In this document: in pieces, positions 1 to 63,578 of the stretch | Numbering within the stretch: the first letter of the stretch is position 1 | How the letters are laid out: every line of letters begins with the position of its first letter | Origin: an uncultured Pseudomonadota bacterium | GTDB lineage: Bacteria; Pseudomonadota; Gammaproteobacteria; Xanthomonadales; Wenzhouxiangellaceae | NCBI GenBank assembly: GCA_937138395.1 | Contig: CAKZPB010000125.1 | Coordinates: forward strand, 1-63,578 | DNA: 63,578 bases | Direction: 5' to 3' | The notes under the pieces: generated by a model | What the model saw: only the letters and a program-made list of their open reading frames with translations | Told to the model about the DNA's origin: nothing | Databases searched by the model: none | Position numbers and translations under genes: made by a program

Positions 1-345
1 GCTGCGCCAGACCATTCGATTGCTGAGGCAAGCTCAGCGAGCTGACGGTTCTGCCCCTGGCCACCATTTTCACCCCCCCTTATTCCATCAACATATTAGC
101 TTTAGAGATAGTTGCGCGCAATTTGCAGAATCGAACTGCTTTCTGGCTGCGCCAGACCATTCGATTGCTGAGGCAAGCTCAGCGAGCTGACGGTTCTGCC
201 TCTGGCCACCATTTTCACCCCCGCTTATTCCATCAACATATTAGCCTTAGAGATAGTTGCGCGCAATTTGCAGAATCGAACTGCTTTCTGGCTGCGCCAG
301 ACCATTCGATTGCTGAGGCAAGCTCAGCGAGCTGACGGTTCTGCC
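1..345. repeat. Tandem array of 145-bp repeats with conserved hairpins
   Basis: Units lie at 1-145 and 146-290, with a third partial copy at 291-345 that diverges after the sequence GGTTCTGCC. The two full units differ at only a few positions, and the array probably continues left of the window. Each unit junction folds: AATCGAA at 129-135 pairs with TTCGATT at 160-166 around an inner stem TCTGGC/GCCAGA (142-147/151-156), and the same occurs at 274-311. A second small stem, AGCTC-AGC-GAGCT, and the palindrome TTGCGCGCAA also recur. No convincing gene is visible; the one open frame through the repeats looks accidental. A last copy of CAGAATCGAACT sits at 366-377 in the otherwise featureless 346-511. 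Confidence 0.9.
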
Positions 346-511
346 TCGATTGCCATCCACGATTTCAGAATCGAACTTCAAAAAAAGCCAGGCGCAAACA
401 GTTTTTTTCTCTGACAATTTCATGTCGCATTCAAAGTGTTAATCCGTTTATTGGTTCGAGGCCGATTCAGAAACAACCAACCTCAGAAAACCCATAAAAA
501 GGAAAATCCAT

Positions 512-1012
512 ATGAAACAAATCACAAAGACAGCTAACGATCGAATTCATGCTCTCTTATTCGTTATTTCGCTGCTGTTCTACGGCAGCGTCCAAGCTCA
601 AGAGCCAATAGCATTTTTTGCAGACGTAATTCCGAATAGCGACCAAACGGTCTTTACAGTTATCGTCGGTGACCAACAATTGTCCGTCCCGGAACTCCAG
701 AACCTACTGCGCCCCGGCGGTGGATCAGTACTGCGCGTTACTTCAATCCAAGCGCTGATTTTTGATCCTCCAGCGGCACCTAGTAATTCAGACTATGCTT
801 TAGTCGCGTTAATTGCATCGTCCAAGTTTGGCGACACTCGCGGCTTCGGCGCAGGCACAATTTCTGCAACTGGCGGCACTACAACTCAAATTAATTTTGA
901 ACCCGGATTAGTTATCCGACTTGAGAGCTCAGAAAAATTAACTTTACGAAGCTTCCTCCAGTCAAACGCAACGGCTCGCATCGAATTGCACGGGTTCCTT
1001 GAAGCCGGTTGA
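512..1012 (+). CDS. Small exported protein of unknown function
   Basis: This 166-residue protein has a clear signal peptide: a basic start, a hydrophobic stretch around residues 14-26, and a probable cut after S-V-Q-A before Q-E-P. The mature part is rich in beta-forming and small polar residues, with a Gly-rich, Thr-rich centre (around 110-130). I do not recognise a family. An A-rich ribosome site with AAGGA lies about 8 bases before the ATG. It stands alone between the repeat array and the oppositely oriented SRAP gene. Confidence 0.7.
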   Translation: MKQITKTANDRIHALLFVISLLFYGSVQAQEPIAFFADVIPNSDQTVFTVIVGDQQLSVPELQNLLRPGGGSVLRVTSIQALIFDPPAAPSNSDYALVALIASSKFGDTRGFGAGTISATGGTTTQINFEPGLVIRLESSEKLTLRSFLQSNATARIELHGFLEAG

Positions 1013-1096
1013 TGGCCCGCATTTTGTATAGATTTTTCTAGGCTGAAAATCAATCTTCTGATTCAAACGTGCTCGCATGAAAAATGCGGTCTGGCT

Positions 1097-1756
1097 TCAG
1101 GCCCCTGCCTGAAGCCGCTTATATTTGCCAGAAACCGTCAAGTCTCTAGCGCCCTGTATCGGATAAGCATCAAGCGCGTGGTGTAGTGAACCATCCAGCA
1201 AATGATCGAAACGTTGCGTATCCGTAAGCGCCGGACTCAGCCAATCGTCAATCAGTTCAGTGTTTTCAACGGGCAAAAGCAGCGGAATGGATTTTCGGTG
1301 AATCGTGTCCAGCTGAGCGTTCCCCGGGCAGGTAATGATTGAAGCCGATCGGTGGGTCTTGCCGTCGATTTCAATCTCGCGCAGCAGTCCGCCAAAGGCA
1401 ATGCCCTGGTCTGGCCGCTCGAGCATGTGATAGTGGCCATCCTGGCCTTCGATGAACCCCGTGGCCGGGATAATGCATCTGGAGTGCGTGTACAGGCCCT
1501 TGGTCAATGGGCTGGTATGCAGTTTGGTCGAACGTGAGTTGAACGTGGCATAACGTTGATCGGGCTTGCCGTCTTTGCCGAGTAAAAGCCACCAGCGCGC
1601 TTCCAGTAGACATCGGTCGCCCTGTTTATCGTCTCTGACCACGTGGATTGGCTGGGTTGGTAGCAAAATACCGCGCGCTGAGGGCACAGGAATATTCAGC
1701 GATTCCACCAGCTTCGCGAGCGCCGCGTTTTCGTTGAGAATAAAAGCTCCGCACAT
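1097..1756 (-). CDS. SRAP family protein (YedK/HMCES-like abasic-site crosslinker)
   Basis: SRAP proteins form a covalent link through Cys2 with abasic sites in single-stranded DNA and so shield them during replication. The required residues are present in this 219-residue protein: Cys2 in the M-C-G start, Asn73 and Arg75 in F-N-S-R-S, Glu103 in G-F-I-E, and His153 in the I-H-R-K-S segment. The usual H-x-R-M-P and G-F-Y-E-W motifs are altered here (H-R-K-S-I-P and G-F-I-E-G), so this is a diverged member. It is divergent from the transporter gene, with 68 bp between the starts. The family is often linked to the SOS response; umuD and umuC lie 13 kb away. Confidence 0.88.
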   Translation of the reverse strand: MCGAFILNENAALAKLVESLNIPVPSARGILLPTQPIHVVRDDKQGDRCLLEARWWLLLGKDGKPDQRYATFNSRSTKLHTSPLTKGLYTHSRCIIPATGFIEGQDGHYHMLERPDQGIAFGGLLREIEIDGKTHRSASIITCPGNAQLDTIHRKSIPLLLPVENTELIDDWLSPALTDTQRFDHLLDGSLHHALDAYPIQGARDLTVSGKYKRLQAGA

Positions 1757-1824
1757 CGTAGAAGTGTAACGGACAGGCTGCGTTCAGGCCCAACCGCCGG
1801 TATTGAAATCGGTACACTCGGGGA

Positions 1825-3189
1825 ATGGAAGCGTGGTTCAGTGACCTGTTGGAGCAAGCAAGGCTGTTGATTTCAGTCGATGCTTCTGTCTTCCTGTCGT
1901 TTGAATACTGGTTCCGTGTGCTGGTTCTGATTGCATTGTTCGCGGCATCCGCGTTCTTTTCGGGCTCTGAAACCGCATTGTTTTCGCTGTCCCGCTTCGA
2001 CCTGCGTCAGCTCCGTCGCGAGCGCAATCCGACCGCCGTGAAACTCCATTCATTGCTGGACCAGCCGCGTCGTTTGATTATCTCGATCCTGTGCGGAAAT
2101 CAGATGATCAATGTCATTGCGACGGCCAACCTGACTGCGATCATGATCATGACTTTCGGGGCCGAGAATGCCGCCTGGATCAGCGTCGTCGTCATGGTGC
2201 CGGTATTGTTGTTATTGGGTGAGGTGACGCCAAAAACGATTGCGGTGTCCGATCCGGTCGGCATCAGCACCCGCGTCGTGGCCCGTCCGATGCACTTCTG
2301 GGTCAACGCGATTGCACCATTCAGCAATGCAATACGGTTTATATCCGATCGCATCACCACTGCGATTGTAGGCGAGCAGAAAGCAGCCGAAAACATTCTT
2401 CAAGTGGATGAATTCCGCATGCTGCTGGATGAGGGGGTCGTGAGCGGAGAGCTGACGGCGACCGAGCGCGCCCTGATTCACAATCTGCTGCAAGCCGGCA
2501 TTGCCGATATCGAAGACATCATGGTGCCCCGAACCCGCATCGACTGGATTGACGGTGACCTGCCGATGGGCAAGATCATCGAACAATTTTTAGCCTACAA
2601 ACGCAAGCGGGTGCCGGTCTACCGCGGTCAGTGGGACAACGCCATCGGCTTTTTGTATGCCGAAGACATCATGAACCTGATGCTGGATGGCAAGAACCCA
2701 TCCGATCTTGAATTGAACCAGGTCTTACGGGAGACCGTGGTCGTACCACCAACCAAGAAAATCGATGAAATGTTCGACTATTTTCAGTCGCATGATGTTC
2801 AAGCCGTGCTGGTCCTGAACGAATATGGCGGCGTGGAGGGCTTGCTGACGATGAATGACGTGCTGACCTGTATTTTCGGTCGACCGCAGGTCGAGTCGGA
2901 TCATCCCAGCTACCAGTTCAACGAAGACAATCAACGATTCGAGCTGTCCGGCGACATGCTGCTGATCGATTTCAATCGGGCCACCGGCTTCGGAATTGAC
3001 GACAATCGAATGTCGACCATCGCCGGCGTTGTGTTTCGGCACCTGGACCGTTTGCCGGAAGTCGGTGACCGCATTTCACTGCATGGCATTGCAATTGAAG
3101 TGATCGAAATGGATAGGCACCGGATTGCCAGGCTGACCGCGCAGCGTGAAATCAGGCGCGACCCGGAGACGACTGGAGAGCCCTCGTGA
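1825..3189 (+). CDS. CNNM/CorC-type membrane protein with CBS pair (first of two)
   Basis: 454 residues with the family layout: an N-terminal DUF21 membrane domain (about residues 20-190) carrying F-F-S-G-S-E-T-A-L and G-E-V-T-P-K-T, then two CBS domains (about 215-340), then a small CorC_HlyC domain at the C terminus. Such proteins are implicated in divalent cation (Mg2+/Co2+) handling at the inner membrane; the substrate here is inferred. The ATG is preceded by GGGG only. Its stop overlaps the next gene by 4 bp (ATG-free GTG start inside), so the two are translated together and may form a heteromeric transporter. Confidence 0.88.
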   Translation: MEAWFSDLLEQARLLISVDASVFLSFEYWFRVLVLIALFAASAFFSGSETALFSLSRFDLRQLRRERNPTAVKLHSLLDQPRRLIISILCGNQMINVIATANLTAIMIMTFGAENAAWISVVVMVPVLLLLGEVTPKTIAVSDPVGISTRVVARPMHFWVNAIAPFSNAIRFISDRITTAIVGEQKAAENILQVDEFRMLLDEGVVSGELTATERALIHNLLQAGIADIEDIMVPRTRIDWIDGDLPMGKIIEQFLAYKRKRVPVYRGQWDNAIGFLYAEDIMNLMLDGKNPSDLELNQVLRETVVVPPTKKIDEMFDYFQSHDVQAVLVLNEYGGVEGLLTMNDVLTCIFGRPQVESDHPSYQFNEDNQRFELSGDMLLIDFNRATGFGIDDNRMSTIAGVVFRHLDRLPEVGDRISLHGIAIEVIEMDRHRIARLTAQREIRRDPETTGEPS

Positions 3190-4448
3190 GCCTACTGATT
3201 TTGCTAAGCGGTATGGTCGTTCTTGTGTTGATCCAGGGCTTCTTTTCCGGCTCGGAGATCGCTATTGTCAACTGCGATCGTGCCAAGTTACGTCACCGCG
3301 CAAGACTCGGTGACTCCGGCGCCAAGCTGGCACTGCGCCTGCTCGAAAAACCGGAAATCGTGTTATGCACGACTCTTGTAGGCACCAACATTGCGCTGGT
3401 AACGATGACCACTTTGACAACCGCCATCATCATCTCGTTGGTGGGTAGCCAGGGTGATCTGATCGCAGTGTTGTTGTTGATTCCATTTACATTGATAGTC
3501 GGCGAAATCGTGCCAAAAAGCGCCTTTCAACAGCGCGCCGATGAGTGGACGCCGCGCATCATCTACCCGCTGTATGCCTGCTCGCTGCTACTGTTTCCGG
3601 TCATTTTCTTTTTCTCGCGCACCGCCAGACTGATTACCCGGTTTGTCGGCAGCAGCAAGGGCAAGAATCTGTTCGTCGCACGTGAACAGGTACGCGCCAT
3701 TCTGGATACTTCAGAGGGCGGTGCAACCATTGACGTATTCGATGCCGAACGCATCCGCAATGTCGTGCGATTCGGAGAATATGTTGCCGGTGATATCATG
3801 CTGCCGGCACACGAAATGATCGCAGTTGATCTTGAAACCGGACTGGATAATCTGACTGGTATCCTGCGCGAGTCCGGCCAGGAACATATTCCCGTTTATG
3901 AAGGCGAACGCAGCAATATCGTGGGCATCATCTCGATTTCAATCTGGGACTTGCTGCAGCCCGGGTTTCAACAGCGTGACCTGAGCGATTTTGTTCAATC
4001 AGCGTACTTTGTGCCCGCCCAACACCCTCTGGTCGAGTTGCTGCCGATCCTTCGGCTGCGCCAGGATCAATCTGCCATCGTTGTTGATGAGTACGGTTCC
4101 GCAGTCGGCATGGTGTCGGTCGATAACGTGCTGGAGACCGTGGTCGGCAGCATTTCAGCGGGTACTGCCTTTGAGCGTCACGCTAACAACACCAAGCCGG
4201 GATGGGAACAAATCGAGGATGAAATCCTGCGGATGGATGCCAGGCTGTCGATCGCCGATGTCAACGATATCCTGGGCACCAAAATCAGCATCATGGAGGC
4301 CCGAACCATCGGCGGACATGTCATCGCAAGACTGAAACACATGCCCAGCCCCGGAGAATGGATCGAGGAATCAGGCTATCGATTCAGCGTGGAGGAAACG
4401 ACCGAAAAGTCGATCCTGAAGATCGTCGCAGCACCTGTACAGAAATAG
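3186..4448 (+). CDS. CNNM/CorC-type membrane protein with CBS pair (second of two)
   Basis: 420 residues, starting with GTG overlapping the stop of the previous gene by 4 bp. Same architecture as its neighbour: DUF21 membrane domain with F-F-S-G-S-E-I-A-I and V-G-E-I-V-P-K-S, a CBS pair in the middle, and a CorC_HlyC C-terminal domain ending around residue 415. Sequence identity with the neighbour is limited to the motifs, so this is an old duplication rather than a recent one. Convergent with lolA, 13 bp away, with no visible terminator between them. Confidence 0.88.
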   Translation: MSLLILLSGMVVLVLIQGFFSGSEIAIVNCDRAKLRHRARLGDSGAKLALRLLEKPEIVLCTTLVGTNIALVTMTTLTTAIIISLVGSQGDLIAVLLLIPFTLIVGEIVPKSAFQQRADEWTPRIIYPLYACSLLLFPVIFFFSRTARLITRFVGSSKGKNLFVAREQVRAILDTSEGGATIDVFDAERIRNVVRFGEYVAGDIMLPAHEMIAVDLETGLDNLTGILRESGQEHIPVYEGERSNIVGIISISIWDLLQPGFQQRDLSDFVQSAYFVPAQHPLVELLPILRLRQDQSAIVVDEYGSAVGMVSVDNVLETVVGSISAGTAFERHANNTKPGWEQIEDEILRMDARLSIADVNDILGTKISIMEARTIGGHVIARLKHMPSPGEWIEESGYRFSVEETTEKSILKIVAAPVQK

Positions 4449-4461
4449 CCCTGTGCTCCGT

Positions 4462-5091
4462 CTAGAGCCCTTCAAGCACGTCGGCGCCTTCGGGTATTTC
4501 AAACTGGAATAACACCGGATCGAGCACTGGATTGCGCTCCAGGTTGTCCAGGCTCAGGCGCGTTGATTGGCCAAAGCGGTCATACAGGTCGAGCGCGATC
4601 GGCCATTCGCCATCAAAGATCAGCCGCGCACGTTCAAATTCCGAGTCATCGGTCAACGGCTCGAATTCAATCACGTTGGCCAAGTCCGTTGGCACGATAC
4701 GATAAAACCGCTCGAGCAGTTCAGGCCGAGTCAGCACCAGTAAAGGTGAATTTTCCGGCGCGGGTTGTGGCCGCACCGTGACCTGTTCGAGCAACTCGTC
4801 GTAATGCCAGAGCTGCTCACCATCGGCCAGCAACACCTGCGGAAACGGCTCCAAATAATCCCAGCGAATTCGATCCGGCGCTTCGAACAACAGCGTGCCG
4901 GTGCTTTCTTCAACAACCTCGTTGCTGCCGTCAACAGTCAACTGCGTGAACTCGCCGCTCAAACTATAGAGATCCGCCGCAAAGCGTTCCAGCAGTGCGC
5001 GCGCATCGGGCTGAATTTCCTGAGCATCGCTACTCTGTGCCGTAAAGATGAGCACAAATGCTAAACAAGTCGTCTGGATCAGTTTTTTCAT
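4462..5091 (-). CDS. lolA: Outer-membrane lipoprotein carrier protein LolA
   Basis: Periplasmic chaperone that takes lipoproteins from the LolCDE complex to LolB at the outer membrane. I start it at the M-K-K-L-I-Q methionine (209 residues), which gives a normal signal peptide cut near S-D-A-Q; a longer frame upstream would bury the signal. The mature protein shows the family pattern L-S-G-E-F-T-Q, G-T-L-L-F-E-A-P-D-R-I-R-W-D-Y and a C-terminal F-Q-F-E-I-P-E-G-A-D-V. It lies downstream of ftsK on the same strand, as in many gammaproteobacteria, but with a 255-bp AT-rich gap, so it probably has its own promoter. Confidence 0.92.
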   Translation of the reverse strand: MKKLIQTTCLAFVLIFTAQSSDAQEIQPDARALLERFAADLYSLSGEFTQLTVDGSNEVVEESTGTLLFEAPDRIRWDYLEPFPQVLLADGEQLWHYDELLEQVTVRPQPAPENSPLLVLTRPELLERFYRIVPTDLANVIEFEPLTDDSEFERARLIFDGEWPIALDLYDRFGQSTRLSLDNLERNPVLDPVLFQFEIPEGADVLEGL

Positions 5092-5346
5092 AGACCTATT
5101 ATGAACAGAAATACCTGAACCAAAGCTGAAACGCATTAAATGATTTTGCTAATCACTGATATCAGTTGAATGGACAGTTTTATTATTGATTAGATTCAAC
5201 AAATTTGGCGCACTACTTAGATGCCTATCAACATATTTTTCGATAGAAACTAAAAAAACTAAAAACCATTTTGACTTTGAACAAATCAATTGACCCATGT
5301 TGTGCGCTGCCATTCGCAGCTAACAAATACAAGATCGCTTGGTTGC

Positions 5347-7647
5347 TCAATCCTTCGGCGGTGCAGGTGCGAGCACTTCCCTTTGTCCATTATGCTCCGG
5401 CGCACTCACCACCCCCTGCATCTCCATCTCCTCGATCATCCTGGCAGCGCGGTTGTAGCCGACCCGGAGCTGACGCTGGACGCTGGAAATCGACGCACGT
5501 CGACTCTCGAGCACATACGCCACGGCTTTGTCATACAGCTCGTCACCGGATTCTCCGGGCGGTGCTTCAGGCAAGCCCGTTTCGCCTACCGCCTGACCAT
5601 CGGCCATCATCTGGGTATCGGACAGCACTTCTTCCAGATAGTCCGGCTCGCCCTGGGCGCACAGCCATTCAACGGTGGCATGCACTTCGTGATCATCGAC
5701 AAAGGCGCCGTGGATGCGCTCCGGCAGACCGCTACCGGGCGGCAGATACAGCATGTCACCATGGCCGAGCAGGTTCTCTGCGCCCTGCTGATCCAGAATG
5801 GTGCGTGAATCCACTCTCGACGACACCTGGAACGCCATCCGGGTCGGAATATTGGCCTTGATCAGGCCGGTGATGACATCGACCGACGGTCGCTGCGTAG
5901 CCAGAATCAGATGGATGCCGGAGGCGCGTGCCTTTTGCGCCAGCCGCGCGATCAGCTCTTCGACTTTCTTGCCGACAATCATCATCATGTCGGCAAATTC
6001 ATCGACGATGACCACGATCATCGGCAGTTTTTCCAGCGTCGGTCGTTCTTCCCCTTCGGCCAGCGTGGACGGATCGACCAGTGGATCCTCGATCGGCTCG
6101 CCTTTCTGCTCGGCGTCGGCAATCTTGCGATTGTAGCCGGCCAGGTTGCGAACACCCAGTTGCGACATCAGGCGATAGCGTCGCTCCATTTCAGCCACGC
6201 ACCAGCGCAATGCATTGGCAGCTTCTTTCATGTCGGTCACGACAGGTGCAAGCAGGTGCGGGATGCCCTCGTAGACCGATAGTTCGAGCATTTTCGGGTC
6301 GATCATGATCATGCGTACCTGGTCTGGCGTCGACTTGAACACCAGGCTGACAATCATCGAGTTGACCGCAACCGACTTACCCGAACCCGTGGTACCAGCC
6401 ACCAGCAAATGCGGCATTTTTCCGACATCGGCCACCATCGGTTTGCCGGAAATGCTTTTGCCCATCCCGATAGTCAGCGGCGACGAGGATTTGTCATACA
6501 ACTCCGAGGCCAGAATATCGCGCAGATAGACAATCTCCCTGCTCTGGTTCGGAATTTCCAGTCCAATCACGCTTTTACCCGGGATGACATCCACGACGCG
6601 GACCGACATCACGCTCAATCCACGCGCCAGGTCTTTGGAAAGATTCGAAATCTGGCTGCCCTTGACGCCGGCGGCTGGCTGCAGCTCAAAGCGAGTAATG
6701 ACGGGCCCGGGGTGGACCGCTACGACCTCGACCTCGATGCCGAAATCCGACAGCTTCAATTCCACCTGTCGACTCATGGCCTTCAGCGTTTCAGTCGAAT
6801 AGCCCGGCTTTTGCTCCGGCGGCTCATCCAGCAGATCAAGCGGCGGCAGACTGCCGGCCGGCAAATTCTTGAACAGGGTGCGTTGCGAGCGCCGCTTGGT
6901 TTCCTTTTCACTTGGTGCAGTTTCAACGCGCGGTTCGATTCGCACCTCGGCGCGCTTTTTGCGCTTGGCGGTATCGCGCTTGCGTACTTCAACTCGTTCG
7001 GCAATGGCTTTGCGTCCAGCCCACCAATCACGCAGCCAGGCCGCACTGGCAATCATCCAGGCCACACCTGCAATCGCCCATCGGCCGATGCGATCCATGA
7101 CGTGCAGCCACGACAACCCGGTAAACAGCGTCACGCCCGCCAGTAAAATGGCCAGATTGATCAAGGCTGAACCGGCAAAACCCATGGCGCTGACCATCGG
7201 CACTGCCAGCAGGTCCCCAATGATGCCGCCTGCATGCTCCAGCGATCCCCTTGGCTGCATTTCCAGCAGGATGCAGCCAGATAACAGAATCAACACAAAG
7301 CCGCCAATTCGAACCCCCCACTCGGCCAGTCCAACCGGTTCAACGCGCTCACTCAACAACCGGAAGGCGGCTGCGCCCATCAGGAATGGCAGGGTCCAGG
7401 CCATGTAGCCGATCATCACCTGAAGCAGATCCGACAGCCATGCGCCGAAATGCCCACCCAGATTATTGACTTGCTCGGGGCCACTGCGCGAAAAGCCGGG
7501 ATCTGCAGCATCGAAGGTCACCAGGCAGATCAACAGATAGGCCGCTGCAAAGAGCACGATCAAGAAAAGCGATTCAAACAATCGTTTTTCCACTGCCTGG
7601 ATCGGCGAAGGCTGCGCGGTCTTGGTTTTCTTGGCGGTTCTGGCCAC
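5347..7647 (-). CDS. ftsK: DNA translocase FtsK
   Basis: Septum-located ATP-driven DNA pump that aligns chromosome ends for dimer resolution and division. The 766 residues contain about four N-terminal membrane helices (22-45, 70-95, 112-130, 150-205), a short Lys/Arg/Glu-rich linker (210-260), the alpha/beta motor with Walker A G-T-T-G-S-G-K-S at 418-425 and Walker B V-I-V-D-E-F-A-D, and a C-terminal winged-helix gamma domain (about 695-755) that reads KOPS. The linker is far shorter than in E. coli FtsK (about 1330 residues), which is common in this group. It is divergent from trxB. Confidence 0.96.
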
Positions 7648-7699
7648 AGAATTTCCTGTGTGAAGTGCATCTAAAGCACTATTTATTATAGTTTTTTAT

Positions 7700-7728
7700 C
7701 AGAATTCAGGTCAAAATCCTGAATTCTG
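7700..7728. promoter_or_regulatory. Perfect 11-bp inverted repeat between ftsK and trxB
   Basis: CAGAATTCAGG (7700-7710) and CCTGAATTCTG (7718-7728) are exact inverted copies around a 7-base AT-rich centre. The site lies 53 bp upstream of ftsK and 195 bp upstream of trxB, between two divergent genes. It is not followed by a T-run in either direction of exit, so an operator or a 5' leader hairpin is more likely than a terminator. A second small hairpin, CCGGC-AAT-GCCGG, sits just before the trxB ribosome site. Confidence 0.45.
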
Positions 7729-7907
7729 GACGGTACATCCAGGCTCTTGGAGGAGCCGTATTCAGTCATGCGCAATTCTTCGGCGCAACCGGTTCCAGAG
7801 AGACTACACTTGCCTTTGACCCGTTGGGTCCACAATTAACGATATTGATAGCCGTTAATCGGCAAGCGAAATCCGGCAATGCCGGTTCTGTCATCAGTGC
7901 CATCTAG

Positions 7908-8870
<963 letters not shown>

Positions 8871-8883
8871 GCCCTGATTCACT

Positions 8884-10032
8884 GTGGATGATCGGGTAAG
8901 CGCACTCAGTACCAACCAGCACGGCATTGCTCAGTTTGATGCCGAGGCCTGGAACGGCCTGAACAGGAACGAGAACCCGTTCACCGACCATCGCTTCCTG
9001 TCCGCACTGGAACAGGCTGGCTGCATCAAGGCTGAGCACGGCTGGCAGGTTCAACCCATTTCCTGTAAACAGGGTTCACTGCCGCTGCCGGGGTACCTGA
9101 AGGGCAACTCGCACGGTGAGTTTGTATTTGACTGGGCCTGGGCCGACGCTGCCGAACGCAGCGGCCTGGACTGGTATCCCAAGCTACTGATTGCTGCACC
9201 CTACTCGCCGATCACCGGGCCACGGCTGCTCGGAGACCCGGCCAAGACACTCGAAGCCATCAACAACTTTGTCGACGAACACCAGCTGATGGCCGCCTCG
9301 ATCAATTTCTGCGATGAGCAGGACCGCGCGGCGCTCACACAATCCGACTGGCTGCCCCGCTATGACTGGCAATATCACTGGCACAATCGGGACTATCGCG
9401 ACTTCGATGATTTTCTGAGCCATCTGAAACGCAAGCCACGCAAGAATATCCGGCGCGAACGGCGCCTGGCGCTTGCGGACGATTGGCAGTATCGCTGGCT
9501 TGACGGGACTGAACTGAGCGGTGAGCAAATTTCACTGGTGCATCGCTGCTACCAGATGACATTCCGGCTCTATCAAAATCTGCCGGCATTGAACGAGGCG
9601 TTCTTTCAGCAGGCCGCGCGTGCATTCGGGCCTCAATTTCTGGTCTGCATCGCCAGCCAGAATGGCAAGGACCAGGCCTGCAGCGTATTCTGGCGTAACC
9701 GTACCCATTTATACGGCCGCTACTGGGGTGCGCTTTGCGAAACCAAGGACGTTCATTTTGAGGCCTGCTACTACCAGGGCATCGAATACGCCATTGAACA
9801 CCAGCTGCAGGTTTTTGAGCCAGGTGCTCAGGGCACGCACAAGATTCGGCGTGGGTTTCTGCCGGTCAAGACACATTCGTTCCACCGGATTCAGCATCCA
9901 GGCCTGCGCGAGGGCATTCGGCGCTGGCTGCGGTTCGAAGACCAGGCGCTGCAGGATCACCGTCGTCAACTGGAGTCATTGAATCCATATGCCGAGGCTG
10001 TTGATCCGGGCAACGACCCCGGATCGAATTGA
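8884..10032 (+). CDS. GNAT/FemAB-like acyltransferase (COG3146, DUF482 type)
   Basis: 382 residues, GTG start; no in-frame ATG lies near. The sequence has the pattern of the COG3146 'peptidogalycan' group of GNAT-fold proteins: an early F-T-D-H-R-F-L-S-A-L-E segment, G-E-F-V-F-D-W-A-W-A, the basic K-R-K-P-R-K-N-I-R-R-E-R stretch, and F-E-P-G-A-Q-G-T-H-K near residue 320. The substrate is unknown; the family is thought to add acyl or aminoacyl groups. Being sandwiched between trxB and aat (with which it shares no gap) suggests co-expression. No membrane helix is seen. Confidence 0.82.
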   Translation: MDDRVSALSTNQHGIAQFDAEAWNGLNRNENPFTDHRFLSALEQAGCIKAEHGWQVQPISCKQGSLPLPGYLKGNSHGEFVFDWAWADAAERSGLDWYPKLLIAAPYSPITGPRLLGDPAKTLEAINNFVDEHQLMAASINFCDEQDRAALTQSDWLPRYDWQYHWHNRDYRDFDDFLSHLKRKPRKNIRRERRLALADDWQYRWLDGTELSGEQISLVHRCYQMTFRLYQNLPALNEAFFQQAARAFGPQFLVCIASQNGKDQACSVFWRNRTHLYGRYWGALCETKDVHFEACYYQGIEYAIEHQLQVFEPGAQGTHKIRRGFLPVKTHSFHRIQHPGLREGIRRWLRFEDQALQDHRRQLESLNPYAEAVDPGNDPGSN

Positions 10033-10740
10033 ATGATGCGCTATGCCATCCATAGACTGGATGCGGATCCCGATTCGCCCTTTCCCGATCCGCTCAAATC
10101 CGATCATCCGGATGGCCTGATCGCGATCGGTGGCGACCTGAGCCAAACGCGGTTGCTGAACGCCTATCGGAGCGGTATCTTTCCCTGGTTTGAACAGGAC
10201 GGTCCAATCCTGTGGTGGTGTCCGAATCCGCGCGCCGTGCTGATTCCCGGTCACGTACATATACCAAAACGTCTGCAGCGCACACTACGTCAGGGTTTTT
10301 TCAAGACGACCGTCAATCAGCAGTTTGAACAGGTCATCCAGCAATGCGCGACCGATCGCGGTGAATCCGGCGAAACCTGGATCACCGAGGACATGCTGCA
10401 GGCCTATACCGAACTGAACCGAAATGGCCATGCACACAGCCTGGAAGTCTGGCGGCAGGATCAGCTGGTCGGCGGCATCTACGGCGTTGCCATCGGCAAC
10501 GTCTTCTTCGCCGAGTCCAAATTTCATACCGAGCGCGATGCGTCCAAGGTGGCGCTGGTTGAATTGATGAGAAAACTCGAACATGACGGCTATGTTCTAT
10601 GCGACTGTCAACTCTGGAATCCGCACCTGGAGCAGTTCAATATCCGCATGATTGATCGCGAAGATTTCCTTCGCCTGGTTCGTTTTGGCTGCAGCCAAAA
10701 ACAAGCGTTTGTCAACGATCAACAAGATCAGCAGCTATAG
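10033..10740 (+). CDS. aat: Leucyl/phenylalanyl-tRNA-protein transferase
   Basis: N-end-rule enzyme that moves Leu or Phe from tRNA to proteins with N-terminal Lys or Arg, marking them for ClpAPS degradation. The 235 residues hold the family signatures F-P-D-P near the start, G-L-I-A-I-G-G-D-L, Y-R-S-G-I-F-P-W-F, L-W-W-C-P-N-P-R and G-G-I-Y-G-V-A-I-G with F-F-A-E-S-K-F. The ATG directly follows the stop of the preceding gene, so translation is coupled. The next codon is also ATG, leaving the start uncertain by one residue. Confidence 0.97.
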   Translation: MMRYAIHRLDADPDSPFPDPLKSDHPDGLIAIGGDLSQTRLLNAYRSGIFPWFEQDGPILWWCPNPRAVLIPGHVHIPKRLQRTLRQGFFKTTVNQQFEQVIQQCATDRGESGETWITEDMLQAYTELNRNGHAHSLEVWRQDQLVGGIYGVAIGNVFFAESKFHTERDASKVALVELMRKLEHDGYVLCDCQLWNPHLEQFNIRMIDREDFLRLVRFGCSQKQAFVNDQQDQQL

Positions 10741-10781
10741 GGATAAGTTATCCTGTCGACAGGCTTGTAGGGACTTTCGCT

Positions 10782-11402
10782 ATGGCAGCAAAGTACACGT
10801 TCATTGCGACCAATTTCAACCGATGGGATATGGCAAAGGACTATCTCCCGGGCGTCTTCTTGATCATTGGTGGCATATTGGCTCACCTTTTCCTGCCAGA
10901 AGACCCGGAAACGGGAAACAAATAGTTGGAAACTGGGTTAATCAGTACGCTTCTTGTATTTTCCGGGTTGGTGTGGATGACTATCAACCTGATTTCTAAA
11001 CGAAAACGTAAACTATTAATCATCGATTCAAGTGCCATCCGATTGTTTTCAGGCAGTGGCCTATTAGCTCTGCCAGGCGACTATGGCCAAATAATCGACC
11101 AGATTGACGCCAATGAAATTCACTCAATAGAATGCTCCCCGTCCCGAACCCTGGGTGCACGAATAATCAAGCGTAAGGCTCAAGTTGTGGTTCGACATTA
11201 TTTGATTAAATACAATGACAAAGAGCAATTTTTATCTGATGTCATGTGGCAGCCAGACATCAATACCTACGGTGCTTTAAAGGATGAAACGACATCGCTT
11301 GGACTGAACGACTTTTTCAAAGGGCGATCAAAGCCTCAGCCCGGGCTGTTCGAAGCCTTCAAGAAATGCGCTTATCCGGTGGATTTCGGTAACAAAAGTT
11401 AA
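10782..11402 (+). pseudogene. Two-helix membrane protein split by an in-frame TAG (possible nonsense mutant or readthrough gene)
   Basis: A 47-codon frame begins with ATG at 10782 (AGGGA ribosome site 8 bases before) and ends at TAG 10923-10925. The same reading frame continues without shift for 158 codons to 11402. The first part gives one membrane helix (L-P-G-V-F-L-I-I-G-G-I-L-A), the second begins with another (L-I-S-T-L-L-V-F-S-G-L-V-W) followed by K-R-K-R-K and a soluble beta-rich domain. Together they form a hairpin-plus-soluble-domain protein of about 206 residues, a layout seen in bacterial PH-like membrane proteins. The alternative is two genes, with the second starting at TTG 10926. 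I recognise no exact family. Confidence 0.6.
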
Positions 11403-11443
11403 TTCACAACTCAGGTTAAGTTCGCGCTAGGATTCGACCTGTT

Positions 11444-12355
11444 ATGTATAAAGTCCAACGTCTGTTCACCGTGGCCCGCCGGGGCTTGCTCGATATGCTG
11501 CCCGCGTTGCGATCGGCCTGGAACAATAATTTCGACGATGACCGGCTGAACGAGGTATTTGGTCCGCGCCCGCGATCGGCGATTACCGGGCTCACCATCG
11601 GCGGACTGGTTATTGGTTCGGCGCTGCACAATGGCTTTGACTATCTTGGCGTATTGAACTACATCAATCTGCCAGCCATTCTGATCGGCGCGATGTATGC
11701 CTTTGCCGTTCGACATTATCTGTTTCAGACCGGGAAAGCATCAAGCCAGGATTTCCCGTGGCTGGCGGCCGGCCTGATTCCGCCGGCGCTGGTACTGGTG
11801 TTCTACTCGTTCAGCCGCCGCATGCTGGGCGGTGATTTGGAATTAATCAACGGCGCGCCGGCCTGGACCGGTATCGGTGGTCTTCTCGACACCATGGCAG
11901 ACTCGCTCGCCGTTGCGGCCGGCTTGACGATTGCCGTGGCTGCACTGTGCTACAGCCGCGACTGGCGCGAGGCATTCAAGGATCTGCTCGGACAACTGAT
12001 TGCGTTCAAGATCATGGTCTACATCATGGTGTTATTGCTGGTCGAGATCGGTATCGTCGGCCCGATCCTAGGCGCGCTGCTTGAGAGCCTGCTTGGCATC
12101 CGCTTTCCGTTCTGGCTGCCGGACCTTGCAGACCAGCTGACCTATGCCGCACTGATGACGACCATTTACCTGGCCATCATCGGCGCCACCTGGACGGCCT
12201 GCAGCCGCAGTTTCCCGCGCCTGCTGAAAACCGGCGAAGCGGACGTGCTGAACACGATCCGCGCCATGGCCGATACGCCCGAACAACGCCGCAAGAAAAT
12301 CCGCAAGGAACGCGAAGCGCAGGCCAAGCAGGAAGCCAAAGAAAACAAGACCTGA
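11444..12355 (+). CDS. Polytopic membrane protein of unknown function
   Basis: 303 residues with six or so hydrophobic segments (about 45-62, 70-88, 103-120, 143-170, 185-215, 228-250) and a strongly charged tail rich in Arg, Lys, Glu and Gln after residue 270, probably cytosolic and helical. No catalytic motif is visible and I do not recognise the family. An AGGA ribosome site lies about 10 bases before the ATG. It follows the split membrane gene by 41 bp and could be co-transcribed with it. Confidence 0.75.
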   Translation: MYKVQRLFTVARRGLLDMLPALRSAWNNNFDDDRLNEVFGPRPRSAITGLTIGGLVIGSALHNGFDYLGVLNYINLPAILIGAMYAFAVRHYLFQTGKASSQDFPWLAAGLIPPALVLVFYSFSRRMLGGDLELINGAPAWTGIGGLLDTMADSLAVAAGLTIAVAALCYSRDWREAFKDLLGQLIAFKIMVYIMVLLLVEIGIVGPILGALLESLLGIRFPFWLPDLADQLTYAALMTTIYLAIIGATWTACSRSFPRLLKTGEADVLNTIRAMADTPEQRRKKIRKEREAQAKQEAKENKT

Positions 12356-12358
12356 CAA

Positions 12359-12658
12359 CAAAAAGGTTCGAACCGCAGATGGACGCAGATTCAGTCAATG
12401 AGGGTCGTTTGGTCGGTTCGTCGCTTGGTCGTTTCGCAAACACAGTAGATTTCGTCATTCCGGACGAGCGGAGCGAAGATCCGGAATCTAGCTAGTGTTT
12501 ATGGGACCGGGCTTGAAGTTCAGACAATCGAGATTCCGGGTTCCGGCGCTGCCGGCCCCGGAATGACGGAAGCACCAGTTTCAATCGCTTGGCTTTTTTT
12601 AATCTGCGTCATCTGCGGTTTCATGCTTTCAGCTTTTCATCTGCGGTATCAATGCTTC
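12359..12658. repeat. Mosaic of short intergenic repeats, left block
   Basis: This gene-free stretch holds several repeat types. CGCAGAT-type units occur at 12372-12390, around 12603-12625 and at 12640. A palindromic element starts with GTCATTCCGG (12454-12463) and ends with CCGGAATGAC (12558-12567). A segment with GGTCGTTTGGTCGG lies near 12404. The piece 12531-12567 is an exact inverted copy of 15153-15189, and 12603-12632 an exact inverted copy of 15082-15111. The order of the pieces is mirrored in the right-hand block. Confidence 0.85.
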
Positions 12659-14218
12659 TCAGCCTTTGGTCGGATCATTTCGTCCGTACTGGTCGTGGCT
12701 GGATACCCAGTCCAATGACGAAATCGCCGCGGCCAGTGAAATTTCACCGGCCAGCACCGTGCCGGCAACAATTTCGGCAAACTTGTACACCTTGCCAACG
12801 CCGGCGCAGTCCAGCATTTTCAGACTCTCCTGCTGGGTTGCCAGTCCGGTGCCGCCACCAATTGTGGCCACGATCAGGGACGGCAGCGTAATCGAGATGT
12901 ACAGGTCCTTGTCATCGGTCAGCTCGGTATACAGAATGCCGGCGGATGATTCAGCCACGTTGGCCACGTCCTGACCGGTGGCAATGAAAATGGCCGTAAT
13001 GCCATTGGCCGCATGCGCACCATTGTTGTTGGCACCCGATAGCATGCTGCCAATGGTCGCAATCTTGGAGTGCTGATACAACGATTCGGTGTCGGCATCC
13101 ATGATGTTTTGCAGTACGTCACGCTTGACCACACATTCGGCCACAACACGCTTTCCGCGCGTGCGCATGGAGTTGATCATCGAGGCCTTCTTGTCGGTGG
13201 CAAAGTTACTTTCCAGATAGAAGTTCTTGATCTCGACATCGTTACATTGCTGCAGAATCCAGTTGCAGGCGGCAAAGGTGGCCTTGCCGACCATGTTCAT
13301 GCCGGCCGCATCACCGGTCTTGAAATTGAAGCGCGTGTACAGGAATTTGCTGACCAGGTAATAGTCGATGTATTTCAGCGCCACAAACGGATCGGATTCC
13401 TTGCATACAGCCTTGATTTCGTCGAGGTGTTCAACGATCCAGTCGGCAAAACGACGGGCCTGGCTGGCGTCATCGAAAATGAAGACCGGCGCGCGCTGCA
13501 TGTTGTCGCCAACCACAGCGCATTGGACACCACCGCTTTCGGCAATCACCTTCATACCACGGTTGTAGGACGCCACCAGCGTGCCTTCAGTAGTAGCCAT
13601 CGGCACATAAAACTCGCCTTGCGCGTGCTGGCCCTTGACGTGCAATGGCCCTGCCACGCCGAGCGGAATCTGCGCCGCGCCGGTCAAGTGTTCGATATTG
13701 CCGCGAGTACTGTTCGGATCAAACGAAAACTGCCGGATATGTTCCAGTTCCGATCCACACTGCTCGCGCACGAACTCCTGCCGGGCACGGATGATATCGG
13801 CGCTGTAATCATTTTCCGAATTGCGCGGCACGGTGCCCGGATCATGTGTGCCGGTATGCAGCTGGTCACGTACTTCAAAAGCCAGCGTACCGAACGGCTC
13901 GGCCTCGAATTCAAGTCCGATCGTATGCTCGCCCTCTTCCAGCGCCGGCACTGCCAGGTGAATGGTCAGCAATGTGCCAAGCGGAAAGTCAATTGCATCA
14001 GCGGCACTCAGCTGATCCAGGCTGACCGGCGAGGCCGAATCCACCGCAACCTGAACCTGCGGGGCGTCGACTGCCTGTCCGTTCAGGCTAATCGATTCGA
14101 TGCGCTTCAAGCGCGCCGGCGCCAGCCGATTCTTGACCGAAAATCGCACGCCGTGCACCGTATTGCGCAGGCTGGAACGGTTATAGATCTTCTTCAACAG
14201 CGCCTTGGGTATCAGCAT
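12659..14218 (-). CDS. Hydroxymethylglutaryl-CoA reductase, class I type
   Basis: Reduces HMG-CoA to mevalonate with NADPH. The catalytic domain (about residues 135-519) has all expected residues: Glu211 in A-T-T-E-G-T-L-V-A-S, Lys343/344 in F-A-T-D-K-K-A-S, Asp417 in G-Q-D-V-A-N-V, and His508 in the C-terminal S-S-H-D-Q-Y-G-R-N. The presence of the C-terminal His segment and G-A-N-N-N-G-A-H-A-A-N points to class I. The first 130 residues form an extra soluble domain, not a membrane anchor. GGGAG precedes the ATG by 8 bases. No other mevalonate-pathway gene is in the window; repeats flank it. Confidence 0.92.
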   Translation of the reverse strand: MLIPKALLKKIYNRSSLRNTVHGVRFSVKNRLAPARLKRIESISLNGQAVDAPQVQVAVDSASPVSLDQLSAADAIDFPLGTLLTIHLAVPALEEGEHTIGLEFEAEPFGTLAFEVRDQLHTGTHDPGTVPRNSENDYSADIIRARQEFVREQCGSELEHIRQFSFDPNSTRGNIEHLTGAAQIPLGVAGPLHVKGQHAQGEFYVPMATTEGTLVASYNRGMKVIAESGGVQCAVVGDNMQRAPVFIFDDASQARRFADWIVEHLDEIKAVCKESDPFVALKYIDYYLVSKFLYTRFNFKTGDAAGMNMVGKATFAACNWILQQCNDVEIKNFYLESNFATDKKASMINSMRTRGKRVVAECVVKRDVLQNIMDADTESLYQHSKIATIGSMLSGANNNGAHAANGITAIFIATGQDVANVAESSAGILYTELTDDKDLYISITLPSLIVATIGGGTGLATQQESLKMLDCAGVGKVYKFAEIVAGTVLAGEISLAAAISSLDWVSSHDQYGRNDPTKG

Positions 14219-14609
14219 TGCACGACTCCCGATTGGTTTTTGTAATTGGCCAAAGAGTGTACGGGAGCAGGCGCTTCAGTTCCAGTTTTTTCAAGCCTGA
14301 AAGCATTGTCGAGCAGAAAGCCCTGGCATTCTCAAAATACCAGTCATCGGTCACATACTCACACTCTGGCCCTGCTATGATTTCAACACGTGGTTTGAGA
14401 AGAGCAACAACCCCCGCCGGCCACTTCATCGCTAATAAACCGTCTATTAAACAGCGGTTTATACCGATTATCTAAATCTGAGAATACTGCCGGATAGACT
14501 TCCGGCACTCAATGCCCCGCCAACCCGGGCATTGCATTGGCGACGCTGACACCGCCGTACGCGGCCGCGCCAATGCTCGTTGACAACGCATTACGTAAAG
14601 GCCACTGAC
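14219..14609. other. Gene-free spacer between HMG-CoA reductase and umuD with two hairpins
   Basis: Two perfect inverted repeats stand side by side: TGCCGGA (14488-14494) with TCCGGCA (14501-14507), and CAATGCCC (14510-14517) with GGGCATTG (14527-14534). Neither has a T-run, so they could be operator or leader structures for the divergent genes. I could not see a textbook LexA box (CTGT-N8-ACAG) before umuD. A short minus-strand open frame upstream of the reductase (14181-14429) is not convincing. Confidence 0.5.
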
Positions 14610-15038
14610 ATGCTGAATCCAATCAATATTTTGCAACCCGACGCCAACAGCCCACCGCTGAGGCTGCCGCTGTACGACACCAAGATCTCGGCCGGCTTTC
14701 CGTCGCCGGCCAATGAATACGTCGGCGATACGCTCGACCTGAACGAGTACCTGGTCAACAACAAGACCGCAACGTTTTTTGTACAGGTCGAAGGCGACAG
14801 CATGATCCAGGCCGGCATCAACGAGGGCGATATCCTGGTGGTCGATCGCTCGATCACGCCCAGCCACGGGCGCATTGTCATTGCGCGGGTCGACAACGAG
14901 TTCACCGTCAAGCGGCTGTACATGAACAACGGCATCCGGCTGGTGGCCGAGAACAAGAACTATGCGCCGATCGTACCGAACGATCTCGACGAGCTTGAGA
15001 TCTGGGGCGTGGTCACGGCCGTCGTGCGCAAGACCTGA
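14610..15038 (+). CDS. umuD: SOS mutagenesis protein UmuD
   Basis: Subunit of translesion DNA polymerase V, activated by RecA-stimulated self-cleavage. The ATG at 14610 gives 142 residues, the usual length. The cleavage site Ala28-Gly29 (S-A-G-F-P-S-P-A), the nucleophile Ser64 (E-G-D-S-M) and the general base Lys101 (T-V-K-R-L) are all in place in the S24/LexA-like fold. A longer frame from a TTG at 14580 is possible but would add ten atypical residues. Unlike most umuDC operons, umuC does not follow directly: 368 bp of repeats intervene. Confidence 0.95.
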   Translation: MLNPINILQPDANSPPLRLPLYDTKISAGFPSPANEYVGDTLDLNEYLVNNKTATFFVQVEGDSMIQAGINEGDILVVDRSITPSHGRIVIARVDNEFTVKRLYMNNGIRLVAENKNYAPIVPNDLDELEIWGVVTAVVRKT

Positions 15039-15406
15039 ACGGCGGGTAACCGCAGATTTCGCCATGCACGCAGATCAAAAACTGAAAGCATGAAACCGCA
15101 GATGACGCAGATGTACGCAGATTTAAAAACTTAAAACTGGAACTGTGATTCCGTCATTCCGGGGCCGGCAGCGCCGGAACCCGGAATCTGCGCTCCGCTT
15201 GTCCGGAATGACGCAACTTGTTGCTTCTGAACCTCATCAGAAAAACCAATGAGATTTACCTAAAACCTAAAACCTAAAACCTAAAACCTAAAACCTAAAA
15301 CCTAAAACCTAAAACCAAAGCATACACATCGCGAAAAGCCTACCGCTTCAACAAAACAACCAAACGACCAAACGACTAACGACACCGCCTTTTAAACACT
15401 GGAATC
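15039..15406. repeat. Mosaic of short intergenic repeats, right block, with (CCTAAAA)8
   Basis: CGCAGAT-type units occupy 15049-15125, a palindromic element bounded by GTCATTCCGG and CCGGAATGAC lies at 15153-15212, eight perfect tandem copies of the heptamer CCTAAAA at 15259-15314, and a degenerate CAAACGAC tract at about 15357-15380. Two segments are exact inverted copies of the left block (15082-15111 with 12603-12632; 15153-15189 with 12531-12567). No gene is visible. The heptamer run is prone to slippage and lies 93 bp before umuC. Confidence 0.9.
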
Positions 15407-16699
15407 ATGAACAACCGCAGCCTCATTGCCCTGTGCGACGTCAATAACTTCTATGTCTCCTGCGAGCGCGTATTCAATTCGCGCCTGGTCGGCAAGCCGG
15501 TGATCGTGCTGTCGAACAACGACGGCTGCGCCATTGCCCGCAGCGACGAGGCCAAGCAGCTCGGCATCGAGATGGGCACGCCGTTCTTTCAGCTCAAAGA
15601 CCTGATCAAGCAGTACGACATCCAGGTGCTGTCGTCCAACTACGCGCTCTACGGCGACATGTCCGAGCGCGTGCAGCAGATCATTCGCCAGTACACCGAT
15701 TCGTTCGAGAACTACAGCATCGATGAATCGTTCTTCCGCCTGCCGGACAACGACGTGGTCGCGATCGAGCAATCGGCCCGGCTGATCGACCAGATCCAGA
15801 CCTGGCTCGGCCTGCCGGTGTGCATCGGCATCGCGCCGACCAAGACGCTGGCCAAGCTGGCCAACCGCTACGCCAAGAAGCAGAAACTGCCGTCCAAGCT
15901 GCACCTGCTGAGCCGGCCCGAAGCTACTGACGCGCTGCTGGAAAAGACCGACGTCGGCCATATCTGGGGCATCGGCCGGCGCATGAAGGCGCATATGCAC
16001 GCCATGGGCCTCTACAGCGCGCTGGACCTGAAAAACGCCAGCCCGAAGCAGCTACGCGACCGCTTCTCGGTCGTGGTCGAACGCACCGGGCGCGAACTGG
16101 CCGGTACCGAATGCATCGATTTCGAAGAAATGCCGCCGAAGAAAAAGCAGCTGATCTGCTCGCGCTCGTTCGGCAGTCGCTTATCCGACTTCGAAACCAT
16201 CAGCAATGCGCTGGCCTATCACATCACACGCGGCTGCGTCTCGCTGCGCAAGCAGGACTCGCATGCGCAGTCGATCAAGGTGCTGCTCGAATCCGGTTCA
16301 TTCAGCGACGACGGTGGCATCCGGCGCTATTCGATCGGCATTCAGCTGGCCGAACCGAGCTGCAACACCGCTGACTTCATCAAGGCCGGCATGCTCGGCC
16401 TGCGCAAGATCTTCAAGCCCGACACGCCCTACCGCAAAACCGGCGTCTGCTTCCTCGACCTGACCGACCAGGCCGAACGCCAGGTGTCCCTGTTCGAGCC
16501 CGCGCCCGGCGTCGGCGAAGAACCGGCAGACTACAACAGCGAAGGCCTGATGCAGGCCCTCGACGCCGTCAACCAGCGCTTCGGCAAGAACACGCTGAAA
16601 TTCGCCCGCGAAGGCACCCACGCCGGCTGGACCATGCAGTCGAACTACAAGACGCATGCGTATACGACCCGCTGGGATGATTTGCTACGGGTGCAGTAG
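15407..16699 (+). CDS. umuC: DNA polymerase V catalytic subunit UmuC
   Basis: Y-family polymerase for error-prone lesion bypass, acting with cleaved UmuD. The 430 residues are normal for UmuC. The metal-binding residues are present: Asp11 in A-L-C-D-V-N-N-F-Y and Asp106/Glu107 in Y-S-I-D-E-S-F. The thumb has the G-I-G-R-R helix-hairpin-helix motif near 190, and the UmuC-specific C-terminal region (about 370-430) is intact. Codon use is strongly GC-rich, more so than in many neighbours. Its separation from umuD by a repeat block raises the question whether it depends on its own promoter. Confidence 0.95.
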   Translation: MNNRSLIALCDVNNFYVSCERVFNSRLVGKPVIVLSNNDGCAIARSDEAKQLGIEMGTPFFQLKDLIKQYDIQVLSSNYALYGDMSERVQQIIRQYTDSFENYSIDESFFRLPDNDVVAIEQSARLIDQIQTWLGLPVCIGIAPTKTLAKLANRYAKKQKLPSKLHLLSRPEATDALLEKTDVGHIWGIGRRMKAHMHAMGLYSALDLKNASPKQLRDRFSVVVERTGRELAGTECIDFEEMPPKKKQLICSRSFGSRLSDFETISNALAYHITRGCVSLRKQDSHAQSIKVLLESGSFSDDGGIRRYSIGIQLAEPSCNTADFIKAGMLGLRKIFKPDTPYRKTGVCFLDLTDQAERQVSLFEPAPGVGEEPADYNSEGLMQALDAVNQRFGKNTLKFAREGTHAGWTMQSNYKTHAYTTRWDDLLRVQ

Positions 16700-16757
16700 T
16701 CGCGTTTCCAAAAAAGTGCCACTGCGATGCCTTTGAAGAGCTTGATGCCGAAGGCGA

Positions 16758-16948
16758 TCATGCGTTCATTTCCAGGCTGGGCAGTGCAATGAAGATCCAG
16801 CCGTTGTCGGTTTCGATCAAGTCAGTCGATTTTCGTTTGACTGCATAGTGGGATTGAACGACTTGAACTGCCTTGTAGAGGGCTACCGCGATGCTATCGG
16901 GGGCAATGACTGCGATTTCAAGTAGTTTTGCATTTTAACGTTTGGCAT
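16758..16948 (-). pseudogene. Small gene with an apparent frameshift
   Basis: Reading the minus strand, an ATG at 16948 preceded by GGAAAGG starts M-P-N-V-K and then meets an AAAA run at 16936-16933. The frame one base back continues as A-K-L-L-E-I-A-V-I-A-P-D-S-I-A-V and runs through V-V-Q-S-H-Y-A-V-K-R-K to D-N-G-W-I-F-I-A-L-P-S-L-E-M-N-A and a stop at 16758-16760. That second frame has no start codon of its own. The joined product would be about 63 residues with a protein-like composition. It may be a decayed gene, a sequencing slip at the A-run, or -1 frameshifting. I recognise no family. Confidence 0.4.
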
Positions 16949-17076
16949 CGGCCTTTCCGAACCGCGAAGGTCAAGGACCTCCCACAGCCCGAAAGATAAT
17001 CTGCCTCAACGCGGCAGTTATTGCACCATTCATTCAGGAGAATTAGGTGACTAACCGTCCATTGGCTTGTTGCTAC

Positions 17077-17577
17077 TTATTCCTGAGCTGCCGGTTGAAA
17101 TTCGATGATGGCACCGTCGGCAAACGTGGCCAGAAACAGGTGACCATCGCGCATCACATAGCTGCGAACAAATTCGAACTGGCTCGCATACCGCTCCGAT
17201 AGCCCGTCGTCCTGACACAGTGCGTTGGTTGACGCAACAAGTCCGAATGTCAGTTGTCCTGCCTGCTCCGATTCCCAGCTGGTGCGGCCCCGATTGCAGT
17301 CCAGCTGCATATAGGCGCTGCCGTCCGGATCAAACGTCAGGGTGTAACGTGATGGATTCTGCGGCGTCCAGGCGTTGTCGTCCATGGACTGGATCTTCAA
17401 CAGCTCCCATGACGTACCCGCCAGCTCACTCTCCTGCCCCATCGGGGCCACTGATTCCGATGAACTGGATGATTCTGGTTCAGCTTCAACAGGTGCTGAT
17501 CGGGTATCGATGGACCCAGCACAGGCAACCAGGGCAAGCGATGAAAAGATGACAACAATTGATTTACACAACGCCAT
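17077..17577 (-). CDS. META/HslJ-like lipoprotein
   Basis: 166 residues from the ATG at 17577; an upstream TTG would add two. The signal ends in a lipobox L-V-A-C (Cys about residue 19) followed by a Ser/Glu-rich linker (S-S-S-S-S-E-S). The domain from about 50 to 160 has the META pattern: L-A-G-T-S-W-E-L, Y-T-L-T-F-D-P-D-G and L-D-C-N-R-G-R, with a second Cys near A-L-C-Q-D-D. Such domains occur in heat-inducible HslJ and other envelope proteins; a precise role is not known. Likely outer-membrane anchored. It stands alone. Confidence 0.82.
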   Translation of the reverse strand: MALCKSIVVIFSSLALVACAGSIDTRSAPVEAEPESSSSSESVAPMGQESELAGTSWELLKIQSMDDNAWTPQNPSRYTLTFDPDGSAYMQLDCNRGRTSWESEQAGQLTFGLVASTNALCQDDGLSERYASQFEFVRSYVMRDGHLFLATFADGAIIEFQPAAQE

Positions 17578-17835
17578 ATTCAAGTTCCATTGGTGACCAT
17601 ACCGTTTTATACCATGCCAATAACGGCGAGAGTATTGATAATCGACGAGTCATTGAACGCAGGGGCAGCAAAAGACTCAGTATATTTGGTCAGTAACGGC
17701 TTTCAGAATACGATCGTTGGGACGGCAGTCGTTGGCTATGACCGGTAGAATTATCAACGTAAGATGAATATCAGGATGCCTACTGAATTCAGCGATTAGC
17801 TATTTGAAGCATCGTGCCCATGCAGTCATAAAAAA

Positions 17836-17863
17836 AACCCGATGTTGATGTCAACATCGGGTT
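17836..17863 (-). terminator. Rho-independent terminator for the minus-strand exported-protein gene
   Basis: AACCCGATGTTGA (17836-17848) and TCAACATCGGGTT (17851-17863) are perfect 13-bp arms with a 2-base centre (in practice a 4-base loop). On the minus strand the stem is followed by a run of seven T (17831-17837). It lies 23 bp past the stop of the gene that ends at 17887. Confidence 0.92.
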
Positions 17864-17886
17864 CGATTTACAGCCTGAAGTTTGAA

Positions 17887-18339
17887 TTACTTCAGCGTAA
17901 TTTCGCGCATACGATATTCACCGACAATGTCGCGCATCGCCGGATAGTCTCGTTGCGCTTGTTCTGTCGCCGCTTGGGATTCATCCGCGCCCAATGCATC
18001 CATCATTGCTTCATAGCGTTCTTTGTTTGGTGTCAACATGGAATCGTTGGCAAAACGTACTGCCAGGATCATATTGAAGTCACCGCTTGCTTCCATATCG
18101 CTGCGAAAGATGTGAAAGCTTTCGATATGACCAAGCTCCATGGCGGTCTTCTGACCCTGAACCCAGGTATCACGGATGCCTTCCAGGTAGGCGTCACTCA
18201 TATTTGCGTGGACCTTGACGGTGGTAATCGACCAGACCTCATCGCTGACTTCATAGTCAGACCATGGTTCAAGATCAGCAACGGCCCACGATGACAGCAG
18301 CAGGCTTATTGACATTAAAATGCTTTTGGAATAGTTCAT
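17887..18339 (-). CDS. Small exported protein of unknown function
   Basis: 150 residues with a signal peptide (hydrophobic residues 6-18, cut near A-V-A-D). The mature part begins L-E-P-W-S-D-Y-E-V-S and has alternating strands and helices (V-W-S-I-T-T-V-K-V; F-N-M-I-L-A-V-R-F) that would suit a dimeric alpha/beta-barrel (ABM-like) fold, but this is a guess from pattern. GGGAG lies 6 bases before the ATG. It is divergent from argG and shares a 256-bp upstream region containing a CRP-like site centred 120 bp from its start. A strong terminator follows. Confidence 0.78.
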   Translation of the reverse strand: MNYSKSILMSISLLLSSWAVADLEPWSDYEVSDEVWSITTVKVHANMSDAYLEGIRDTWVQGQKTAMELGHIESFHIFRSDMEASGDFNMILAVRFANDSMLTPNKERYEAMMDALGADESQAATEQAQRDYPAMRDIVGEYRMREITLK

Positions 18340-18450
18340 GATTTCTCCCTGAAATGAAGGTGTGCAGCAGATGCTGCGTTTGATTCAATACGTACAGCAT
18401 CACAAGTCCCCGTCTGGCTGGTTATTCAACAAATGAAAATTCAACCAGAA

Positions 18451-18466
18451 TGTGATGAAGTTCACA
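18451..18466. promoter_or_regulatory. CRP/Clp-type binding site
   Basis: TGTGATGAAGTTCACA fits the TGTGA-N6-TCACA consensus at all ten key positions. It lies between two divergent genes, 112 bp before the exported-protein gene and 130 bp before argG, a position suited to acting on either. Confidence 0.62.
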
Positions 18467-18595
18467 ATAGCACAATTTCAGGATTGTATAGCATGTAATC
18501 TCGCTGGCAACGCAATCGTCCAGAGGCTGCCATGCAACAGCAAGGCCTGACACAGTAGTTTATGCTGTCTTTCATCTAAAAAACGCAGCTTGCCC

Positions 18596-19843
18596 ATGTC
18601 TCAACAAAAAGTCGTCCTCGCCTACAGCGGCGGACTGGATACCGCCTGCATTCTGAAAACGCTGATTCAACAAGGCCATGAGGTTATCGCCTATGTTGCC
18701 AATGTCGGTCAACTGGAAGACTTTGATGACATCGAACGCCGCGCGCTGGCGACCGGCGCCAGCCAGGTATTCGTCGAGGATCTGCGTCGGGAATTCGTCA
18801 CGGATTTCATCTGGCCGGCGATTGCCGGCAAAGCCGTCTACGAGCATCGCTATCTTCTCGGCACTGCATTGGCACGCCCCGTGATTGCAAAACGCCATGT
18901 CGAAGTCGCGCGCAAAGTGGGCGCAAGTGCTGTTGCCCATGGCGCTACCGGAAAAGGCAATGACCAGGTACGCTTTGAGTTGGCCTTCGCGGCGCTGGCG
19001 CCTGATCTGGACATCATTGCGCCTTGGAAAGACCCGAAATTCCTGGCCCGTTTCCAGGGCAGGCGCGACCTGCTGGCCTTTGCGGCCGAGCACGATATTC
19101 CCGTGGAAGCTACGGCAGAAAAGCCCTACTCCAGCGATGAAAACCTGATGCATCGATCCTATGAGGCCGGCCTGCTGGAAGATCCGGATATCGCACCGCC
19201 TGCCGACATGTTCAAGCTCACCCGAGCGCTGGACGATACGCCCGATACCCCTGATACGCTGGTGATCCGCTTCAAGGACGCTTGCCCGATTGAAGTGCAG
19301 CATTCGTCGATGGGCATGAGCATTTCAGATCCGATCGAGCTGCTGAGCTACCTGAACGACGTCGGCGGCCGCCATGGTATCGGCCGGATCGATATTGTCG
19401 AAAACCGCTTTGTCGGCATCAAATCGCGCGGCGTGTATGAAACACCTGGCGGCACCATCCTGCATGCGGCACTGCGCGACCTCGAGGGCATTGCCATGGA
19501 CCGCGAAGTGCGTCGACTACGCGATATGTTGTCGCCCCGTTTTGCCGAAATCATTTACAACGGCTTCTGGTTCTCACCCGAGATGGACTTTATTGAAGCT
19601 GCGTTCCGGAAATCATCGGAATTGATTGACGGCGAAGTACGCTTGAGCCTGTTCAAAGGCAATGTCATGATCGAGGGACGTTCCAGCCCAAGCTCGCTGT
19701 ATGACCCGGATCTGAGCTCGATGGACGTGGCCGGCGGTTATGACCAGGAAGATGCGCAAGGCTTTATCCGCATCAATGCACTGCGATTGAGCGCCCATCG
19801 CCTGATCGTCCAACAGACGGGAGATGATGACGAGATCGATTGA
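18596..19843 (+). CDS. argG: Argininosuccinate synthase
   Basis: Joins citrulline and aspartate with ATP in arginine synthesis. I take the ATG at 18596 (M-S-Q-Q-K-V-V-L), giving 415 residues; a TTG two codons upstream is less likely. The ATP-binding P-loop A-Y-S-G-G-L-D-T lies at residues 9-16, and family segments [12 protein letters not shown] and [12 protein letters not shown] are complete. It is single in this window, with no other arg gene beside it. A CRP-type palindrome lies upstream. Confidence 0.96.
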
Positions 19844-19924
19844 ACCAAGTGCAGCCGGAACCATGACTGCAAAGATCGCTCAGGGTTGATTACCACCGAG
19901 CGTCATTCAAAATACTGGTCCCGC

Positions 19925-20845
19925 TCATGATTTCGTGCGGTTGCGTCCGGCTTCCTTGGCCTCATACAATTTCTTGTCGGCGCGCCCAACCAGTTCCAGC
20001 GTTGATTCAGTAGTATCCCACTGTGCCACGCCGCAGCTGATTGTGATGTCGTCCAGGTTATCGATGGTTTCGGCCTGGACGGCGTTTCGAATGGACTCGG
20101 CAACATAGATCGCCCCTTCCGGCCCGGTCGACCAGAGCGCGCAAACAAATTCTTCGCCGCCCCAGCGAATGGCCAGATCATTACCGCGAGTTCGGCCATC
20201 GATAATATGCGCAACTCGCCGGAGCACGCGGTCGCCGGTCAGGTGGCCATGCTGGTCGTTCACCGATTTGAAATGGTCAATATCCAGCACGATGCAGCTG
20301 ACGTCCTGATACTCCTCTTTTGCGCGAACGAGCATCTGATTCATGTCTTCCTCGCCAGCACCCCGGGTCAAAAGACGTGTCAGGTAATCCATTTCCGCTT
20401 TACGCTTCATGCGCTGCAACAGCTTGACTTCATCCGTGACGTCGCGCTGAAGCGCCATGTAGTGCGTTACGCTGCCGTTCTCATCAACTACCGGGCAGGT
20501 GCGCCACTGCATGTAGAACGGCGAGCCATCCTTGCGATAATTAACTGCGTGGGCTTCATAACTTTCCCCGGCTTGCAGTGCGGTTTTCAAGGCACTGGTC
20601 ACCTTTCGATCCGTGCGCTCACCCTGCAACATCTTCGGCGAGCGGCCCAGTAATTCCTCCATATCGTATCCCGTCATTCGGCAAAAGGCCGGGTTGACGT
20701 AAAGAATCATGGGATCATCCAGATTCGCATCAGTGATAACAATCGATTCGTAGCACGAATCCATGACGGTACGAAACAGCGAATCGGAAAAATCACTGAG
20801 GCGATCTAGCTGACTTAAAGCAGTAGCTGATTGGACGTCAGACAT
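19925..20845 (-). CDS. PAS-GGDEF diguanylate cyclase
   Basis: Makes the second messenger cyclic di-GMP from GTP. With the start at 20845 (GAGGGGAG ribosome site) it has 306 residues: a PAS domain (about 20-140) and a GGDEF domain (about 150-305). The active-site motif G-G-E-E-F (229-233) is intact, and R-G-N-D (220-223) is a correctly spaced inhibitory I-site, so product feedback is expected. The PAS domain resembles LOV domains (G-R-S-P-K-M-L-Q-G in the place of G-R-N-C-R-F-L-Q), but lacks the photoactive Cys. No membrane helix. An FNR box lies upstream, suggesting oxygen control. Confidence 0.93.
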   Translation of the reverse strand: MSDVQSATALSQLDRLSDFSDSLFRTVMDSCYESIVITDANLDDPMILYVNPAFCRMTGYDMEELLGRSPKMLQGERTDRKVTSALKTALQAGESYEAHAVNYRKDGSPFYMQWRTCPVVDENGSVTHYMALQRDVTDEVKLLQRMKRKAEMDYLTRLLTRGAGEEDMNQMLVRAKEEYQDVSCIVLDIDHFKSVNDQHGHLTGDRVLRRVAHIIDGRTRGNDLAIRWGGEEFVCALWSTGPEGAIYVAESIRNAVQAETIDNLDDITISCGVAQWDTTESTLELVGRADKKLYEAKEAGRNRTKS

Positions 20846-20899
20846 GAGGCTCCCCTCAACAAAAGTCGTCCAAAATACCACCTAAATCCGGCCGCCTAC

Positions 20900-20913
20900 T
20901 TGATTTGAATCAA
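20900..20913 (-). promoter_or_regulatory. FNR/Anr box at -41.5 of a predicted promoter for the GGDEF gene
   Basis: TTGATTTGAATCAA matches TTGAT-N4-ATCAA exactly, and the flanks extend it to a 9-bp inverted repeat (20897-20916). Reading the minus strand, TATTTT at 20877-20872 is a plausible -10 element; it predicts a transcription start at 20865, which centres the box at -41.5, the class II activator position. The coding start follows 20 bases later. Confidence 0.72.
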
Positions 20914-21126
20914 GTAACCGGACCTTGTGCCCAACAAAATGGTGTGATCAATGGTGATGTTCGGGCTCTGTATGACCTTTGGCGGATGCGCAGAGAATCA
21001 AAATGGTTACTGTGGTTGTAATACGACCTCAGGCACATCTCGACTTGACGGATAATGAGTCTGTTGAAGTACCAGTTTTTGACTTTGCCACATTGGCTTA
21101 TTGCATTGGTCTAGGATGTTTCAGCT

Positions 21127-21840
21127 ATGAATTTCCCTAAAAAAACCGCCCTGCCTGGCCTGAGCCAGCCATTTGATCACCACGGCGTGGCCTTCAACAT
21201 GGTCAAGGCCTTTGGACCCACGCTGCTTGAGACCCGGCTGCCGGAGGACATCTTCAGCAAGATGCTGCAGATGACCGATGACCTGCTGGAGGACCCAAAC
21301 CGCAAATCCTACGGGGACAGCCTGGTCGGTCAGATTCGCGAAGAACCTGAAATCACGCTGGATCTGCTCAAACAATACGGCGTGTATGACTACATTCATG
21401 GCCTGTTTGCCGAATACATTCTCGGCTGCTCCTACTGCGATGCAGATCCCGAATACAAGCAATCCGTGACCGCATTTCAACAAAGCGCGGACTACGTCAA
21501 CCCGGTCAACGTCAAGATCGAGGCTGCCTGGCTGGTCAGTCAATATCAGGGCGAGTACAACCCCATTCATAACCATTCCAGCTCGACGCTGTCGAGCGTG
21601 ATGTACCTGAAGGTGCCTGAGACCATGAATGAGGATCCCATCCCGGGCAAGGCCCGTTTGGATGGCCATATCGAGTGGGTCGACCGCTCGACCGACGTCA
21701 TGCAGAATTCAACGCTGCGCGTAAAACCCGAAGCCGGCCGCTTCTATATTTTTCCGGCCACTCTGCTCCACCTGGTCTACCCGTTCAAAGGCAGCGAGGA
21801 ACGACGTAGCATATCCATCAACGCCACGCATCAACTGTGA
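21127..21840 (+). CDS. Putative 2-oxoglutarate/Fe(II) oxygenase
   Basis: 237 residues that fit the 2OG-FeII_Oxy_5-type group (TIGR02466-like). The metal ligands are probably His148 and/or His150 in Y-N-P-I-H-N-H-S-S-S and His215 in A-T-L-L-H-L-V-Y-P-F, with Arg226/227 in E-E-R-R-S-I-S-I-N as the 2-oxoglutarate ligand. The family pattern P-E-A-G-R-F-Y-I-F-P is present. Substrate unknown. No signal peptide. It stands alone between a divergent cyclase and a convergent DUF2805 gene, 9 bp from the latter's end. Confidence 0.82.
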   Translation: MNFPKKTALPGLSQPFDHHGVAFNMVKAFGPTLLETRLPEDIFSKMLQMTDDLLEDPNRKSYGDSLVGQIREEPEITLDLLKQYGVYDYIHGLFAEYILGCSYCDADPEYKQSVTAFQQSADYVNPVNVKIEAAWLVSQYQGEYNPIHNHSSSTLSSVMYLKVPETMNEDPIPGKARLDGHIEWVDRSTDVMQNSTLRVKPEAGRFYIFPATLLHLVYPFKGSEERRSISINATHQL

Positions 21841-21849
21841 AATGATCGA

Positions 21850-22125
21850 CTAGGAACGGTGCTTGTATTGGGTCGGGCAATAGCCTCTGGATACACCCTC
21901 CGGCCGGAGTTTCCGATGCTTGGTTTTTCGGCCGGATACCCTGGCTCGCCATAATCGAAAGCTGCTGCCCTTCAGCTCACGGCGCATGAACTCAATGACT
22001 TCGCTCTCTGACAATCCGTATACCGCCTCGATGGCCTCGAACGGCGTACGATCTTCCCAGGCCATTTCAATGACGCGGGATTGTTCGGCTTTGTTGAGTT
22101 TCTTGCTTTTTGCGTTTTTCAACAT
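21850..22125 (-). CDS. DUF2805/TIGR03643-type small basic protein
   Basis: I start at the M-L-K-N-A-K methionine, giving 91 residues; a longer frame upstream is not supported. The protein matches the pattern of the TIGR03643 family: W-E-D-R-T-P-F-E-A-I-E, G-L-S-E-S-E-V-I-E-F-M-R, L-K-G-S-S-F-R-L-W-R-A-R-V and G-R-K-T-K-H-R-K-L-R. It is very basic and has a helix-turn-helix-like middle, which would suit nucleic-acid binding, but no function is established to my knowledge. Confidence 0.85.
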   Translation of the reverse strand: MLKNAKSKKLNKAEQSRVIEMAWEDRTPFEAIEAVYGLSESEVIEFMRRELKGSSFRLWRARVSGRKTKHRKLRPEGVSRGYCPTQYKHRS

Positions 22126-22203
22126 CAGTGTATTCTGCCAAGCCGTAGTCAATATCAAGACAACTCGCACAATAAATAAACTATGGCGATCGAGCGTGTA
22201 TTG

Positions 22204-23562
22204 TCAGAGCTCTTGCTGCCCGGCGTCGTCCCGACTCGGAGCGTTCAGGCTTGCATTCAACTCCTGATCAGGCGTGAAAAGAAATGGGATGGTGAAGGTG
22301 TGAGAGTCCACTGACGCACCAGCCGGATTCCAGACGATGTCCAGTCGATGCAGTCCAGGCGCAAGACCCGTCAATGGCAACACGCCAGTCAGGCCGCGCT
22401 GATTCAAATCACGGCGCTCGGTCGGCAGCAGTTGGGCGGTGTCCAGGACTCGATCGCCCAACGCTACCGACCACAAACTTCGCAGGCAACTCATGGGCTC
22501 TTTTTGGTCGGCGCAATGTGCGTCCAGTACCAGGTTGTCTCGCCGGGGGAAATACGGCAGAAACACCCGAACAAATGCGCTGCGTTGTTCGAAGTGATGG
22601 ATCGTCGGCACCGGCCGCAGGCGATCGCGCGGTCCGCGTAGGTGCTCATAATGTGCGCTGTCAATGCCCTGCCCGATCGCGGCATTGTCCATGTACACAA
22701 ACTGGTTCGACAAGGTGAATTCGGTCCAGGCTTCATACCGCCAAAAGCCGATCAGAACGATGACAGCAGCGCCGATGATCACGAGCAGATTGTATAACCT
22801 TGGCCGTGTATTGGACTGCAGCGTCAGCTGTACCGGCAGAATCAGCCGCTGTGGCCAGAGCCAGAAATACAGGTCATTCAGCCGGTCCACTACGCCACGA
22901 ACCCATGGCCGATCTTTTAGATCAGGGATGCGTCTTGCCAGAAAGGCATCAAGAACCCAGATCAGCATTGGCGGGCCTACAAAAAATGTGATCATGATGA
23001 TGAGCAGAATATCGAGGGCCTGGTCCACATCACCCACCAAAGGGCCAAGCAGCTGGTCAGCCATGATGATGCCCAGAATCAGTATCGAGATCCACAGCAT
23101 ACCCAGCGCAATCATGCTGATGACCGAAAACAGGGTTGACGCGGCATGGTCAGAAGACGCGATTGCATGACTCAGATCAGGCAGTCGTTTCTTGTAGCTT
23201 TCTTTCGTCATGGGACCGATACCCGGTATTCGATCCCAGCGAATGCCTTCCGGATAAACCGAACGCAGGCCGGCAAGCCCGGCCCAGTAAGCGCGAATGA
23301 CCAGATGAACCGCAAAGCAGGCACCCAAACCGTAGAACAGGCCCGGTGCCAGGATCAGCAGCATCTCGATAACCTGAGAACTGGCTTGCGTTCGATGTGA
23401 AAAATAGGCCGTCAGTGACTCGAAAAGCCAGCCCGGCAACGTAAATAACGCAACCGTGGTCAGGCCGGAGATGATCAGCTCGATTTCATCGGTCCTGTCC
23501 CTTAACCGCTCGATGCGGTCCAGTTCTTTCGGGTCTATGCTTGAGTCAGGTCGTTCGGACAT
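22204..23562 (-). CDS. Large membrane protein with a periplasmic C-terminal domain
   Basis: 452 residues from the second of two nearby ATGs (AGAGA six bases before it). Hydrophobic segments lie near 30-50, 68-92, 145-180, 190-220 and 265-285; the region from about 290 to 450 appears soluble and outside, ending in beta-rich sequence with two Cys near 350-360 (H-C-A-D-Q, M-S-C-L-R). I do not recognise the family. It is followed on the same strand by the DUF2805 gene, 78 bp away. Confidence 0.72.
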   Translation of the reverse strand: MSERPDSSIDPKELDRIERLRDRTDEIELIISGLTTVALFTLPGWLFESLTAYFSHRTQASSQVIEMLLILAPGLFYGLGACFAVHLVIRAYWAGLAGLRSVYPEGIRWDRIPGIGPMTKESYKKRLPDLSHAIASSDHAASTLFSVISMIALGMLWISILILGIIMADQLLGPLVGDVDQALDILLIIMITFFVGPPMLIWVLDAFLARRIPDLKDRPWVRGVVDRLNDLYFWLWPQRLILPVQLTLQSNTRPRLYNLLVIIGAAVIVLIGFWRYEAWTEFTLSNQFVYMDNAAIGQGIDSAHYEHLRGPRDRLRPVPTIHHFEQRSAFVRVFLPYFPRRDNLVLDAHCADQKEPMSCLRSLWSVALGDRVLDTAQLLPTERRDLNQRGLTGVLPLTGLAPGLHRLDIVWNPAGASVDSHTFTIPFLFTPDQELNASLNAPSRDDAGQQEL

Positions 23563-23859
23563 CAGCATTCTCTATATCGCATAAATGAAAGGCCGCGCTT
23601 TTCACTTGATCAGCAAAGTCATTATGCATGCGCTGCGAGACCAATAGCATCGAGATCGAATGACAGAGAATGCTCGATTGCCCGCGCAGCAAGGGCGAAA
23701 ATGGTCTCGCTGGAAACGCTCTGCAGATCCTGTTCAGCGCCGGGCGTTGCAGCACTGTTTTATTAATCAGGTCTCATGGGAAATGCAAATAAACATGGCG
23801 TCATAAAGATCGCTCAGTGAATCACGGTGTTCCCAACACTCGGAATTGGCTGACTTCGT

Positions 23860-26514
23860 TTATTCAAACCCGTCAGCAAACACCAGCGCAGGGACAATCG
23901 CGACGACGATTGGATCATGATCCGACGAACGGAATGGATCGGGGTTATAAAAATTGGCTGGTTTGGGAGTACCCGCGATCAAGTCCTCTTCGTTGTAGTC
24001 GAATTCTTCATACTCATCAGCGTTGATACTCCAGTAGGTGGCGTCCAGCACCTGCACAGCCATGGTCGGGCTGGCGATAGCGTAGTCAAGCGCACCCGAC
24101 TCACCGAAAAAGTTGAAACTGTAGGCCTCATCCAGACTTTCAAAGGCAGCACCGAGGTCAACCAGGCTGTTATCCAGAAAGGCTTGAATCGGGTCTTCCA
24201 TCGGGTAGCTGTTCAGATCACCTAGAATCAGGAAGTCAGGATCACCGCTGCCGGTCGGATCCGATTCAAGCCAATTGATCAGCGCCTGAGCGGCGCTGGT
24301 TCGGGTGGCGTTGAAGCACTGCTGACCGTCACCCTGATCGGCATCCGGCCCAGTCGCGCCGCCACAGCCACGCGCTTTGAGATGATTGGCACTGACGGTC
24401 AATCGTTCGCCGGACGAAAGATGTTCAAAACTTTGCGCAAGTGCGGGCCGATTCAGGCTGCTGTCAAAACCCGGATCGACGCTGGCATCCAGAATGGCGG
24501 CTGTGCCCACCAGTCCAACACTGGCCGGCGTAAACAGCAGGCCGACCTTGATCGCATCGGTACCAAGCACACCCGCATCGACGAAGTCCCAGGTACCGGG
24601 TGACGATGCACTATTGAGTGCATCCACCAGCGCCTGCAGCGAAGCCGAGTCGTTGTTTTCGATTTCGCTGAGACCGACAATATCGGCATCCATCGCGAGA
24701 AGAGCACTAACCAATTTATCGGTTTGTCGCGTCAGTTCATTAACCGTATCGGCACCGCGACAGGCTTGATTCGACGCGGGTCCACAGATAGTGCCGCTAT
24801 TGTCCAGCGTACTGAAAAAATTCAGCAGGTTGATTGCACCGATTCGTAATGGGGTATCGGCCAAGTCTGGCGATGCAGCGCGCGGCTCTGCTGAATCGAT
24901 GGCATACGGCGCACGAGGCTCGATCTTGAAGCCATTGAACGTGAAGTTCATTACGCCCTGCAGGTTGGTGATTTCTGAACCGACCCGCACCGGGTTGCTG
25001 GCACTCAACGGATTGTTGTCGTCCTGACCCTGCGTAAAAGGCTGTACAAAGCTACCGTTTCGACCGTCATTGACCAGAATGCGATTTCGATCGTTCAATA
25101 CACCGAAATCGTTAGCAGCTGTTCCCGGCATTGCAACCTGGGTCGGTTGCAGCAGCCTTCCATCCGAAATTGTGAACTCGCCGAACCGTGCCAGGTTACG
25201 TGTTTCGGAAATCGTCAGGGCCTGGGGCAGGTCCACAGCCATGCCTTCGACGGCCTCCAGCTGGGTCAGATTGGCAAACGGCAGCTCGAATTCAGCGGGT
25301 GTGACACTGAATCCCGAGGCGCAAACGATCGCATCGTCGACACTGATCAAACGCGTCAGGCCACTCGATTCGTCGACCTGTCCACGCACTCGTACACGAT
25401 CGCCGAGATCAACATCCAGCAGATCAGTCAAGATAAACAGGCCCTCGGAGGTGGATGGATTCGCATCGACGTCACTATCCTCCTCCTGCAGAAAGAAGCC
25501 ATTCAGCTCGGTCGGCTCGCCGTTGGCAAAATCAGCCACCACGACGGCTTCGACTATGACCAAGTCGCCCTCCAGAGGGCTCGTGCTGCCTGCGCCCTGC
25601 ACGGCGTGGATGCGCACCGCAGAGTCACCGCAAACCAGTGGTGGCAGCGGATCAGGGCAGTCACTGGCAGCTCCGGGTGTAACGCTGATGCCGATACACC
25701 AGGTATTTTGTAAATCTTCCGAAGTTTCATCGCTGCCGGTCACGCCATTGCCACCCACCTGGACCTCACTGCCTTCATTCAGCTCTTCGCGTTGAAAGCT
25801 GGAATCCACCGGATGCGGCCCTAAACTGACCACGGCCTGGTCGTTTACGGCGGTGTCAGGGAGATAGGCACTGGTAGCCGCGTCACCGTCCGGCCCATCA
25901 ATTGTTACGCCTGTTTTGTCGACGGCCTCGGCCTTGTCGCCCCAGACCGCGTAATCGAGATCCTGCACCAGGTCGGAGGTGCCATCCCAGGAAAACAGAA
26001 TGACCACTTCGCCGCTGTCGGTCAGGCCGCCTTGATTATTGATCGAACCGGAAATGGCTTCGCGCATATCCGGGACACCATCTGCCATGGCGCCATCTTC
26101 ATACAATTCATAGTCCGGGCTCAGGCCGTACTCTGTAAAAAACGCGTCCGAACCATCAAGCGCAATGACCTGGTACTCGCTGGAGGCAATGCTGGCCCCA
26201 TCGGGAAACCGTGCCGTAAAGTCATCAAAGCCACCACCGCCCGTATCCACACGGACGCCTGTGACGATGTTGTAGTAGAACACGCTGTTCGGTGCAAAGG
26301 TCGCATCACTCAGGTACACGTTCGACAAATCGACCGCGGAAGGATTCGGATTATAGATCTCGATAAATTCACCGGCATCGCTGCTCGGGTCCATCGAGTC
26401 AAATGGCTTGGCAGCGATTTCTGTAATCAACAGTGGCTGTTGCGCCGATGCCAGGCCTGACAAGACAAATAACAAAATCACGCAAATTCGTTGAAGCAAG
26501 GTATGGTGCGACAT
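23860..26514 (-). CDS. Secreted ExeM/NucH-type endonuclease with lamin-tail domain and FADGFE tail
   Basis: 884 residues from the ATG at 26514 (AGGGAG ribosome site); signal cut near L-A-S-A-Q. Order of domains: lamin-tail-like domain (about 22-160; I-T-E-I-A-A-K-P, F-I-E-I-Y-N-P), an OB-like/YhcR region (about 300-420), and an endonuclease-exonuclease-phosphatase domain (about 560-875) with I-N-L-L-N-F-F, V-G-L-S-E-I-E-N-N, S-A-N-H-L-K-A, L-G-D-L-N-S-Y and S-D-H-D-P-I-V, the metal and catalytic set. Expected role: extracellular DNA degradation for nutrients or biofilm turnover. It ends in V-F-A-D-G-F-E, a tail shared with three other proteins here. Confidence 0.9.
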   Translation of the reverse strand: MSHHTLLQRICVILLFVLSGLASAQQPLLITEIAAKPFDSMDPSSDAGEFIEIYNPNPSAVDLSNVYLSDATFAPNSVFYYNIVTGVRVDTGGGGFDDFTARFPDGASIASSEYQVIALDGSDAFFTEYGLSPDYELYEDGAMADGVPDMREAISGSINNQGGLTDSGEVVILFSWDGTSDLVQDLDYAVWGDKAEAVDKTGVTIDGPDGDAATSAYLPDTAVNDQAVVSLGPHPVDSSFQREELNEGSEVQVGGNGVTGSDETSEDLQNTWCIGISVTPGAASDCPDPLPPLVCGDSAVRIHAVQGAGSTSPLEGDLVIVEAVVVADFANGEPTELNGFFLQEEDSDVDANPSTSEGLFILTDLLDVDLGDRVRVRGQVDESSGLTRLISVDDAIVCASGFSVTPAEFELPFANLTQLEAVEGMAVDLPQALTISETRNLARFGEFTISDGRLLQPTQVAMPGTAANDFGVLNDRNRILVNDGRNGSFVQPFTQGQDDNNPLSASNPVRVGSEITNLQGVMNFTFNGFKIEPRAPYAIDSAEPRAASPDLADTPLRIGAINLLNFFSTLDNSGTICGPASNQACRGADTVNELTRQTDKLVSALLAMDADIVGLSEIENNDSASLQALVDALNSASSPGTWDFVDAGVLGTDAIKVGLLFTPASVGLVGTAAILDASVDPGFDSSLNRPALAQSFEHLSSGERLTVSANHLKARGCGGATGPDADQGDGQQCFNATRTSAAQALINWLESDPTGSGDPDFLILGDLNSYPMEDPIQAFLDNSLVDLGAAFESLDEAYSFNFFGESGALDYAIASPTMAVQVLDATYWSINADEYEEFDYNEEDLIAGTPKPANFYNPDPFRSSDHDPIVVAIVPALVFADGFE

Positions 26515-26714
26515 ACGAGTCTCCCTGAATAACCACCTGCCCCCAACGTGGTTTGATTTAAGAATGATCAATCGAGTGTGGATGCCGAATATTTATATTT
26601 AATGAAACCAAGGTTCATCTTTTTAGCGATCGAAATCCAACCATTCGCTCGAGAAGCGGCTTTTAGTCCGAATGGTCTAACTCAAATTACCATTTCAACA
26701 AGGAATGCGCAAAA

Positions 26715-26739
26715 CCGCTGACTATCTTGTCATCAGCGG
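26715..26739 (-). terminator. Probable terminator after the FG-GAP gene
   Basis: CCGCTGA (26715-26721) and TCAGCGG (26733-26739) form a stem that on the minus strand is followed by TTTTGC; outer bases AGGAAT/ATTCCT extend the pairing. It lies 100 bp past the stop of the gene ending at 26840. The T-run is short, so efficiency is uncertain. The rest of 26515-26839 shows nothing further. Confidence 0.5.
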
Positions 26740-26839
26740 ATTCCTGCAGTTCGGCCAGGAAATAAGCGGCTACCGAGGAGCAACGTTGAGGGGCATGTAT
26801 TCTCCCTCCTGAACACTTTTGGCTGCGCTTGCGGCAAGA

Positions 26840-29800
26840 TCAGTCACTCTCAAAGCCATCAGCAAACAGCCTGTCGCGATCGATGTCGATCGTGACCGTG
26901 GCCTCGGCCGAATCGCCGGTTCCGTCGTTGACGATGAAGGTGAAGCTGTCGTTGCCGTCGGCGCCGATGTTCGGGGTGTATGTCACCTCCGCCGTGGTGT
27001 CGGTCAATGGCGTGATCGCGCCCAGGGTACCGATCGTCGGTCCGTCGACGATCGAGAAGATCAACGCCTCGCCTTCGATGTCCGATCCGGACAACACGAG
27101 CACGGTCATGTCTTCATTGGTCGATACCGTCTGGTCATCGGCCACCGGCGGATCGTTGACCGGAGTGACCGTGATCGTCACAGTGGCTGAATCCGTCGCA
27201 CTCGAGGGATCGACAATCGTATAGTTGAAGGTTGCAATTCCGAAGGCATTCAGCGGAGGCGTATAGTCGAAGTCACCGTTGGCGGCAATAGTGACTGAGC
27301 CGCCGATGCCTGCTGCCGTGAACGTGCCGGGCGACGGTACTTCGATCGGGTCGCCATCGGGATCGCTATCGACGCCATTGCCGTTATCCAGGAACACATT
27401 GCCGCTGAAAGGGATGTCTTCGACCGCAGTGAAAGAATCAGGCCGGGCTATGGGCGACTGGTTGGAAATCTTCGGCTCGAGAAGAATGATGGAGGTGGTT
27501 AATGCTTCCGGATTCAATAGCACCAGCGGCGAGTCATAGACGGCATCTTCCATGCGTGACCGGGGTGTCAACAGTGTCAAGCGAAATGCATCGAGTCCCT
27601 GTTGATCGGCATCGGCAGTTGTACTCAGCACCAGAAAATAATCGAGGAAACCCGATTCGATATCAACGCTGAAATCCGGGAGCGTGAAATCAAATTCACC
27701 ATTACTGTCCAGGGGCAAGCTGCTGGTTGATTCAATGAACAGATCAATTCCTGGATCAAGCGTTCCGGAGTCATCCTGGTCTTGCCACAGCGCAACCTCA
27801 GAAAACACCGCGTTGGCAGCTGATGCAGACAGGGCATTATCGTCCTGGTCGTTGAACTGCAGCCGGAGCCGTGCAATTTCTGCCGGGTTATCGCCGCTAC
27901 GCCCAAGCCGACGGGCGCTGATTCGCAGTAGTTCTTCACTGCTTGCTGACGCAAATTCATCAGGCGATGAGTCGATCGCGATCAACTCGGCCTGCGCGGC
28001 CCGGTTTTCCCAAACGGCAATGCCGTCGGAACCACTCGCAGTAATCAAATCGAGCGGACCGCGGCCATCGACCTCTTGTGCGCGCAATTTCCTGACAAAG
28101 GTGTTGCCTGCCCGTTCCAGGCTTTGACGAGGCCACCCTCCAGACAATGACGGATTTTCCCACCAATACACCTCAGGATTGAACTGGACCGAAGCCGCAG
28201 TGTCGAGGTCGCCATCCAGATCGAAATCACCCAGAACGGTCCCGGTTGGAAATAACTGCCCGTCGTCAAACAATCCGATATTGTCGATGAATGTCCAGTT
28301 GCTTGCATTGACTGGCGCGTCCTGCCGAAATAGATCCAGGTTGCCCGGCCCGCCGCTACCGCCGATTCCGGACATCACATCAATGTCACCATCGCGATCG
28401 ATATCGCCTGCGTCGACGGCCAGCGCGGTGTTTGCATTGCTGACAATCTGTCGAGTCCAGGAAGAACCCGACCCGTCATTCAGCCACCAATTGATTCGGC
28501 CAGAGGATGCCGAGCCAAACTGGGTGATGACGAGCACGTCGGGGTCACCGTCGCGGTCGACATCGCGTACGATTGCGGCGCGCGGGTCCGTCGTGACGTT
28601 TACCTGACCTTCGGTCCACGAATTGCCGTCACCGCCCAGCCCGTCCGTGGGGCTACCGTCATTGCGCCACCACAACACCTCGTTATCGATCTGATCTGCA
28701 ACGACCAGATCAAGAAAGCCGTCGCGGTCGAGATCTGCGATTTCAATGGAAGGTAGCTGCGATCCGTGACCTTGAGATACCTCATAGCGCGTCCAGGACG
28801 TGCCAAGTCCACCGCCGACTCCATCAGCCGGCGTGCCGTCATTTTCCCACCAGAATACGCGCCCCGATGAAGTGCCTGCAATATCAGGATCGCCGTCCTG
28901 ATCCAGATCCGCCACCGCAACGGCCAACAATGCACCGGCAGGAATTCCGGCAAAAATATCAATTTCGCGCCGGATCCAGCTACCGCCATGCCGCGACCAC
29001 CAGGCCAGGCTGCCACCGCCGACAATGTCGATGACGCCATCCTGGTCGATATCGGCCGCCACGGCGGTATCTGCAAACTCCGGGCTGACCACAGTCTCGA
29101 CGAAACTCACGCTGCGATGGATCGGATCATTCTGAGCCCAGAGCACTTCATCCAAAGAAACGCTGGCGTAAACCAGGTCCACATCGCCATCGGCGTCGAC
29201 ATCACCCGCTCGAAGCCCGCCAGCGTCGGCCACCGCGTTATCGATGTCATGCCGGGTCCAACCGCCGGGTGTGCGCTCCCACCAGGCAACCTCGCCGCCA
29301 TCACTGCCCGATGCAAAGACATCAAGATCACCGTCAAAGTCCAGGTCCAGGGCCTGAAGTCGCTCAGCGCCATCCAGTGTTCCGATGCTTCGCTTGACCC
29401 AGCTACTGCCATCGCCGGCGGTATTTTCCCACCAGGCCAATTCATCGTCGGATCGCGCTGCGGCAGCGAGATCAATATCGCCGTCCAGATCAAAGTCACC
29501 GGCAACCACATCGCGTGCGCGATTGAATCCGATCGCCACCGAGTTGAACGTCCACGACGTGCCATCACCGCCAACGCCGTCTGCTGGCGAGCCGTCGTTG
29601 GCCCACCAGGCGATTTCGTTGCCATCATCGCCGGACGCAACCACATCCAGCTTGCCGTCGCGGTTCAGGTCGACCAGGGCCAGCCCAACCGGGTCGTCAA
29701 AAGGAATGGCATTGATGATGAAGGGTGACCAACCGCCATTGCTTGGATCGCCATCGTTCTGCACCCAGCGGACTGCATCTCCGTTGCCAACAGCCACGAC

Positions 29801-30280
29801 CAGGTCCGGATCCCCATCGCCGTCGATGTCGCCGATTTCGACACCGGCCGCACCGTCCATGACGCTGCCGGAGAGAATCGTCCGACCAATCCAGGCCGAG
29901 CCATTGCCGGCGCTGTTTTCCCACCAGGCCAACTCATCTCCGCTGGCCGAAACGGCAACCACATCAAGATCACCATCCCGGTCCAGATCGCCAACGGCCA
30001 GATCCAGCGCAAACGGGAATGAGCTGTCGATGATCACGGCAGCATCCCAGTCTGATGTACTCGGATTAAACGGGCGATAGCTAATCGAACCGCCGGTGCC
30101 GTCCGGGCCCGCGGCGATGACGACATCCAGCTTGCCGTCCCGATTCAGATCAGCCAGTCGAAGCGCGTTCGGGCCGTCCACTGAATTGTCTACAATCACG
30201 GCAGGTTGGAGCGGTAGCTGTGCGTGTGCGAAGACTGGAAGACTGCACAGTATCATCAGTATGATCATTCTTGACAGCAT
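26840..30280 (-). CDS. Very large secreted FG-GAP/VCBS protein with Ig-like domains and FADGFE tail
   Basis: 1146 residues from the ATG at 30280 (AGGAG ribosome site); the signal ends F-A-H-A-Q. I count fourteen FG-GAP-type repeats of the form D-L-D-x-D-G-x-x-D-x-V ... W-W-E-N from about residue 40 to 720, i.e. enough for two seven-bladed propellers binding calcium in the D-x-D-x-D-G loops. Then comes a divergent beta region (about 740-890) and two cadherin/VCBS-like Ig domains (about 900-1130; N-E-D-M-T, D-Y-T-P-P, V-N-D-P-P). It ends L-F-A-D-G-F-E-S-D. Likely a surface or secreted adhesin; the ligand is unknown. A small exported gene lies 41 bp upstream. Confidence 0.88.
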   Translation of the reverse strand: MLSRMIILMILCSLPVFAHAQLPLQPAVIVDNSVDGPNALRLADLNRDGKLDVVIAAGPDGTGGSISYRPFNPSTSDWDAAVIIDSSFPFALDLAVGDLDRDGDLDVVAVSASGDELAWWENSAGNGSAWIGRTILSGSVMDGAAGVEIGDIDGDGDPDLVVAVGNGDAVRWVQNDGDPSNGGWSPFIINAIPFDDPVGLALVDLNRDGKLDVVASGDDGNEIAWWANDGSPADGVGGDGTSWTFNSVAIGFNRARDVVAGDFDLDGDIDLAAAARSDDELAWWENTAGDGSSWVKRSIGTLDGAERLQALDLDFDGDLDVFASGSDGGEVAWWERTPGGWTRHDIDNAVADAGGLRAGDVDADGDVDLVYASVSLDEVLWAQNDPIHRSVSFVETVVSPEFADTAVAADIDQDGVIDIVGGGSLAWWSRHGGSWIRREIDIFAGIPAGALLAVAVADLDQDGDPDIAGTSSGRVFWWENDGTPADGVGGGLGTSWTRYEVSQGHGSQLPSIEIADLDRDGFLDLVVADQIDNEVLWWRNDGSPTDGLGGDGNSWTEGQVNVTTDPRAAIVRDVDRDGDPDVLVITQFGSASSGRINWWLNDGSGSSWTRQIVSNANTALAVDAGDIDRDGDIDVMSGIGGSGGPGNLDLFRQDAPVNASNWTFIDNIGLFDDGQLFPTGTVLGDFDLDGDLDTAASVQFNPEVYWWENPSLSGGWPRQSLERAGNTFVRKLRAQEVDGRGPLDLITASGSDGIAVWENRAAQAELIAIDSSPDEFASASSEELLRISARRLGRSGDNPAEIARLRLQFNDQDDNALSASAANAVFSEVALWQDQDDSGTLDPGIDLFIESTSSLPLDSNGEFDFTLPDFSVDIESGFLDYFLVLSTTADADQQGLDAFRLTLLTPRSRMEDAVYDSPLVLLNPEALTTSIILLEPKISNQSPIARPDSFTAVEDIPFSGNVFLDNGNGVDSDPDGDPIEVPSPGTFTAAGIGGSVTIAANGDFDYTPPLNAFGIATFNYTIVDPSSATDSATVTITVTPVNDPPVADDQTVSTNEDMTVLVLSGSDIEGEALIFSIVDGPTIGTLGAITPLTDTTAEVTYTPNIGADGNDSFTFIVNDGTGDSAEATVTIDIDRDRLFADGFESD

Positions 30281-30321
30281 GGGTCTATTGCTCCTGGAAA
30301 TATCTACTACAAGAGGACTGC

Positions 30322-30744
30322 TTATCGGACCGGCTGAAGCTGCACGGAAAGCCGGATCGATCGCTCGCAAAGCGGCGGACAGCCAACGGGTTCACCATTG
30401 GGTTTCATAACCTTGTCGAACATCATGGTTCCAATTCCCTCATACAGTCTCCCAGAACCCAGATCAGTACCCGAAAGCTTGCTAAATTGGAACCGTCCCC
30501 ATAGAACTTCACCCGTCTCGGCATTGATGATTTCCAGCTCCGACGGCTCAGTAAATCTGGCACGATACTGCTCTCCCCCCGAGGATTCGAACGAAATATT
30601 GGTGGCTTGTCCTCTTGGTCCGATTTCAAATCGTACCGAGAATTGCTCATTCGACAGCGTGTCAGTGCTTGACTGCGCATGAACAGGCAGCGGCATCGCC
30701 AAGCTCAGTGCCAGTAGCGCAATAACTATTGAAATTGATGACAT
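30322..30744 (-). CDS. Small exported protein upstream of the FG-GAP gene
   Basis: 140 residues with a signal peptide (hydrophobic residues 4-18, cut near P-V-H-A-Q) and an AAGGAG ribosome site 7 bases before the ATG. The mature part is beta-rich with a Cys pair near the end (G-C-P-P-L-C-E-R). No family recognised. It precedes the FG-GAP gene on the same strand by 41 bp, so the two are probably co-transcribed; a role together with that protein is inference only. Confidence 0.72.
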   Translation of the reverse strand: MSSISIVIALLALSLAMPLPVHAQSSTDTLSNEQFSVRFEIGPRGQATNISFESSGGEQYRARFTEPSELEIINAETGEVLWGRFQFSKLSGTDLGSGRLYEGIGTMMFDKVMKPNGEPVGCPPLCERSIRLSVQLQPVR

Positions 30745-30972
30745 GTGTGTGCTCCTTGTCGATAATTACGCATGCAGCGTCATTGCCGCACACACCTACA
30801 CCCTATTCAAAAATGCAGCACCAATCATTCAGTCATCTTGAAAGATTATGAAAACATCTGAATTTCGTTTTTATTGCAATAGAAACAGACACTTAAAGAT
30901 ACACCTATTTCGTAGTCTGATCAGCCACTCGATGATGAGCGATACTTGGGGTGCTGCTTTCGAGCCCGAGCG

Positions 30973-31737
30973 ATGAACAAATCCGAACCAAGGCTACTGC
31001 CCGACGAGTCTCGCCGCTTCGAGATTGCGGTCGACCAGGCGATCCAGGCCCATATCGCAGGCGGGCACAAAAGTCTGCTGCTGAGGCTGGCCTTTCAGGC
31101 CATCACCTGGATCATCCTGGCCCGCGCCATCCTGTTGTTCGATCTGAACTGGCTGCTGATCCTGCTGCCTTTGATTCTGGAGTTTCAACTGCTGTTGTGG
31201 CTGGGTCCGCCGATGGCCGCGCTGTTTGTCAAAGATTCGGTCTTTCGCAAGCACAGTGGAAGCTGGTCCCAGGCCCTGATCTGGTCGATCATTCTGCTGC
31301 TTCCGGTGATGATCCTGCTGTTGATCCAATTCGAATTCAAGCTGGAACCGCTTCAGGAATTCATTTCATCATCGTGGCAGCGTTCGATGGTCAACGGCGT
31401 GGCCATCGCATGCGCAGTGGTCACCATCAGCCTGCTGGTGGACAGTGCACGCGATGTCCGTCGATGGAAAAAAACCGGCGGCGCGTTCGTGTGGCCGGCG
31501 ACGCTTCGAATCGGCTTGCGGCTTATTTCGTTATTTTTGGTTGCAGTGCTACTGGGCTTTTCAATTGCCGGGGCAAGCACACTGTATGACCTTTTCGGAA
31601 AACGGCTGGACTGGTTTGACTATGCAAGCAGCGCTGCCTGGGCCGCATTGCTGGTGATTGTGCTCAGCGACTTCTTCGAATACTTGTTGAGCTATCTCCT
31701 TCATCGGAAAATGAACAAGCAGCAAACTCGGCGTTGA
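30973..31737 (+). CDS. Polytopic membrane protein of unknown function
   Basis: 254 residues from the ATG at 30973 (M-N-K-S-E-P). Hydrophobic segments lie near 38-60, 62-85, 100-120, 140-160, 175-205 and 220-245, with charged loops (R-R-W-K-K, K-R-L-D-W). The layout of six helices and short loops does not point to a specific family. The divergent gene upstream and a 34-codon gene downstream suggest a small membrane-protein cluster. Confidence 0.72.
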   Translation: MNKSEPRLLPDESRRFEIAVDQAIQAHIAGGHKSLLLRLAFQAITWIILARAILLFDLNWLLILLPLILEFQLLLWLGPPMAALFVKDSVFRKHSGSWSQALIWSIILLLPVMILLLIQFEFKLEPLQEFISSSWQRSMVNGVAIACAVVTISLLVDSARDVRRWKKTGGAFVWPATLRIGLRLISLFLVAVLLGFSIAGASTLYDLFGKRLDWFDYASSAAWAALLVIVLSDFFEYLLSYLLHRKMNKQQTRR

Positions 31738-31811
31738 ATGCTCAGGAATTTTTGCGCTGAATTGACCCCACTGATGCAAACTAAGTGTTCACTTTGACAC
31801 GCACTATTAAT

Positions 31812-31916
31812 GTGAACTCAGCAGAACTCTTGACCTACGGCAAAGCGCTCATCTGGTTTGCTATTCCACTTGGCCTGGCATTCTGGGAACTGTGGCGCCT
31901 TGGAAAGGAAAAGTGA
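31812..31916 (+). CDS. 34-residue single-helix membrane microprotein
   Basis: GTG at 31812 opens M-N-S-A-E-L-L-T-Y-G-K and runs to TGA 31914-31916. The middle (A-L-I-W-F-A-I-P-L-G-L-A-F-W) is a single membrane helix and the end is basic (R-L-G-K-E-K), giving an N-out/C-in microprotein. The composition is typical of real small membrane subunits, but no clear ribosome site precedes the GTG. It abuts the convergent gene that ends at 31917. Partner unknown. Confidence 0.5.
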   Translation: MNSAELLTYGKALIWFAIPLGLAFWELWRLGKEK

Positions 31917-32198
31917 TCAGACGTCTTGATCCCGACGATGACTGTCGACGGCTTGATTCTCGACTTCAGCGTCTTCTCCTCCAGCCTGATCATTCGGTAT
32001 TGCAATCGCTGTCCAGGCCGTTCCGGTCGAGAAAATCAGCAGAATAACCAGCGCGATGCCTGCCATGACAATGATCGGCACATCGGTAAAAAACAGCAGG
32101 TAGATCCAGAATGGCGTCAAAAGGGCGATCAATGCGATCATGATGACCATGCGAAGGCCGGCCGTTTTCTTCCAGGTTGTACTCGATTTCAGATTCAC
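31917..32198 (-). CDS. Small two-helix membrane protein
   Basis: 93 residues from a GTG start (GGAG 8 bases before). Two hydrophobic helices, about 16-37 (M-V-I-M-I-A-L-I-A-L-L) and 40-65 (V-P-I-I-V-M-A-G-I-A-L-V), are followed by an acidic then basic hydrophilic tail. No family recognised. It shares the strand with the two genes upstream (32277-34770), 78 bp from the nearer. Confidence 0.6.
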   Translation of the reverse strand: MNLKSSTTWKKTAGLRMVIMIALIALLTPFWIYLLFFTDVPIIVMAGIALVILLIFSTGTAWTAIAIPNDQAGGEDAEVENQAVDSHRRDQDV

Positions 32199-32276
32199 TA
32201 GGCTCGCTCCGGTTGGTCAAATCAAGTGCTGCCGAGTAGGCTTACTGGCTCAGCGTAGTCAGGATTGTATTGAATT

Positions 32277-32891
32277 TCAACGCGGATCAGGCCTCGTTGT
32301 GAATTCCTGCGCGAAAATTCGCCTCAGCCCCAAGCGACATAGGTATATCAGCAGGGCAGATAGCGCAACTGTAATGAAATGAATCCATAGTGCAGGCCAT
32401 GCCATTGACCGGCTCAGAATCAACAGCACAAAACCAAACAGCATCGCCCAGCCAGCCAGGACAGGAACACGCCCAGACCGGATAACGAGCAGGCTGAACA
32501 CGAGAATACCGACTGCCCAGCCCAGCAAAAACAGCAAGTACACCGGATACGTACCAAGCACCACGCGCACCCCGTCCCCGGACCAATACACATGCAGGAT
32601 CAGCGCTGCAAGCGCCAAGTGCGAAATGGAAACAAGGCCAGTCATCACCCACAGCAGCCAACCACGTGCAGTAGTTACCGATCGAAACAGCCCGGTGAAA
32701 CCAACGCCGACCAGCAGATGAAATGCAGCCGTCAGGTAAGCCACCGGAGCACCGTATTGACCTGAGAACACTTCGAGCAGATCCGATAGCAGCCAGCAGC
32801 TGTACCCAGCCATGGCAATCATCAATAGAGGCTTCACCATCGGTCGACCATGAAGGAACTGAAGCAACAGAACAACACTAGTCCGATCCAT
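32277..32891 (-). CDS. Polytopic membrane protein next to the GDPD gene
   Basis: Start uncertain: I take M-D-R-T-S-V-V at 32891 (204 residues), overlapping the stop of the GDPD gene by 14 bp; M-V-K-P-L-L at 32840 is an alternative. About six hydrophobic segments cover nearly the whole length, with little loop sequence and a basic C terminus (T-T-R-P-D-P-R). Not recognised. The overlap indicates translational coupling to the phosphodiesterase. Confidence 0.65.
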   Translation of the reverse strand: MDRTSVVLLLQFLHGRPMVKPLLMIAMAGYSCWLLSDLLEVFSGQYGAPVAYLTAAFHLLVGVGFTGLFRSVTTARGWLLWVMTGLVSISHLALAALILHVYWSGDGVRVVLGTYPVYLLFLLGWAVGILVFSLLVIRSGRVPVLAGWAMLFGFVLLILSRSMAWPALWIHFITVALSALLIYLCRLGLRRIFAQEFTTRPDPR

Positions 32892-34770
32892 CCGTATTGT
32901 TTTCACCCGCCGAATCAAAGTCGCTACCCAGCTGACTGGCCAGTTCCAGTATAAGACGTTCATGCAGCGCGAGTTCCCGTCGCTGTTCCATCACGGCCCG
33001 AACCATGGCCGGACGATCGGTAATGATGGCATCGACACCGGCACCGATCATCGATGACACCCCGGCTGGATCATTCACCGTCCAGGTGTAGACCGACTTG
33101 TTTCGTGCGTGCGCCCGGCGCACAAAGGCACTGGTTGCCAAGCTTGCGTTGACGGCCAGAAAATCAACGTCCAATCGGGTGATATCACCCAGTGCGACGC
33201 TGGATAGCAAGCCAACGGACCAATCAGGCCGAAGGGCTTTCATTCTGCGCATTCCGACGAGCTTGAGCGACATGATGACCACGTCATCGACCATGTCGTA
33301 GCGCTCAACCAACTCGGCCACGCGGGCCTCCAGCTGTTCCTCCCGGCCGTAATATTTCAGCTCGATGTTGAGCTTGATGCGGCCCTTGGCGGCCCGCAGC
33401 ACTTCGGACAGCAGCGGCACACGCTGATCGGCGTACTGCGGACCCTTATGGCTGCCAATATCAACTTCACGCAAGGTATCGAACGGCGCATCGTAGACCC
33501 GCAGCGGTGAGCCGGCCACCTTCATCAAATCGCGGTCGTGAATCACCAGCACACGACCGTCCCGTGTTTCCTGCACATCAATTTCGGCCCAGTCAGCGCC
33601 CTGTTCGATCGCTGCCTCAATGGCAGCCAGCGTATTTTCCGGCGCATCCCAGGACGCCCCACGGTGAGCCATGATGGCTGGCTCAGGGTGACTGCCGCCG
33701 TTGGACAACTGGCGCTGCAGTACAGCCACTTGAGCAACAACCAACACCAGCACCAAAGCGAGCGAAACGCGCCAGCTGCTGAACCGCCTGGTGTCCGCTT
33801 GCTGATCGAGGCGTTGCTCGGTCTGTTCGAGTTCGCCATTGCCTGAGCGTTCGCGGTAGACACTGAGCACGGCCAGTACGAACCCGACCGTAGCAAACAG
33901 GCCGATCATTAGGTTGGAGACCGACCAGAGCACAATCAAGGCACCGGCCGACCAGGCCAGGAAGCGCAAACTGTCCATTGAAATCGTCACCAACCAGCCC
34001 AGGCCCAGCTGCAACAGCAAACCCGAGCAGAAAAAAGCCAGCATCACCACCAGCCCCCAGCCGATCAGGAAGCGAACGATCTTCATGCGCTCACCGTCCA
34101 GTCTTGACCGGCTTTCCTGCAATGCCTTGTGCGGATGCACATTGCCTAGCAACACCAGCGGAAGCGCAATGAACCAGCCGATCGCCATACGCAGCAACAA
34201 CAGCGCCATGAGCAGAACAACGATGCCGATCGCAGCGCCCACCCGCCAAAGAATCGGGGGCTGTTTCGTGAGGTAATAATTGATGTCGAACTCGGTCAGA
34301 AAAGTCAGAAACAACCAGCCCGCGATGGCCAGGAACGGCAGGGCCAGAAAAATCACTCGAACGCCGATCGCCAAGGTCAGTTGAAAAAGAGCGCGCAAGC
34401 GGACCAGCAGGCTTTTCAGCAGCTTGATCAGGTGGGGACGGCGGCCGCGCGTGAGTTCGTTGGTTGCCAGCAGCGTTGCCGCCCCTTCGAACAGTGTCAC
34501 CGTGATCCAGATACCGATGGCAACCATGCCCAGCACAACCCCGACCGGACTCAGAAACGCAAGCACGATGGCCTGGTCGGTCAGCGCTACGTTGCCGGTC
34601 GTTCGCACGATCCAACCCAGCAAGATAGAAAACAGCGGCGCCAGTGCCAGCCCCACCACCAGCCCGGCCATGACGTGCAGCGCCAGAAACAGGGTCCAAT
34701 GTGCACGAAACACGGACCAGATCTTCACGATTGCGCTTTGGCTATTCATTCTTCGGCTAGCGTTATCCAC
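32878..34770 (-). CDS. Glycerophosphodiester phosphodiesterase with N-terminal membrane domain
   Basis: 630 residues from a GTG (an ATG seven codons in is possible). The first 350 or so residues form a membrane domain of the GPDPase_memb kind with about seven helices. The rest is a GDPD TIM barrel with I-M-A-H-R-G-A, P-E-N-T-L-A-A-I, E-I-D-V-Q-E-T-R-D-G and V-I-H-D-R-D-L (His, Glu, Asp and His of the active site). It would cleave glycerophosphodiesters, releasing glycerol-3-phosphate; the barrel side of the membrane cannot be fixed from sequence. Downstream membrane genes share its strand. Confidence 0.9.
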   Translation of the reverse strand: MDNASRRMNSQSAIVKIWSVFRAHWTLFLALHVMAGLVVGLALAPLFSILLGWIVRTTGNVALTDQAIVLAFLSPVGVVLGMVAIGIWITVTLFEGAATLLATNELTRGRRPHLIKLLKSLLVRLRALFQLTLAIGVRVIFLALPFLAIAGWLFLTFLTEFDINYYLTKQPPILWRVGAAIGIVVLLMALLLLRMAIGWFIALPLVLLGNVHPHKALQESRSRLDGERMKIVRFLIGWGLVVMLAFFCSGLLLQLGLGWLVTISMDSLRFLAWSAGALIVLWSVSNLMIGLFATVGFVLAVLSVYRERSGNGELEQTEQRLDQQADTRRFSSWRVSLALVLVLVVAQVAVLQRQLSNGGSHPEPAIMAHRGASWDAPENTLAAIEAAIEQGADWAEIDVQETRDGRVLVIHDRDLMKVAGSPLRVYDAPFDTLREVDIGSHKGPQYADQRVPLLSEVLRAAKGRIKLNIELKYYGREEQLEARVAELVERYDMVDDVVIMSLKLVGMRRMKALRPDWSVGLLSSVALGDITRLDVDFLAVNASLATSAFVRRAHARNKSVYTWTVNDPAGVSSMIGAGVDAIITDRPAMVRAVMEQRRELALHERLILELASQLGSDFDSAGENNTDGSD

Positions 34771-34848
34771 GACGTGGATACTGCCTCAGCAGACATCAAG
34801 CGACCCTGCCAGTTGCTGATTCGCCCATTGGCTGAGGATCCCATAAAA

Positions 34849-34871
34849 AACCCGGCGTTGGACGCCGGGTT
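34849..34871 (-). terminator. Rho-independent terminator after the Dcp-type peptidase
   Basis: AACCCGGCGT (34849-34858) and ACGCCGGGTT (34862-34871) are perfect 10-bp arms with a 3-base loop. On the minus strand the stem is followed by six T (34845-34850). It lies 24 bp past the stop at 34895. Confidence 0.93.
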
Positions 34872-34894
34872 CTTGATGACTTCTGGGGAGGTGA

Positions 34895-37117
34895 TCAACC
34901 TTCGATATTGACCACGTCCGTATCGACGAAGCCGCGATTACGCAGTAGCGCTTCAACATTCGGCTCACGACCACGAAAGCCAACATAGGCATCCATCGCC
35001 GGTTGCGTATCACCGGCCGAAAACACATTTTCATACAGCTTCTGAGCCAATTCGCCGTCAAAGATATTGCCGGCTTCTTCGAATGCAGCAAAGCCGTCGT
35101 TATCCAGCACGCCGGCCCACAGGTAGCTGTAGTAGCCGGAGGAATAGCCCTCGCCCGCAAAGGTATGCAGGAAGTGGGTCGAACGATGACGCATCGGGAT
35201 CTCGTCGAGATTCTGACGACTGGCCAGCACTTCGTTCTCGAACGCATCAATTTCAATTGCAGCCGGATCGGTGTTCAAGTGATAGGCCAGGTCGACAAAA
35301 CCCGAGTTCAGGAACTCAACGGTGGCAAAGCCCTGGTTGAAATTGGTCGCCGCAAGCACTCGATCCAGTAATTCCGGCGGCATCGGCTCACCGGTCTCGT
35401 GGTGCAAAGCGAATTTCTGCAGCACTTCGGACTGAGATAACCAGTGCTCATAGATCTGCGCCGGGAATTCAACAAAATCACGATCGACCGACGTGCCGGC
35501 CAGCGATGGATATTCAGTATCCGACAACAAGCCGTGCAATCCATGACCAAATTCATGGAACAGGGTCACGGCGTCGGTAAATGACAACAAAGCGGGCTCA
35601 CCGGAAGCCGGTTTGTTGTAGTTGCAGTTATTCAGAATCAACGGAATTTCGCCGGTCATGCCATTCTGCAAACGGAAGCTGGACATCCAGGCGCCACCTC
35701 GCTTGCCCGGACGGGCGAAGAAGTCACCGTAAAAAATGCCGGCAACCTCGCCTTCCGGATTCTGCATGGCCCATACCCGTACATCCGGGTGATAGGTCGG
35801 GATATCGTCGCGCTCGACAAAGGTAATATCAAACAACTGCTCGGATACATAGAACATCGCATCGATCATGTTGTCGAGCTGCAAATACGCCTTGACTTCG
35901 CTTTCGTCCAGGTCGTAGCGTTCTGCGCGCACCTGCTGGGTGTAATAACGCCAGTCCCAGGGGGCCAGCTCATGTTGCATACCGGCATTGGCAATGCGCG
36001 CCTCGATATCAGCCGCTTCTTCCAATGCACGATCACGCGCTGGCCACCAGACCTGCTCCATCAGCGACCGGGCTGCTTCGGGGGTTCCAGCCATGGTGCC
36101 AGCCGTTCTGTAGTGCGCAAACGTTTCAAAACCCAAAAGATTGGCTTGCTCGAGCCGCAAGGCAAGAATCTCGCGAATCGTGTCCTTGTTGTCGTTGTCG
36201 TTATCGTTGTCACCGCGCAGGGTCCATGCACGCCAGGCCGTTTCACGCTGCGCGCGGTTGGGCGAAGACTGCAGGAACGGCTCGACGCTGGAACGGGCCA
36301 GCGTTACCACATGACCTTCCATGTCGCGATCGGCCGCTGCACCTGCGGCTGCAGCAACGATATAGTCCGGCAGCTCGGCCAGGTCTTCGGCGCCCAGCTC
36401 CAACGTCCAGGCTTCGCGGTCGGCCTGTTCGTTCTGGGCAAACTGGGTGTAAAGACCTGCCAATGAGGAACGAATCTCTGCAAAGCGTTCGCGATCTTCA
36501 CCTTCGAGCTGGGCACCGGCTCGAATGAAGTCTTCATGGGTGGTTTCCAGCAGACGAGCCTGCTGCGGCGAAAGATCGAGCCCGTCACGGTTCTGATACA
36601 GCGTATCGATGCGCGCAAACAAGTCCGGATTCAATGTAATGGAGGCGCTATGGGCTGCCAGACGCGGGCTCATTTCACGCTGAATCGCGCGGATTTCGTC
36701 GTTGGTAGCCGAGCTGGCCAGATTGGAAAACACGCGGGAGATTTTTCCGAGTTCGCGGCCGGATTGCTCCATCGCCAGGATGGTGTTTTCAAACGTCGGG
36801 GCTTCTTCACTGGTCGCGATCGCCTCGATTTCGGCGCTGTGGTTGGCTAAAGCGACATCGTAAGCAGGGAGGAAATGCGCTTCTTCGATCTGGTCAAGGG
36901 GAGGAACGCCAAACGGCGTATCCCACTCGGCCAACAGCGGATTATCGTCCGTCGCAGTCTTCATTTCGACCTCAGGCTCGACAGCGGCAGGTTCGACCGT
37001 TTCAACGGGAGCAGCATCGGCCTCAGCTTGCTCACGCTCGTCGGGTGAGTCGGACGGTGAGCATGCAACAACAAAAACGACACTGAGTGAAAGAATCAAT
37101 ATATTGGTGTATTTCAT
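34895..37117 (-). CDS. dcp: Peptidyl-dipeptidase Dcp-like M3 metallopeptidase (lipoprotein)
   Basis: Removes dipeptides from the C termini of peptides with a bound zinc. The 740 residues start with a lipoprotein signal (lipobox V-V-A-C at about 16-19) and an acidic Glu/Ala-rich linker, then the M3 fold with the zinc motif F-H-E-F-G-H-G-L-H and the downstream Glu region. A membrane-anchored Dcp contrasts with the cytosolic E. coli enzyme. An N-D-N-D-N-D-N-K-D stretch coded by near-repeated GACAAC codons (about 36185-36215) is a slippage-prone insert. The gene has its own terminator. Confidence 0.9.
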   Translation of the reverse strand: MKYTNILILSLSVVFVVACSPSDSPDEREQAEADAAPVETVEPAAVEPEVEMKTATDDNPLLAEWDTPFGVPPLDQIEEAHFLPAYDVALANHSAEIEAIATSEEAPTFENTILAMEQSGRELGKISRVFSNLASSATNDEIRAIQREMSPRLAAHSASITLNPDLFARIDTLYQNRDGLDLSPQQARLLETTHEDFIRAGAQLEGEDRERFAEIRSSLAGLYTQFAQNEQADREAWTLELGAEDLAELPDYIVAAAAGAAADRDMEGHVVTLARSSVEPFLQSSPNRAQRETAWRAWTLRGDNDNDNDNKDTIREILALRLEQANLLGFETFAHYRTAGTMAGTPEAARSLMEQVWWPARDRALEEAADIEARIANAGMQHELAPWDWRYYTQQVRAERYDLDESEVKAYLQLDNMIDAMFYVSEQLFDITFVERDDIPTYHPDVRVWAMQNPEGEVAGIFYGDFFARPGKRGGAWMSSFRLQNGMTGEIPLILNNCNYNKPASGEPALLSFTDAVTLFHEFGHGLHGLLSDTEYPSLAGTSVDRDFVEFPAQIYEHWLSQSEVLQKFALHHETGEPMPPELLDRVLAATNFNQGFATVEFLNSGFVDLAYHLNTDPAAIEIDAFENEVLASRQNLDEIPMRHRSTHFLHTFAGEGYSSGYYSYLWAGVLDNDGFAAFEEAGNIFDGELAQKLYENVFSAGDTQPAMDAYVGFRGREPNVEALLRNRGFVDTDVVNIEG

Positions 37118-37195
37118 TTAACTAACGAAATTTGTAGGTAGCTTTATATTATATCGCTGACGCTTGGATCACATGATCATTCTAGTCCAGCCGTA

Positions 37196-38923
37196 CTAAC
37201 TGGCTTTCGGGATGGCAGCCAGCAATCTGCGCGTGTAGTCCTGTTGCGGATCCTTATAAATTTGTTCGGCCGTTCCATACTCAACCAGTTGGCCCTGGTT
37301 CATGACACCCACGTAGTCGGAAATGAAGTTGACGACGCTTAAATCGTGCGAAATAAATAAATAGGTCAAATCAAATTCATGCTGCAGGTCCAGCAGTAGA
37401 TTCAGAATCTGCGCCTGCACCGATACATCCAGCGCCGAAACCGATTCATCGCAGACCAGAAATTCCGGCTTGACGGCCAACGCGCGGGCAATGCCGATCC
37501 GCTGGCGTTGCCCACCGGAAAACTCGTGCGGATAGCGTCCCAGGTGGCTGGTATGCAAGCCGACCGTTTCCAGTAAATCACCCGCATGATCGCGGTGTTC
37601 GGATCGCGAGCCCTTTGGATTGACCTGGCGCAGCGGCTCCATCAGGATATCGGCCACTGTCATCCGGGGATTGAGTGAGGAATACGGGTCCTGAAAAATG
37701 ATCTGCATACGCTTTCGCAGGTGTCTGAGCGTGCCCTCATTGGCAGCCGTCACATTCACCCCATCAAAGATGACATCGCCATGATCCGGTTCAGTCAGAC
37801 GCAGCAAGCTGCGGCCCAGCGTGGTCTTGCCACAGCCCGATTCACCGACCAGACCAAACGTCTGCCCCTTGCGAATCGTCAGCGACACACCGTCGACCGC
37901 GCGCACCTGGTCTATTACCTTGCCGAACAAGCCGCCGGTCACTGGAAAATAGGTCTTCAAATCACGCACCTCGAGCAGCACAGGCGACGTCTCAAGCTCG
38001 GCCTGACTCCTTTTGACCTGGGGAGTAAGTCGCTCCGATGAGACCTCTATAGACTGGCCTTCCGGCGTCATGAAATCATCGACCGTGAGCAGACGTTGCG
38101 GATTGGACTCGAGTCCCGGACGACAGGCAATCAGTCCACGGGTGTAGGGATGGCTGGCCTGCTTGAACAGCGCCCTGGTTTCACCTTCTTCAACCTTATG
38201 GCTGCGGTACATGACGACGACGTCGTTGGCCACTTCGGCAATGACGCCAAGGTCATGAGTAATAAATAGCAAACTCATGCCGTAGCGCGACTGTAGTTCG
38301 CCCATCAGCTCCAGCACTTGCTTCTGGATGGTCACGTCCAGGGCCGTGGTCGGTTCATCGGCAATCAGCAGATCCGGCTCGCAGGACATCGCCTGGGCAA
38401 TCATCACGCGCTGCTTCTGGCCGCCCGACAATTCATGCGGATAGCTGTCGATCAGTTGTTTCGGACGCGGCAAGCCGACCTGGTCAAGCAGCTCCAGCGT
38501 TCGATCTCGTGCCGCACGTCGGGACAGGTGATCATGTTCTCGGACGACTTCAGCTACCTGTTCACCGATCCGGTAGACCGGGTTCAGGCTGGTCATCGGT
38601 TCCTGAAAGATCATGCCAATACGTTTGCCGCGAATGCTGCGCATCTGGCGTTCGCTCAGACTCAGCAGATTCAGCCCATCGAAATCAATGGTGCCCGCGC
38701 TGATCTGGCCGGGCGGCTGCGGGATCAAACGCATCAGCGTCATTGCAGTGACGCTCTTGCCTGAGCCCGACTCACCCACGAGGCCCACGGTACCGCCACG
38801 CGGTATTGAAAAACTCAAGTCCTCAACGGCGCGAATCACGCCGTCCTCGGTGTGAAAATCCACCGTCAAGCCATGGATGCTGACCAGCGGCGCATCGGCT
38901 ACGCGGTTATTAGCGTCAGTCAT
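37196..38923 (-). CDS. Fused double ATPase of a peptide ABC importer (YejF/OppDF type)
   Basis: 575 residues from M-T-D-A-N-N at 38923, 10 bp after the permease stop (an upstream ATG at 38962 would overlap it). Two complete ABC ATPase halves: the first with Walker A G-E-S-G-S-G-K-S and signature L-S-G-G-Q-K-Q-R, the second with G-E-S-G-C-G-K-T and F-S-G-G-Q-R-Q-R, each with the oligopeptide-type C-terminal extension. One fused chain replaces separate OppD and OppF and powers import by the two permeases encoded upstream. Last gene of the four-gene operon. Confidence 0.93.
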
Positions 38924-38933
38924 GGAACTCGGT

Positions 38934-39833
38934 TCAGCGGTCTTTGGGGTCGAGTGCATCACGTAGCCCGTCGCCGAGAAAGTTCAAGCAAAACAACGTC
39001 GCCGCCAACAGCACCGCCGGAAAAAACAAACCCCAGGGCGCGAACTCCATATCTTGAGCGCCATTATTGACCAGCGCACCCCAGGAGGTGTTGGGCTCCT
39101 GCACGCCCAGGCCAAGGAAGCTGAGGAAACTTTCGACCAGAATGACTTTGGGTACGGTCAGGGTTACATACACTGCAACAATCCCCAGCAGGTTCGGCAC
39201 GATGTGGCGCCAGATAATGACCCAGGAACGCACACCGAGCGCCTCGGCCGCCTCGACAAATTCCTTCTGACGAAGGCTCAGGGTCTGGCCACGCACGATC
39301 CGCGCCATATCCAGCCAGATATAGCTACCGATGGCGACAAAGATCAGCAGAATATTTCTGCCGAATACGACCATCAGCAGGATGACCAGGAACATGAACG
39401 GCAACGCATACAGAATATCGACGATGCGCATCATCAGATTATCGACACGGCCGCCGACAAAACCGGCAATCGCGCCCCAGGCCACGCCAATCAGCAGCGC
39501 CACGCCCGTGGCAACCAGGCCGACCATCAGACTCATACGACCTCCGTACAGCGTGCGTACGTAGAGATCTCGACCAATCGAATCCGTGCCAAAGTAATGG
39601 CCCGTTTCAAGGCTTGGTGGGGCTGAAATGCTATCCCAGTGCGGTTCAGAGTAGCTGTACTGACTCAAAATCGGACCGAAGGTGACCAACAGCACGATAA
39701 AGCCAAGCACGATCGCGGCTCCAAGCGCAGCACGATTGCGTTTCAAGCGCAGCCAGGCGAGTTGCCACAGGCTTCGGCCGCTGGCTGCTGCGGCGTGATC
39801 GAATCTGGATACAGCAGGTGCAGAGGCGTTCAT
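38934..39833 (-). CDS. oppC: Peptide ABC importer permease (OppC type)
   Basis: 299 residues; an N-terminal cytosolic part and helix (about 33-55), then a periplasmic loop with G-T-D-S-I-G-R-D, then a five-helix core with the E-A-A-x-x-x-G coupling loop ([10 protein letters not shown]). This is the DppC/OppC pattern. The start overlaps the stop of oppB by 4 bp. The closing segment [11 protein letters not shown] matches the family. Operon: oppA, oppB, oppC, fused ATPase. Confidence 0.93.
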
Positions 39834-40756
39834 TCGTAGCGAATCCTTGGGTCAATCAATGCATAGACGATGTCGACAATGAGGTTGAACAAGACAATCA
39901 GCAATCCGATCACGATGACGACGCCCATGACCAGCGTGTAGTCCCGGTTGAGTGCGCCCTGCACGAAGTAACGGCCCATGCCGGGCAAACCGAAGATCTG
40001 TTCGATCACGACCGAACCGGTCAGGATGGCAGCCGCGGCCGGGCCCAGGTAGGACACCACCGGCAATAACGCCACTTTCAAAGAATGTTTGCCGATGATT
40101 TTCCATTCCGGCAGGCCCTTGGCGCGCGCGGTGCGGACAAAATCCGAGCGCAAGGTTTCGACCATCGAGCCGCGCGTCAATCGAGCCACATAGGCCATGT
40201 AAGGCAGAGAAAGCGCGATCACCGGCAGCACCATATTGCGTAATTCACCGTTGCCCCAGCCACCCGCCGGTAACCAGCCAAAATACACGGCAAAGATCAG
40301 GATCAGGATTGGTGCGAGCACAAAGTTGGGGATCGCGATCCCGGTCATGGCCGTGCCCATCAGGGCATAGTCCAATCGTGTGTTTTGATACCAGGCCGCC
40401 GTAGTACCAATCAGCACGCCAAACAGCAACGCCAGTGCCAACGCACTGGCCCCCAGCTGGATCGAGACCGGAAAGCCCTCGGCGATCAACTCATTGACCG
40501 TGAAATCGCTGTATTGAAAGCTCGGGCCAAGATCACCCCGCAGCACCGATCCCAAATAATTCAGATACTGCGTAAACAATGGCTGATCGAGATTGTATTT
40601 GGCATCCAGGTTGGCCTGGACCTCAGGCGGCAGGGTCTTATCGGCATCAAACGGACCGCCTGGTGCAACCCGGATCATGAAGAACGCAATCGTGATCAGA
40701 ATCAACAATGTCGGAATCGCGCCCAGCAGACGCTTGACTATGAATCGCGCCAGCAT
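39830..40756 (-). CDS. oppB: Peptide ABC importer permease (OppB type)
   Basis: 308 residues with an N-terminal helix (9-30), a periplasmic loop containing Y-L-N-Y-L-G-S-V-L-R-G-D-L-G-P-S, and five further helices; the coupling loop reads R-T-A-R-A-K-G-L-P and the end L-I-D-P-R-I-R. This is the DppB/OppB pattern. Its ATG shares one base with the stop of oppA, and its own stop overlaps oppC by 4 bp, so the operon is translationally coupled throughout. Confidence 0.94.
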   Translation of the reverse strand: MLARFIVKRLLGAIPTLLILITIAFFMIRVAPGGPFDADKTLPPEVQANLDAKYNLDQPLFTQYLNYLGSVLRGDLGPSFQYSDFTVNELIAEGFPVSIQLGASALALALLFGVLIGTTAAWYQNTRLDYALMGTAMTGIAIPNFVLAPILILIFAVYFGWLPAGGWGNGELRNMVLPVIALSLPYMAYVARLTRGSMVETLRSDFVRTARAKGLPEWKIIGKHSLKVALLPVVSYLGPAAAAILTGSVVIEQIFGLPGMGRYFVQGALNRDYTLVMGVVIVIGLLIVLFNLIVDIVYALIDPRIRYE

Positions 40757-42462
40757 CAGCCTCCAACCTCTTCGATTGGATCCTGACGCAGCAGAAACAT
40801 ATAGCGGGTCGGATGTTGGTCCACCAGGTTGGATTCCCAGCCGCGCACGTAGGGCTTGACCAGACGCCGCGTAACATAGGTGTAGACTGGCGCAAAAGGC
40901 TGGGTTTCAAGCAAGATCTGTTCAGCCTGATTCAGCACCGCAAAGCGATCTTCGCGGTCCGGGGTTCGTGCAGCCTGGGCCAGTAGCGCATCGTATTTTT
41001 CGTTGAAGAACCCGACATCGTTCTGCTGATTGTCGCTGTGAAACAGCTCGAGAAAATACATCGGATCGAGATAGTTACCGATCCAGCCGGCCCGAAACAC
41101 CTCGGTAATGGCGCGCGCACGGCGTGTGGCCAGAAACACACGAAATTCTTCATTGATCAACGACGCCCGCACGCCCAGCGTGTTTTCCCACATGGCGGCA
41201 ATCGCCAGCGACACGCGCTTGTGATCCTCGTGCGTGTTGTAGCGGATCTCCAGCGACAGCGGGTTATCGGGCCCATACCCGGCCTCGGCCAACAGTTCCA
41301 GCGCGTGCTGTTCACGCTGCGCCTGGGTCCAACTTGCCCATGCCGGCTGCGGCGGGTCATAGCCATCCAGCCCGGGCGGCGTAAAGCTGAAACTGGGCTG
41401 CTCGCCGAAGCGCCGCAGCTTGGTGGTGATGATTTCCCGGTCGATGGCCAGCGACAATGCCTTGGTCACCCGCGGATCATCGAACGGTTCACGCAGCGTG
41501 TTGAAGCCAAAATAATAAGTACCGAACCAGTCGGTAATAAAAAGCTCATCGGCCAGGTTGGCTTCAATCCAGTTGAATTGCGTGTTCGGGACCTCGTAGG
41601 TCCAATCGATTTCACCAGCGCGGTACCTGAGCACTGCAGCCGCGAGATCTTCGGTCGGGTAATAGTAAACCTCGTCGATAATGACGCGGTCGTTCTCCCG
41701 AAAATACGGGTTGCGCACCAGGCGGATATGCGACTGCATCGCCAATTCGGACAGTTGATAGGCCCCGTTGCTGACCATCACGCCCGGCCGCGCCCAGCGA
41801 TCACCATGCGCCTCGACCGTGGCCTGATGGACAGGATACGAAACGCTATGCGACAGCACTTCGATAAACAGCGGGTTGGGCGCTTCCAGCATCAACTCGA
41901 GCGTATAGTCATCAATGGCACGAACACCCAGTTGCTCCGGTGCCATTTGACCGCTGATAATGGGCTCGGCATGCTTGATCGGCTTCAACAGAATGGAGGT
42001 GCGCGAACCGGTGGCCGGGGTCACGGCTCTGCGCAGACTGTAGACCCAATCACTTGAGGTTATTGCCTCGCCGTTGGACCAACGCGCCTCGGGCCGGAGG
42101 TAAAAGGTCCAGGTCAACCCGTCCTCGCTGACCTCCCAACGCTCGGCAGCACCGGGAATGATGCGACCATCGGCCGAACGCACGGCCAGTGATTCGAACA
42201 GATCGCGCTGAACATGGGTGCTGGGTACACCCTCGGTGATGTGCGGGTCCAGGCCTTGTGGCTGCGTCCCGTTGCCGCGATGCAGAATTTGCACCGGCGC
42301 CAGGATGGACGGGTCGGGCATGCCGTCTTCGGTATAGACCACCTCAGGGAGATTCCAGCGTTGTGCTGGAGACGGGGCATCATCGATCGCAGCGTTCTGA
42401 TTACAGCCAGCAAGTAACAGCACCAGCAGGGCCAGACCGCTGGCCGTTACACATTTATTCAT
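40756..42462 (-). CDS. oppA: Peptide-binding lipoprotein of the ABC importer (OppA type)
   Basis: 568 residues from M-N-K-C-V-T at 42462. The lipobox L-L-A-G-C sits near residue 19, so it is anchored rather than free in the periplasm. The SBP_bac_5 fold follows, with the early pattern L-D-P-H-I-T-E-G and the domain-two segments typical of OppA/MppA. It would capture oligopeptides (possibly murein peptides) for the permeases. First gene of the operon; divergent from the small membrane gene at 42609 with 146 bp between. Confidence 0.93.
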   Translation of the reverse strand: MNKCVTASGLALLVLLLAGCNQNAAIDDAPSPAQRWNLPEVVYTEDGMPDPSILAPVQILHRGNGTQPQGLDPHITEGVPSTHVQRDLFESLAVRSADGRIIPGAAERWEVSEDGLTWTFYLRPEARWSNGEAITSSDWVYSLRRAVTPATGSRTSILLKPIKHAEPIISGQMAPEQLGVRAIDDYTLELMLEAPNPLFIEVLSHSVSYPVHQATVEAHGDRWARPGVMVSNGAYQLSELAMQSHIRLVRNPYFRENDRVIIDEVYYYPTEDLAAAVLRYRAGEIDWTYEVPNTQFNWIEANLADELFITDWFGTYYFGFNTLREPFDDPRVTKALSLAIDREIITTKLRRFGEQPSFSFTPPGLDGYDPPQPAWASWTQAQREQHALELLAEAGYGPDNPLSLEIRYNTHEDHKRVSLAIAAMWENTLGVRASLINEEFRVFLATRRARAITEVFRAGWIGNYLDPMYFLELFHSDNQQNDVGFFNEKYDALLAQAARTPDREDRFAVLNQAEQILLETQPFAPVYTYVTRRLVKPYVRGWESNLVDQHPTRYMFLLRQDPIEEVGG

Positions 42463-42608
42463 GGCGAAACTATAGCAGAGCGTCCGCTGTTCAAAACGAC
42501 TGGATTGTAATCGTAGACTCATAGGCAACTGATTCTACAAATTGCAGGCAAGAACGACCGTGTTTCCAATCTTGTACCATTACCTCAGCTGCAACTGGAC
42601 AAGCTCCG

Positions 42609-43217
42609 ATGAAACCTTCGCACTTTGTGCAATTGAATCAATCGATCAATACACAAGCACCGCGGCGCTATGACCGTATCCTGGTAATAGCGGCCGCCGT
42701 TGTTCTGCTTGCGACACCAATCCTGTTATTCGACCCTGCCGCACATTGGGCAAATGAACCGGAGCTTTTGGTGTTACTGCGTGGCATGGCTTTGATCAAG
42801 GGTGCTATGGCTGTTCTTGCCATCACGTCCGTAGCCTGGCGTCTTGGCGTTGGCGGTCTTTCGAACAGTGCCAGAGCCACATATATAATCAGTGCCTGCA
42901 TGATGGCACTGGCGGCGGGCATGATCTGGCAACTCAGCTTCATCATCATTGCCTCCATGCTGTTTCACGCAGGCACGCTCGCCCTCCTCATTACGGCATG
43001 GCGAGATGTTCAGTCAATCTCAACCCGACAGCTGGGGAAAGACCACGGCCAGCGCCCAGCCGAACGCCACCGCACTGGGCAAGGCGCTGACCAGCGGATC
43101 GCCCGTCGCACGATACACCCAGCCGCTGATCAGGCCGTAAATCAGGAAATACGGGATGATAACCACGGCGATAATCAGCAGGAAGAACAGATCCTCGAAC
43201 GAGAGCGCTACGGCTAG
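42609..43217 (+). CDS. Small four-helix membrane protein with an extended tail over the opposite gene
   Basis: The first 137 residues carry about four hydrophobic helices (25-45, 55-78, 88-110, 113-130). From residue 138 the frame enters the 3' end of the opposite-strand gene and the sequence becomes a hydrophilic Gln/Arg/His-rich stretch typical of an antisense frame. The true protein probably once stopped near 43020; a lost stop would have added 65 residues. Total 202 residues. Family not recognised and no strong ribosome site. Confidence 0.6.
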   Translation: MKPSHFVQLNQSINTQAPRRYDRILVIAAAVVLLATPILLFDPAAHWANEPELLVLLRGMALIKGAMAVLAITSVAWRLGVGGLSNSARATYIISACMMALAAGMIWQLSFIIIASMLFHAGTLALLITAWRDVQSISTRQLGKDHGQRPAERHRTGQGADQRIARRTIHPAADQAVNQEIRDDNHGDNQQEEQILERERYG

Positions 43218-44591
43218 CCCCAGCGACAACAGAAAACAGATGCGCGTCAGAAGATGCGCACCGCGCGGCACGTTGGTGCCGCGCGTCAACCATTCGTCGG
43301 CCAGGAAGTAGATCGAAGTCCCGCCCAGCATCAGGGCCAGCAGCGGTAGCCTCGGCTCGGTAATTGCGAATGAAGTGACGTAGCGATCCATGGCCAAACC
43401 AAAAAAGCCCGCCGCATAGAGCGTGGCAGCCAGCGCTGCCAGAAGTGCAAGCGCCGACTTTCGAGCTCCGTTCGATGGTGTAATGCCGCGTCGACGACGC
43501 AACCAAACGCAGCACGCGGCAGTCAGGGCACCGTATACGCCGAAGTGAACCGCCAGGTAGCCGCCAACCAGCGCGCCCAGAAAATCAGCAGGAAAGGCAA
43601 CCAGCACCAGGGGCGTTGCAACAGCTGGCAGCAGTGCCGCTGGAAGCAGCTGCCGCCAGCTCGGGTTGAAGCCGCGCGCCGGCAGAACCGTATTCGGCAG
43701 GCATTTGCTCAGCGGCCAGGCCAGTATTACAAGACCGCTGAACAGCAGCAGAATACCCCAGCCCCTGTTGTCTGCTCGATCAACATAGGGTTCTGCTGTC
43801 AGTCCGAAGGAAGACTTCAGCCAGCCCACCGTCTCGCGCAGCGTGGTCGGGCTGTACAACACACCCACGTGTTCGACTCCGGGAGCAAAAACTGCACGGC
43901 GCGCGCTGCCATCGTCGAATCGGCCATACGTGGTTTCCACCTCGGGCGCGTCGCTGACCAGGCCGACGACGCGCAGCGCTTCATCTTTCAAGAAGCCTTC
44001 GAGATTACCGGCAATCACCAGGAAATTCTCCGGCGACTCTGCCGTGACCGCAGGCGAAAACAACGATACGGCAACCGTAGCAACAATGCGTGGATCTGTC
44101 TTGACGTAGCGCACGATGATGTCGGATGCCATCGAGTGACCAAGAATTGCAACATCGCTGCCGGCATCCGGTTGCGCCAGCGCAAAATCGGCCACTTTTC
44201 GGGTCTGGTCCAACAGGACCTGGGTCGCACCCTCTACGTCGGTGACGTCTCCGCTGAGCGGCTCAAGGTTGCGACCATGACCGAAATAATCAAACGTCAC
44301 GGCCAGAAATCCATTGTGGGCCAGGCTGTAGGCCAATGAGGCCATCAATTGCTGTGAACCGGCAAAGCCATGCGAAATCAGCACAACCGGGAGCGATTCA
44401 CGATCGACTGAACGCGAACGATCCGGACGAAAGATGGTCACGGGCGTTGAATCAAGCCAGACCTTCTCCGTGATAACGCCTTGGTGGGCGCGCTCGAGCC
44501 AGAAAAGCGAAAGCGCAATCAGTAGTGCTCCTACCAACAGCGCGAGGCTGGTCCAGATGGATTTTAATGGGCCTGAGTTCGCTGGTTTCAT
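43020..44591 (-). CDS. Alpha/beta hydrolase fused to a multi-helix membrane domain
   Basis: 523 residues; AGGAAG precedes the ATG. An N-terminal helix (about 12-32) leads to an alpha/beta-hydrolase domain (about 50-265) with the oxyanion H-G (L-I-S-H-G-F-A-G-S), the nucleophile elbow G-H-S-M-A-S and a likely catalytic His in G-V-E-H-V-G-V. From about 275 to 523 there are seven or eight membrane helices. The active site probably faces the periplasm. Substrate unknown; the combination of hydrolase and large membrane domain is unusual. Confidence 0.82.
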   Translation of the reverse strand: MKPANSGPLKSIWTSLALLVGALLIALSLFWLERAHQGVITEKVWLDSTPVTIFRPDRSRSVDRESLPVVLISHGFAGSQQLMASLAYSLAHNGFLAVTFDYFGHGRNLEPLSGDVTDVEGATQVLLDQTRKVADFALAQPDAGSDVAILGHSMASDIIVRYVKTDPRIVATVAVSLFSPAVTAESPENFLVIAGNLEGFLKDEALRVVGLVSDAPEVETTYGRFDDGSARRAVFAPGVEHVGVLYSPTTLRETVGWLKSSFGLTAEPYVDRADNRGWGILLLFSGLVILAWPLSKCLPNTVLPARGFNPSWRQLLPAALLPAVATPLVLVAFPADFLGALVGGYLAVHFGVYGALTAACCVWLRRRRGITPSNGARKSALALLAALAATLYAAGFFGLAMDRYVTSFAITEPRLPLLALMLGGTSIYFLADEWLTRGTNVPRGAHLLTRICFLLSLGLAVALSFEDLFFLLIIAVVIIPYFLIYGLISGWVYRATGDPLVSALPSAVAFGWALAVVFPQLSG

Positions 44592-44806
44592 GGTCTTCCT
44601 ATCCGTTTGGTGATCGCTGAATCGATGAAATGGAGGGCGTGATCAACCCTGCGTACTACATGAATACTGGTCAGGCAGAGAACACGACCAGCCCTTCCCC
44701 GAACGTGACACTTTTGCCATGTCTGGGCACATCACCGTGCACTTTTTTGCCGCTATATTTTAGTTAATCGCTTGTAAGCCATTGTTTTTTAAACCATAGG
44801 TATTTT

Positions 44807-44822
44807 TGGCACGAGTTTTGCA
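44807..44822 (+). promoter_or_regulatory. Sigma-54 (RpoN) -24/-12 promoter of the pilin gene
   Basis: TGGCACGAGTTTTGCA fits TGGCAC-N5-TTGCA without mismatch, preceded by a run of T. The invariant GG and GC are in place, predicting a start near 44833, 40 bases before the pilin ATG. Pilin genes in Pseudomonas and relatives are known to use RpoN with PilR. Confidence 0.85.
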
Positions 44823-44872
44823 TTTAAGCTGGCAGAAACCAATTTTAGTATTGAACTGCCTGGAGAATCATC

Positions 44873-45403
44873 ATGAACACGTTGAACATACAACACAAAC
44901 AGCACGGCTTCACGTTGATTGAAGTCATGATTACCATCGCGATTTTGGGGATTCTTACGACCATGGCGGTCCCGTCGTATAAAAACTATGTCGTGCGGGC
45001 CAAGGTATCAGAAGGCCTGACCATGATGAGCGGAACCAAGACCAGTATTGCAAGTTTCTACGGCGCAACCGGCCAATTACCAGAGAATTTCTCTGAGCTG
45101 GGTTTCGTGGAAGCTGGAGGTTCGGCGCATGGTGGCGACGCCGGCAGCTTTGAATCAGTCTATGGCTTCGATAGCGACATCTGGCGCCAGGTCGAGTGGC
45201 AGCCCAAGTCCGGCGGCTGGATTCTGGTTCTGCGCTCCAAGAAAAAACCCGCTTGGGACAATGTCGACATCGGCTTGCATCTTCAGGTCAAAGCGGAGGG
45301 CAATCAGGTCCGATTCCGCTGCGTGGTGAATAATCGCCCCACGAGACGTACCTGGGTACCGTCACAGTGTCATTATGGTGGTGTTAACCAGTGGAACTGG
45401 TAA
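44873..45403 (+). CDS. Type IV pilin-like protein
   Basis: 176 residues with a 12-residue leader (ending H-G) followed by the class III signal F-T-L-I-E-V-M-I-T-I-A-I-L-G-I-L; Glu at mature position 5 is present. Prepilin peptidase would cut after Gly12 and methylate Phe1. The globular domain has Cys in F-R-C-V-V and S-Q-C-H near the end, fitting the pilin disulfide loop. GGAG precedes the ATG. It stands alone, without other pil genes, behind a sigma-54 promoter. It could be the major pilin or a type II-like pseudopilin; the size and disulfide favour pilin. Confidence 0.88.
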   Translation: MNTLNIQHKQHGFTLIEVMITIAILGILTTMAVPSYKNYVVRAKVSEGLTMMSGTKTSIASFYGATGQLPENFSELGFVEAGGSAHGGDAGSFESVYGFDSDIWRQVEWQPKSGGWILVLRSKKKPAWDNVDIGLHLQVKAEGNQVRFRCVVNNRPTRRTWVPSQCHYGGVNQWNW

Positions 45404-45533
45404 ACATTTGGCCATTGCTAAATTGACAACGAAACCATCTTAATGGTGGTCACAATTCAGCATGTCAGCCTGCACTGGACCCTTTTGTCAATCTGTATAT
45501 ATCGCAATTCGATACAGTCGAATACATTCACCC

Positions 45534-45565
45534 TCAGACAGCTGCGACGAGTCGTAGCTGTCTGA
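45534..45565. other. Long hairpin in the pilin-pntA intergenic region
   Basis: TCAGACAGCTGCGAC (45534-45548) pairs with GTCGTAGCTGTCTGA (45551-45565) with one mismatch. No T-run follows on either side, so it is not a classic terminator; it could end pilin transcripts with help from Rho or act as a protein site. The remainder of the 520-bp gap (45404-45923) shows no gene. Confidence 0.6.
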
Positions 45566-45923
45566 ACGCGTTCATGCTGTGATCGCACCAGAACAGATCG
45601 GAATCCGGGTCGTCACGCAAGTGGCATCCCGGCTCGGCCACTGAGCTGATCAAGCCCGGTTGTAGTCAATGCGCGCTGGATATTCAACCGTGGATCACTG
45701 ACGCAGCACATCAACCGCAAACTACTTCAAATCGGCAGTTCAACAGCTGGGCTGCCAATCGTCATTCATTGGCCTCACTGCAAGGTCGATCACGCAGTAT
45801 TTGAAAACACAGTCAGCCATACCACTAGCGCTGAGCGAGTAAACTGTCTCTTTTAAACGCGATGCCTTGATTTTGGTTGAGGCAGCAATCCAAACGAATT
45901 GGCTGCGTATTAAAGGAGCAAGG

Positions 45924-47498
45924 ATGAATATAGGTGCCCTCAAGGAAACCGCCCCTGGGGAAGCGCGCGTTGCGCTGACCCCGGAAAGCGCAGGCCGTCT
46001 GCAGAAGCTCGGTTACGAGTGTCTGGTCGAAACCGGTGCCGGTGCAGCCGCGTCGATTACCGACCAGGCCTATACCGATGCTGGTGTCGAAGTCGTTCAA
46101 ACGGCTGCTGACCTCTGGAAGCAGTCCGACATCATTGTCAAAGTGCGCGAACCCTCTGAAAAAGAACTGCGCGCTGCTCCTGATGGCAAGACCCTGATCA
46201 GCTTTGTCTGGCCTGCTGCCAATGAAGAGCTGCTCGAGGCCATGAAGGCCAAGAACATGTCGGTGCTGGCCATGGACATGGTGCCGCGCATCAGCCGCGC
46301 GCAGAAAATGGACGCGCTGTCATCGATGGCCAACATCGCCGGCTACCGTGCCGTGGTCGAGGCCGGCAACAACTTCGGACGCTTCTTCATGGGCCAGATG
46401 ACGGCCGCCGGCAAGGTGCCGCCAGCCAAGGTTCTGGTGGTCGGCGCCGGCGTGGCCGGGCTGGCCGCCATCGGCACTTCGGTGTCATTAGGCGCCATCA
46501 CCATGGCCTTCGACGTTCGTCCGGAAGTCGCCGAGCAAATCGAGTCGATGGGGGCGGAGTTCGTCTTCCTGGATTTCGATGAAGAAACGCAGGACGGCGC
46601 CGAAACCGGCGGCTACGCAGCACCATCCAGCCCCGAGTTCCGCGAGAAACAGCTGGAAAAGTTCCGCGAGCTTGCGCCCGACGTCGACATCGTCATCACT
46701 ACGGCATTGATTCCAAACCGCCCGGCCCCTGAGCTGTGGACCAAGGACATGGTCGAAGCGATGAAGCCCGGCTCGGTCATCGTGGACCTGGCCGCCGAGC
46801 GAGGCGGTAATTGCACCTTGACCAGGGCCGATGAAAAGATCGTTACCGACAACGGCGTGACCATCATCGGCTACACCGATTTCCCGAGTCGCATGGCCAC
46901 GCAGTCCTCGAACCTGTATGCGACCAATATTCGCCACATGGTCGATGACCTGACGCCGGAGAAAGACGGCACGCCCGTCATCGACATGGACGACGATGTG
47001 ATCCGCAGTGCGGTTGTGACCCATGAAGGCGAGATCACCTGGCCGCCCCCGGAACCGAAAATCAAGGCCATTGCCGCGGCCAAGCCGAAGAAGAAAGAAC
47101 CGGAAGAAAGCGCTGAAGAAAAAGCCGCGCGCGAAATGGCGGCCATGAAGAAGTCGCTGAACCGCACGGGCCTGATGCTGGGGATCGGCGGCTTGCTGAC
47201 CCTGGCGCTGGGCATGGTGGCACCGCCAAGCTTCATGCAGCATTTCATTGTATTCGTGCTGGCCGTGTTCGTCGGCTACCACGTCATCTGGGGCGTCGCA
47301 CACTCGCTGCATACCCCTCTGATGGCGATTACCAACGCGATTTCATCAATCATTATCGTCGGCGCACTGCTTCAGATTGTTTCCGGCAGTTTCCTGGTGA
47401 TGCTGCTGGCGGCCCTGTCGGTGCTGATGGCTTCGATCAATATCTTTGGCGGGTTCCTGGTCACCCGCCGCATGCTCGCCATGTTCCAACGGTCTTGA
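45924..47498 (+). CDS. pntA: NAD(P) transhydrogenase subunit alpha
   Basis: Proton-driven hydride transfer between NADH and NADP+ at the inner membrane. From the ATG at 45924 (AAAGGAG ribosome site) it has 524 residues: the NAD-binding domain I (1-385; [25 protein letters not shown]), a Lys/Glu-rich linker (about 400-420), and four C-terminal membrane helices (about 430-520), the single-chain alpha form as in E. coli. pntB begins 10 bp later. Confidence 0.96.
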
Positions 47499-47508
47499 GG
47501 AGATCACG

Positions 47509-48972
47509 ATGATGCAAGGATTGATTTCCGAAGGCTTGATCGGGGCAGCGTACGTTGTCGCAGCCGTTTTATTCATTCTGGCGCTGGGTGGCCTGTCGAA
47601 CCAGGAAAAAGCCAAGCGCGCAATCTGGTATGGCATCGTCGGCATGGCGCTGGCCGTTGCCGCAAGCATTGCCGCCGCCAGTGTTGCCGCTGGCATTGGC
47701 CAGTACATTCTGATTGGCCTGATGGTCGTTGCCGGCGGTATCGCTGGCACCATCGTTGCCAAGCGGGTCCAGATGACCCAGATGCCCGAGCTGGTGGCCG
47801 GCTTCCACAGCCTGGTTGGACTGGCCGCGGTGTTTATCGGCATCAACGCGCACATCGAAATGACCCGCGCTCTGGCCGCTCAAACAGCCGGGACGGTGGG
47901 CGAGCTGGCCGGTTTTGCTGCGACCATTGCCAAGAAAACGCCGGTCGAGATTTCCATTCTGAAGGTCGAGCTGTTCCTGGGCATTCTGATCGGCGCAATC
48001 ACCTTTACCGGCTCGATCATTGCCTACGGCAAGCTGTCCGGCAAACTGAGCTCGGCCGCATTGACGCTGCCAGGCCGTCACCTGCTGAATCTGTTGGCCA
48101 TCATTGCCTGCTTCGTACTTGGCTATCTGTATCTGGACGGTGCGGGCCTGTGGACGATGCTGCTGGTCGCGGTCATTGCCGGTGCGATCGGCTGTCACTT
48201 GATTCTGGCGATCGGCGGCGCGGATATGCCGGTCGTCGTTTCGATGCTGAACTCGTATTCGGGCTGGGCCGCTGCGGCCATCGGCTTTACGCTCGGCAAC
48301 GACTTGCTGATCGTGACCGGCGCACTGGTCGGCTCGTCGGGTGCAATCTTGTCCTACATCATGTGCAAAGGCATGAACCGGTCGTTCGTTTCGGTCATTC
48401 TCGGCGGCTGGGGCGGTGAAACCACGTCGGCCGAGGCGGTGGATGGTGAAATGATCGAGGCCCAGGCCGATGCGGTGGCCTCTGCGGTTCAGGACGCTGA
48501 CAGCATTATCATCGTGCCCGGCTACGGCATGGCCGTCGCCCAGGCTCAGGCCGCAGTGTCTGAACTGACCAAGAAGTTGCGCGGTCAGGGCAAGACTGTG
48601 CGCTTTGCCATACACCCGGTCGCCGGCCGCCTGCCCGGCCATATGAACGTGCTGCTGGCCGAAGCCAAAGTGCCATACGACATCGTGCTGGAAATGGAAG
48701 AGATCAACGATGATTTCCCGTCGACCGACGTCGTCATCATTATCGGCGCCAACGACATCGTGAACCCGGCCGCCCAGGACGATCCCGGCAGCCCGATCGC
48801 CGGCATGCCGGTGCTGGAAGTCTGGAAATCGCGTCAGGTGTTTGTCTGCAAGCGCGGTCGCGGGACCGGCTATTCCGGCATCGAGAACCCGCTGTTTTTC
48901 AAGGACAACACGCGGATGTTCTATGGCGACGCCAAGGACTCGATGGATGCGCTGCTCAAGGAACTGGGCTAA
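47509..48972 (+). CDS. pntB: NAD(P) transhydrogenase subunit beta
   Basis: 487 residues from the first of two adjacent ATGs (GAGGAG before). About nine membrane helices form the proton channel (1-270), followed by the NADP-binding domain III (about 310-487) with the [11 protein letters not shown] fingerprint, the [12 protein letters not shown] segment and K-R-G-R-G-T-G-Y. Partner of PntA in the same operon. Confidence 0.96.
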
Positions 48973-49027
48973 CCATGCTTATGCGCTCTATACTAATGAG
49001 CCTCGAATCGATACAGGATTCAATGCA

Positions 49028-49168
49028 ATGGAATTCATCGCAATGATGGCAGCAGCCATGGCATTCATCTTCGCGATTGATGCGCAGAGCAAGGTCAAAA
49101 AGCTGGAAGATCGTTTGAAGGCGAAAGGTCTGCTCGATAAAGCATCATCAAGCGATCAGTCAAAGTAG
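49028..49168 (+). CDS. 46-residue small protein with helix and coiled-coil tail
   Basis: ATG at 49028 with AGGA about 10 bases before. Residues 2-18 form a hydrophobic, Met/Ala-rich helix (M-E-F-I-A-M-M-A-A-A-M-A-F-I-F), followed by a charged helical stretch (Q-S-K-V-K-K-L-E-D-R-L-K-A-K-G-L) with heptad-like spacing. It looks like a membrane-anchored microprotein. It sits 55 bp after pntB and convergent with fbp, 19 bp away. Function unknown. Confidence 0.62.
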   Translation: MEFIAMMAAAMAFIFAIDAQSKVKKLEDRLKAKGLLDKASSSDQSK

Positions 49169-49187
49169 CTTCGAATACAAGCGCCTG

Positions 49188-50195
49188 CTATAGGTGATAA
49201 TCAGCAATTCGATCCACTTCGGCCTTTGATCCGAGAATCACCGGCACGCGCTGGTGAATTTCTTCCGGATTCACCTCAAGAATCCGCTGGGTGCCGGTGG
49301 TGGCCGCACCACCCGCCTGTTCGACAATCATGGCCATTGGATTGGCCTCATACATCAAGCGCAGCTTGCCTTCCCGGCCAGCTGCGCGGATCTTGGCGTC
49401 GCAGGGGTAGAGGAAGATGCCGCCTCGGGTCAGAATGCGGTGCACTTCGGCCACCATGGACGCAACCCAACGCATATTGAAATCCTTGCCGCGCTCACCC
49501 TCCTTTCCAGCCAGGCACTCGGATATGTAGCGTTCGACCGGTCCATCCCAATGACGTCGGTAGGACATATTGATGGCAAATTCCGAGGTTTCCTGCGGAA
49601 TCCTGACGTGTTCCTTGGTCAACAGGAACTCGCCGAAATCACGATTCAGCGTAAACATGCTGACGCCGTCGCCGGTGGTCAGGACCAGAATCGTGGACGG
49701 ACCGTACAGACAATAGCCGGCCGCAATCTGCTCTGTGCCGGCTTTCAGGAAATCTTCCTGGGTCGGGTTGTCGCTGCCGTCTGGCGCCTTCAACACCGAG
49801 AAGATGGTGCCGACCGATACGTTGACGTCAATATTCGACGAACCGTCCAAGGGGTCACATAACACCAGGTAGTTCCCTCGCCTGGCACCCTCGGGCAGCT
49901 GGTAGATTTCGTCCATCTCTTCAGACGCCAGCCCGGCAATATGGCCGTTATGGCGCAAGGCCTCGATCATCAGGTCATTGCTGATGACATCCAGCTTTTT
50001 CTGCTGCTCGCCCTGCACGTTTTCCGAATCAACCGCCCCCAGCACGCCGACCAGATCGCCCTTGTTGACCAGATCGGCAATGCGCTTGCAGGCCACGGCA
50101 ATATCATTCAGCAGCCCGGTAAAGGTCCCGCTGGCCCCGACAAAGCCCTTCTGTTTGTTGATGGTGTAATTGGTTAACGTCGTGCCGATGCGCAT
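49188..50195 (-). CDS. fbp: Fructose-1,6-bisphosphatase class I
   Basis: Gluconeogenic enzyme removing the 1-phosphate of fructose-1,6-bisphosphate. The 335 residues have the metal and catalytic segment [12 protein letters not shown], an early G-D-L-V-G-V-L-G region, A-S-E-E-M-D-E, and the substrate site [15 protein letters not shown]. Complete and single in the window. Confidence 0.96.
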
Positions 50196-50471
50196 GCCAG
50201 TGCCTGTATTTCTTGAACATTGTCGCGCGTAGTATAGCGCTACGTCACTCTTCAGCTATTGATTTCGGAGATCGCACCTGCGCTGACAATGCCCTGCTCA
50301 AGCAGGCGTTTGAATGAATTGGTATACAGGATTATTGCCTCATTTCATGTTCTTTCAATATATTTCAAATTGTTTGCATGATCTTCAGGTTCGATTCCGA
50401 CATCCTGAATCAGCTGCCAGGTCTTGATGACCAGGCAGGCTGACCGAATTCCACTCAACATGGGAACGACA

Positions 50472-52154
50472 ATGACAGACGAGCATTCATTTCGATCAAC
50501 CCGCTCAAGGATGCTGCATCAACGTGCCCCGGATCAAACCAGGCAATCAGGCTTGTCCAAAGCAATCGTGCTCGCGCTCGGGGCAAGTTTTGCTTTTCAG
50601 GCCAACGCTCAGCCCTTCCCGGCTGAGCTTGACTTGACCGGTCTGGATGGTGCGGACGGCGTGATCATCGAAGGTGAGCTCCTGGGGGACCGCTTCGGTA
50701 GCGCAGTGGGGGTGGCCGGAGATATCAACGGCGACGGTATTGAGGACCTGATCTTAGGTGCACAGTACGCGGATCCGAATGGTTCGAATTCCGGACGCAG
50801 TTATGTTGTGTTCGGATCAAACTCTGGCCTAACCAGCCCACTCGACCTGAGTCAGCTGAACGGAGCCAACGGATTTGCGATTGATGGGGACTTGGAAGGC
50901 GATTTTTTCGGTGTTTCGGTTAGTCATGCAGGCGATATCAATGCCGATGGCATTGATGACCTCGTGATTGGCGCGCCATCAGCGGATCCTAACGGTTCAT
51001 TTTCTGGCCGCGCCTACATCGTGTTCGGTTCGACGACGCCCTTCATCAGCCCCCTTCAGCTCGATAGCCTGGACGAAACAACCGGACTGGTTCTTAATGG
51101 CCTATTGGCATTCGACCAGACCGGGTCTTCTGTCAGCGCTATCGGTGACTTCAACGGCGACGGCATCGATGATCTGATCATCGGGGCACCCGGTGCCGAG
51201 CCACGAGGCAGCAATTCAGGCGCGGCTTACATACTGTTTGGCAATGACCAACGGTTTCCCGCACAACTCGACCTGGACAATCTCGACGGCAGTAATGGGT
51301 TTGTTCTTGTTGGTGAATCCGATGGAGACGGTGCCGGGTCTTCTGTCAGCGGTGCCGGCGATTTCAACAGCGATGGATTTGATGACGTGATCATCGGGGC
51401 ACCATCCGCCGATCCTGGCGCCGATGGGTCCGGCCGTGTCTACGTGGTGTTTGGATCCGACAAGATCGGGGCGTCCGGCAGCTTTGATCTGAATATGCTC
51501 GCGGATCGAACGGGTTTCGCGCTGGATGGCGAAGCCTTCGAAGACAGCGCCGGGTATTCGGTCAGCGGTGCCGGTGATATCAATGGCGATGGCTTCGACG
51601 ACGTCATTGTCGGCGCACCGTTTGCAGACCCGAACGGCTCTTTTTCAGGTCGCAGCTATATCGTGTTCGGAACCGATGAGCAGCTGCCAAACCCATTGGA
51701 CCTCGATACGCTGAGTGGTTCAGCGGGGTTCATCATTGAAGGTGCAGCACAAAGCGACAAAGCCGGCACAGCGGTATCCAACGCTGGAGATATCAACGCA
51801 GATGGAATCGACGATATCGTGATCGGGGCTCCCGATGCCGGCAACGGTAGCCCTGGCATCAGCTATGTTCTGTATGGTTCATCCTTTCCCTTCTTAAATC
51901 CTCTGCAACTCGACAGCCTGGACGGCACCAACGGAATCGGGCTGATTGGTGACTTTTTGGAGGAATCGGGTCAATCGGTCAGCGCTGCCGGAGATATCGA
52001 TAATGATGGCATTGACGATCTTGTCATCGGCGCACCGAACGCTGCACCGAATGGCTCACAATCCGGGCGCAGCTACGTCGTGTATGGTCGCGATTTCGAT
52101 CAAATCTTTGCCGACAGCTTTGAAAGTCCAATCGTATTGGTTTCGTCGAATTGA
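50472..52154 (+). CDS. Secreted seven-repeat FG-GAP (integrin-alpha-like) protein with FADSFE tail
   Basis: I use the ATG at 50472 (GGGA close before), giving 560 residues; ATGs at 50424, 50460 and 50511 are alternatives. The signal has a long polar N-region, a core L-S-K-A-I-V-L-A-L-G-A-S and a cut near A-N-A-Q. Seven FG-GAP repeats of about 65 residues follow, each with G-D-(I/F)-N-x-D-G-(I/F)-x-D-(L/V)-(I/V)-(I/L)-G-A and a closing Y-V-V-F-G, enough for one calcium-binding propeller. The end reads I-F-A-D-S-F-E-S plus eight residues, a variant of the FADGFE tail. Ligand unknown. Confidence 0.88.
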   Translation: MTDEHSFRSTRSRMLHQRAPDQTRQSGLSKAIVLALGASFAFQANAQPFPAELDLTGLDGADGVIIEGELLGDRFGSAVGVAGDINGDGIEDLILGAQYADPNGSNSGRSYVVFGSNSGLTSPLDLSQLNGANGFAIDGDLEGDFFGVSVSHAGDINADGIDDLVIGAPSADPNGSFSGRAYIVFGSTTPFISPLQLDSLDETTGLVLNGLLAFDQTGSSVSAIGDFNGDGIDDLIIGAPGAEPRGSNSGAAYILFGNDQRFPAQLDLDNLDGSNGFVLVGESDGDGAGSSVSGAGDFNSDGFDDVIIGAPSADPGADGSGRVYVVFGSDKIGASGSFDLNMLADRTGFALDGEAFEDSAGYSVSGAGDINGDGFDDVIVGAPFADPNGSFSGRSYIVFGTDEQLPNPLDLDTLSGSAGFIIEGAAQSDKAGTAVSNAGDINADGIDDIVIGAPDAGNGSPGISYVLYGSSFPFLNPLQLDSLDGTNGIGLIGDFLEESGQSVSAAGDIDNDGIDDLVIGAPNAAPNGSQSGRSYVVYGRDFDQIFADSFESPIVLVSSN

Positions 52155-52173
52155 GCTCTAGGAAGCCAACGGG

Positions 52174-52617
52174 TCATCTCGAGAATTTCAGGACCAGCAC
52201 TCCGGCCATTGCAAACACACCGCCGATCAGAAACAGGATCAAGGCCGCGCCGTACAGTGAGAAAAAGCTGGAAATACGCGCAGCTGTTGGGGAATCCGGA
52301 GAATAGCGCACATTCACAATGGTGCCGATGGCTGGTGGATCCCCTTCACTCCAGTTGGCCTGGAACTGAACGTTTTGCCCTGCTCCGGTTTGATATTCGA
52401 CAATCGGCGCATACATGGGGACCGTTTCAGTCACCCGGGACCCACCCTCTCTTGTGGTCCGGTTCAAGCCACCGGTAAACTTGTGCTCGACAATCGTGCC
52501 CGTAGTGGATTCGGTGCTGCCAACAAACTGAAATGCTTCATAGGCATACCAGCCACCGCCGGCAAGAATCACAACACCGACCAAACTCAGTAAAATGCCT
52601 GCGATTGTTTTGGCCAT
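52174..52617 (-). CDS. DUF3592-type membrane protein
   Basis: 147 residues with two membrane helices (about 5-27 and 118-142) around a soluble beta-rich middle: T-G-T-I-V-E-H-K, Y-A-P-I-V-E-Y and V-N-V-R-Y-S-P-D-S-P-x-x-A. This is the DUF3592 pattern; role unknown. GGAAG lies 6 bases before the ATG. Convergent with the FG-GAP gene, 19 bp between stops. Confidence 0.82.
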   Translation of the reverse strand: MAKTIAGILLSLVGVVILAGGGWYAYEAFQFVGSTESTTGTIVEHKFTGGLNRTTREGGSRVTETVPMYAPIVEYQTGAGQNVQFQANWSEGDPPAIGTIVNVRYSPDSPTAARISSFFSLYGAALILFLIGGVFAMAGVLVLKFSR

Positions 52618-53138
52618 AAGCTACTTCCGTTTAGATTAATGATCAGTCGCTATACATCCAATGCCGTAAGCGGCTCTAACCACACACCCGCTATTCAGAC
52701 CAGATAGTACTGTAACCACTTACAGGCTTTAAAGCCATCTGGAAATTTTCGTGCCAATTCCAGCTACTGAGTAGCAATCAGCGCGTCAGCAATACTTCAC
52801 AACAGTGGCGCCGGCGAGCCTGGCGAAAAACCTGCCGTGTAGATTCTTACCCGGGGCGAGGCGCTGGCTACAAGCCAAATAATAGCCGCTGGATGAGCGG
52901 CACATTCATTGGGTGGTGCTTCATGAAGCACCACCGGCAACCAACATGCATGTGACCGCGTGTTGTGCGGAGCCGAGGCTACTGCCCACTGTATTGCCGG
53001 GGAGGTCTTGACGGATTGCTGATACAAGGGATTCATTTCCAACTGGATTCACTTTGCAGCTGGCAGCTGCATGGAAATCAGCCAACCCTGAACCGGGGCA
53101 ACAGATGGTTGCCCAATCCACTGATGGGCCCCTTGCCT
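52618..53138. other. Gene-free stretch with a perfect 24-bp palindrome
   Basis: At 52912-52935 GGTGGTGCTTCA is followed directly by its exact inverse TGAAGCACCACC. Smaller self-complementary pieces follow (GCAGCTGGCAGCTGC near 53056). Short open frames on both strands have no ribosome site and look accidental. I cannot assign an RNA family. Confidence 0.55.
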
Positions 53139-54884
53139 CTACTGGCCTTCGATCTTTTTCTGGGCAGAATCCTGTGTAGTCTCCGCCGATGCAGCGTCAT
53201 GCCCATGCGGTTCTTTTTTCTGGCTCTCGGTTTGAACAGTGCCCGGAAACGAACGAATATACACATCCTGCTGCGGAAACGGGATTTCCATATCTTCATC
53301 ATCCAGACGCTGCTTGAGCCGCTTGGTCAGCGATCGCAACAATCGCCAGTAATCCTCGGTTCGCACCCAGGCATGCGTCATCATGACGATCTCGGAACTA
53401 CCCAGCGTATCGACAAACACGTTGGGCTCGGGTTTTTTGAGCACGCCATCCTGCTTGTCAATCTCTTCGCGCAGCACCTGCTCGACACGATCGAGGTCTT
53501 CGCCAAACGCAACGCTGACTGTAATCGAGAGACGCCGGGTTCGATTGAAGGTCAGGTTGGTAATGACGTCACCCCAAATCTTGCTGTTCGGGATAACAAG
53601 ACTCTGGTTATCAAACGTTGCAATGGTGGTTGATACCAGGTTCATGCGTTTGACGACCCCTTCGACTCCGCCGATCTTGACATGGTCATCAACATCATAC
53701 GGTCGGTAAATCAGAATCATCCATCCGGATGCAAAATTGGATAGCGTGTCCTGCATCGCAAAGCCAACGACAATACCCGCAACACCCAGTCCGGCCAGCA
53801 TTGGAACCAGCGAAATGCCGATCGTCGATAGCGCGACCACCACTCCAATCAGGAAAACCACGCCAAACGACAGCGATACCAGCATGTTTTCCATCAGTTG
53901 ATGAAGCTTGACCGAGTCACGATGAAGAATCATTTTCATCAGTTTTTGAGCCAGCCTGGCAACGATGTAGCTGATCAAGACCACAAACAAAAATACAATG
54001 GCCTTGAAGACAATATTCGGGCCCTTGGTAACCAACTGCTGCTCGGCAGCATTCCATCGATTACCTAACATGGTCATGAACACGTCACGGTTCAGCAACT
54101 CGACGCCAACGGTACCGCGCTGGTCTAACAACAATGCCCGATAGTTGCTGACGTTGATTTCCATACGCTCCATCAGACCAACAAAGCTTTCCAACGATTC
54201 CAGGCTCCTGTTTTGCTTGCGCTCCAAAGCCCGAACAGCCTTCATGAGGTCCGTGTTGGCCGCATCGACCCGAAGCATTTGACGCAATTCCACGAGCGTC
54301 ATCGTGTCCAGCATGATCTGACCGCTCAATCGCTCGGCAGCAAGTAGAACAGCCTCACGAAGCTGCAAACGACCCTGAGAGTCCACCTGGCCGAGCTGTT
54401 CGCGCAAATCCAGCAAATTTGCCAGCGTATCGACATACTGAGCGGACAGCTTTCTGAGATCCTGCTGAAAGGCTCTGGATATTGTTGCGGGCATGCTGTC
54501 ATCGAATTCATCAAACGCTGTGCGCTCCTCACGAATTCTGCCCTGCAGTCGCTCGAATCGTTCAATCACAAACGATTGAAGCCATATGAGTTGATCCAAA
54601 AACTCATCTTCTAGCGCCTCCGTCTGAAGTTGATCGACCGGAAACGACAGTATCTGGGCGCTCAATTCGGTGGTTAGCGAATCAATTCGAAACTGCATGC
54701 CGTCCCGAAGCTCCGGCGAGGTGTTGTCCAGCGCTGCCAGGACACGCTCTATTTGCGCCCGCTTTGACTCAATGGCCTGCAACTGGCCATTGATTGGACG
54801 GTTTTGCGCACTTACGAGTAACGGCAAAAGTAACAGCACCATGCAGACGTTGGCCAAGCCTTGAATACGAACGACAATCTTCAT
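53139..54884 (-). CDS. MscS-family mechanosensitive channel with large periplasmic N-terminal domain
   Basis: 581 residues from the ATG at 54884 (AGGAAGC before). Signal or first helix (about 9-25), then a long helical periplasmic region (about 30-270) rich in Glu/Arg/Leu, then membrane helices (about 290-315, 335-360, 365-395). The pore helix reads G-V-A-G-I-V-V-G-F-A-M-Q-D-T-L-S-N-F and the beta domain R-P-Y-D-V-D-D-H-V-K-I-G and P-N-S-K-I-W-G-D-V-I-T-N. The tail is charged (S-Q-K-K-E-P). It releases solutes during osmotic downshock. Larger than E. coli MscS (286), closer in layout to the MscK-like proteins. Confidence 0.92.
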   Translation of the reverse strand: MKIVVRIQGLANVCMVLLLLPLLVSAQNRPINGQLQAIESKRAQIERVLAALDNTSPELRDGMQFRIDSLTTELSAQILSFPVDQLQTEALEDEFLDQLIWLQSFVIERFERLQGRIREERTAFDEFDDSMPATISRAFQQDLRKLSAQYVDTLANLLDLREQLGQVDSQGRLQLREAVLLAAERLSGQIMLDTMTLVELRQMLRVDAANTDLMKAVRALERKQNRSLESLESFVGLMERMEINVSNYRALLLDQRGTVGVELLNRDVFMTMLGNRWNAAEQQLVTKGPNIVFKAIVFLFVVLISYIVARLAQKLMKMILHRDSVKLHQLMENMLVSLSFGVVFLIGVVVALSTIGISLVPMLAGLGVAGIVVGFAMQDTLSNFASGWMILIYRPYDVDDHVKIGGVEGVVKRMNLVSTTIATFDNQSLVIPNSKIWGDVITNLTFNRTRRLSITVSVAFGEDLDRVEQVLREEIDKQDGVLKKPEPNVFVDTLGSSEIVMMTHAWVRTEDYWRLLRSLTKRLKQRLDDEDMEIPFPQQDVYIRSFPGTVQTESQKKEPHGHDAASAETTQDSAQKKIEGQ

Positions 54885-55286
54885 TTTCTGATGCTTCCTA
54901 CAGTGAAATGGAAATACATTGTTCACACCATACTCGAGTCCACCAACCATAAAGCATTACCCGGCATCAATCTAATCAATCAGATTCACCATTTCGGTGA
55001 ATTTTCTGATGCGCGAATCGTGATGAGTGATGAATTTGATTGGCTGGAAAGCCGTACGCATCAAATCCTCTGCTCTGAAAACAGGAGTCGAGAAGCTCGA
55101 ATCACAATAGGCATAAATTATTCTGGGAAGATTGAGCGTTAGGCAAGTGAGGCGACCTGAACGTCACCTCGGCCCCTGGGTTGGAGTGCGCTGCTATGTG
55201 CAGAATCAGTCCTGTCGAATCCGGAATTTAATCAACAGTCGGTGAAATCTCGCCTGCCCGACATTGATTGCATTCATTGTGGAGTA
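54885..55286. other. Gene-free spacer between divergent MscS and lipoprotein genes
   Basis: The 402 bp contain a 7-bp inverted repeat ATTCACC/GGTGAAT (about 54984-55002) and an imperfect 8-bp pair GAGGCGAC/GTCACCTC (about 55149-55170). No gene or clear promoter is visible. Confidence 0.4.
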
Positions 55287-56174
55287 ATGACCAGCAGGTA
55301 TTCTGTACTGATGGTATGTATTCGCCCCTTTTTCCTGGCCTGCCTCGCCGCCCTGTTGATCGGATGCGGCGTGCGGACGACCTATAACAACCTCGATTGG
55401 CTGGCCATTCGCTGGCTCAACGATCAGATCGACTTGAGCGATGAACAGGAGCGCTTGGCCCGCAGCGCCATTGAAGGCAAGCTGGCCTGGCACTGCGAAC
55501 ATGAACTGCCAGACTATATCGCATTGATCGAACGCATCGATCGGGACCTGGCGTCGGACAACATCACCGTGGACAGGCTGGACGACTATGGCGAAACCAT
55601 ATCAGCGTTTGGCCGGCGCCTGCTGGATCGAGCGCAGCCCAGCGTCATGAAGCTACTTTCCAGCCTGGATAATTCACAGGTTGATGCCCTGATCGCGGAC
55701 ATCAACGAACGCAACGAAGAACTGGGCGAGGAATTCGAAGAATCTACGCCCGAAGAACGACGCGAACAACGCGTGGAGCGTATGGACGGATTTCTCCGGC
55801 GACTATTCGGCCGCCTGAACCCCGGGCAAAAATTGCGCCTGGACCAGTGGGCCCGCGACCGACAACCGACCGCGAACTTCGAGCGTCAACGCCGCGAAGC
55901 GCGCGACCAGCAGTTTATCGAAGCCCTCGCCGTGCGCGAAGATCCGGCCGAGTTCGAACGGCGCATGAACACCCTGTTCGAGCTCACACAGCCCGATTCA
56001 CGACCGGAGTCCGACCCCGCCCAACAAGCCATGGCCCACAACCGTTCCATTATGCTGAATGCCCTGGTGGACATTTTCGATTTGGCTGATGCTCGCCAGA
56101 TCGAACGCCTTCGAAATCGGCTGGAGGATTTAGCAAATGATTTTCAAAAAGTCAGTTGTGCAGCTGATGCCTAA
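55287..56174 (+). CDS. DUF6279-type lipoprotein
   Basis: I use the ATG at 55287 (295 residues); GTG 55242 and ATG 55311 are alternatives, and GGAG stands very close before 55287. The lipobox is L-L-I-G-C. The protein continues with the pattern Y-N-N-L-D-W-L-A-I-R-W-L-N-D-Q-I-D-L-S, typical of DUF6279 lipoproteins, and is almost wholly helical, with long Glu/Arg-rich stretches (E-E-R-R-E-Q-R-V-E-R). Role unknown; expected in the envelope. Confidence 0.85.
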   Translation: MTSRYSVLMVCIRPFFLACLAALLIGCGVRTTYNNLDWLAIRWLNDQIDLSDEQERLARSAIEGKLAWHCEHELPDYIALIERIDRDLASDNITVDRLDDYGETISAFGRRLLDRAQPSVMKLLSSLDNSQVDALIADINERNEELGEEFEESTPEERREQRVERMDGFLRRLFGRLNPGQKLRLDQWARDRQPTANFERQRREARDQQFIEALAVREDPAEFERRMNTLFELTQPDSRPESDPAQQAMAHNRSIMLNALVDIFDLADARQIERLRNRLEDLANDFQKVSCAADA

Positions 56175-56230
56175 CCAATCCTGATGCCGGGATAATTTAG
56201 GTGGCCATGAATTCACGCACCAATACACGC

Positions 56231-56938
56231 CTACTCGGCCAATAACCGTTCGATTTCACTGCGGATCGCAAGCATGTCATCAACACACATGGCATGGTCA
56301 GCCGGCCCACTTTCATCATGGTATTCCATACCAGGGTGAACAAACTGAATCACACCCTGTTTATCCACCAGAAAAGTCACCGATGTCGCCGGTCGATCTG
56401 GACCGGTCAGCCACCAGTCCTTGAGCGTGCCGTTGCGCCAGTCCCAATCCACGGCGATGGGAAACTCAAACTCGCGCTGATTCACGACCCGTTCAACTCT
56501 TGGCATATTGAGTGGATCGTTCCGACGAGCCTTGGGGTGAAAAACACCGATTAAAGTCAGCCCTTCATCTTCATATTCGTTGTGCAAAGTGCGCAAAGCG
56601 GGAGCACTACTGGCACAGAACGGACAAGTATCTGTCCACCATCGGACGAGCAATACCCGGCCTCGTAACTGTTCAATGTCTAACGGCTCAGAATTGAGCC
56701 AGGCCTCAAATTCAAACGCCGGCGCGAGTTTGCCGATACGGTCACTGCCGGCATTGCGGTCCATGGATTGAAGCACACCCAGGGAAGTTGCAATCCGTTC
56801 ATCGGCATCAGACGGGGAATAACCTGTACTTATTAATTGGTCGCGATAATGATCCCAGTCGCGAACGGGCACAATTTCATCCGCTGAAACGACGTGGGTT
56901 AATAATGCCATGCAAGTAAGCCAAGAAAATTTAAGCAT
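56231..56938 (-). CDS. Exported thioredoxin-like protein (AhpC/TSA-TlpA type)
   Basis: 235 residues; AGGAG 7 bases before the ATG. A signal peptide (cut near V-S-A-D) precedes a helical region and a redoxin domain (about 65-230) with the active site W-W-T-D-T-C-P-F-C and the cis-Pro segment R-P-A-T-S-V-T-F-L-V-D. C-P-F-C is uncommon next to the usual C-P-x-C of TlpA/ResA; it may act in periplasmic disulfide reduction. The insert H-P-K-A-R-R-N-D-P is also characteristic of TlpA-like proteins. Stands alone. Confidence 0.87.
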   Translation of the reverse strand: MLKFSWLTCMALLTHVVSADEIVPVRDWDHYRDQLISTGYSPSDADERIATSLGVLQSMDRNAGSDRIGKLAPAFEFEAWLNSEPLDIEQLRGRVLLVRWWTDTCPFCASSAPALRTLHNEYEDEGLTLIGVFHPKARRNDPLNMPRVERVVNQREFEFPIAVDWDWRNGTLKDWWLTGPDRPATSVTFLVDKQGVIQFVHPGMEYHDESGPADHAMCVDDMLAIRSEIERLLAE

Positions 56939-57296
56939 TAATGAACTCCTGTATATTCGCTAATTATGCCCAATGAAAGCAAAATACTGATAAAAACCTG
57001 ATGGAAACCAATCATCCATATTTCCCCCAGCGTAGATAAATCGCAACTGCAGCCTAACGCTCAACGGCCATTGGCCGAGAATTGGGGTGCCCGAAATTCG
57101 GAAAATCGGTGATGTGAAGCTTTGAATGCCAGTTTTTCATTAAGTGAGAACATCCAGCTTGTTTGAAGACTCCGATCAATCTGTATGTTCAAGAAGGCTG
57201 ATGGGTGTACGGTTCTTAAATTCAGCATCTGGCACGAAATAGGGTTGATTTTCGATTAACAGGGGTAGATGGCCTTAATCAATGGAGAGAACCAGA
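56939..57296. other. Gene-free spacer between divergent redoxin and beta-helix genes
   Basis: A short inverted repeat CGGCCA-T-TGGCCG lies near 57064, next to GCCTAACGCTC, a string that recurs in part near 63273. No gene, terminator or convincing promoter was found. Confidence 0.4.
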
Positions 57297-58136
57297 ATGC
57301 TATTTCGCCCCTTGTTGTTTATTCTAATGCTGATTCCTGGCATGGCTTACTGCGTAGACGGCGTATTTGAAATCAACCAAACCTGCGCCCAGATTGGCTG
57401 CTTCCCGGGTGACTCGCCAGGCTTTCCCATCGAAATTACTGAAAATGGCAGCTATGTCTTGACCAGTGATATCGATGTATCCGGAAGCCCCAGTCCAGCC
57501 AACAGAAACGGAATCGCAGTGCTTGCACATCGAGTTTCCATCAATCTTAACGGATTTGGCATTGTTGGCCCGACTGTATGTAGTGGCTTCCCTACTACCA
57601 CTTCGTGTTCGCCGACTGGAACCGGCTCAGGGATCATCACTCCTGTTGATCAGCTTGCCCAAATCCAAATTTACAACGGCTTTATTCAAGGCATGGGATT
57701 TGATGGCTTAGCCTGTGGGTTCAACTGCAATGTATATGACCTGCGTGCAGTCTCGAATGGTAATCATGGCATCTCTAGTGGGAACAGTGATATTAACTTC
57801 CGCAACGTTCAAGCCACCCGAAATGGGGGTATTGGCATACTCGCCAATGGCAGAGTGGAGGGCTCAACAGCCATTGGCAATGGCGGTGATGGAATTTTTG
57901 CCAATCCGGGCAGTGTGCTGATCAATAACATTTCGCAACAAAATGGTGGGCGTGGCGTTCGCTGTACTAGCTGCCTTCTCAGCCAAAATGTGATCCGTTT
58001 AAATAATGGCATTGGTGTTCAATTTGCCTTTGAAGCCGTCTTTGGCGGAAATCTAATTGCTGGAAACGGTGGTGGTACCGTGAATATCGTACCTATTCAA
58101 ACGGCACCAAATCGCTGTGATGCTGCACTTTGTTAA
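57297..58136 (+). CDS. Secreted right-handed beta-helix protein
   Basis: 279 residues from the ATG at 57297 (GGAGAG 7 bases before). The signal ends near A-Y-C-V-D-G. After a Cys-rich N-terminal part (C-A-Q-I-G-C, C-S-G-F, C-S-P) come repeating units of about 22 residues with N-G-x-x-G-I/V (A-V-S-N-G-N-H-G-I; A-T-R-N-G-G-I-G-I; A-I-G-N-G-G-D-G-I; Q-Q-N-G-G-R-G-V; R-L-N-N-G-I-G-V), the NosD/pectate-lyase-like beta-helix pattern. No catalytic set is evident. The next gene starts at the base after its stop. Confidence 0.82.
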   Translation: MLFRPLLFILMLIPGMAYCVDGVFEINQTCAQIGCFPGDSPGFPIEITENGSYVLTSDIDVSGSPSPANRNGIAVLAHRVSINLNGFGIVGPTVCSGFPTTTSCSPTGTGSGIITPVDQLAQIQIYNGFIQGMGFDGLACGFNCNVYDLRAVSNGNHGISSGNSDINFRNVQATRNGGIGILANGRVEGSTAIGNGGDGIFANPGSVLINNISQQNGGRGVRCTSCLLSQNVIRLNNGIGVQFAFEAVFGGNLIAGNGGGTVNIVPIQTAPNRCDAALC

Positions 58137-59300
58137 ATGAGTTTCAAAGTGTATTCAATTGTAACAAAATCCCTCTGGACGACAATCCTTTGGGCCTTGA
58201 TTTGCAGCAGCACCCATGCGCAAATAGCGTCCGAACTGACGACAATCAATCTGTCGTCGGATATCAATGTTCGGGTGCCAGCCGATTTCGGTACGCTGCT
58301 CTCCTCTGACCATGGAATCATTGATATTGATATCGCCAGTTTGCTGAGTGATGGCACCAACTGGCTGGGTGATATCGGGGGTGCGGATATCGATGCGTAT
58401 CAAGATCCGTCTGATAATTGCGGGATGCGGATGTTTAGTGTCGACTCAACCATCGAACTACCCGGCGGAACCGTTGAACCATCTGACCTGTTCGATGATT
58501 TTGGGACCATCCAGTTCGATGGTTCTGCCGAGGGCATACCTGGCGGCGTCAATATTGATGCAGTCAGCCGCGACCCTGCCAGCTGCCTGATTGTGTTCTC
58601 GATCAACGTAGCCACTGAACTCGAGGGTGCTATGTATTCGTCCGGAGATCTGATCGGCTGGGCACCGGGCGTCGGATTTTCCTTGTATCGGGCCGATCTG
58701 TTCGGCGTGGATATCGACGGCTTGCAGTTACTTCCCGATAACCGAATGCTCATCAGCACGGATGTAGATTTTGATTTTGGCGATGTGATTGCCTTTGACG
58801 AGGACGTAGTTGAAGTAATCCCTAGCGGTGTCGATACCGTTCAGCTCGTTGCGTTTTCGCCGCGCGACCTTGATTCGAGCTGGATCTCTGCGGATGTCGA
58901 TGCGCTTTCTGCTGAGCTTCGCCGCCAGCCCGGCAGCTTTCGCTGGCTGGCTGCCTCCAGCACCGCATTCGAGAACGCAGGATCGGTTTCGATCACGATC
59001 GAGCGCGTCGGCGGTACTGATGGCAGCGTTGATCTCGACTGGAGCACGTCGTCCGGTAGCGCAATCGAAGGTGAGGACTACAACGGTGCCAGTGGAACTT
59101 TAACCTTTAACGATGGCGACCGTTTCTTCGGTGTCTCGATCAACCTGATTGATGACGCTTTATTCGAAAGCGATGAGACCTTTACCGTCTCATTGAGCAA
59201 TCCAAGCAACGACGGCTCGCTCGGCGAGCCCACCGTTGCAACGATCACCATCATCGATGACGAAAACTTTGTATTTGCCGATGGATTTGAAAGTGATTGA
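58137..59300 (+). CDS. Secreted Calx-beta protein with FADGFE tail
   Basis: 387 residues; ATG immediately after the TAA of the previous gene, so translation is coupled. Signal cut near T-H-A-Q. Residues 30-270 are beta-rich and acidic with several I-D-I-D and D-V-D-F-D-F-G-D strings and no family I recognise. Residues 275-375 form a Calx-beta domain (G-S-V-S-I-T-I-E-R-V-G-G; D-Y-N-G-A-S-G-T-L-T-F; D-D-A-L-F-E-S-D-E-T-F; A-T-I-T-I-I-D-D-E). It ends F-V-F-A-D-G-F-E-S-D. Probably calcium-binding and cell-surface or secreted. Confidence 0.88.
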   Translation: MSFKVYSIVTKSLWTTILWALICSSTHAQIASELTTINLSSDINVRVPADFGTLLSSDHGIIDIDIASLLSDGTNWLGDIGGADIDAYQDPSDNCGMRMFSVDSTIELPGGTVEPSDLFDDFGTIQFDGSAEGIPGGVNIDAVSRDPASCLIVFSINVATELEGAMYSSGDLIGWAPGVGFSLYRADLFGVDIDGLQLLPDNRMLISTDVDFDFGDVIAFDEDVVEVIPSGVDTVQLVAFSPRDLDSSWISADVDALSAELRRQPGSFRWLAASSTAFENAGSVSITIERVGGTDGSVDLDWSTSSGSAIEGEDYNGASGTLTFNDGDRFFGVSINLIDDALFESDETFTVSLSNPSNDGSLGEPTVATITIIDDENFVFADGFESD

Positions 59301-59546
59301 TTTAATCGTTCAGATAGCCTCTCAATATCGTTAAGCACATGTTGAGCACCCATACATACATCGATCAATAATTGATTACGACCCATCTTTGCTTATTTGA
59401 AACCGTTAATCAAGCACTTCAACTGCAACGAATGTCAAACGTTGATCCTGATTTGATTTTTGTATAGCTGGCGACTTACTTTGATAAGATGAAATCAGCA
59501 CAGCAAATCAGAATGGCTGGTTGCTCTGAAAGCAATGGAGAAAACG

Positions 59547-60260
59547 ATGCGATATATAGTTTCTTACGTTTTTACATTTTTCTTATTGATGGCTTTTGCA
59601 ACTCCCACAATGGCCTGGGTTCAATATCGAGGAGATGCAGAGTCCGGAAAGGTTTCTGGTGTACGAAATTCAGATCGAGTGGTTACGATTGGCCCGGTGG
59701 ATGCTCAAGACGAATTTGCATTGCAAGAAGTCAGCTGGGGCGAACGCAGTGATGAACCTTGCTGGTTTGAGGTACGTACCACCGACTTGACATCTACCAC
59801 ATCATCCACTGATACCCCTAATAACGAAGTGAGCCGTTGCGGCCAATTCGGGCCTACAGAACGCTCCAAACGCAGTGTTATGTACGGCGGTGGTCGTTAT
59901 GACTACACGGCTGCAACTACGCAGCCGGTTTACATCACCGGGTTGCGCGTATGCATGAATAAACGACGCACAAGAATTAAAGGCATACAAATCGAGGGCA
60001 AGCAACCCAATCCAGACTATGAAAGCCTGACCATTCTTACGGAGCTTGATGAGATTGATGGCGTGATCAATCGCCCGCGAAAATGGCAGGCAAATTGCAG
60101 TGATCATTGGGGGCGCTGGAGCCGGTGCGGCCGCAATCAAGTCGCGGTGGCACTGGATATTCATTTTGAGGGTGGCCTGCAGCCACGATCTGCAACGGGA
60201 ATTGCCGTTCAGTGTCGCACACTCAGTCGTGAGGGCACCTTGGTCAGACCAACAGATTAG
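59547..60260 (+). CDS. Exported protein of unknown function
   Basis: 237 residues from the ATG at 59547 (GGAG 8 bases before). Signal peptide with core Y-V-F-T-F-F-L-L-M-A-F and cut near T-M-A-W. The mature protein is beta-rich with several Cys (E-P-C-W-F-E, V-S-R-C-G-Q, R-V-C-M-N-K-R, Q-A-N-C-S-D, V-Q-C-R-T), probably disulfide-bonded. A V-Y-I-T-G-L-R-V-C-M-N and I-K-G-I-Q-I-E-G pattern hints at a lectin-like or jacalin-like fold, but I do not name a family. Confidence 0.72.
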   Translation: MRYIVSYVFTFFLLMAFATPTMAWVQYRGDAESGKVSGVRNSDRVVTIGPVDAQDEFALQEVSWGERSDEPCWFEVRTTDLTSTTSSTDTPNNEVSRCGQFGPTERSKRSVMYGGGRYDYTAATTQPVYITGLRVCMNKRRTRIKGIQIEGKQPNPDYESLTILTELDEIDGVINRPRKWQANCSDHWGRWSRCGRNQVAVALDIHFEGGLQPRSATGIAVQCRTLSREGTLVRPTD

Positions 60261-60801
60261 CTGAGAAACAATGGATGGGCACCCATACGCAGTTTCAAGT
60301 CATTCCTGTCCCGGTTTTTCCTTCGATGCACAATGAGTGCCCACCAACTGTGATTTCACTATTGACGCTGGATTCAAAAGCCTGGATTCGCCAGACAAAG
60401 GGCACCGAAAGCCTCTATGTCCGTGCAATCGTGTCGACCGAAGCGCTTATGGCCAAGGCCAAAGCGTTGGCTCGGGCCTGGATGAAGGTTGTAGCCAACA
60501 AGCTTCCACAAACATGGCTGAGTCAGCACCCAACACAACCTCATTAGAACGATAAATCCTCAATCGCTCGTTACATCGAGGGTGCACACTGTGCCTGAAA
60601 CTAGGCAATCTTTCTGAAAACCGCGCGAATCGCCGGATGGTCCTATTGACGTTATCGAACGACTACTCAGTTATCCACGAACCGACAACGATCGGAGAGG
60701 ACGAAAGACGTTCAATTCATGCCTGTCCTGGCTTCTCCTCTCAATGCAGTGAACATGGCTGCAGCCAGTCCCATAAGCCACACTAGACATCGAACCGATA
60801 A
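60261..60801. other. Degenerate accessory DNA with short dispersed repeats
   Basis: Two related strings, CATTCCTGTCCCGG at 60301-60314 and CATGCCTGTCCTGG at 60718-60731, occur with a third diverged one at about 61797-61811. GGGCACCCAT at 60278-60287 recurs in variants at 59344, 61501 and 61609. Open frames at 60275-60555 overlap in two phases and have no ribosome site; I do not accept them as genes. Confidence 0.45.
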
Positions 60802-61104
60802 ATGGATACAAAAGCAAATCCTAAAATGAACTACAGCATGATAGCCAGCTTGGCGATCAGCCTGCTGCTCTGGTGCTTCTGGCTGGGCGCCACCGCTTCC
60901 AGCGGCGATACCGCCACTTTTCTGGGCTTTGTTACGCTGGCGGGCTTTCTATTTATAGCCCTGCCCGCCCTGCTCTATTCAACCTTGATCTTCTTGACGC
61001 GACCAAAGAACGTAGTCTTGATATCGCTGTTTTCAATTACAGTTCTGAGCCACTTGCTGCTGGCCTTTTCAATGGGCTTTTTTGAAAAGTGGCTCGGGAT
61101 ATAA
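60802..61104 (+). CDS. Small three-helix membrane protein
   Basis: 100 residues with hydrophobic stretches near 13-30, 40-63 and 72-93 and few charges; a basic R-P-K-N-V loop separates the second and third helix. No strong ribosome site; the internal Met9 at 60826 is an alternative start. Family not recognised. It stands in a decayed neighbourhood. Confidence 0.55.
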   Translation: MDTKANPKMNYSMIASLAISLLLWCFWLGATASSGDTATFLGFVTLAGFLFIALPALLYSTLIFLTRPKNVVLISLFSITVLSHLLLAFSMGFFEKWLGI

Positions 61105-61225
61105 GATTTTTAGCCTGGGGTTTCTCAATCCCCATGGCTGTATTTATTCTGCGCAAAAACTTGAGTTATCACACAACCAGCACTGATTCAACCCTGGAGA
61201 ATTCAAATCATACGATGGGTGTCCA

Positions 61226-61510
61226 CTACGTTTTCTCGGATCGTGGCTCACGGCGGGGTGTTCGGTTCGTTGAATCCCGAACAAACTGTTCGATCGAAGT
61301 GAGGGCTCCGGGCGCAACTCCGAACCACTGCCACCGACCCTGCTCATCTTCACCGAAGCCAATTTCGAGCCGATGGTCGGCCCTTGGTAGAACAAGGGTG
61401 GTCACGTGGTTGTTTCCAGCGAACTTCAACGCTTCTTCAAGAACAAGGCGGTAGTGCGTCCAGGGCGCCACTCGGTTATTTTTACAACAAAATACATGTT
61501 GGGCGCCCAT
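61226..61510 (-). pseudogene. Remnant of an alpha/beta-hydrolase C terminus
   Basis: The minus-strand frame contains V-L-E-E-A-L-K-F-A-G-N-N-H-V-T-T-L-V-L-P-R-A-D-H-R-L, followed by G-F-G-E-D-E-Q-G-R-W-Q-W. This resembles the last strand-and-His part of alpha/beta-hydrolase/S9-like proteins (P-G-A-D-H is the usual form). The upstream portion in the same frame is not protein-like and has no ribosome site, and no nucleophile elbow is found nearby. I read it as the tail of a deleted gene. Confidence 0.4.
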
Positions 61511-61619
61511 TCACCAATTTCTTTCGGCACATGATTCTCGAGCTGAAACCTTGGATCAAGCACGTCAACAGCAACGAATTACAGACTTCGGTGCTGGTCT
61601 GGTTTATGAGCGCCCATTA
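61499..61619. repeat. Diverged repeat also present at about 59341-59460
   Basis: Both places begin with TTGRGCRCCCAT and about 45-50 bases later share TGAAACC-TTRATCAAGCAC-like sequence followed by TCAAC-GCAACGAAT (59397-59434 and 61544-61580). A second GAGCGCCCAT closes the right copy at 61609. Identity is partial, so these look like old copies of one element. Confidence 0.5.
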
Positions 61620-61826
61620 GCTTGACTAGTTTGCGACCAGTTTTTTTTCAATAATCCGGGGTCTAGACCATGTCCAGACTTTGGCTGTGGCCAACCAAAA
61701 CGCACGCAACGCCAACCATCGCCATAGCCGTAAAACGGTAAGCTATAGCTTGGATTAATGAATCAACTGGATTGTTAGTAGAGCAAGACTCTCATTTCGT
61801 GCCCGTCCTGGTTGGCCCGACACTGT

Positions 61827-63143
61827 CTAGTCATGATTCAATTCGCCTGCCGGCGTTGAATCGCGCATGATGAGAAGGTAATCAAAGCCGGCTACGGTTT
61901 TGATCAATCGATCAGAATCAATACTATCGCTACCCAATACATGAGCACGCAAAGGCTCAATTGGAATTAACGTCATCTGGTCGTCAAAAATGGCATCAAA
62001 CAGTGGCTCCAAGCCGCTCGAATAACCGCCCTTCGACGAAACAGGCCCGTACGCCCAACGCGTTGGATCAAACCGGGCAATCTGCGCTTCAGGCCCAGGA
62101 AGCACCAGTATTGAAACAGATTCCAAGCCTTCGATGCGCGCAAGCTCTGGAATCAATGCACCAATATCCCAGGTGTTGTTCATGTTCAGACCGCGAATTA
62201 TATGTGACGCGCCGAATTTGGCCATAATCTTGGGCCGATCCTGTTTATCCGGCAATGTCTGCCAATAGTTTATAAAGTTCTGGCGCAGCCAACGTCCACG
62301 AAGAACATTCGAGCCATAGCTATCACCCGCAACCCATCGTTGGTTAATCATCAGAGTCTGCTCGAGAGTGTCGAGAATCGTGTCAACTTCAAGGCTGCGA
62401 TCTGGCCACTGTTGGCGCAGATCTGCAATTAATTTAGGATCGGTTGAAAAGCTGAACACGAACCCCGGGTTCCCGGTGTCTTCCCACTGACGCCATGACA
62501 TATTCGCTGTTTGAACAAGAGTATCAAAAGCCTCTTGTGCGGTCTTTGGAGGGCCAATCTCGTCGAGACGTCTCAATAATGTCCGATCACCAGCAACTTC
62601 ATAGTCGAATCCCCAAAAGGCGGGCTCATCATCAGGAACAGACGCACGAACGGTAGCCAATAATTCAGCCTCTTCCTGCATGCCGAAAAACGCAGGTTCT
62701 CCGCCGGGTTGTGCATATAAGGCACGCAGCCCGTCCAGCCCGCCGTTTGCTGCGGCCTGATCAAGGGCAGATGCCATAGGAGGAGAAACCTCGATTGCCA
62801 ATCGTCGATAACCATGATCTGCTAGCTCACTGAACAACTGTGCGGCTAACAAGGGGTTTTCTGCAATTCCATGCTCTTCGCCGATCAGGAAAAAGTGAGC
62901 ATTTCGACCTTCCTCGACCAAGGTCCTATAACCAGGTCCTGAAAAGACCTCACCATCGAATAGAATTGCCTGACGAATGTCGCGCACATCTGCCGATAAT
63001 TTATCCAATGAATTTGCGTTTGCAGACAACAGCAACGACAGGCTTAGTCCGACTGCTACGGCCAGACCACGAAAATATCCAGCATAAAGCAATATTTTTT
63101 GAGACACAATTTGATCTAGATTCTTGCGATTACCCAAAGCCAT
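61827..63143 (-). CDS. Exported EreA/Tiki-superfamily-like protein
   Basis: 438 residues; GAGG 5 bases before the ATG. After a long signal region (hydrophobic 24-42, cut near A-N-A-N) the sequence has F-F-L-I-G-E-E-H-G-I-A-E-N, R-R-L-A-I-E-V-S-P and a later K-F-G-A-S-H-I-I-R-G. Paired G-E-x-H-G and G-x-x-H segments are characteristic of the erythromycin-esterase-like and ChaN/TraB/Tiki group, where the Glu and His residues bind metal or take part in hydrolysis. Substrate unknown; an antibiotic-esterase role is not implied. Confidence 0.7.
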   Translation of the reverse strand: MALGNRKNLDQIVSQKILLYAGYFRGLAVAVGLSLSLLLSANANSLDKLSADVRDIRQAILFDGEVFSGPGYRTLVEEGRNAHFFLIGEEHGIAENPLLAAQLFSELADHGYRRLAIEVSPPMASALDQAAANGGLDGLRALYAQPGGEPAFFGMQEEAELLATVRASVPDDEPAFWGFDYEVAGDRTLLRRLDEIGPPKTAQEAFDTLVQTANMSWRQWEDTGNPGFVFSFSTDPKLIADLRQQWPDRSLEVDTILDTLEQTLMINQRWVAGDSYGSNVLRGRWLRQNFINYWQTLPDKQDRPKIMAKFGASHIIRGLNMNNTWDIGALIPELARIEGLESVSILVLPGPEAQIARFDPTRWAYGPVSSKGGYSSGLEPLFDAIFDDQMTLIPIEPLRAHVLGSDSIDSDRLIKTVAGFDYLLIMRDSTPAGELNHD

Positions 63144-63578
63144 TTTTCCTCGCTACGCCCACAAGAGAGCTGTATAACTTTTGTATGAAGCCTAACAACT
63201 TTAGCTGCCTTCTAGCACCTGCCAAAAGTCCTAGAAATTCCGAAGAATATAAATAAGAAAATGGACAACCATCCTAACGCTCTTGCGCCATGAGGAATAA
63301 ATATCGGATGACTTGTCTACTCTTCATGTCTTCCCTTCATTAGAACCGAGGTCTATTCCATTGCATTTTCCCGCGCTTTAAACAGACTTTAAGTGAATAC
63401 AGAGAAGTTTTTGAAGAAACTAGACAAAAATATAGTGGCGTTTACAAACTGATTGACAAAACAGCAGCCACACGCCTGGATTCCATCGAACTGGGCAAGA
63501 AGTGTTTGCATGGCATATCCGCCGCACAAAGGCGTTTAACTCAGCGTATCTAGCGTTCCAGAGTATTCCAACGCTTAA
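63144..63578. other. Gene-free, AT-rich window end
   Basis: One frame (about 63344-63551) encodes a moderately protein-like sequence (L-S-E-Y-R-E-V-F-E-E-T-R-Q-K) but has no start codon. No RNA gene or repeat of known type is seen. A gene may lie just to the right. Confidence 0.35.

Follow-up and report, generated by a model that had tools for sequence, protein, structure and literature searches.

A candidate FNR-activated promoter in front of a PAS-GGDEF gene in a relative of Wenzhouxiangella

Does oxygen control the synthesis of cyclic di-GMP in an uncultured gammaproteobacterium from the family Wenzhouxiangellaceae? The question is raised by a palindrome located in front of a putative diguanylate cyclase gene, within a stretch of 63,578 nucleotides (the window) from a genome that belongs to the same family as Wenzhouxiangella but to another genus. 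The original prediction had read the palindrome as a perfect FNR box situated exactly at −41.5 of the predicted promoter of this gene, and had concluded that low oxygen is linked to cyclic di-GMP in this organism. The features of the locus, in window coordinates, are the following.

19925..20845, minus strand: diguanylate cyclase gene (PAS and GGDEF domains), 306 amino acids with stop codon
20746-20432, minus strand: PAS domain, amino acids 34-138, part of the diguanylate cyclase gene
20398-19937, minus strand: GGDEF domain, amino acids 150-303, motif GGEEF, part of the diguanylate cyclase gene
20850..20856, minus strand: ribosome-binding-type sequence AGGGGAG, upstream of the ATG at 20845
20865..20866, minus strand: predicted transcription start, A 20866 or C 20865, which would centre the box at −40.5 or −41.5
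20872..20877, minus strand: −10-like hexamer TATTTT, with 4/6 matches to TATAAT and separated from the box by exactly 22 nt
20900..20913, minus strand: FNR box TTGAT-N4-ATCAA with palindromic half-sites, reading TTGATTCAAATCAA towards the diguanylate cyclase gene
21127..21840, plus strand: putative 2OG-Fe(II) oxygenase (PF13759), 237 amino acids, a divergent neighbour outside the proposed switch

The two DNA elements are indeed present where the prediction had placed them. The box, TTGATTTGAATCAA at 20900-20913, agrees with TTGAT-N4-ATCAA at 10 of 10 positions and is the only perfect one in the window, and TATTTT is found at 20877-20872 on the minus strand. That this hexamer agrees with TATAAT at 4/6 positions counts against a promoter here. 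The figure of −41.5 survives in part. It hangs on the assumption that transcription begins at 20865, where the transcript strand has a C, and the box centre would move to −40.5 if the first nucleotide were the A at 20866 instead; the quantity that can be measured is the 22-nt gap between the box and TATTTT, and this is a class II spacing. In E. coli, FNR is positioned at −41.5 ± 4 in 19 of the 23 promoters that it activates directly and whose start is known (PMC3688515). No sigma-70 −35/−10 hexamer pair was found across positions 20780-21180. The leader of the predicted transcript would be about 20 nt long and would include AGGGGAG, which stands in front of the ATG at 20845; the alternative start codon, a GTG at 20881, would give a protein of 318 amino acids.

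Judged by its domains, the downstream gene does appear to encode a diguanylate cyclase as had been claimed: a PAS domain is followed by a GGDEF domain that scores 126.1 bits with PF00990 (cut-off 23.8) and carries the GG(D/E)EF motif in the form GGEEF. Many of the best solved relatives of the PAS domain are of the LOV type. An identity as LOV photoreceptor was considered and rejected: when 8c05, a sensor domain-containing diguanylate cyclase, is aligned to the PAS domain, its NCRFLQ stands opposite SPKMLQ, which places a proline at the position of the cysteine that we take to be the photo-adduct cysteine of LOV photoreceptors. Since this photo-active cysteine is missing, an adduct-type control by blue light is unlikely, and the PAS domain may possibly receive another ligand or a redox input.

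The reading that survives best next to a functional promoter is that the palindrome is a functionless chance match. When the window was shuffled 300 times by dinucleotides, 29 of the products held at least one perfect box, the mean being 0.10 boxes per shuffle. The 2.84 Mb of the own genome hold 10 perfect boxes and there is no genome-wide excess, the 156 half-site pairs found over the 15 spacings from 0 to 14 amounting to 10.4 for each spacing. Because spacing 4 is not in excess, a perfect match by itself proves little. Five of the 10 perfect boxes lie inside genes, a point in favour of chance; the other five are intergenic, with one each in front of hemN, of a gene for cysteine synthase, of the puf operon and of two GGDEF genes, among them the diguanylate cyclase gene of the window. 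This intergenic share compares with 8 of 38 sites with other spacings, these controls being the sites within the retrieved stretches, counted once per matched sequence, with two of the eight overlapping at one place and another overlapping a gene end. The higher share is suggestive, a pointer that does not decide the matter. As a separate observation, sites with at most one mismatch to the FNR box number 13 in the window, compared to a mean of 2.57 and a maximum of 8 in 100 shuffles.

The homologues of the diguanylate cyclase gene also speak for a chance match. Upstream of seven of them with 35-49% identity (L006-L012) no FNR box was detected, the best site within 420 nt of the match reaching 7/10, and considering other ORF starts and a wider search produced at best 8/10, at one locus (L047). 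Five of the seven constitute fair tests, since L007 offered about 134 nt of upstream sequence and the stretch examined at L010 fell within the longer reading frame of L010 itself. A search of 60 relatives gave no close orthologue, the best match having 49% identity, and neither did wider genome contigs, where the best full-length match had 39% (among 80 of the 247 confirmed places, in a search that may leave out records near the own genome).

What argues against chance is the arrangement of the site rather than the palindrome. In 20,000 shuffles of the 281-nt intergenic region, a perfect box arose in 20 and a relaxed box (TTGAY-N4-RTCAA) in 56, while the relaxed box followed after 22 nt by TAnnnT arose in 2. 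When the background of TAnnnT was assessed in 70 orientations of 35 relaxed sites, a gap of 22 was seen four times. Two of these cases, the diguanylate cyclase gene and hemN, come from the intergenic set, and the other two, which lie on contig C93, from the sites called coding.

The gene hemN is a classic FNR/Anr target, and we used it as a reference for working FNR sites in the family of the host. The set comprised the best 30 matches over 61 genomes (L211-L240), from the own genome and 29 relatives. TTGAY-N4-RTCAA is present upstream of hemN at all 30 loci, and TAnnnT follows exactly 22 nt after the box at 29 of them; the exception, L240, has its hexamer at 25 nt, and the box at L238, about 520 nt upstream of the hemN match, is perhaps that of a different gene. 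The site in front of the diguanylate cyclase gene matches this grammar exactly: box, 22-nt gap and TAnnnT are alike, although the hemN promoters are kept across relatives whereas the diguanylate cyclase site was seen in one genome. That the layout coincides with the one at 29 of 30 hemN loci, in addition to its rarity in shuffled intergenic regions, makes a functionless match unlikely.

The same grammar occurs in 42 of 43 genomes of the family, compared to 2 for a control with the reversed pattern. In the own genome it is found at four places, i.e. at hemN, in front of the diguanylate cyclase gene and at two sites on contig C93:

C93:15936, minus strand: grammar site facing bchG, with 239 nt between the hexamer and the start of the bchG ORF
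C93:38043, minus strand: grammar site directed towards an ORF that resembles light-harvesting beta (56.3 bits, cut-off 61)

Each of the C93 sites overlaps a plus-strand ORF that may or may not be real, and both had been classed as lying inside these ORFs. For a survey with hemN left out, 60 regions were taken from the 150 matches listed, mostly of 9-10/10, which together with the window made 63 hits; 58 of the 63 lie outside ORF interiors. Downstream ORFs were called as the longest ORFs, a procedure that may cut long proteins. Among the matches listed, a GGDEF motif was present downstream of one of the 44 hits for which such an ORF was called, and this was the window's own. A recurrent wiring of FNR to GGDEF genes within the family was thus discarded for these 44 sampled hits. 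Since the homologues are without the box, no close orthologue was found and a single GGDEF gene appears among the 44 hits, the box of the diguanylate cyclase gene seems, within the genomes covered, to be specific to its lineage. Six proteins encoded downstream of grammar sites in relatives were compared with profiles: the cut-off was exceeded by ccoN and a hydrogenase maturation protease and was missed by two proteins that resemble OmpW and NapC, while the remaining two matched nothing. Genes for ccoN, hydrogenase maturation, OmpW-like and NapC-like proteins are of the kind that is found in FNR regulons. If the proposed reading is true, a box followed after 22 nt by TAnnnT could be used as a family grammar to predict FNR-activated promoters in relatives of Wenzhouxiangella.

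Alternatively, the target of the box might be the divergent oxygenase gene: an enzyme that needs oxygen might, for instance, be kept off in this way, whether or not the diguanylate cyclase is affected as well. It is located in the 281-nt region shared by the two genes, a palindrome works either way, and on the oxygenase side CAAAAT, which has 4/6 matches to TATAAT and is without the leading TA, occurs 21 nt from the box. On the other hand, that side offers no TAnnnT between 8 and 37 nt from the box, the oxygenase gene starts 213 nt away, and the closest homologue of the oxygenase (G031, 55% identity) has neither an upstream box nor an adjacent diguanylate cyclase gene. We consider this explanation very unlikely.

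A promoter activated by Fnr further presupposes an Fnr protein, and the own genome encodes one. With the profile HTH_Crp_2, three proteins exceeded the cut-off and a fourth matched weakly. The protein encoded on contig C28 (L036:394-1149, also L001) scores 263.7 bits with the NCBIfam Fnr model (cut-off 228), and its gene adjoins hemN. Aligned with an FNR of solved structure, it matches at the three N-terminal cysteines of CRDCSLLDLC, at a fourth, later cysteine and at the ET(V/I)SR helix; we assume that the four cysteines hold the iron-sulfur cluster and that ETVSR represents the FNR-type recognition helix, so that the genome appears to possess an Fnr with four cluster cysteines and the appropriate helix. 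The Crp-family proteins L002 and L003 differ at the cysteine and helix positions, which presumably counts against an FNR-type function. That another CRP/FNR-family protein uses the site, L002 and L003 being also over the Pfam cut-off, or that Fnr represses instead of activating, is highly improbable, as CxxCx5C and the ETVSR helix occur together in L001/L036 alone and hemN conserves just this distance of 22 nt.

The presence of Fnr in the genome, the hemN grammar kept in relatives and the rarity of the complete layout together give good support to a class II FNR box ahead of the diguanylate cyclase gene. We would put the probability that the PAS-GGDEF gene is preceded by an FNR-activated class II promoter at roughly three in four. 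At low oxygen, Fnr would keep its iron-sulfur cluster, dimerise and bind the box, and from its position at about −41.5 it would touch the RNA polymerase placed by TATTTT. Such a class II activation should result in more transcription of the PAS-GGDEF gene at low oxygen, and there would be more diguanylate cyclase alongside the products of haem and photosynthesis genes that have the same box layout. Binding, the direction of the effect, the start site, enzyme activity and a rise in cyclic di-GMP are what we infer from the sequence, and the link between low oxygen and cyclic di-GMP can reasonably be drawn on this basis.

FNR-type control of genes for cyclic di-GMP metabolism has already been published. 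The nearest example in terms of promoter architecture is yfgF of E. coli and Salmonella, which encodes a cyclic di-GMP phosphodiesterase and has an FNR box at −41.5, with TTGAT--ATCAA and a −10 element arranged as in the window (PMC3718329). It differs in that YfgF, from another lineage, is a phosphodiesterase with a MASE1 domain, a degenerate GGDEF and an active EAL domain, whereas the window gene encodes a PAS-GGDEF protein with GGEEF; the predicted effect on cyclic di-GMP is therefore opposite. The diguanylate cyclase gene cfcR of P. putida is reported to be positively modulated by the FNR homologue ANR, and in this respect resembles our case, but it encodes a GGDEF/EAL response regulator and is wholly dependent on RpoS (PMC6849547). 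In R. capsulatus, genes of cyclic di-GMP signalling are reported among the 42 direct targets of FnrL, although transcripts for the traits under study are said not to have changed greatly when fnrL was lost (PMC7232146). FnrL of D. shibae activates pufQBALMC and bch genes (PMC5398030). Both regulons are alike in that they tie an FNR-type regulator to photosynthesis genes, and in R. capsulatus also to cyclic di-GMP genes; they are, however, those of Alphaproteobacteria, while the host is a gammaproteobacterium with an E. coli-type Fnr and is known here from sequence. The accessible text of a paper on P. stutzeri Anr mentions neither GGDEF nor diguanylate (PMC12459779), and a table in the available part of an RNA-seq study of Shigella FNR lists one predicted diguanylate cyclase, yfeA (PMC4229854). 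No paper joining Wenzhouxiangella and cyclic di-GMP was found in the literature searched. The principle is thus known elsewhere, and what would be new is this example in a relative of Wenzhouxiangella with genes for the use of light.

These latter genes were found on contig C93 (L040, L283, L284), with matches to pufB, pufL, bchC, bchG and bchP, and the host is probably an anoxygenic phototroph. Seven of the 43 family genomes have pufL, and in 5 of the 7, the own genome included, an FNR box is situated at a similar distance from it. The box in front of puf in the own genome is perfect and is followed after 22 nt by TATTAA; in 4 of the 5 boxed loci the hexamer at 22 nt, read by eye, is TATTAA, TACAAA, TATATA or TATAAA. 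As none of the five loci fits TAnnnT, puf was not counted among the four grammar places. A study on sulfide oxidisers, MAGs of Wenzhouxiangellaceae among them, reports that (bacterio-)chlorophyll synthesis was encoded by all of them apart from two exceptions, which it names (PMC13384644), implying that bacteriochlorophyll genes in members of the family are already in print.

It is tempting to propose, very tentatively and with more doubt than confidence, that Fnr runs one low-oxygen programme in which the building of the photosystem (puf, light-harvesting beta, the bchG side and hemN) would be coupled to cyclic di-GMP synthesis via the PAS-GGDEF protein, and possibly also via a membrane-bound GGDEF protein encoded on contig C79. 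The cell might in this way settle where oxygen suits phototrophy, with the cysteine-less LOV-like PAS domain adding a second, perhaps redox, input. If the FNR-activated promoter itself is real, the cases in which oxygen controls a diguanylate cyclase would gain one from the Gammaproteobacteria, and the same FNR promoter grammar would be common to the diguanylate cyclase, haem and photosynthesis genes.

GGDEF domains over the cut-off number 16 in the own genome, the diguanylate cyclase of the window being one of them. The upstream DNA of 14 of the 16 genes (186-300 nt) contains two perfect boxes and one of 9/10. The second GGDEF gene with a perfect box is the following.

C79:68638-69936 (L039): GGDEF gene, 355 amino acids, motif GGEEF, hydrophobic N-terminal segments by sequence

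Its box is separated by 221 nt from the downstream position taken as ORF start, and AATAAT occurs 21 nt beyond the box. The position of this box is not kept in 11 homologues, in which the best sites are 9/10 at −24 and 8/10 at −198 and −36. At another GGDEF gene (L361; contig C106, GGDEF at 107828-108292), a 9/10 FNR-like site, TTGATCTCGAGCAA, is located at −178. Finally, without a clean −10 element at 22 nt, a perfect box at C121:3078-3091 (L043) lies about 54 nt upstream of cysK, the cysteine synthase gene.
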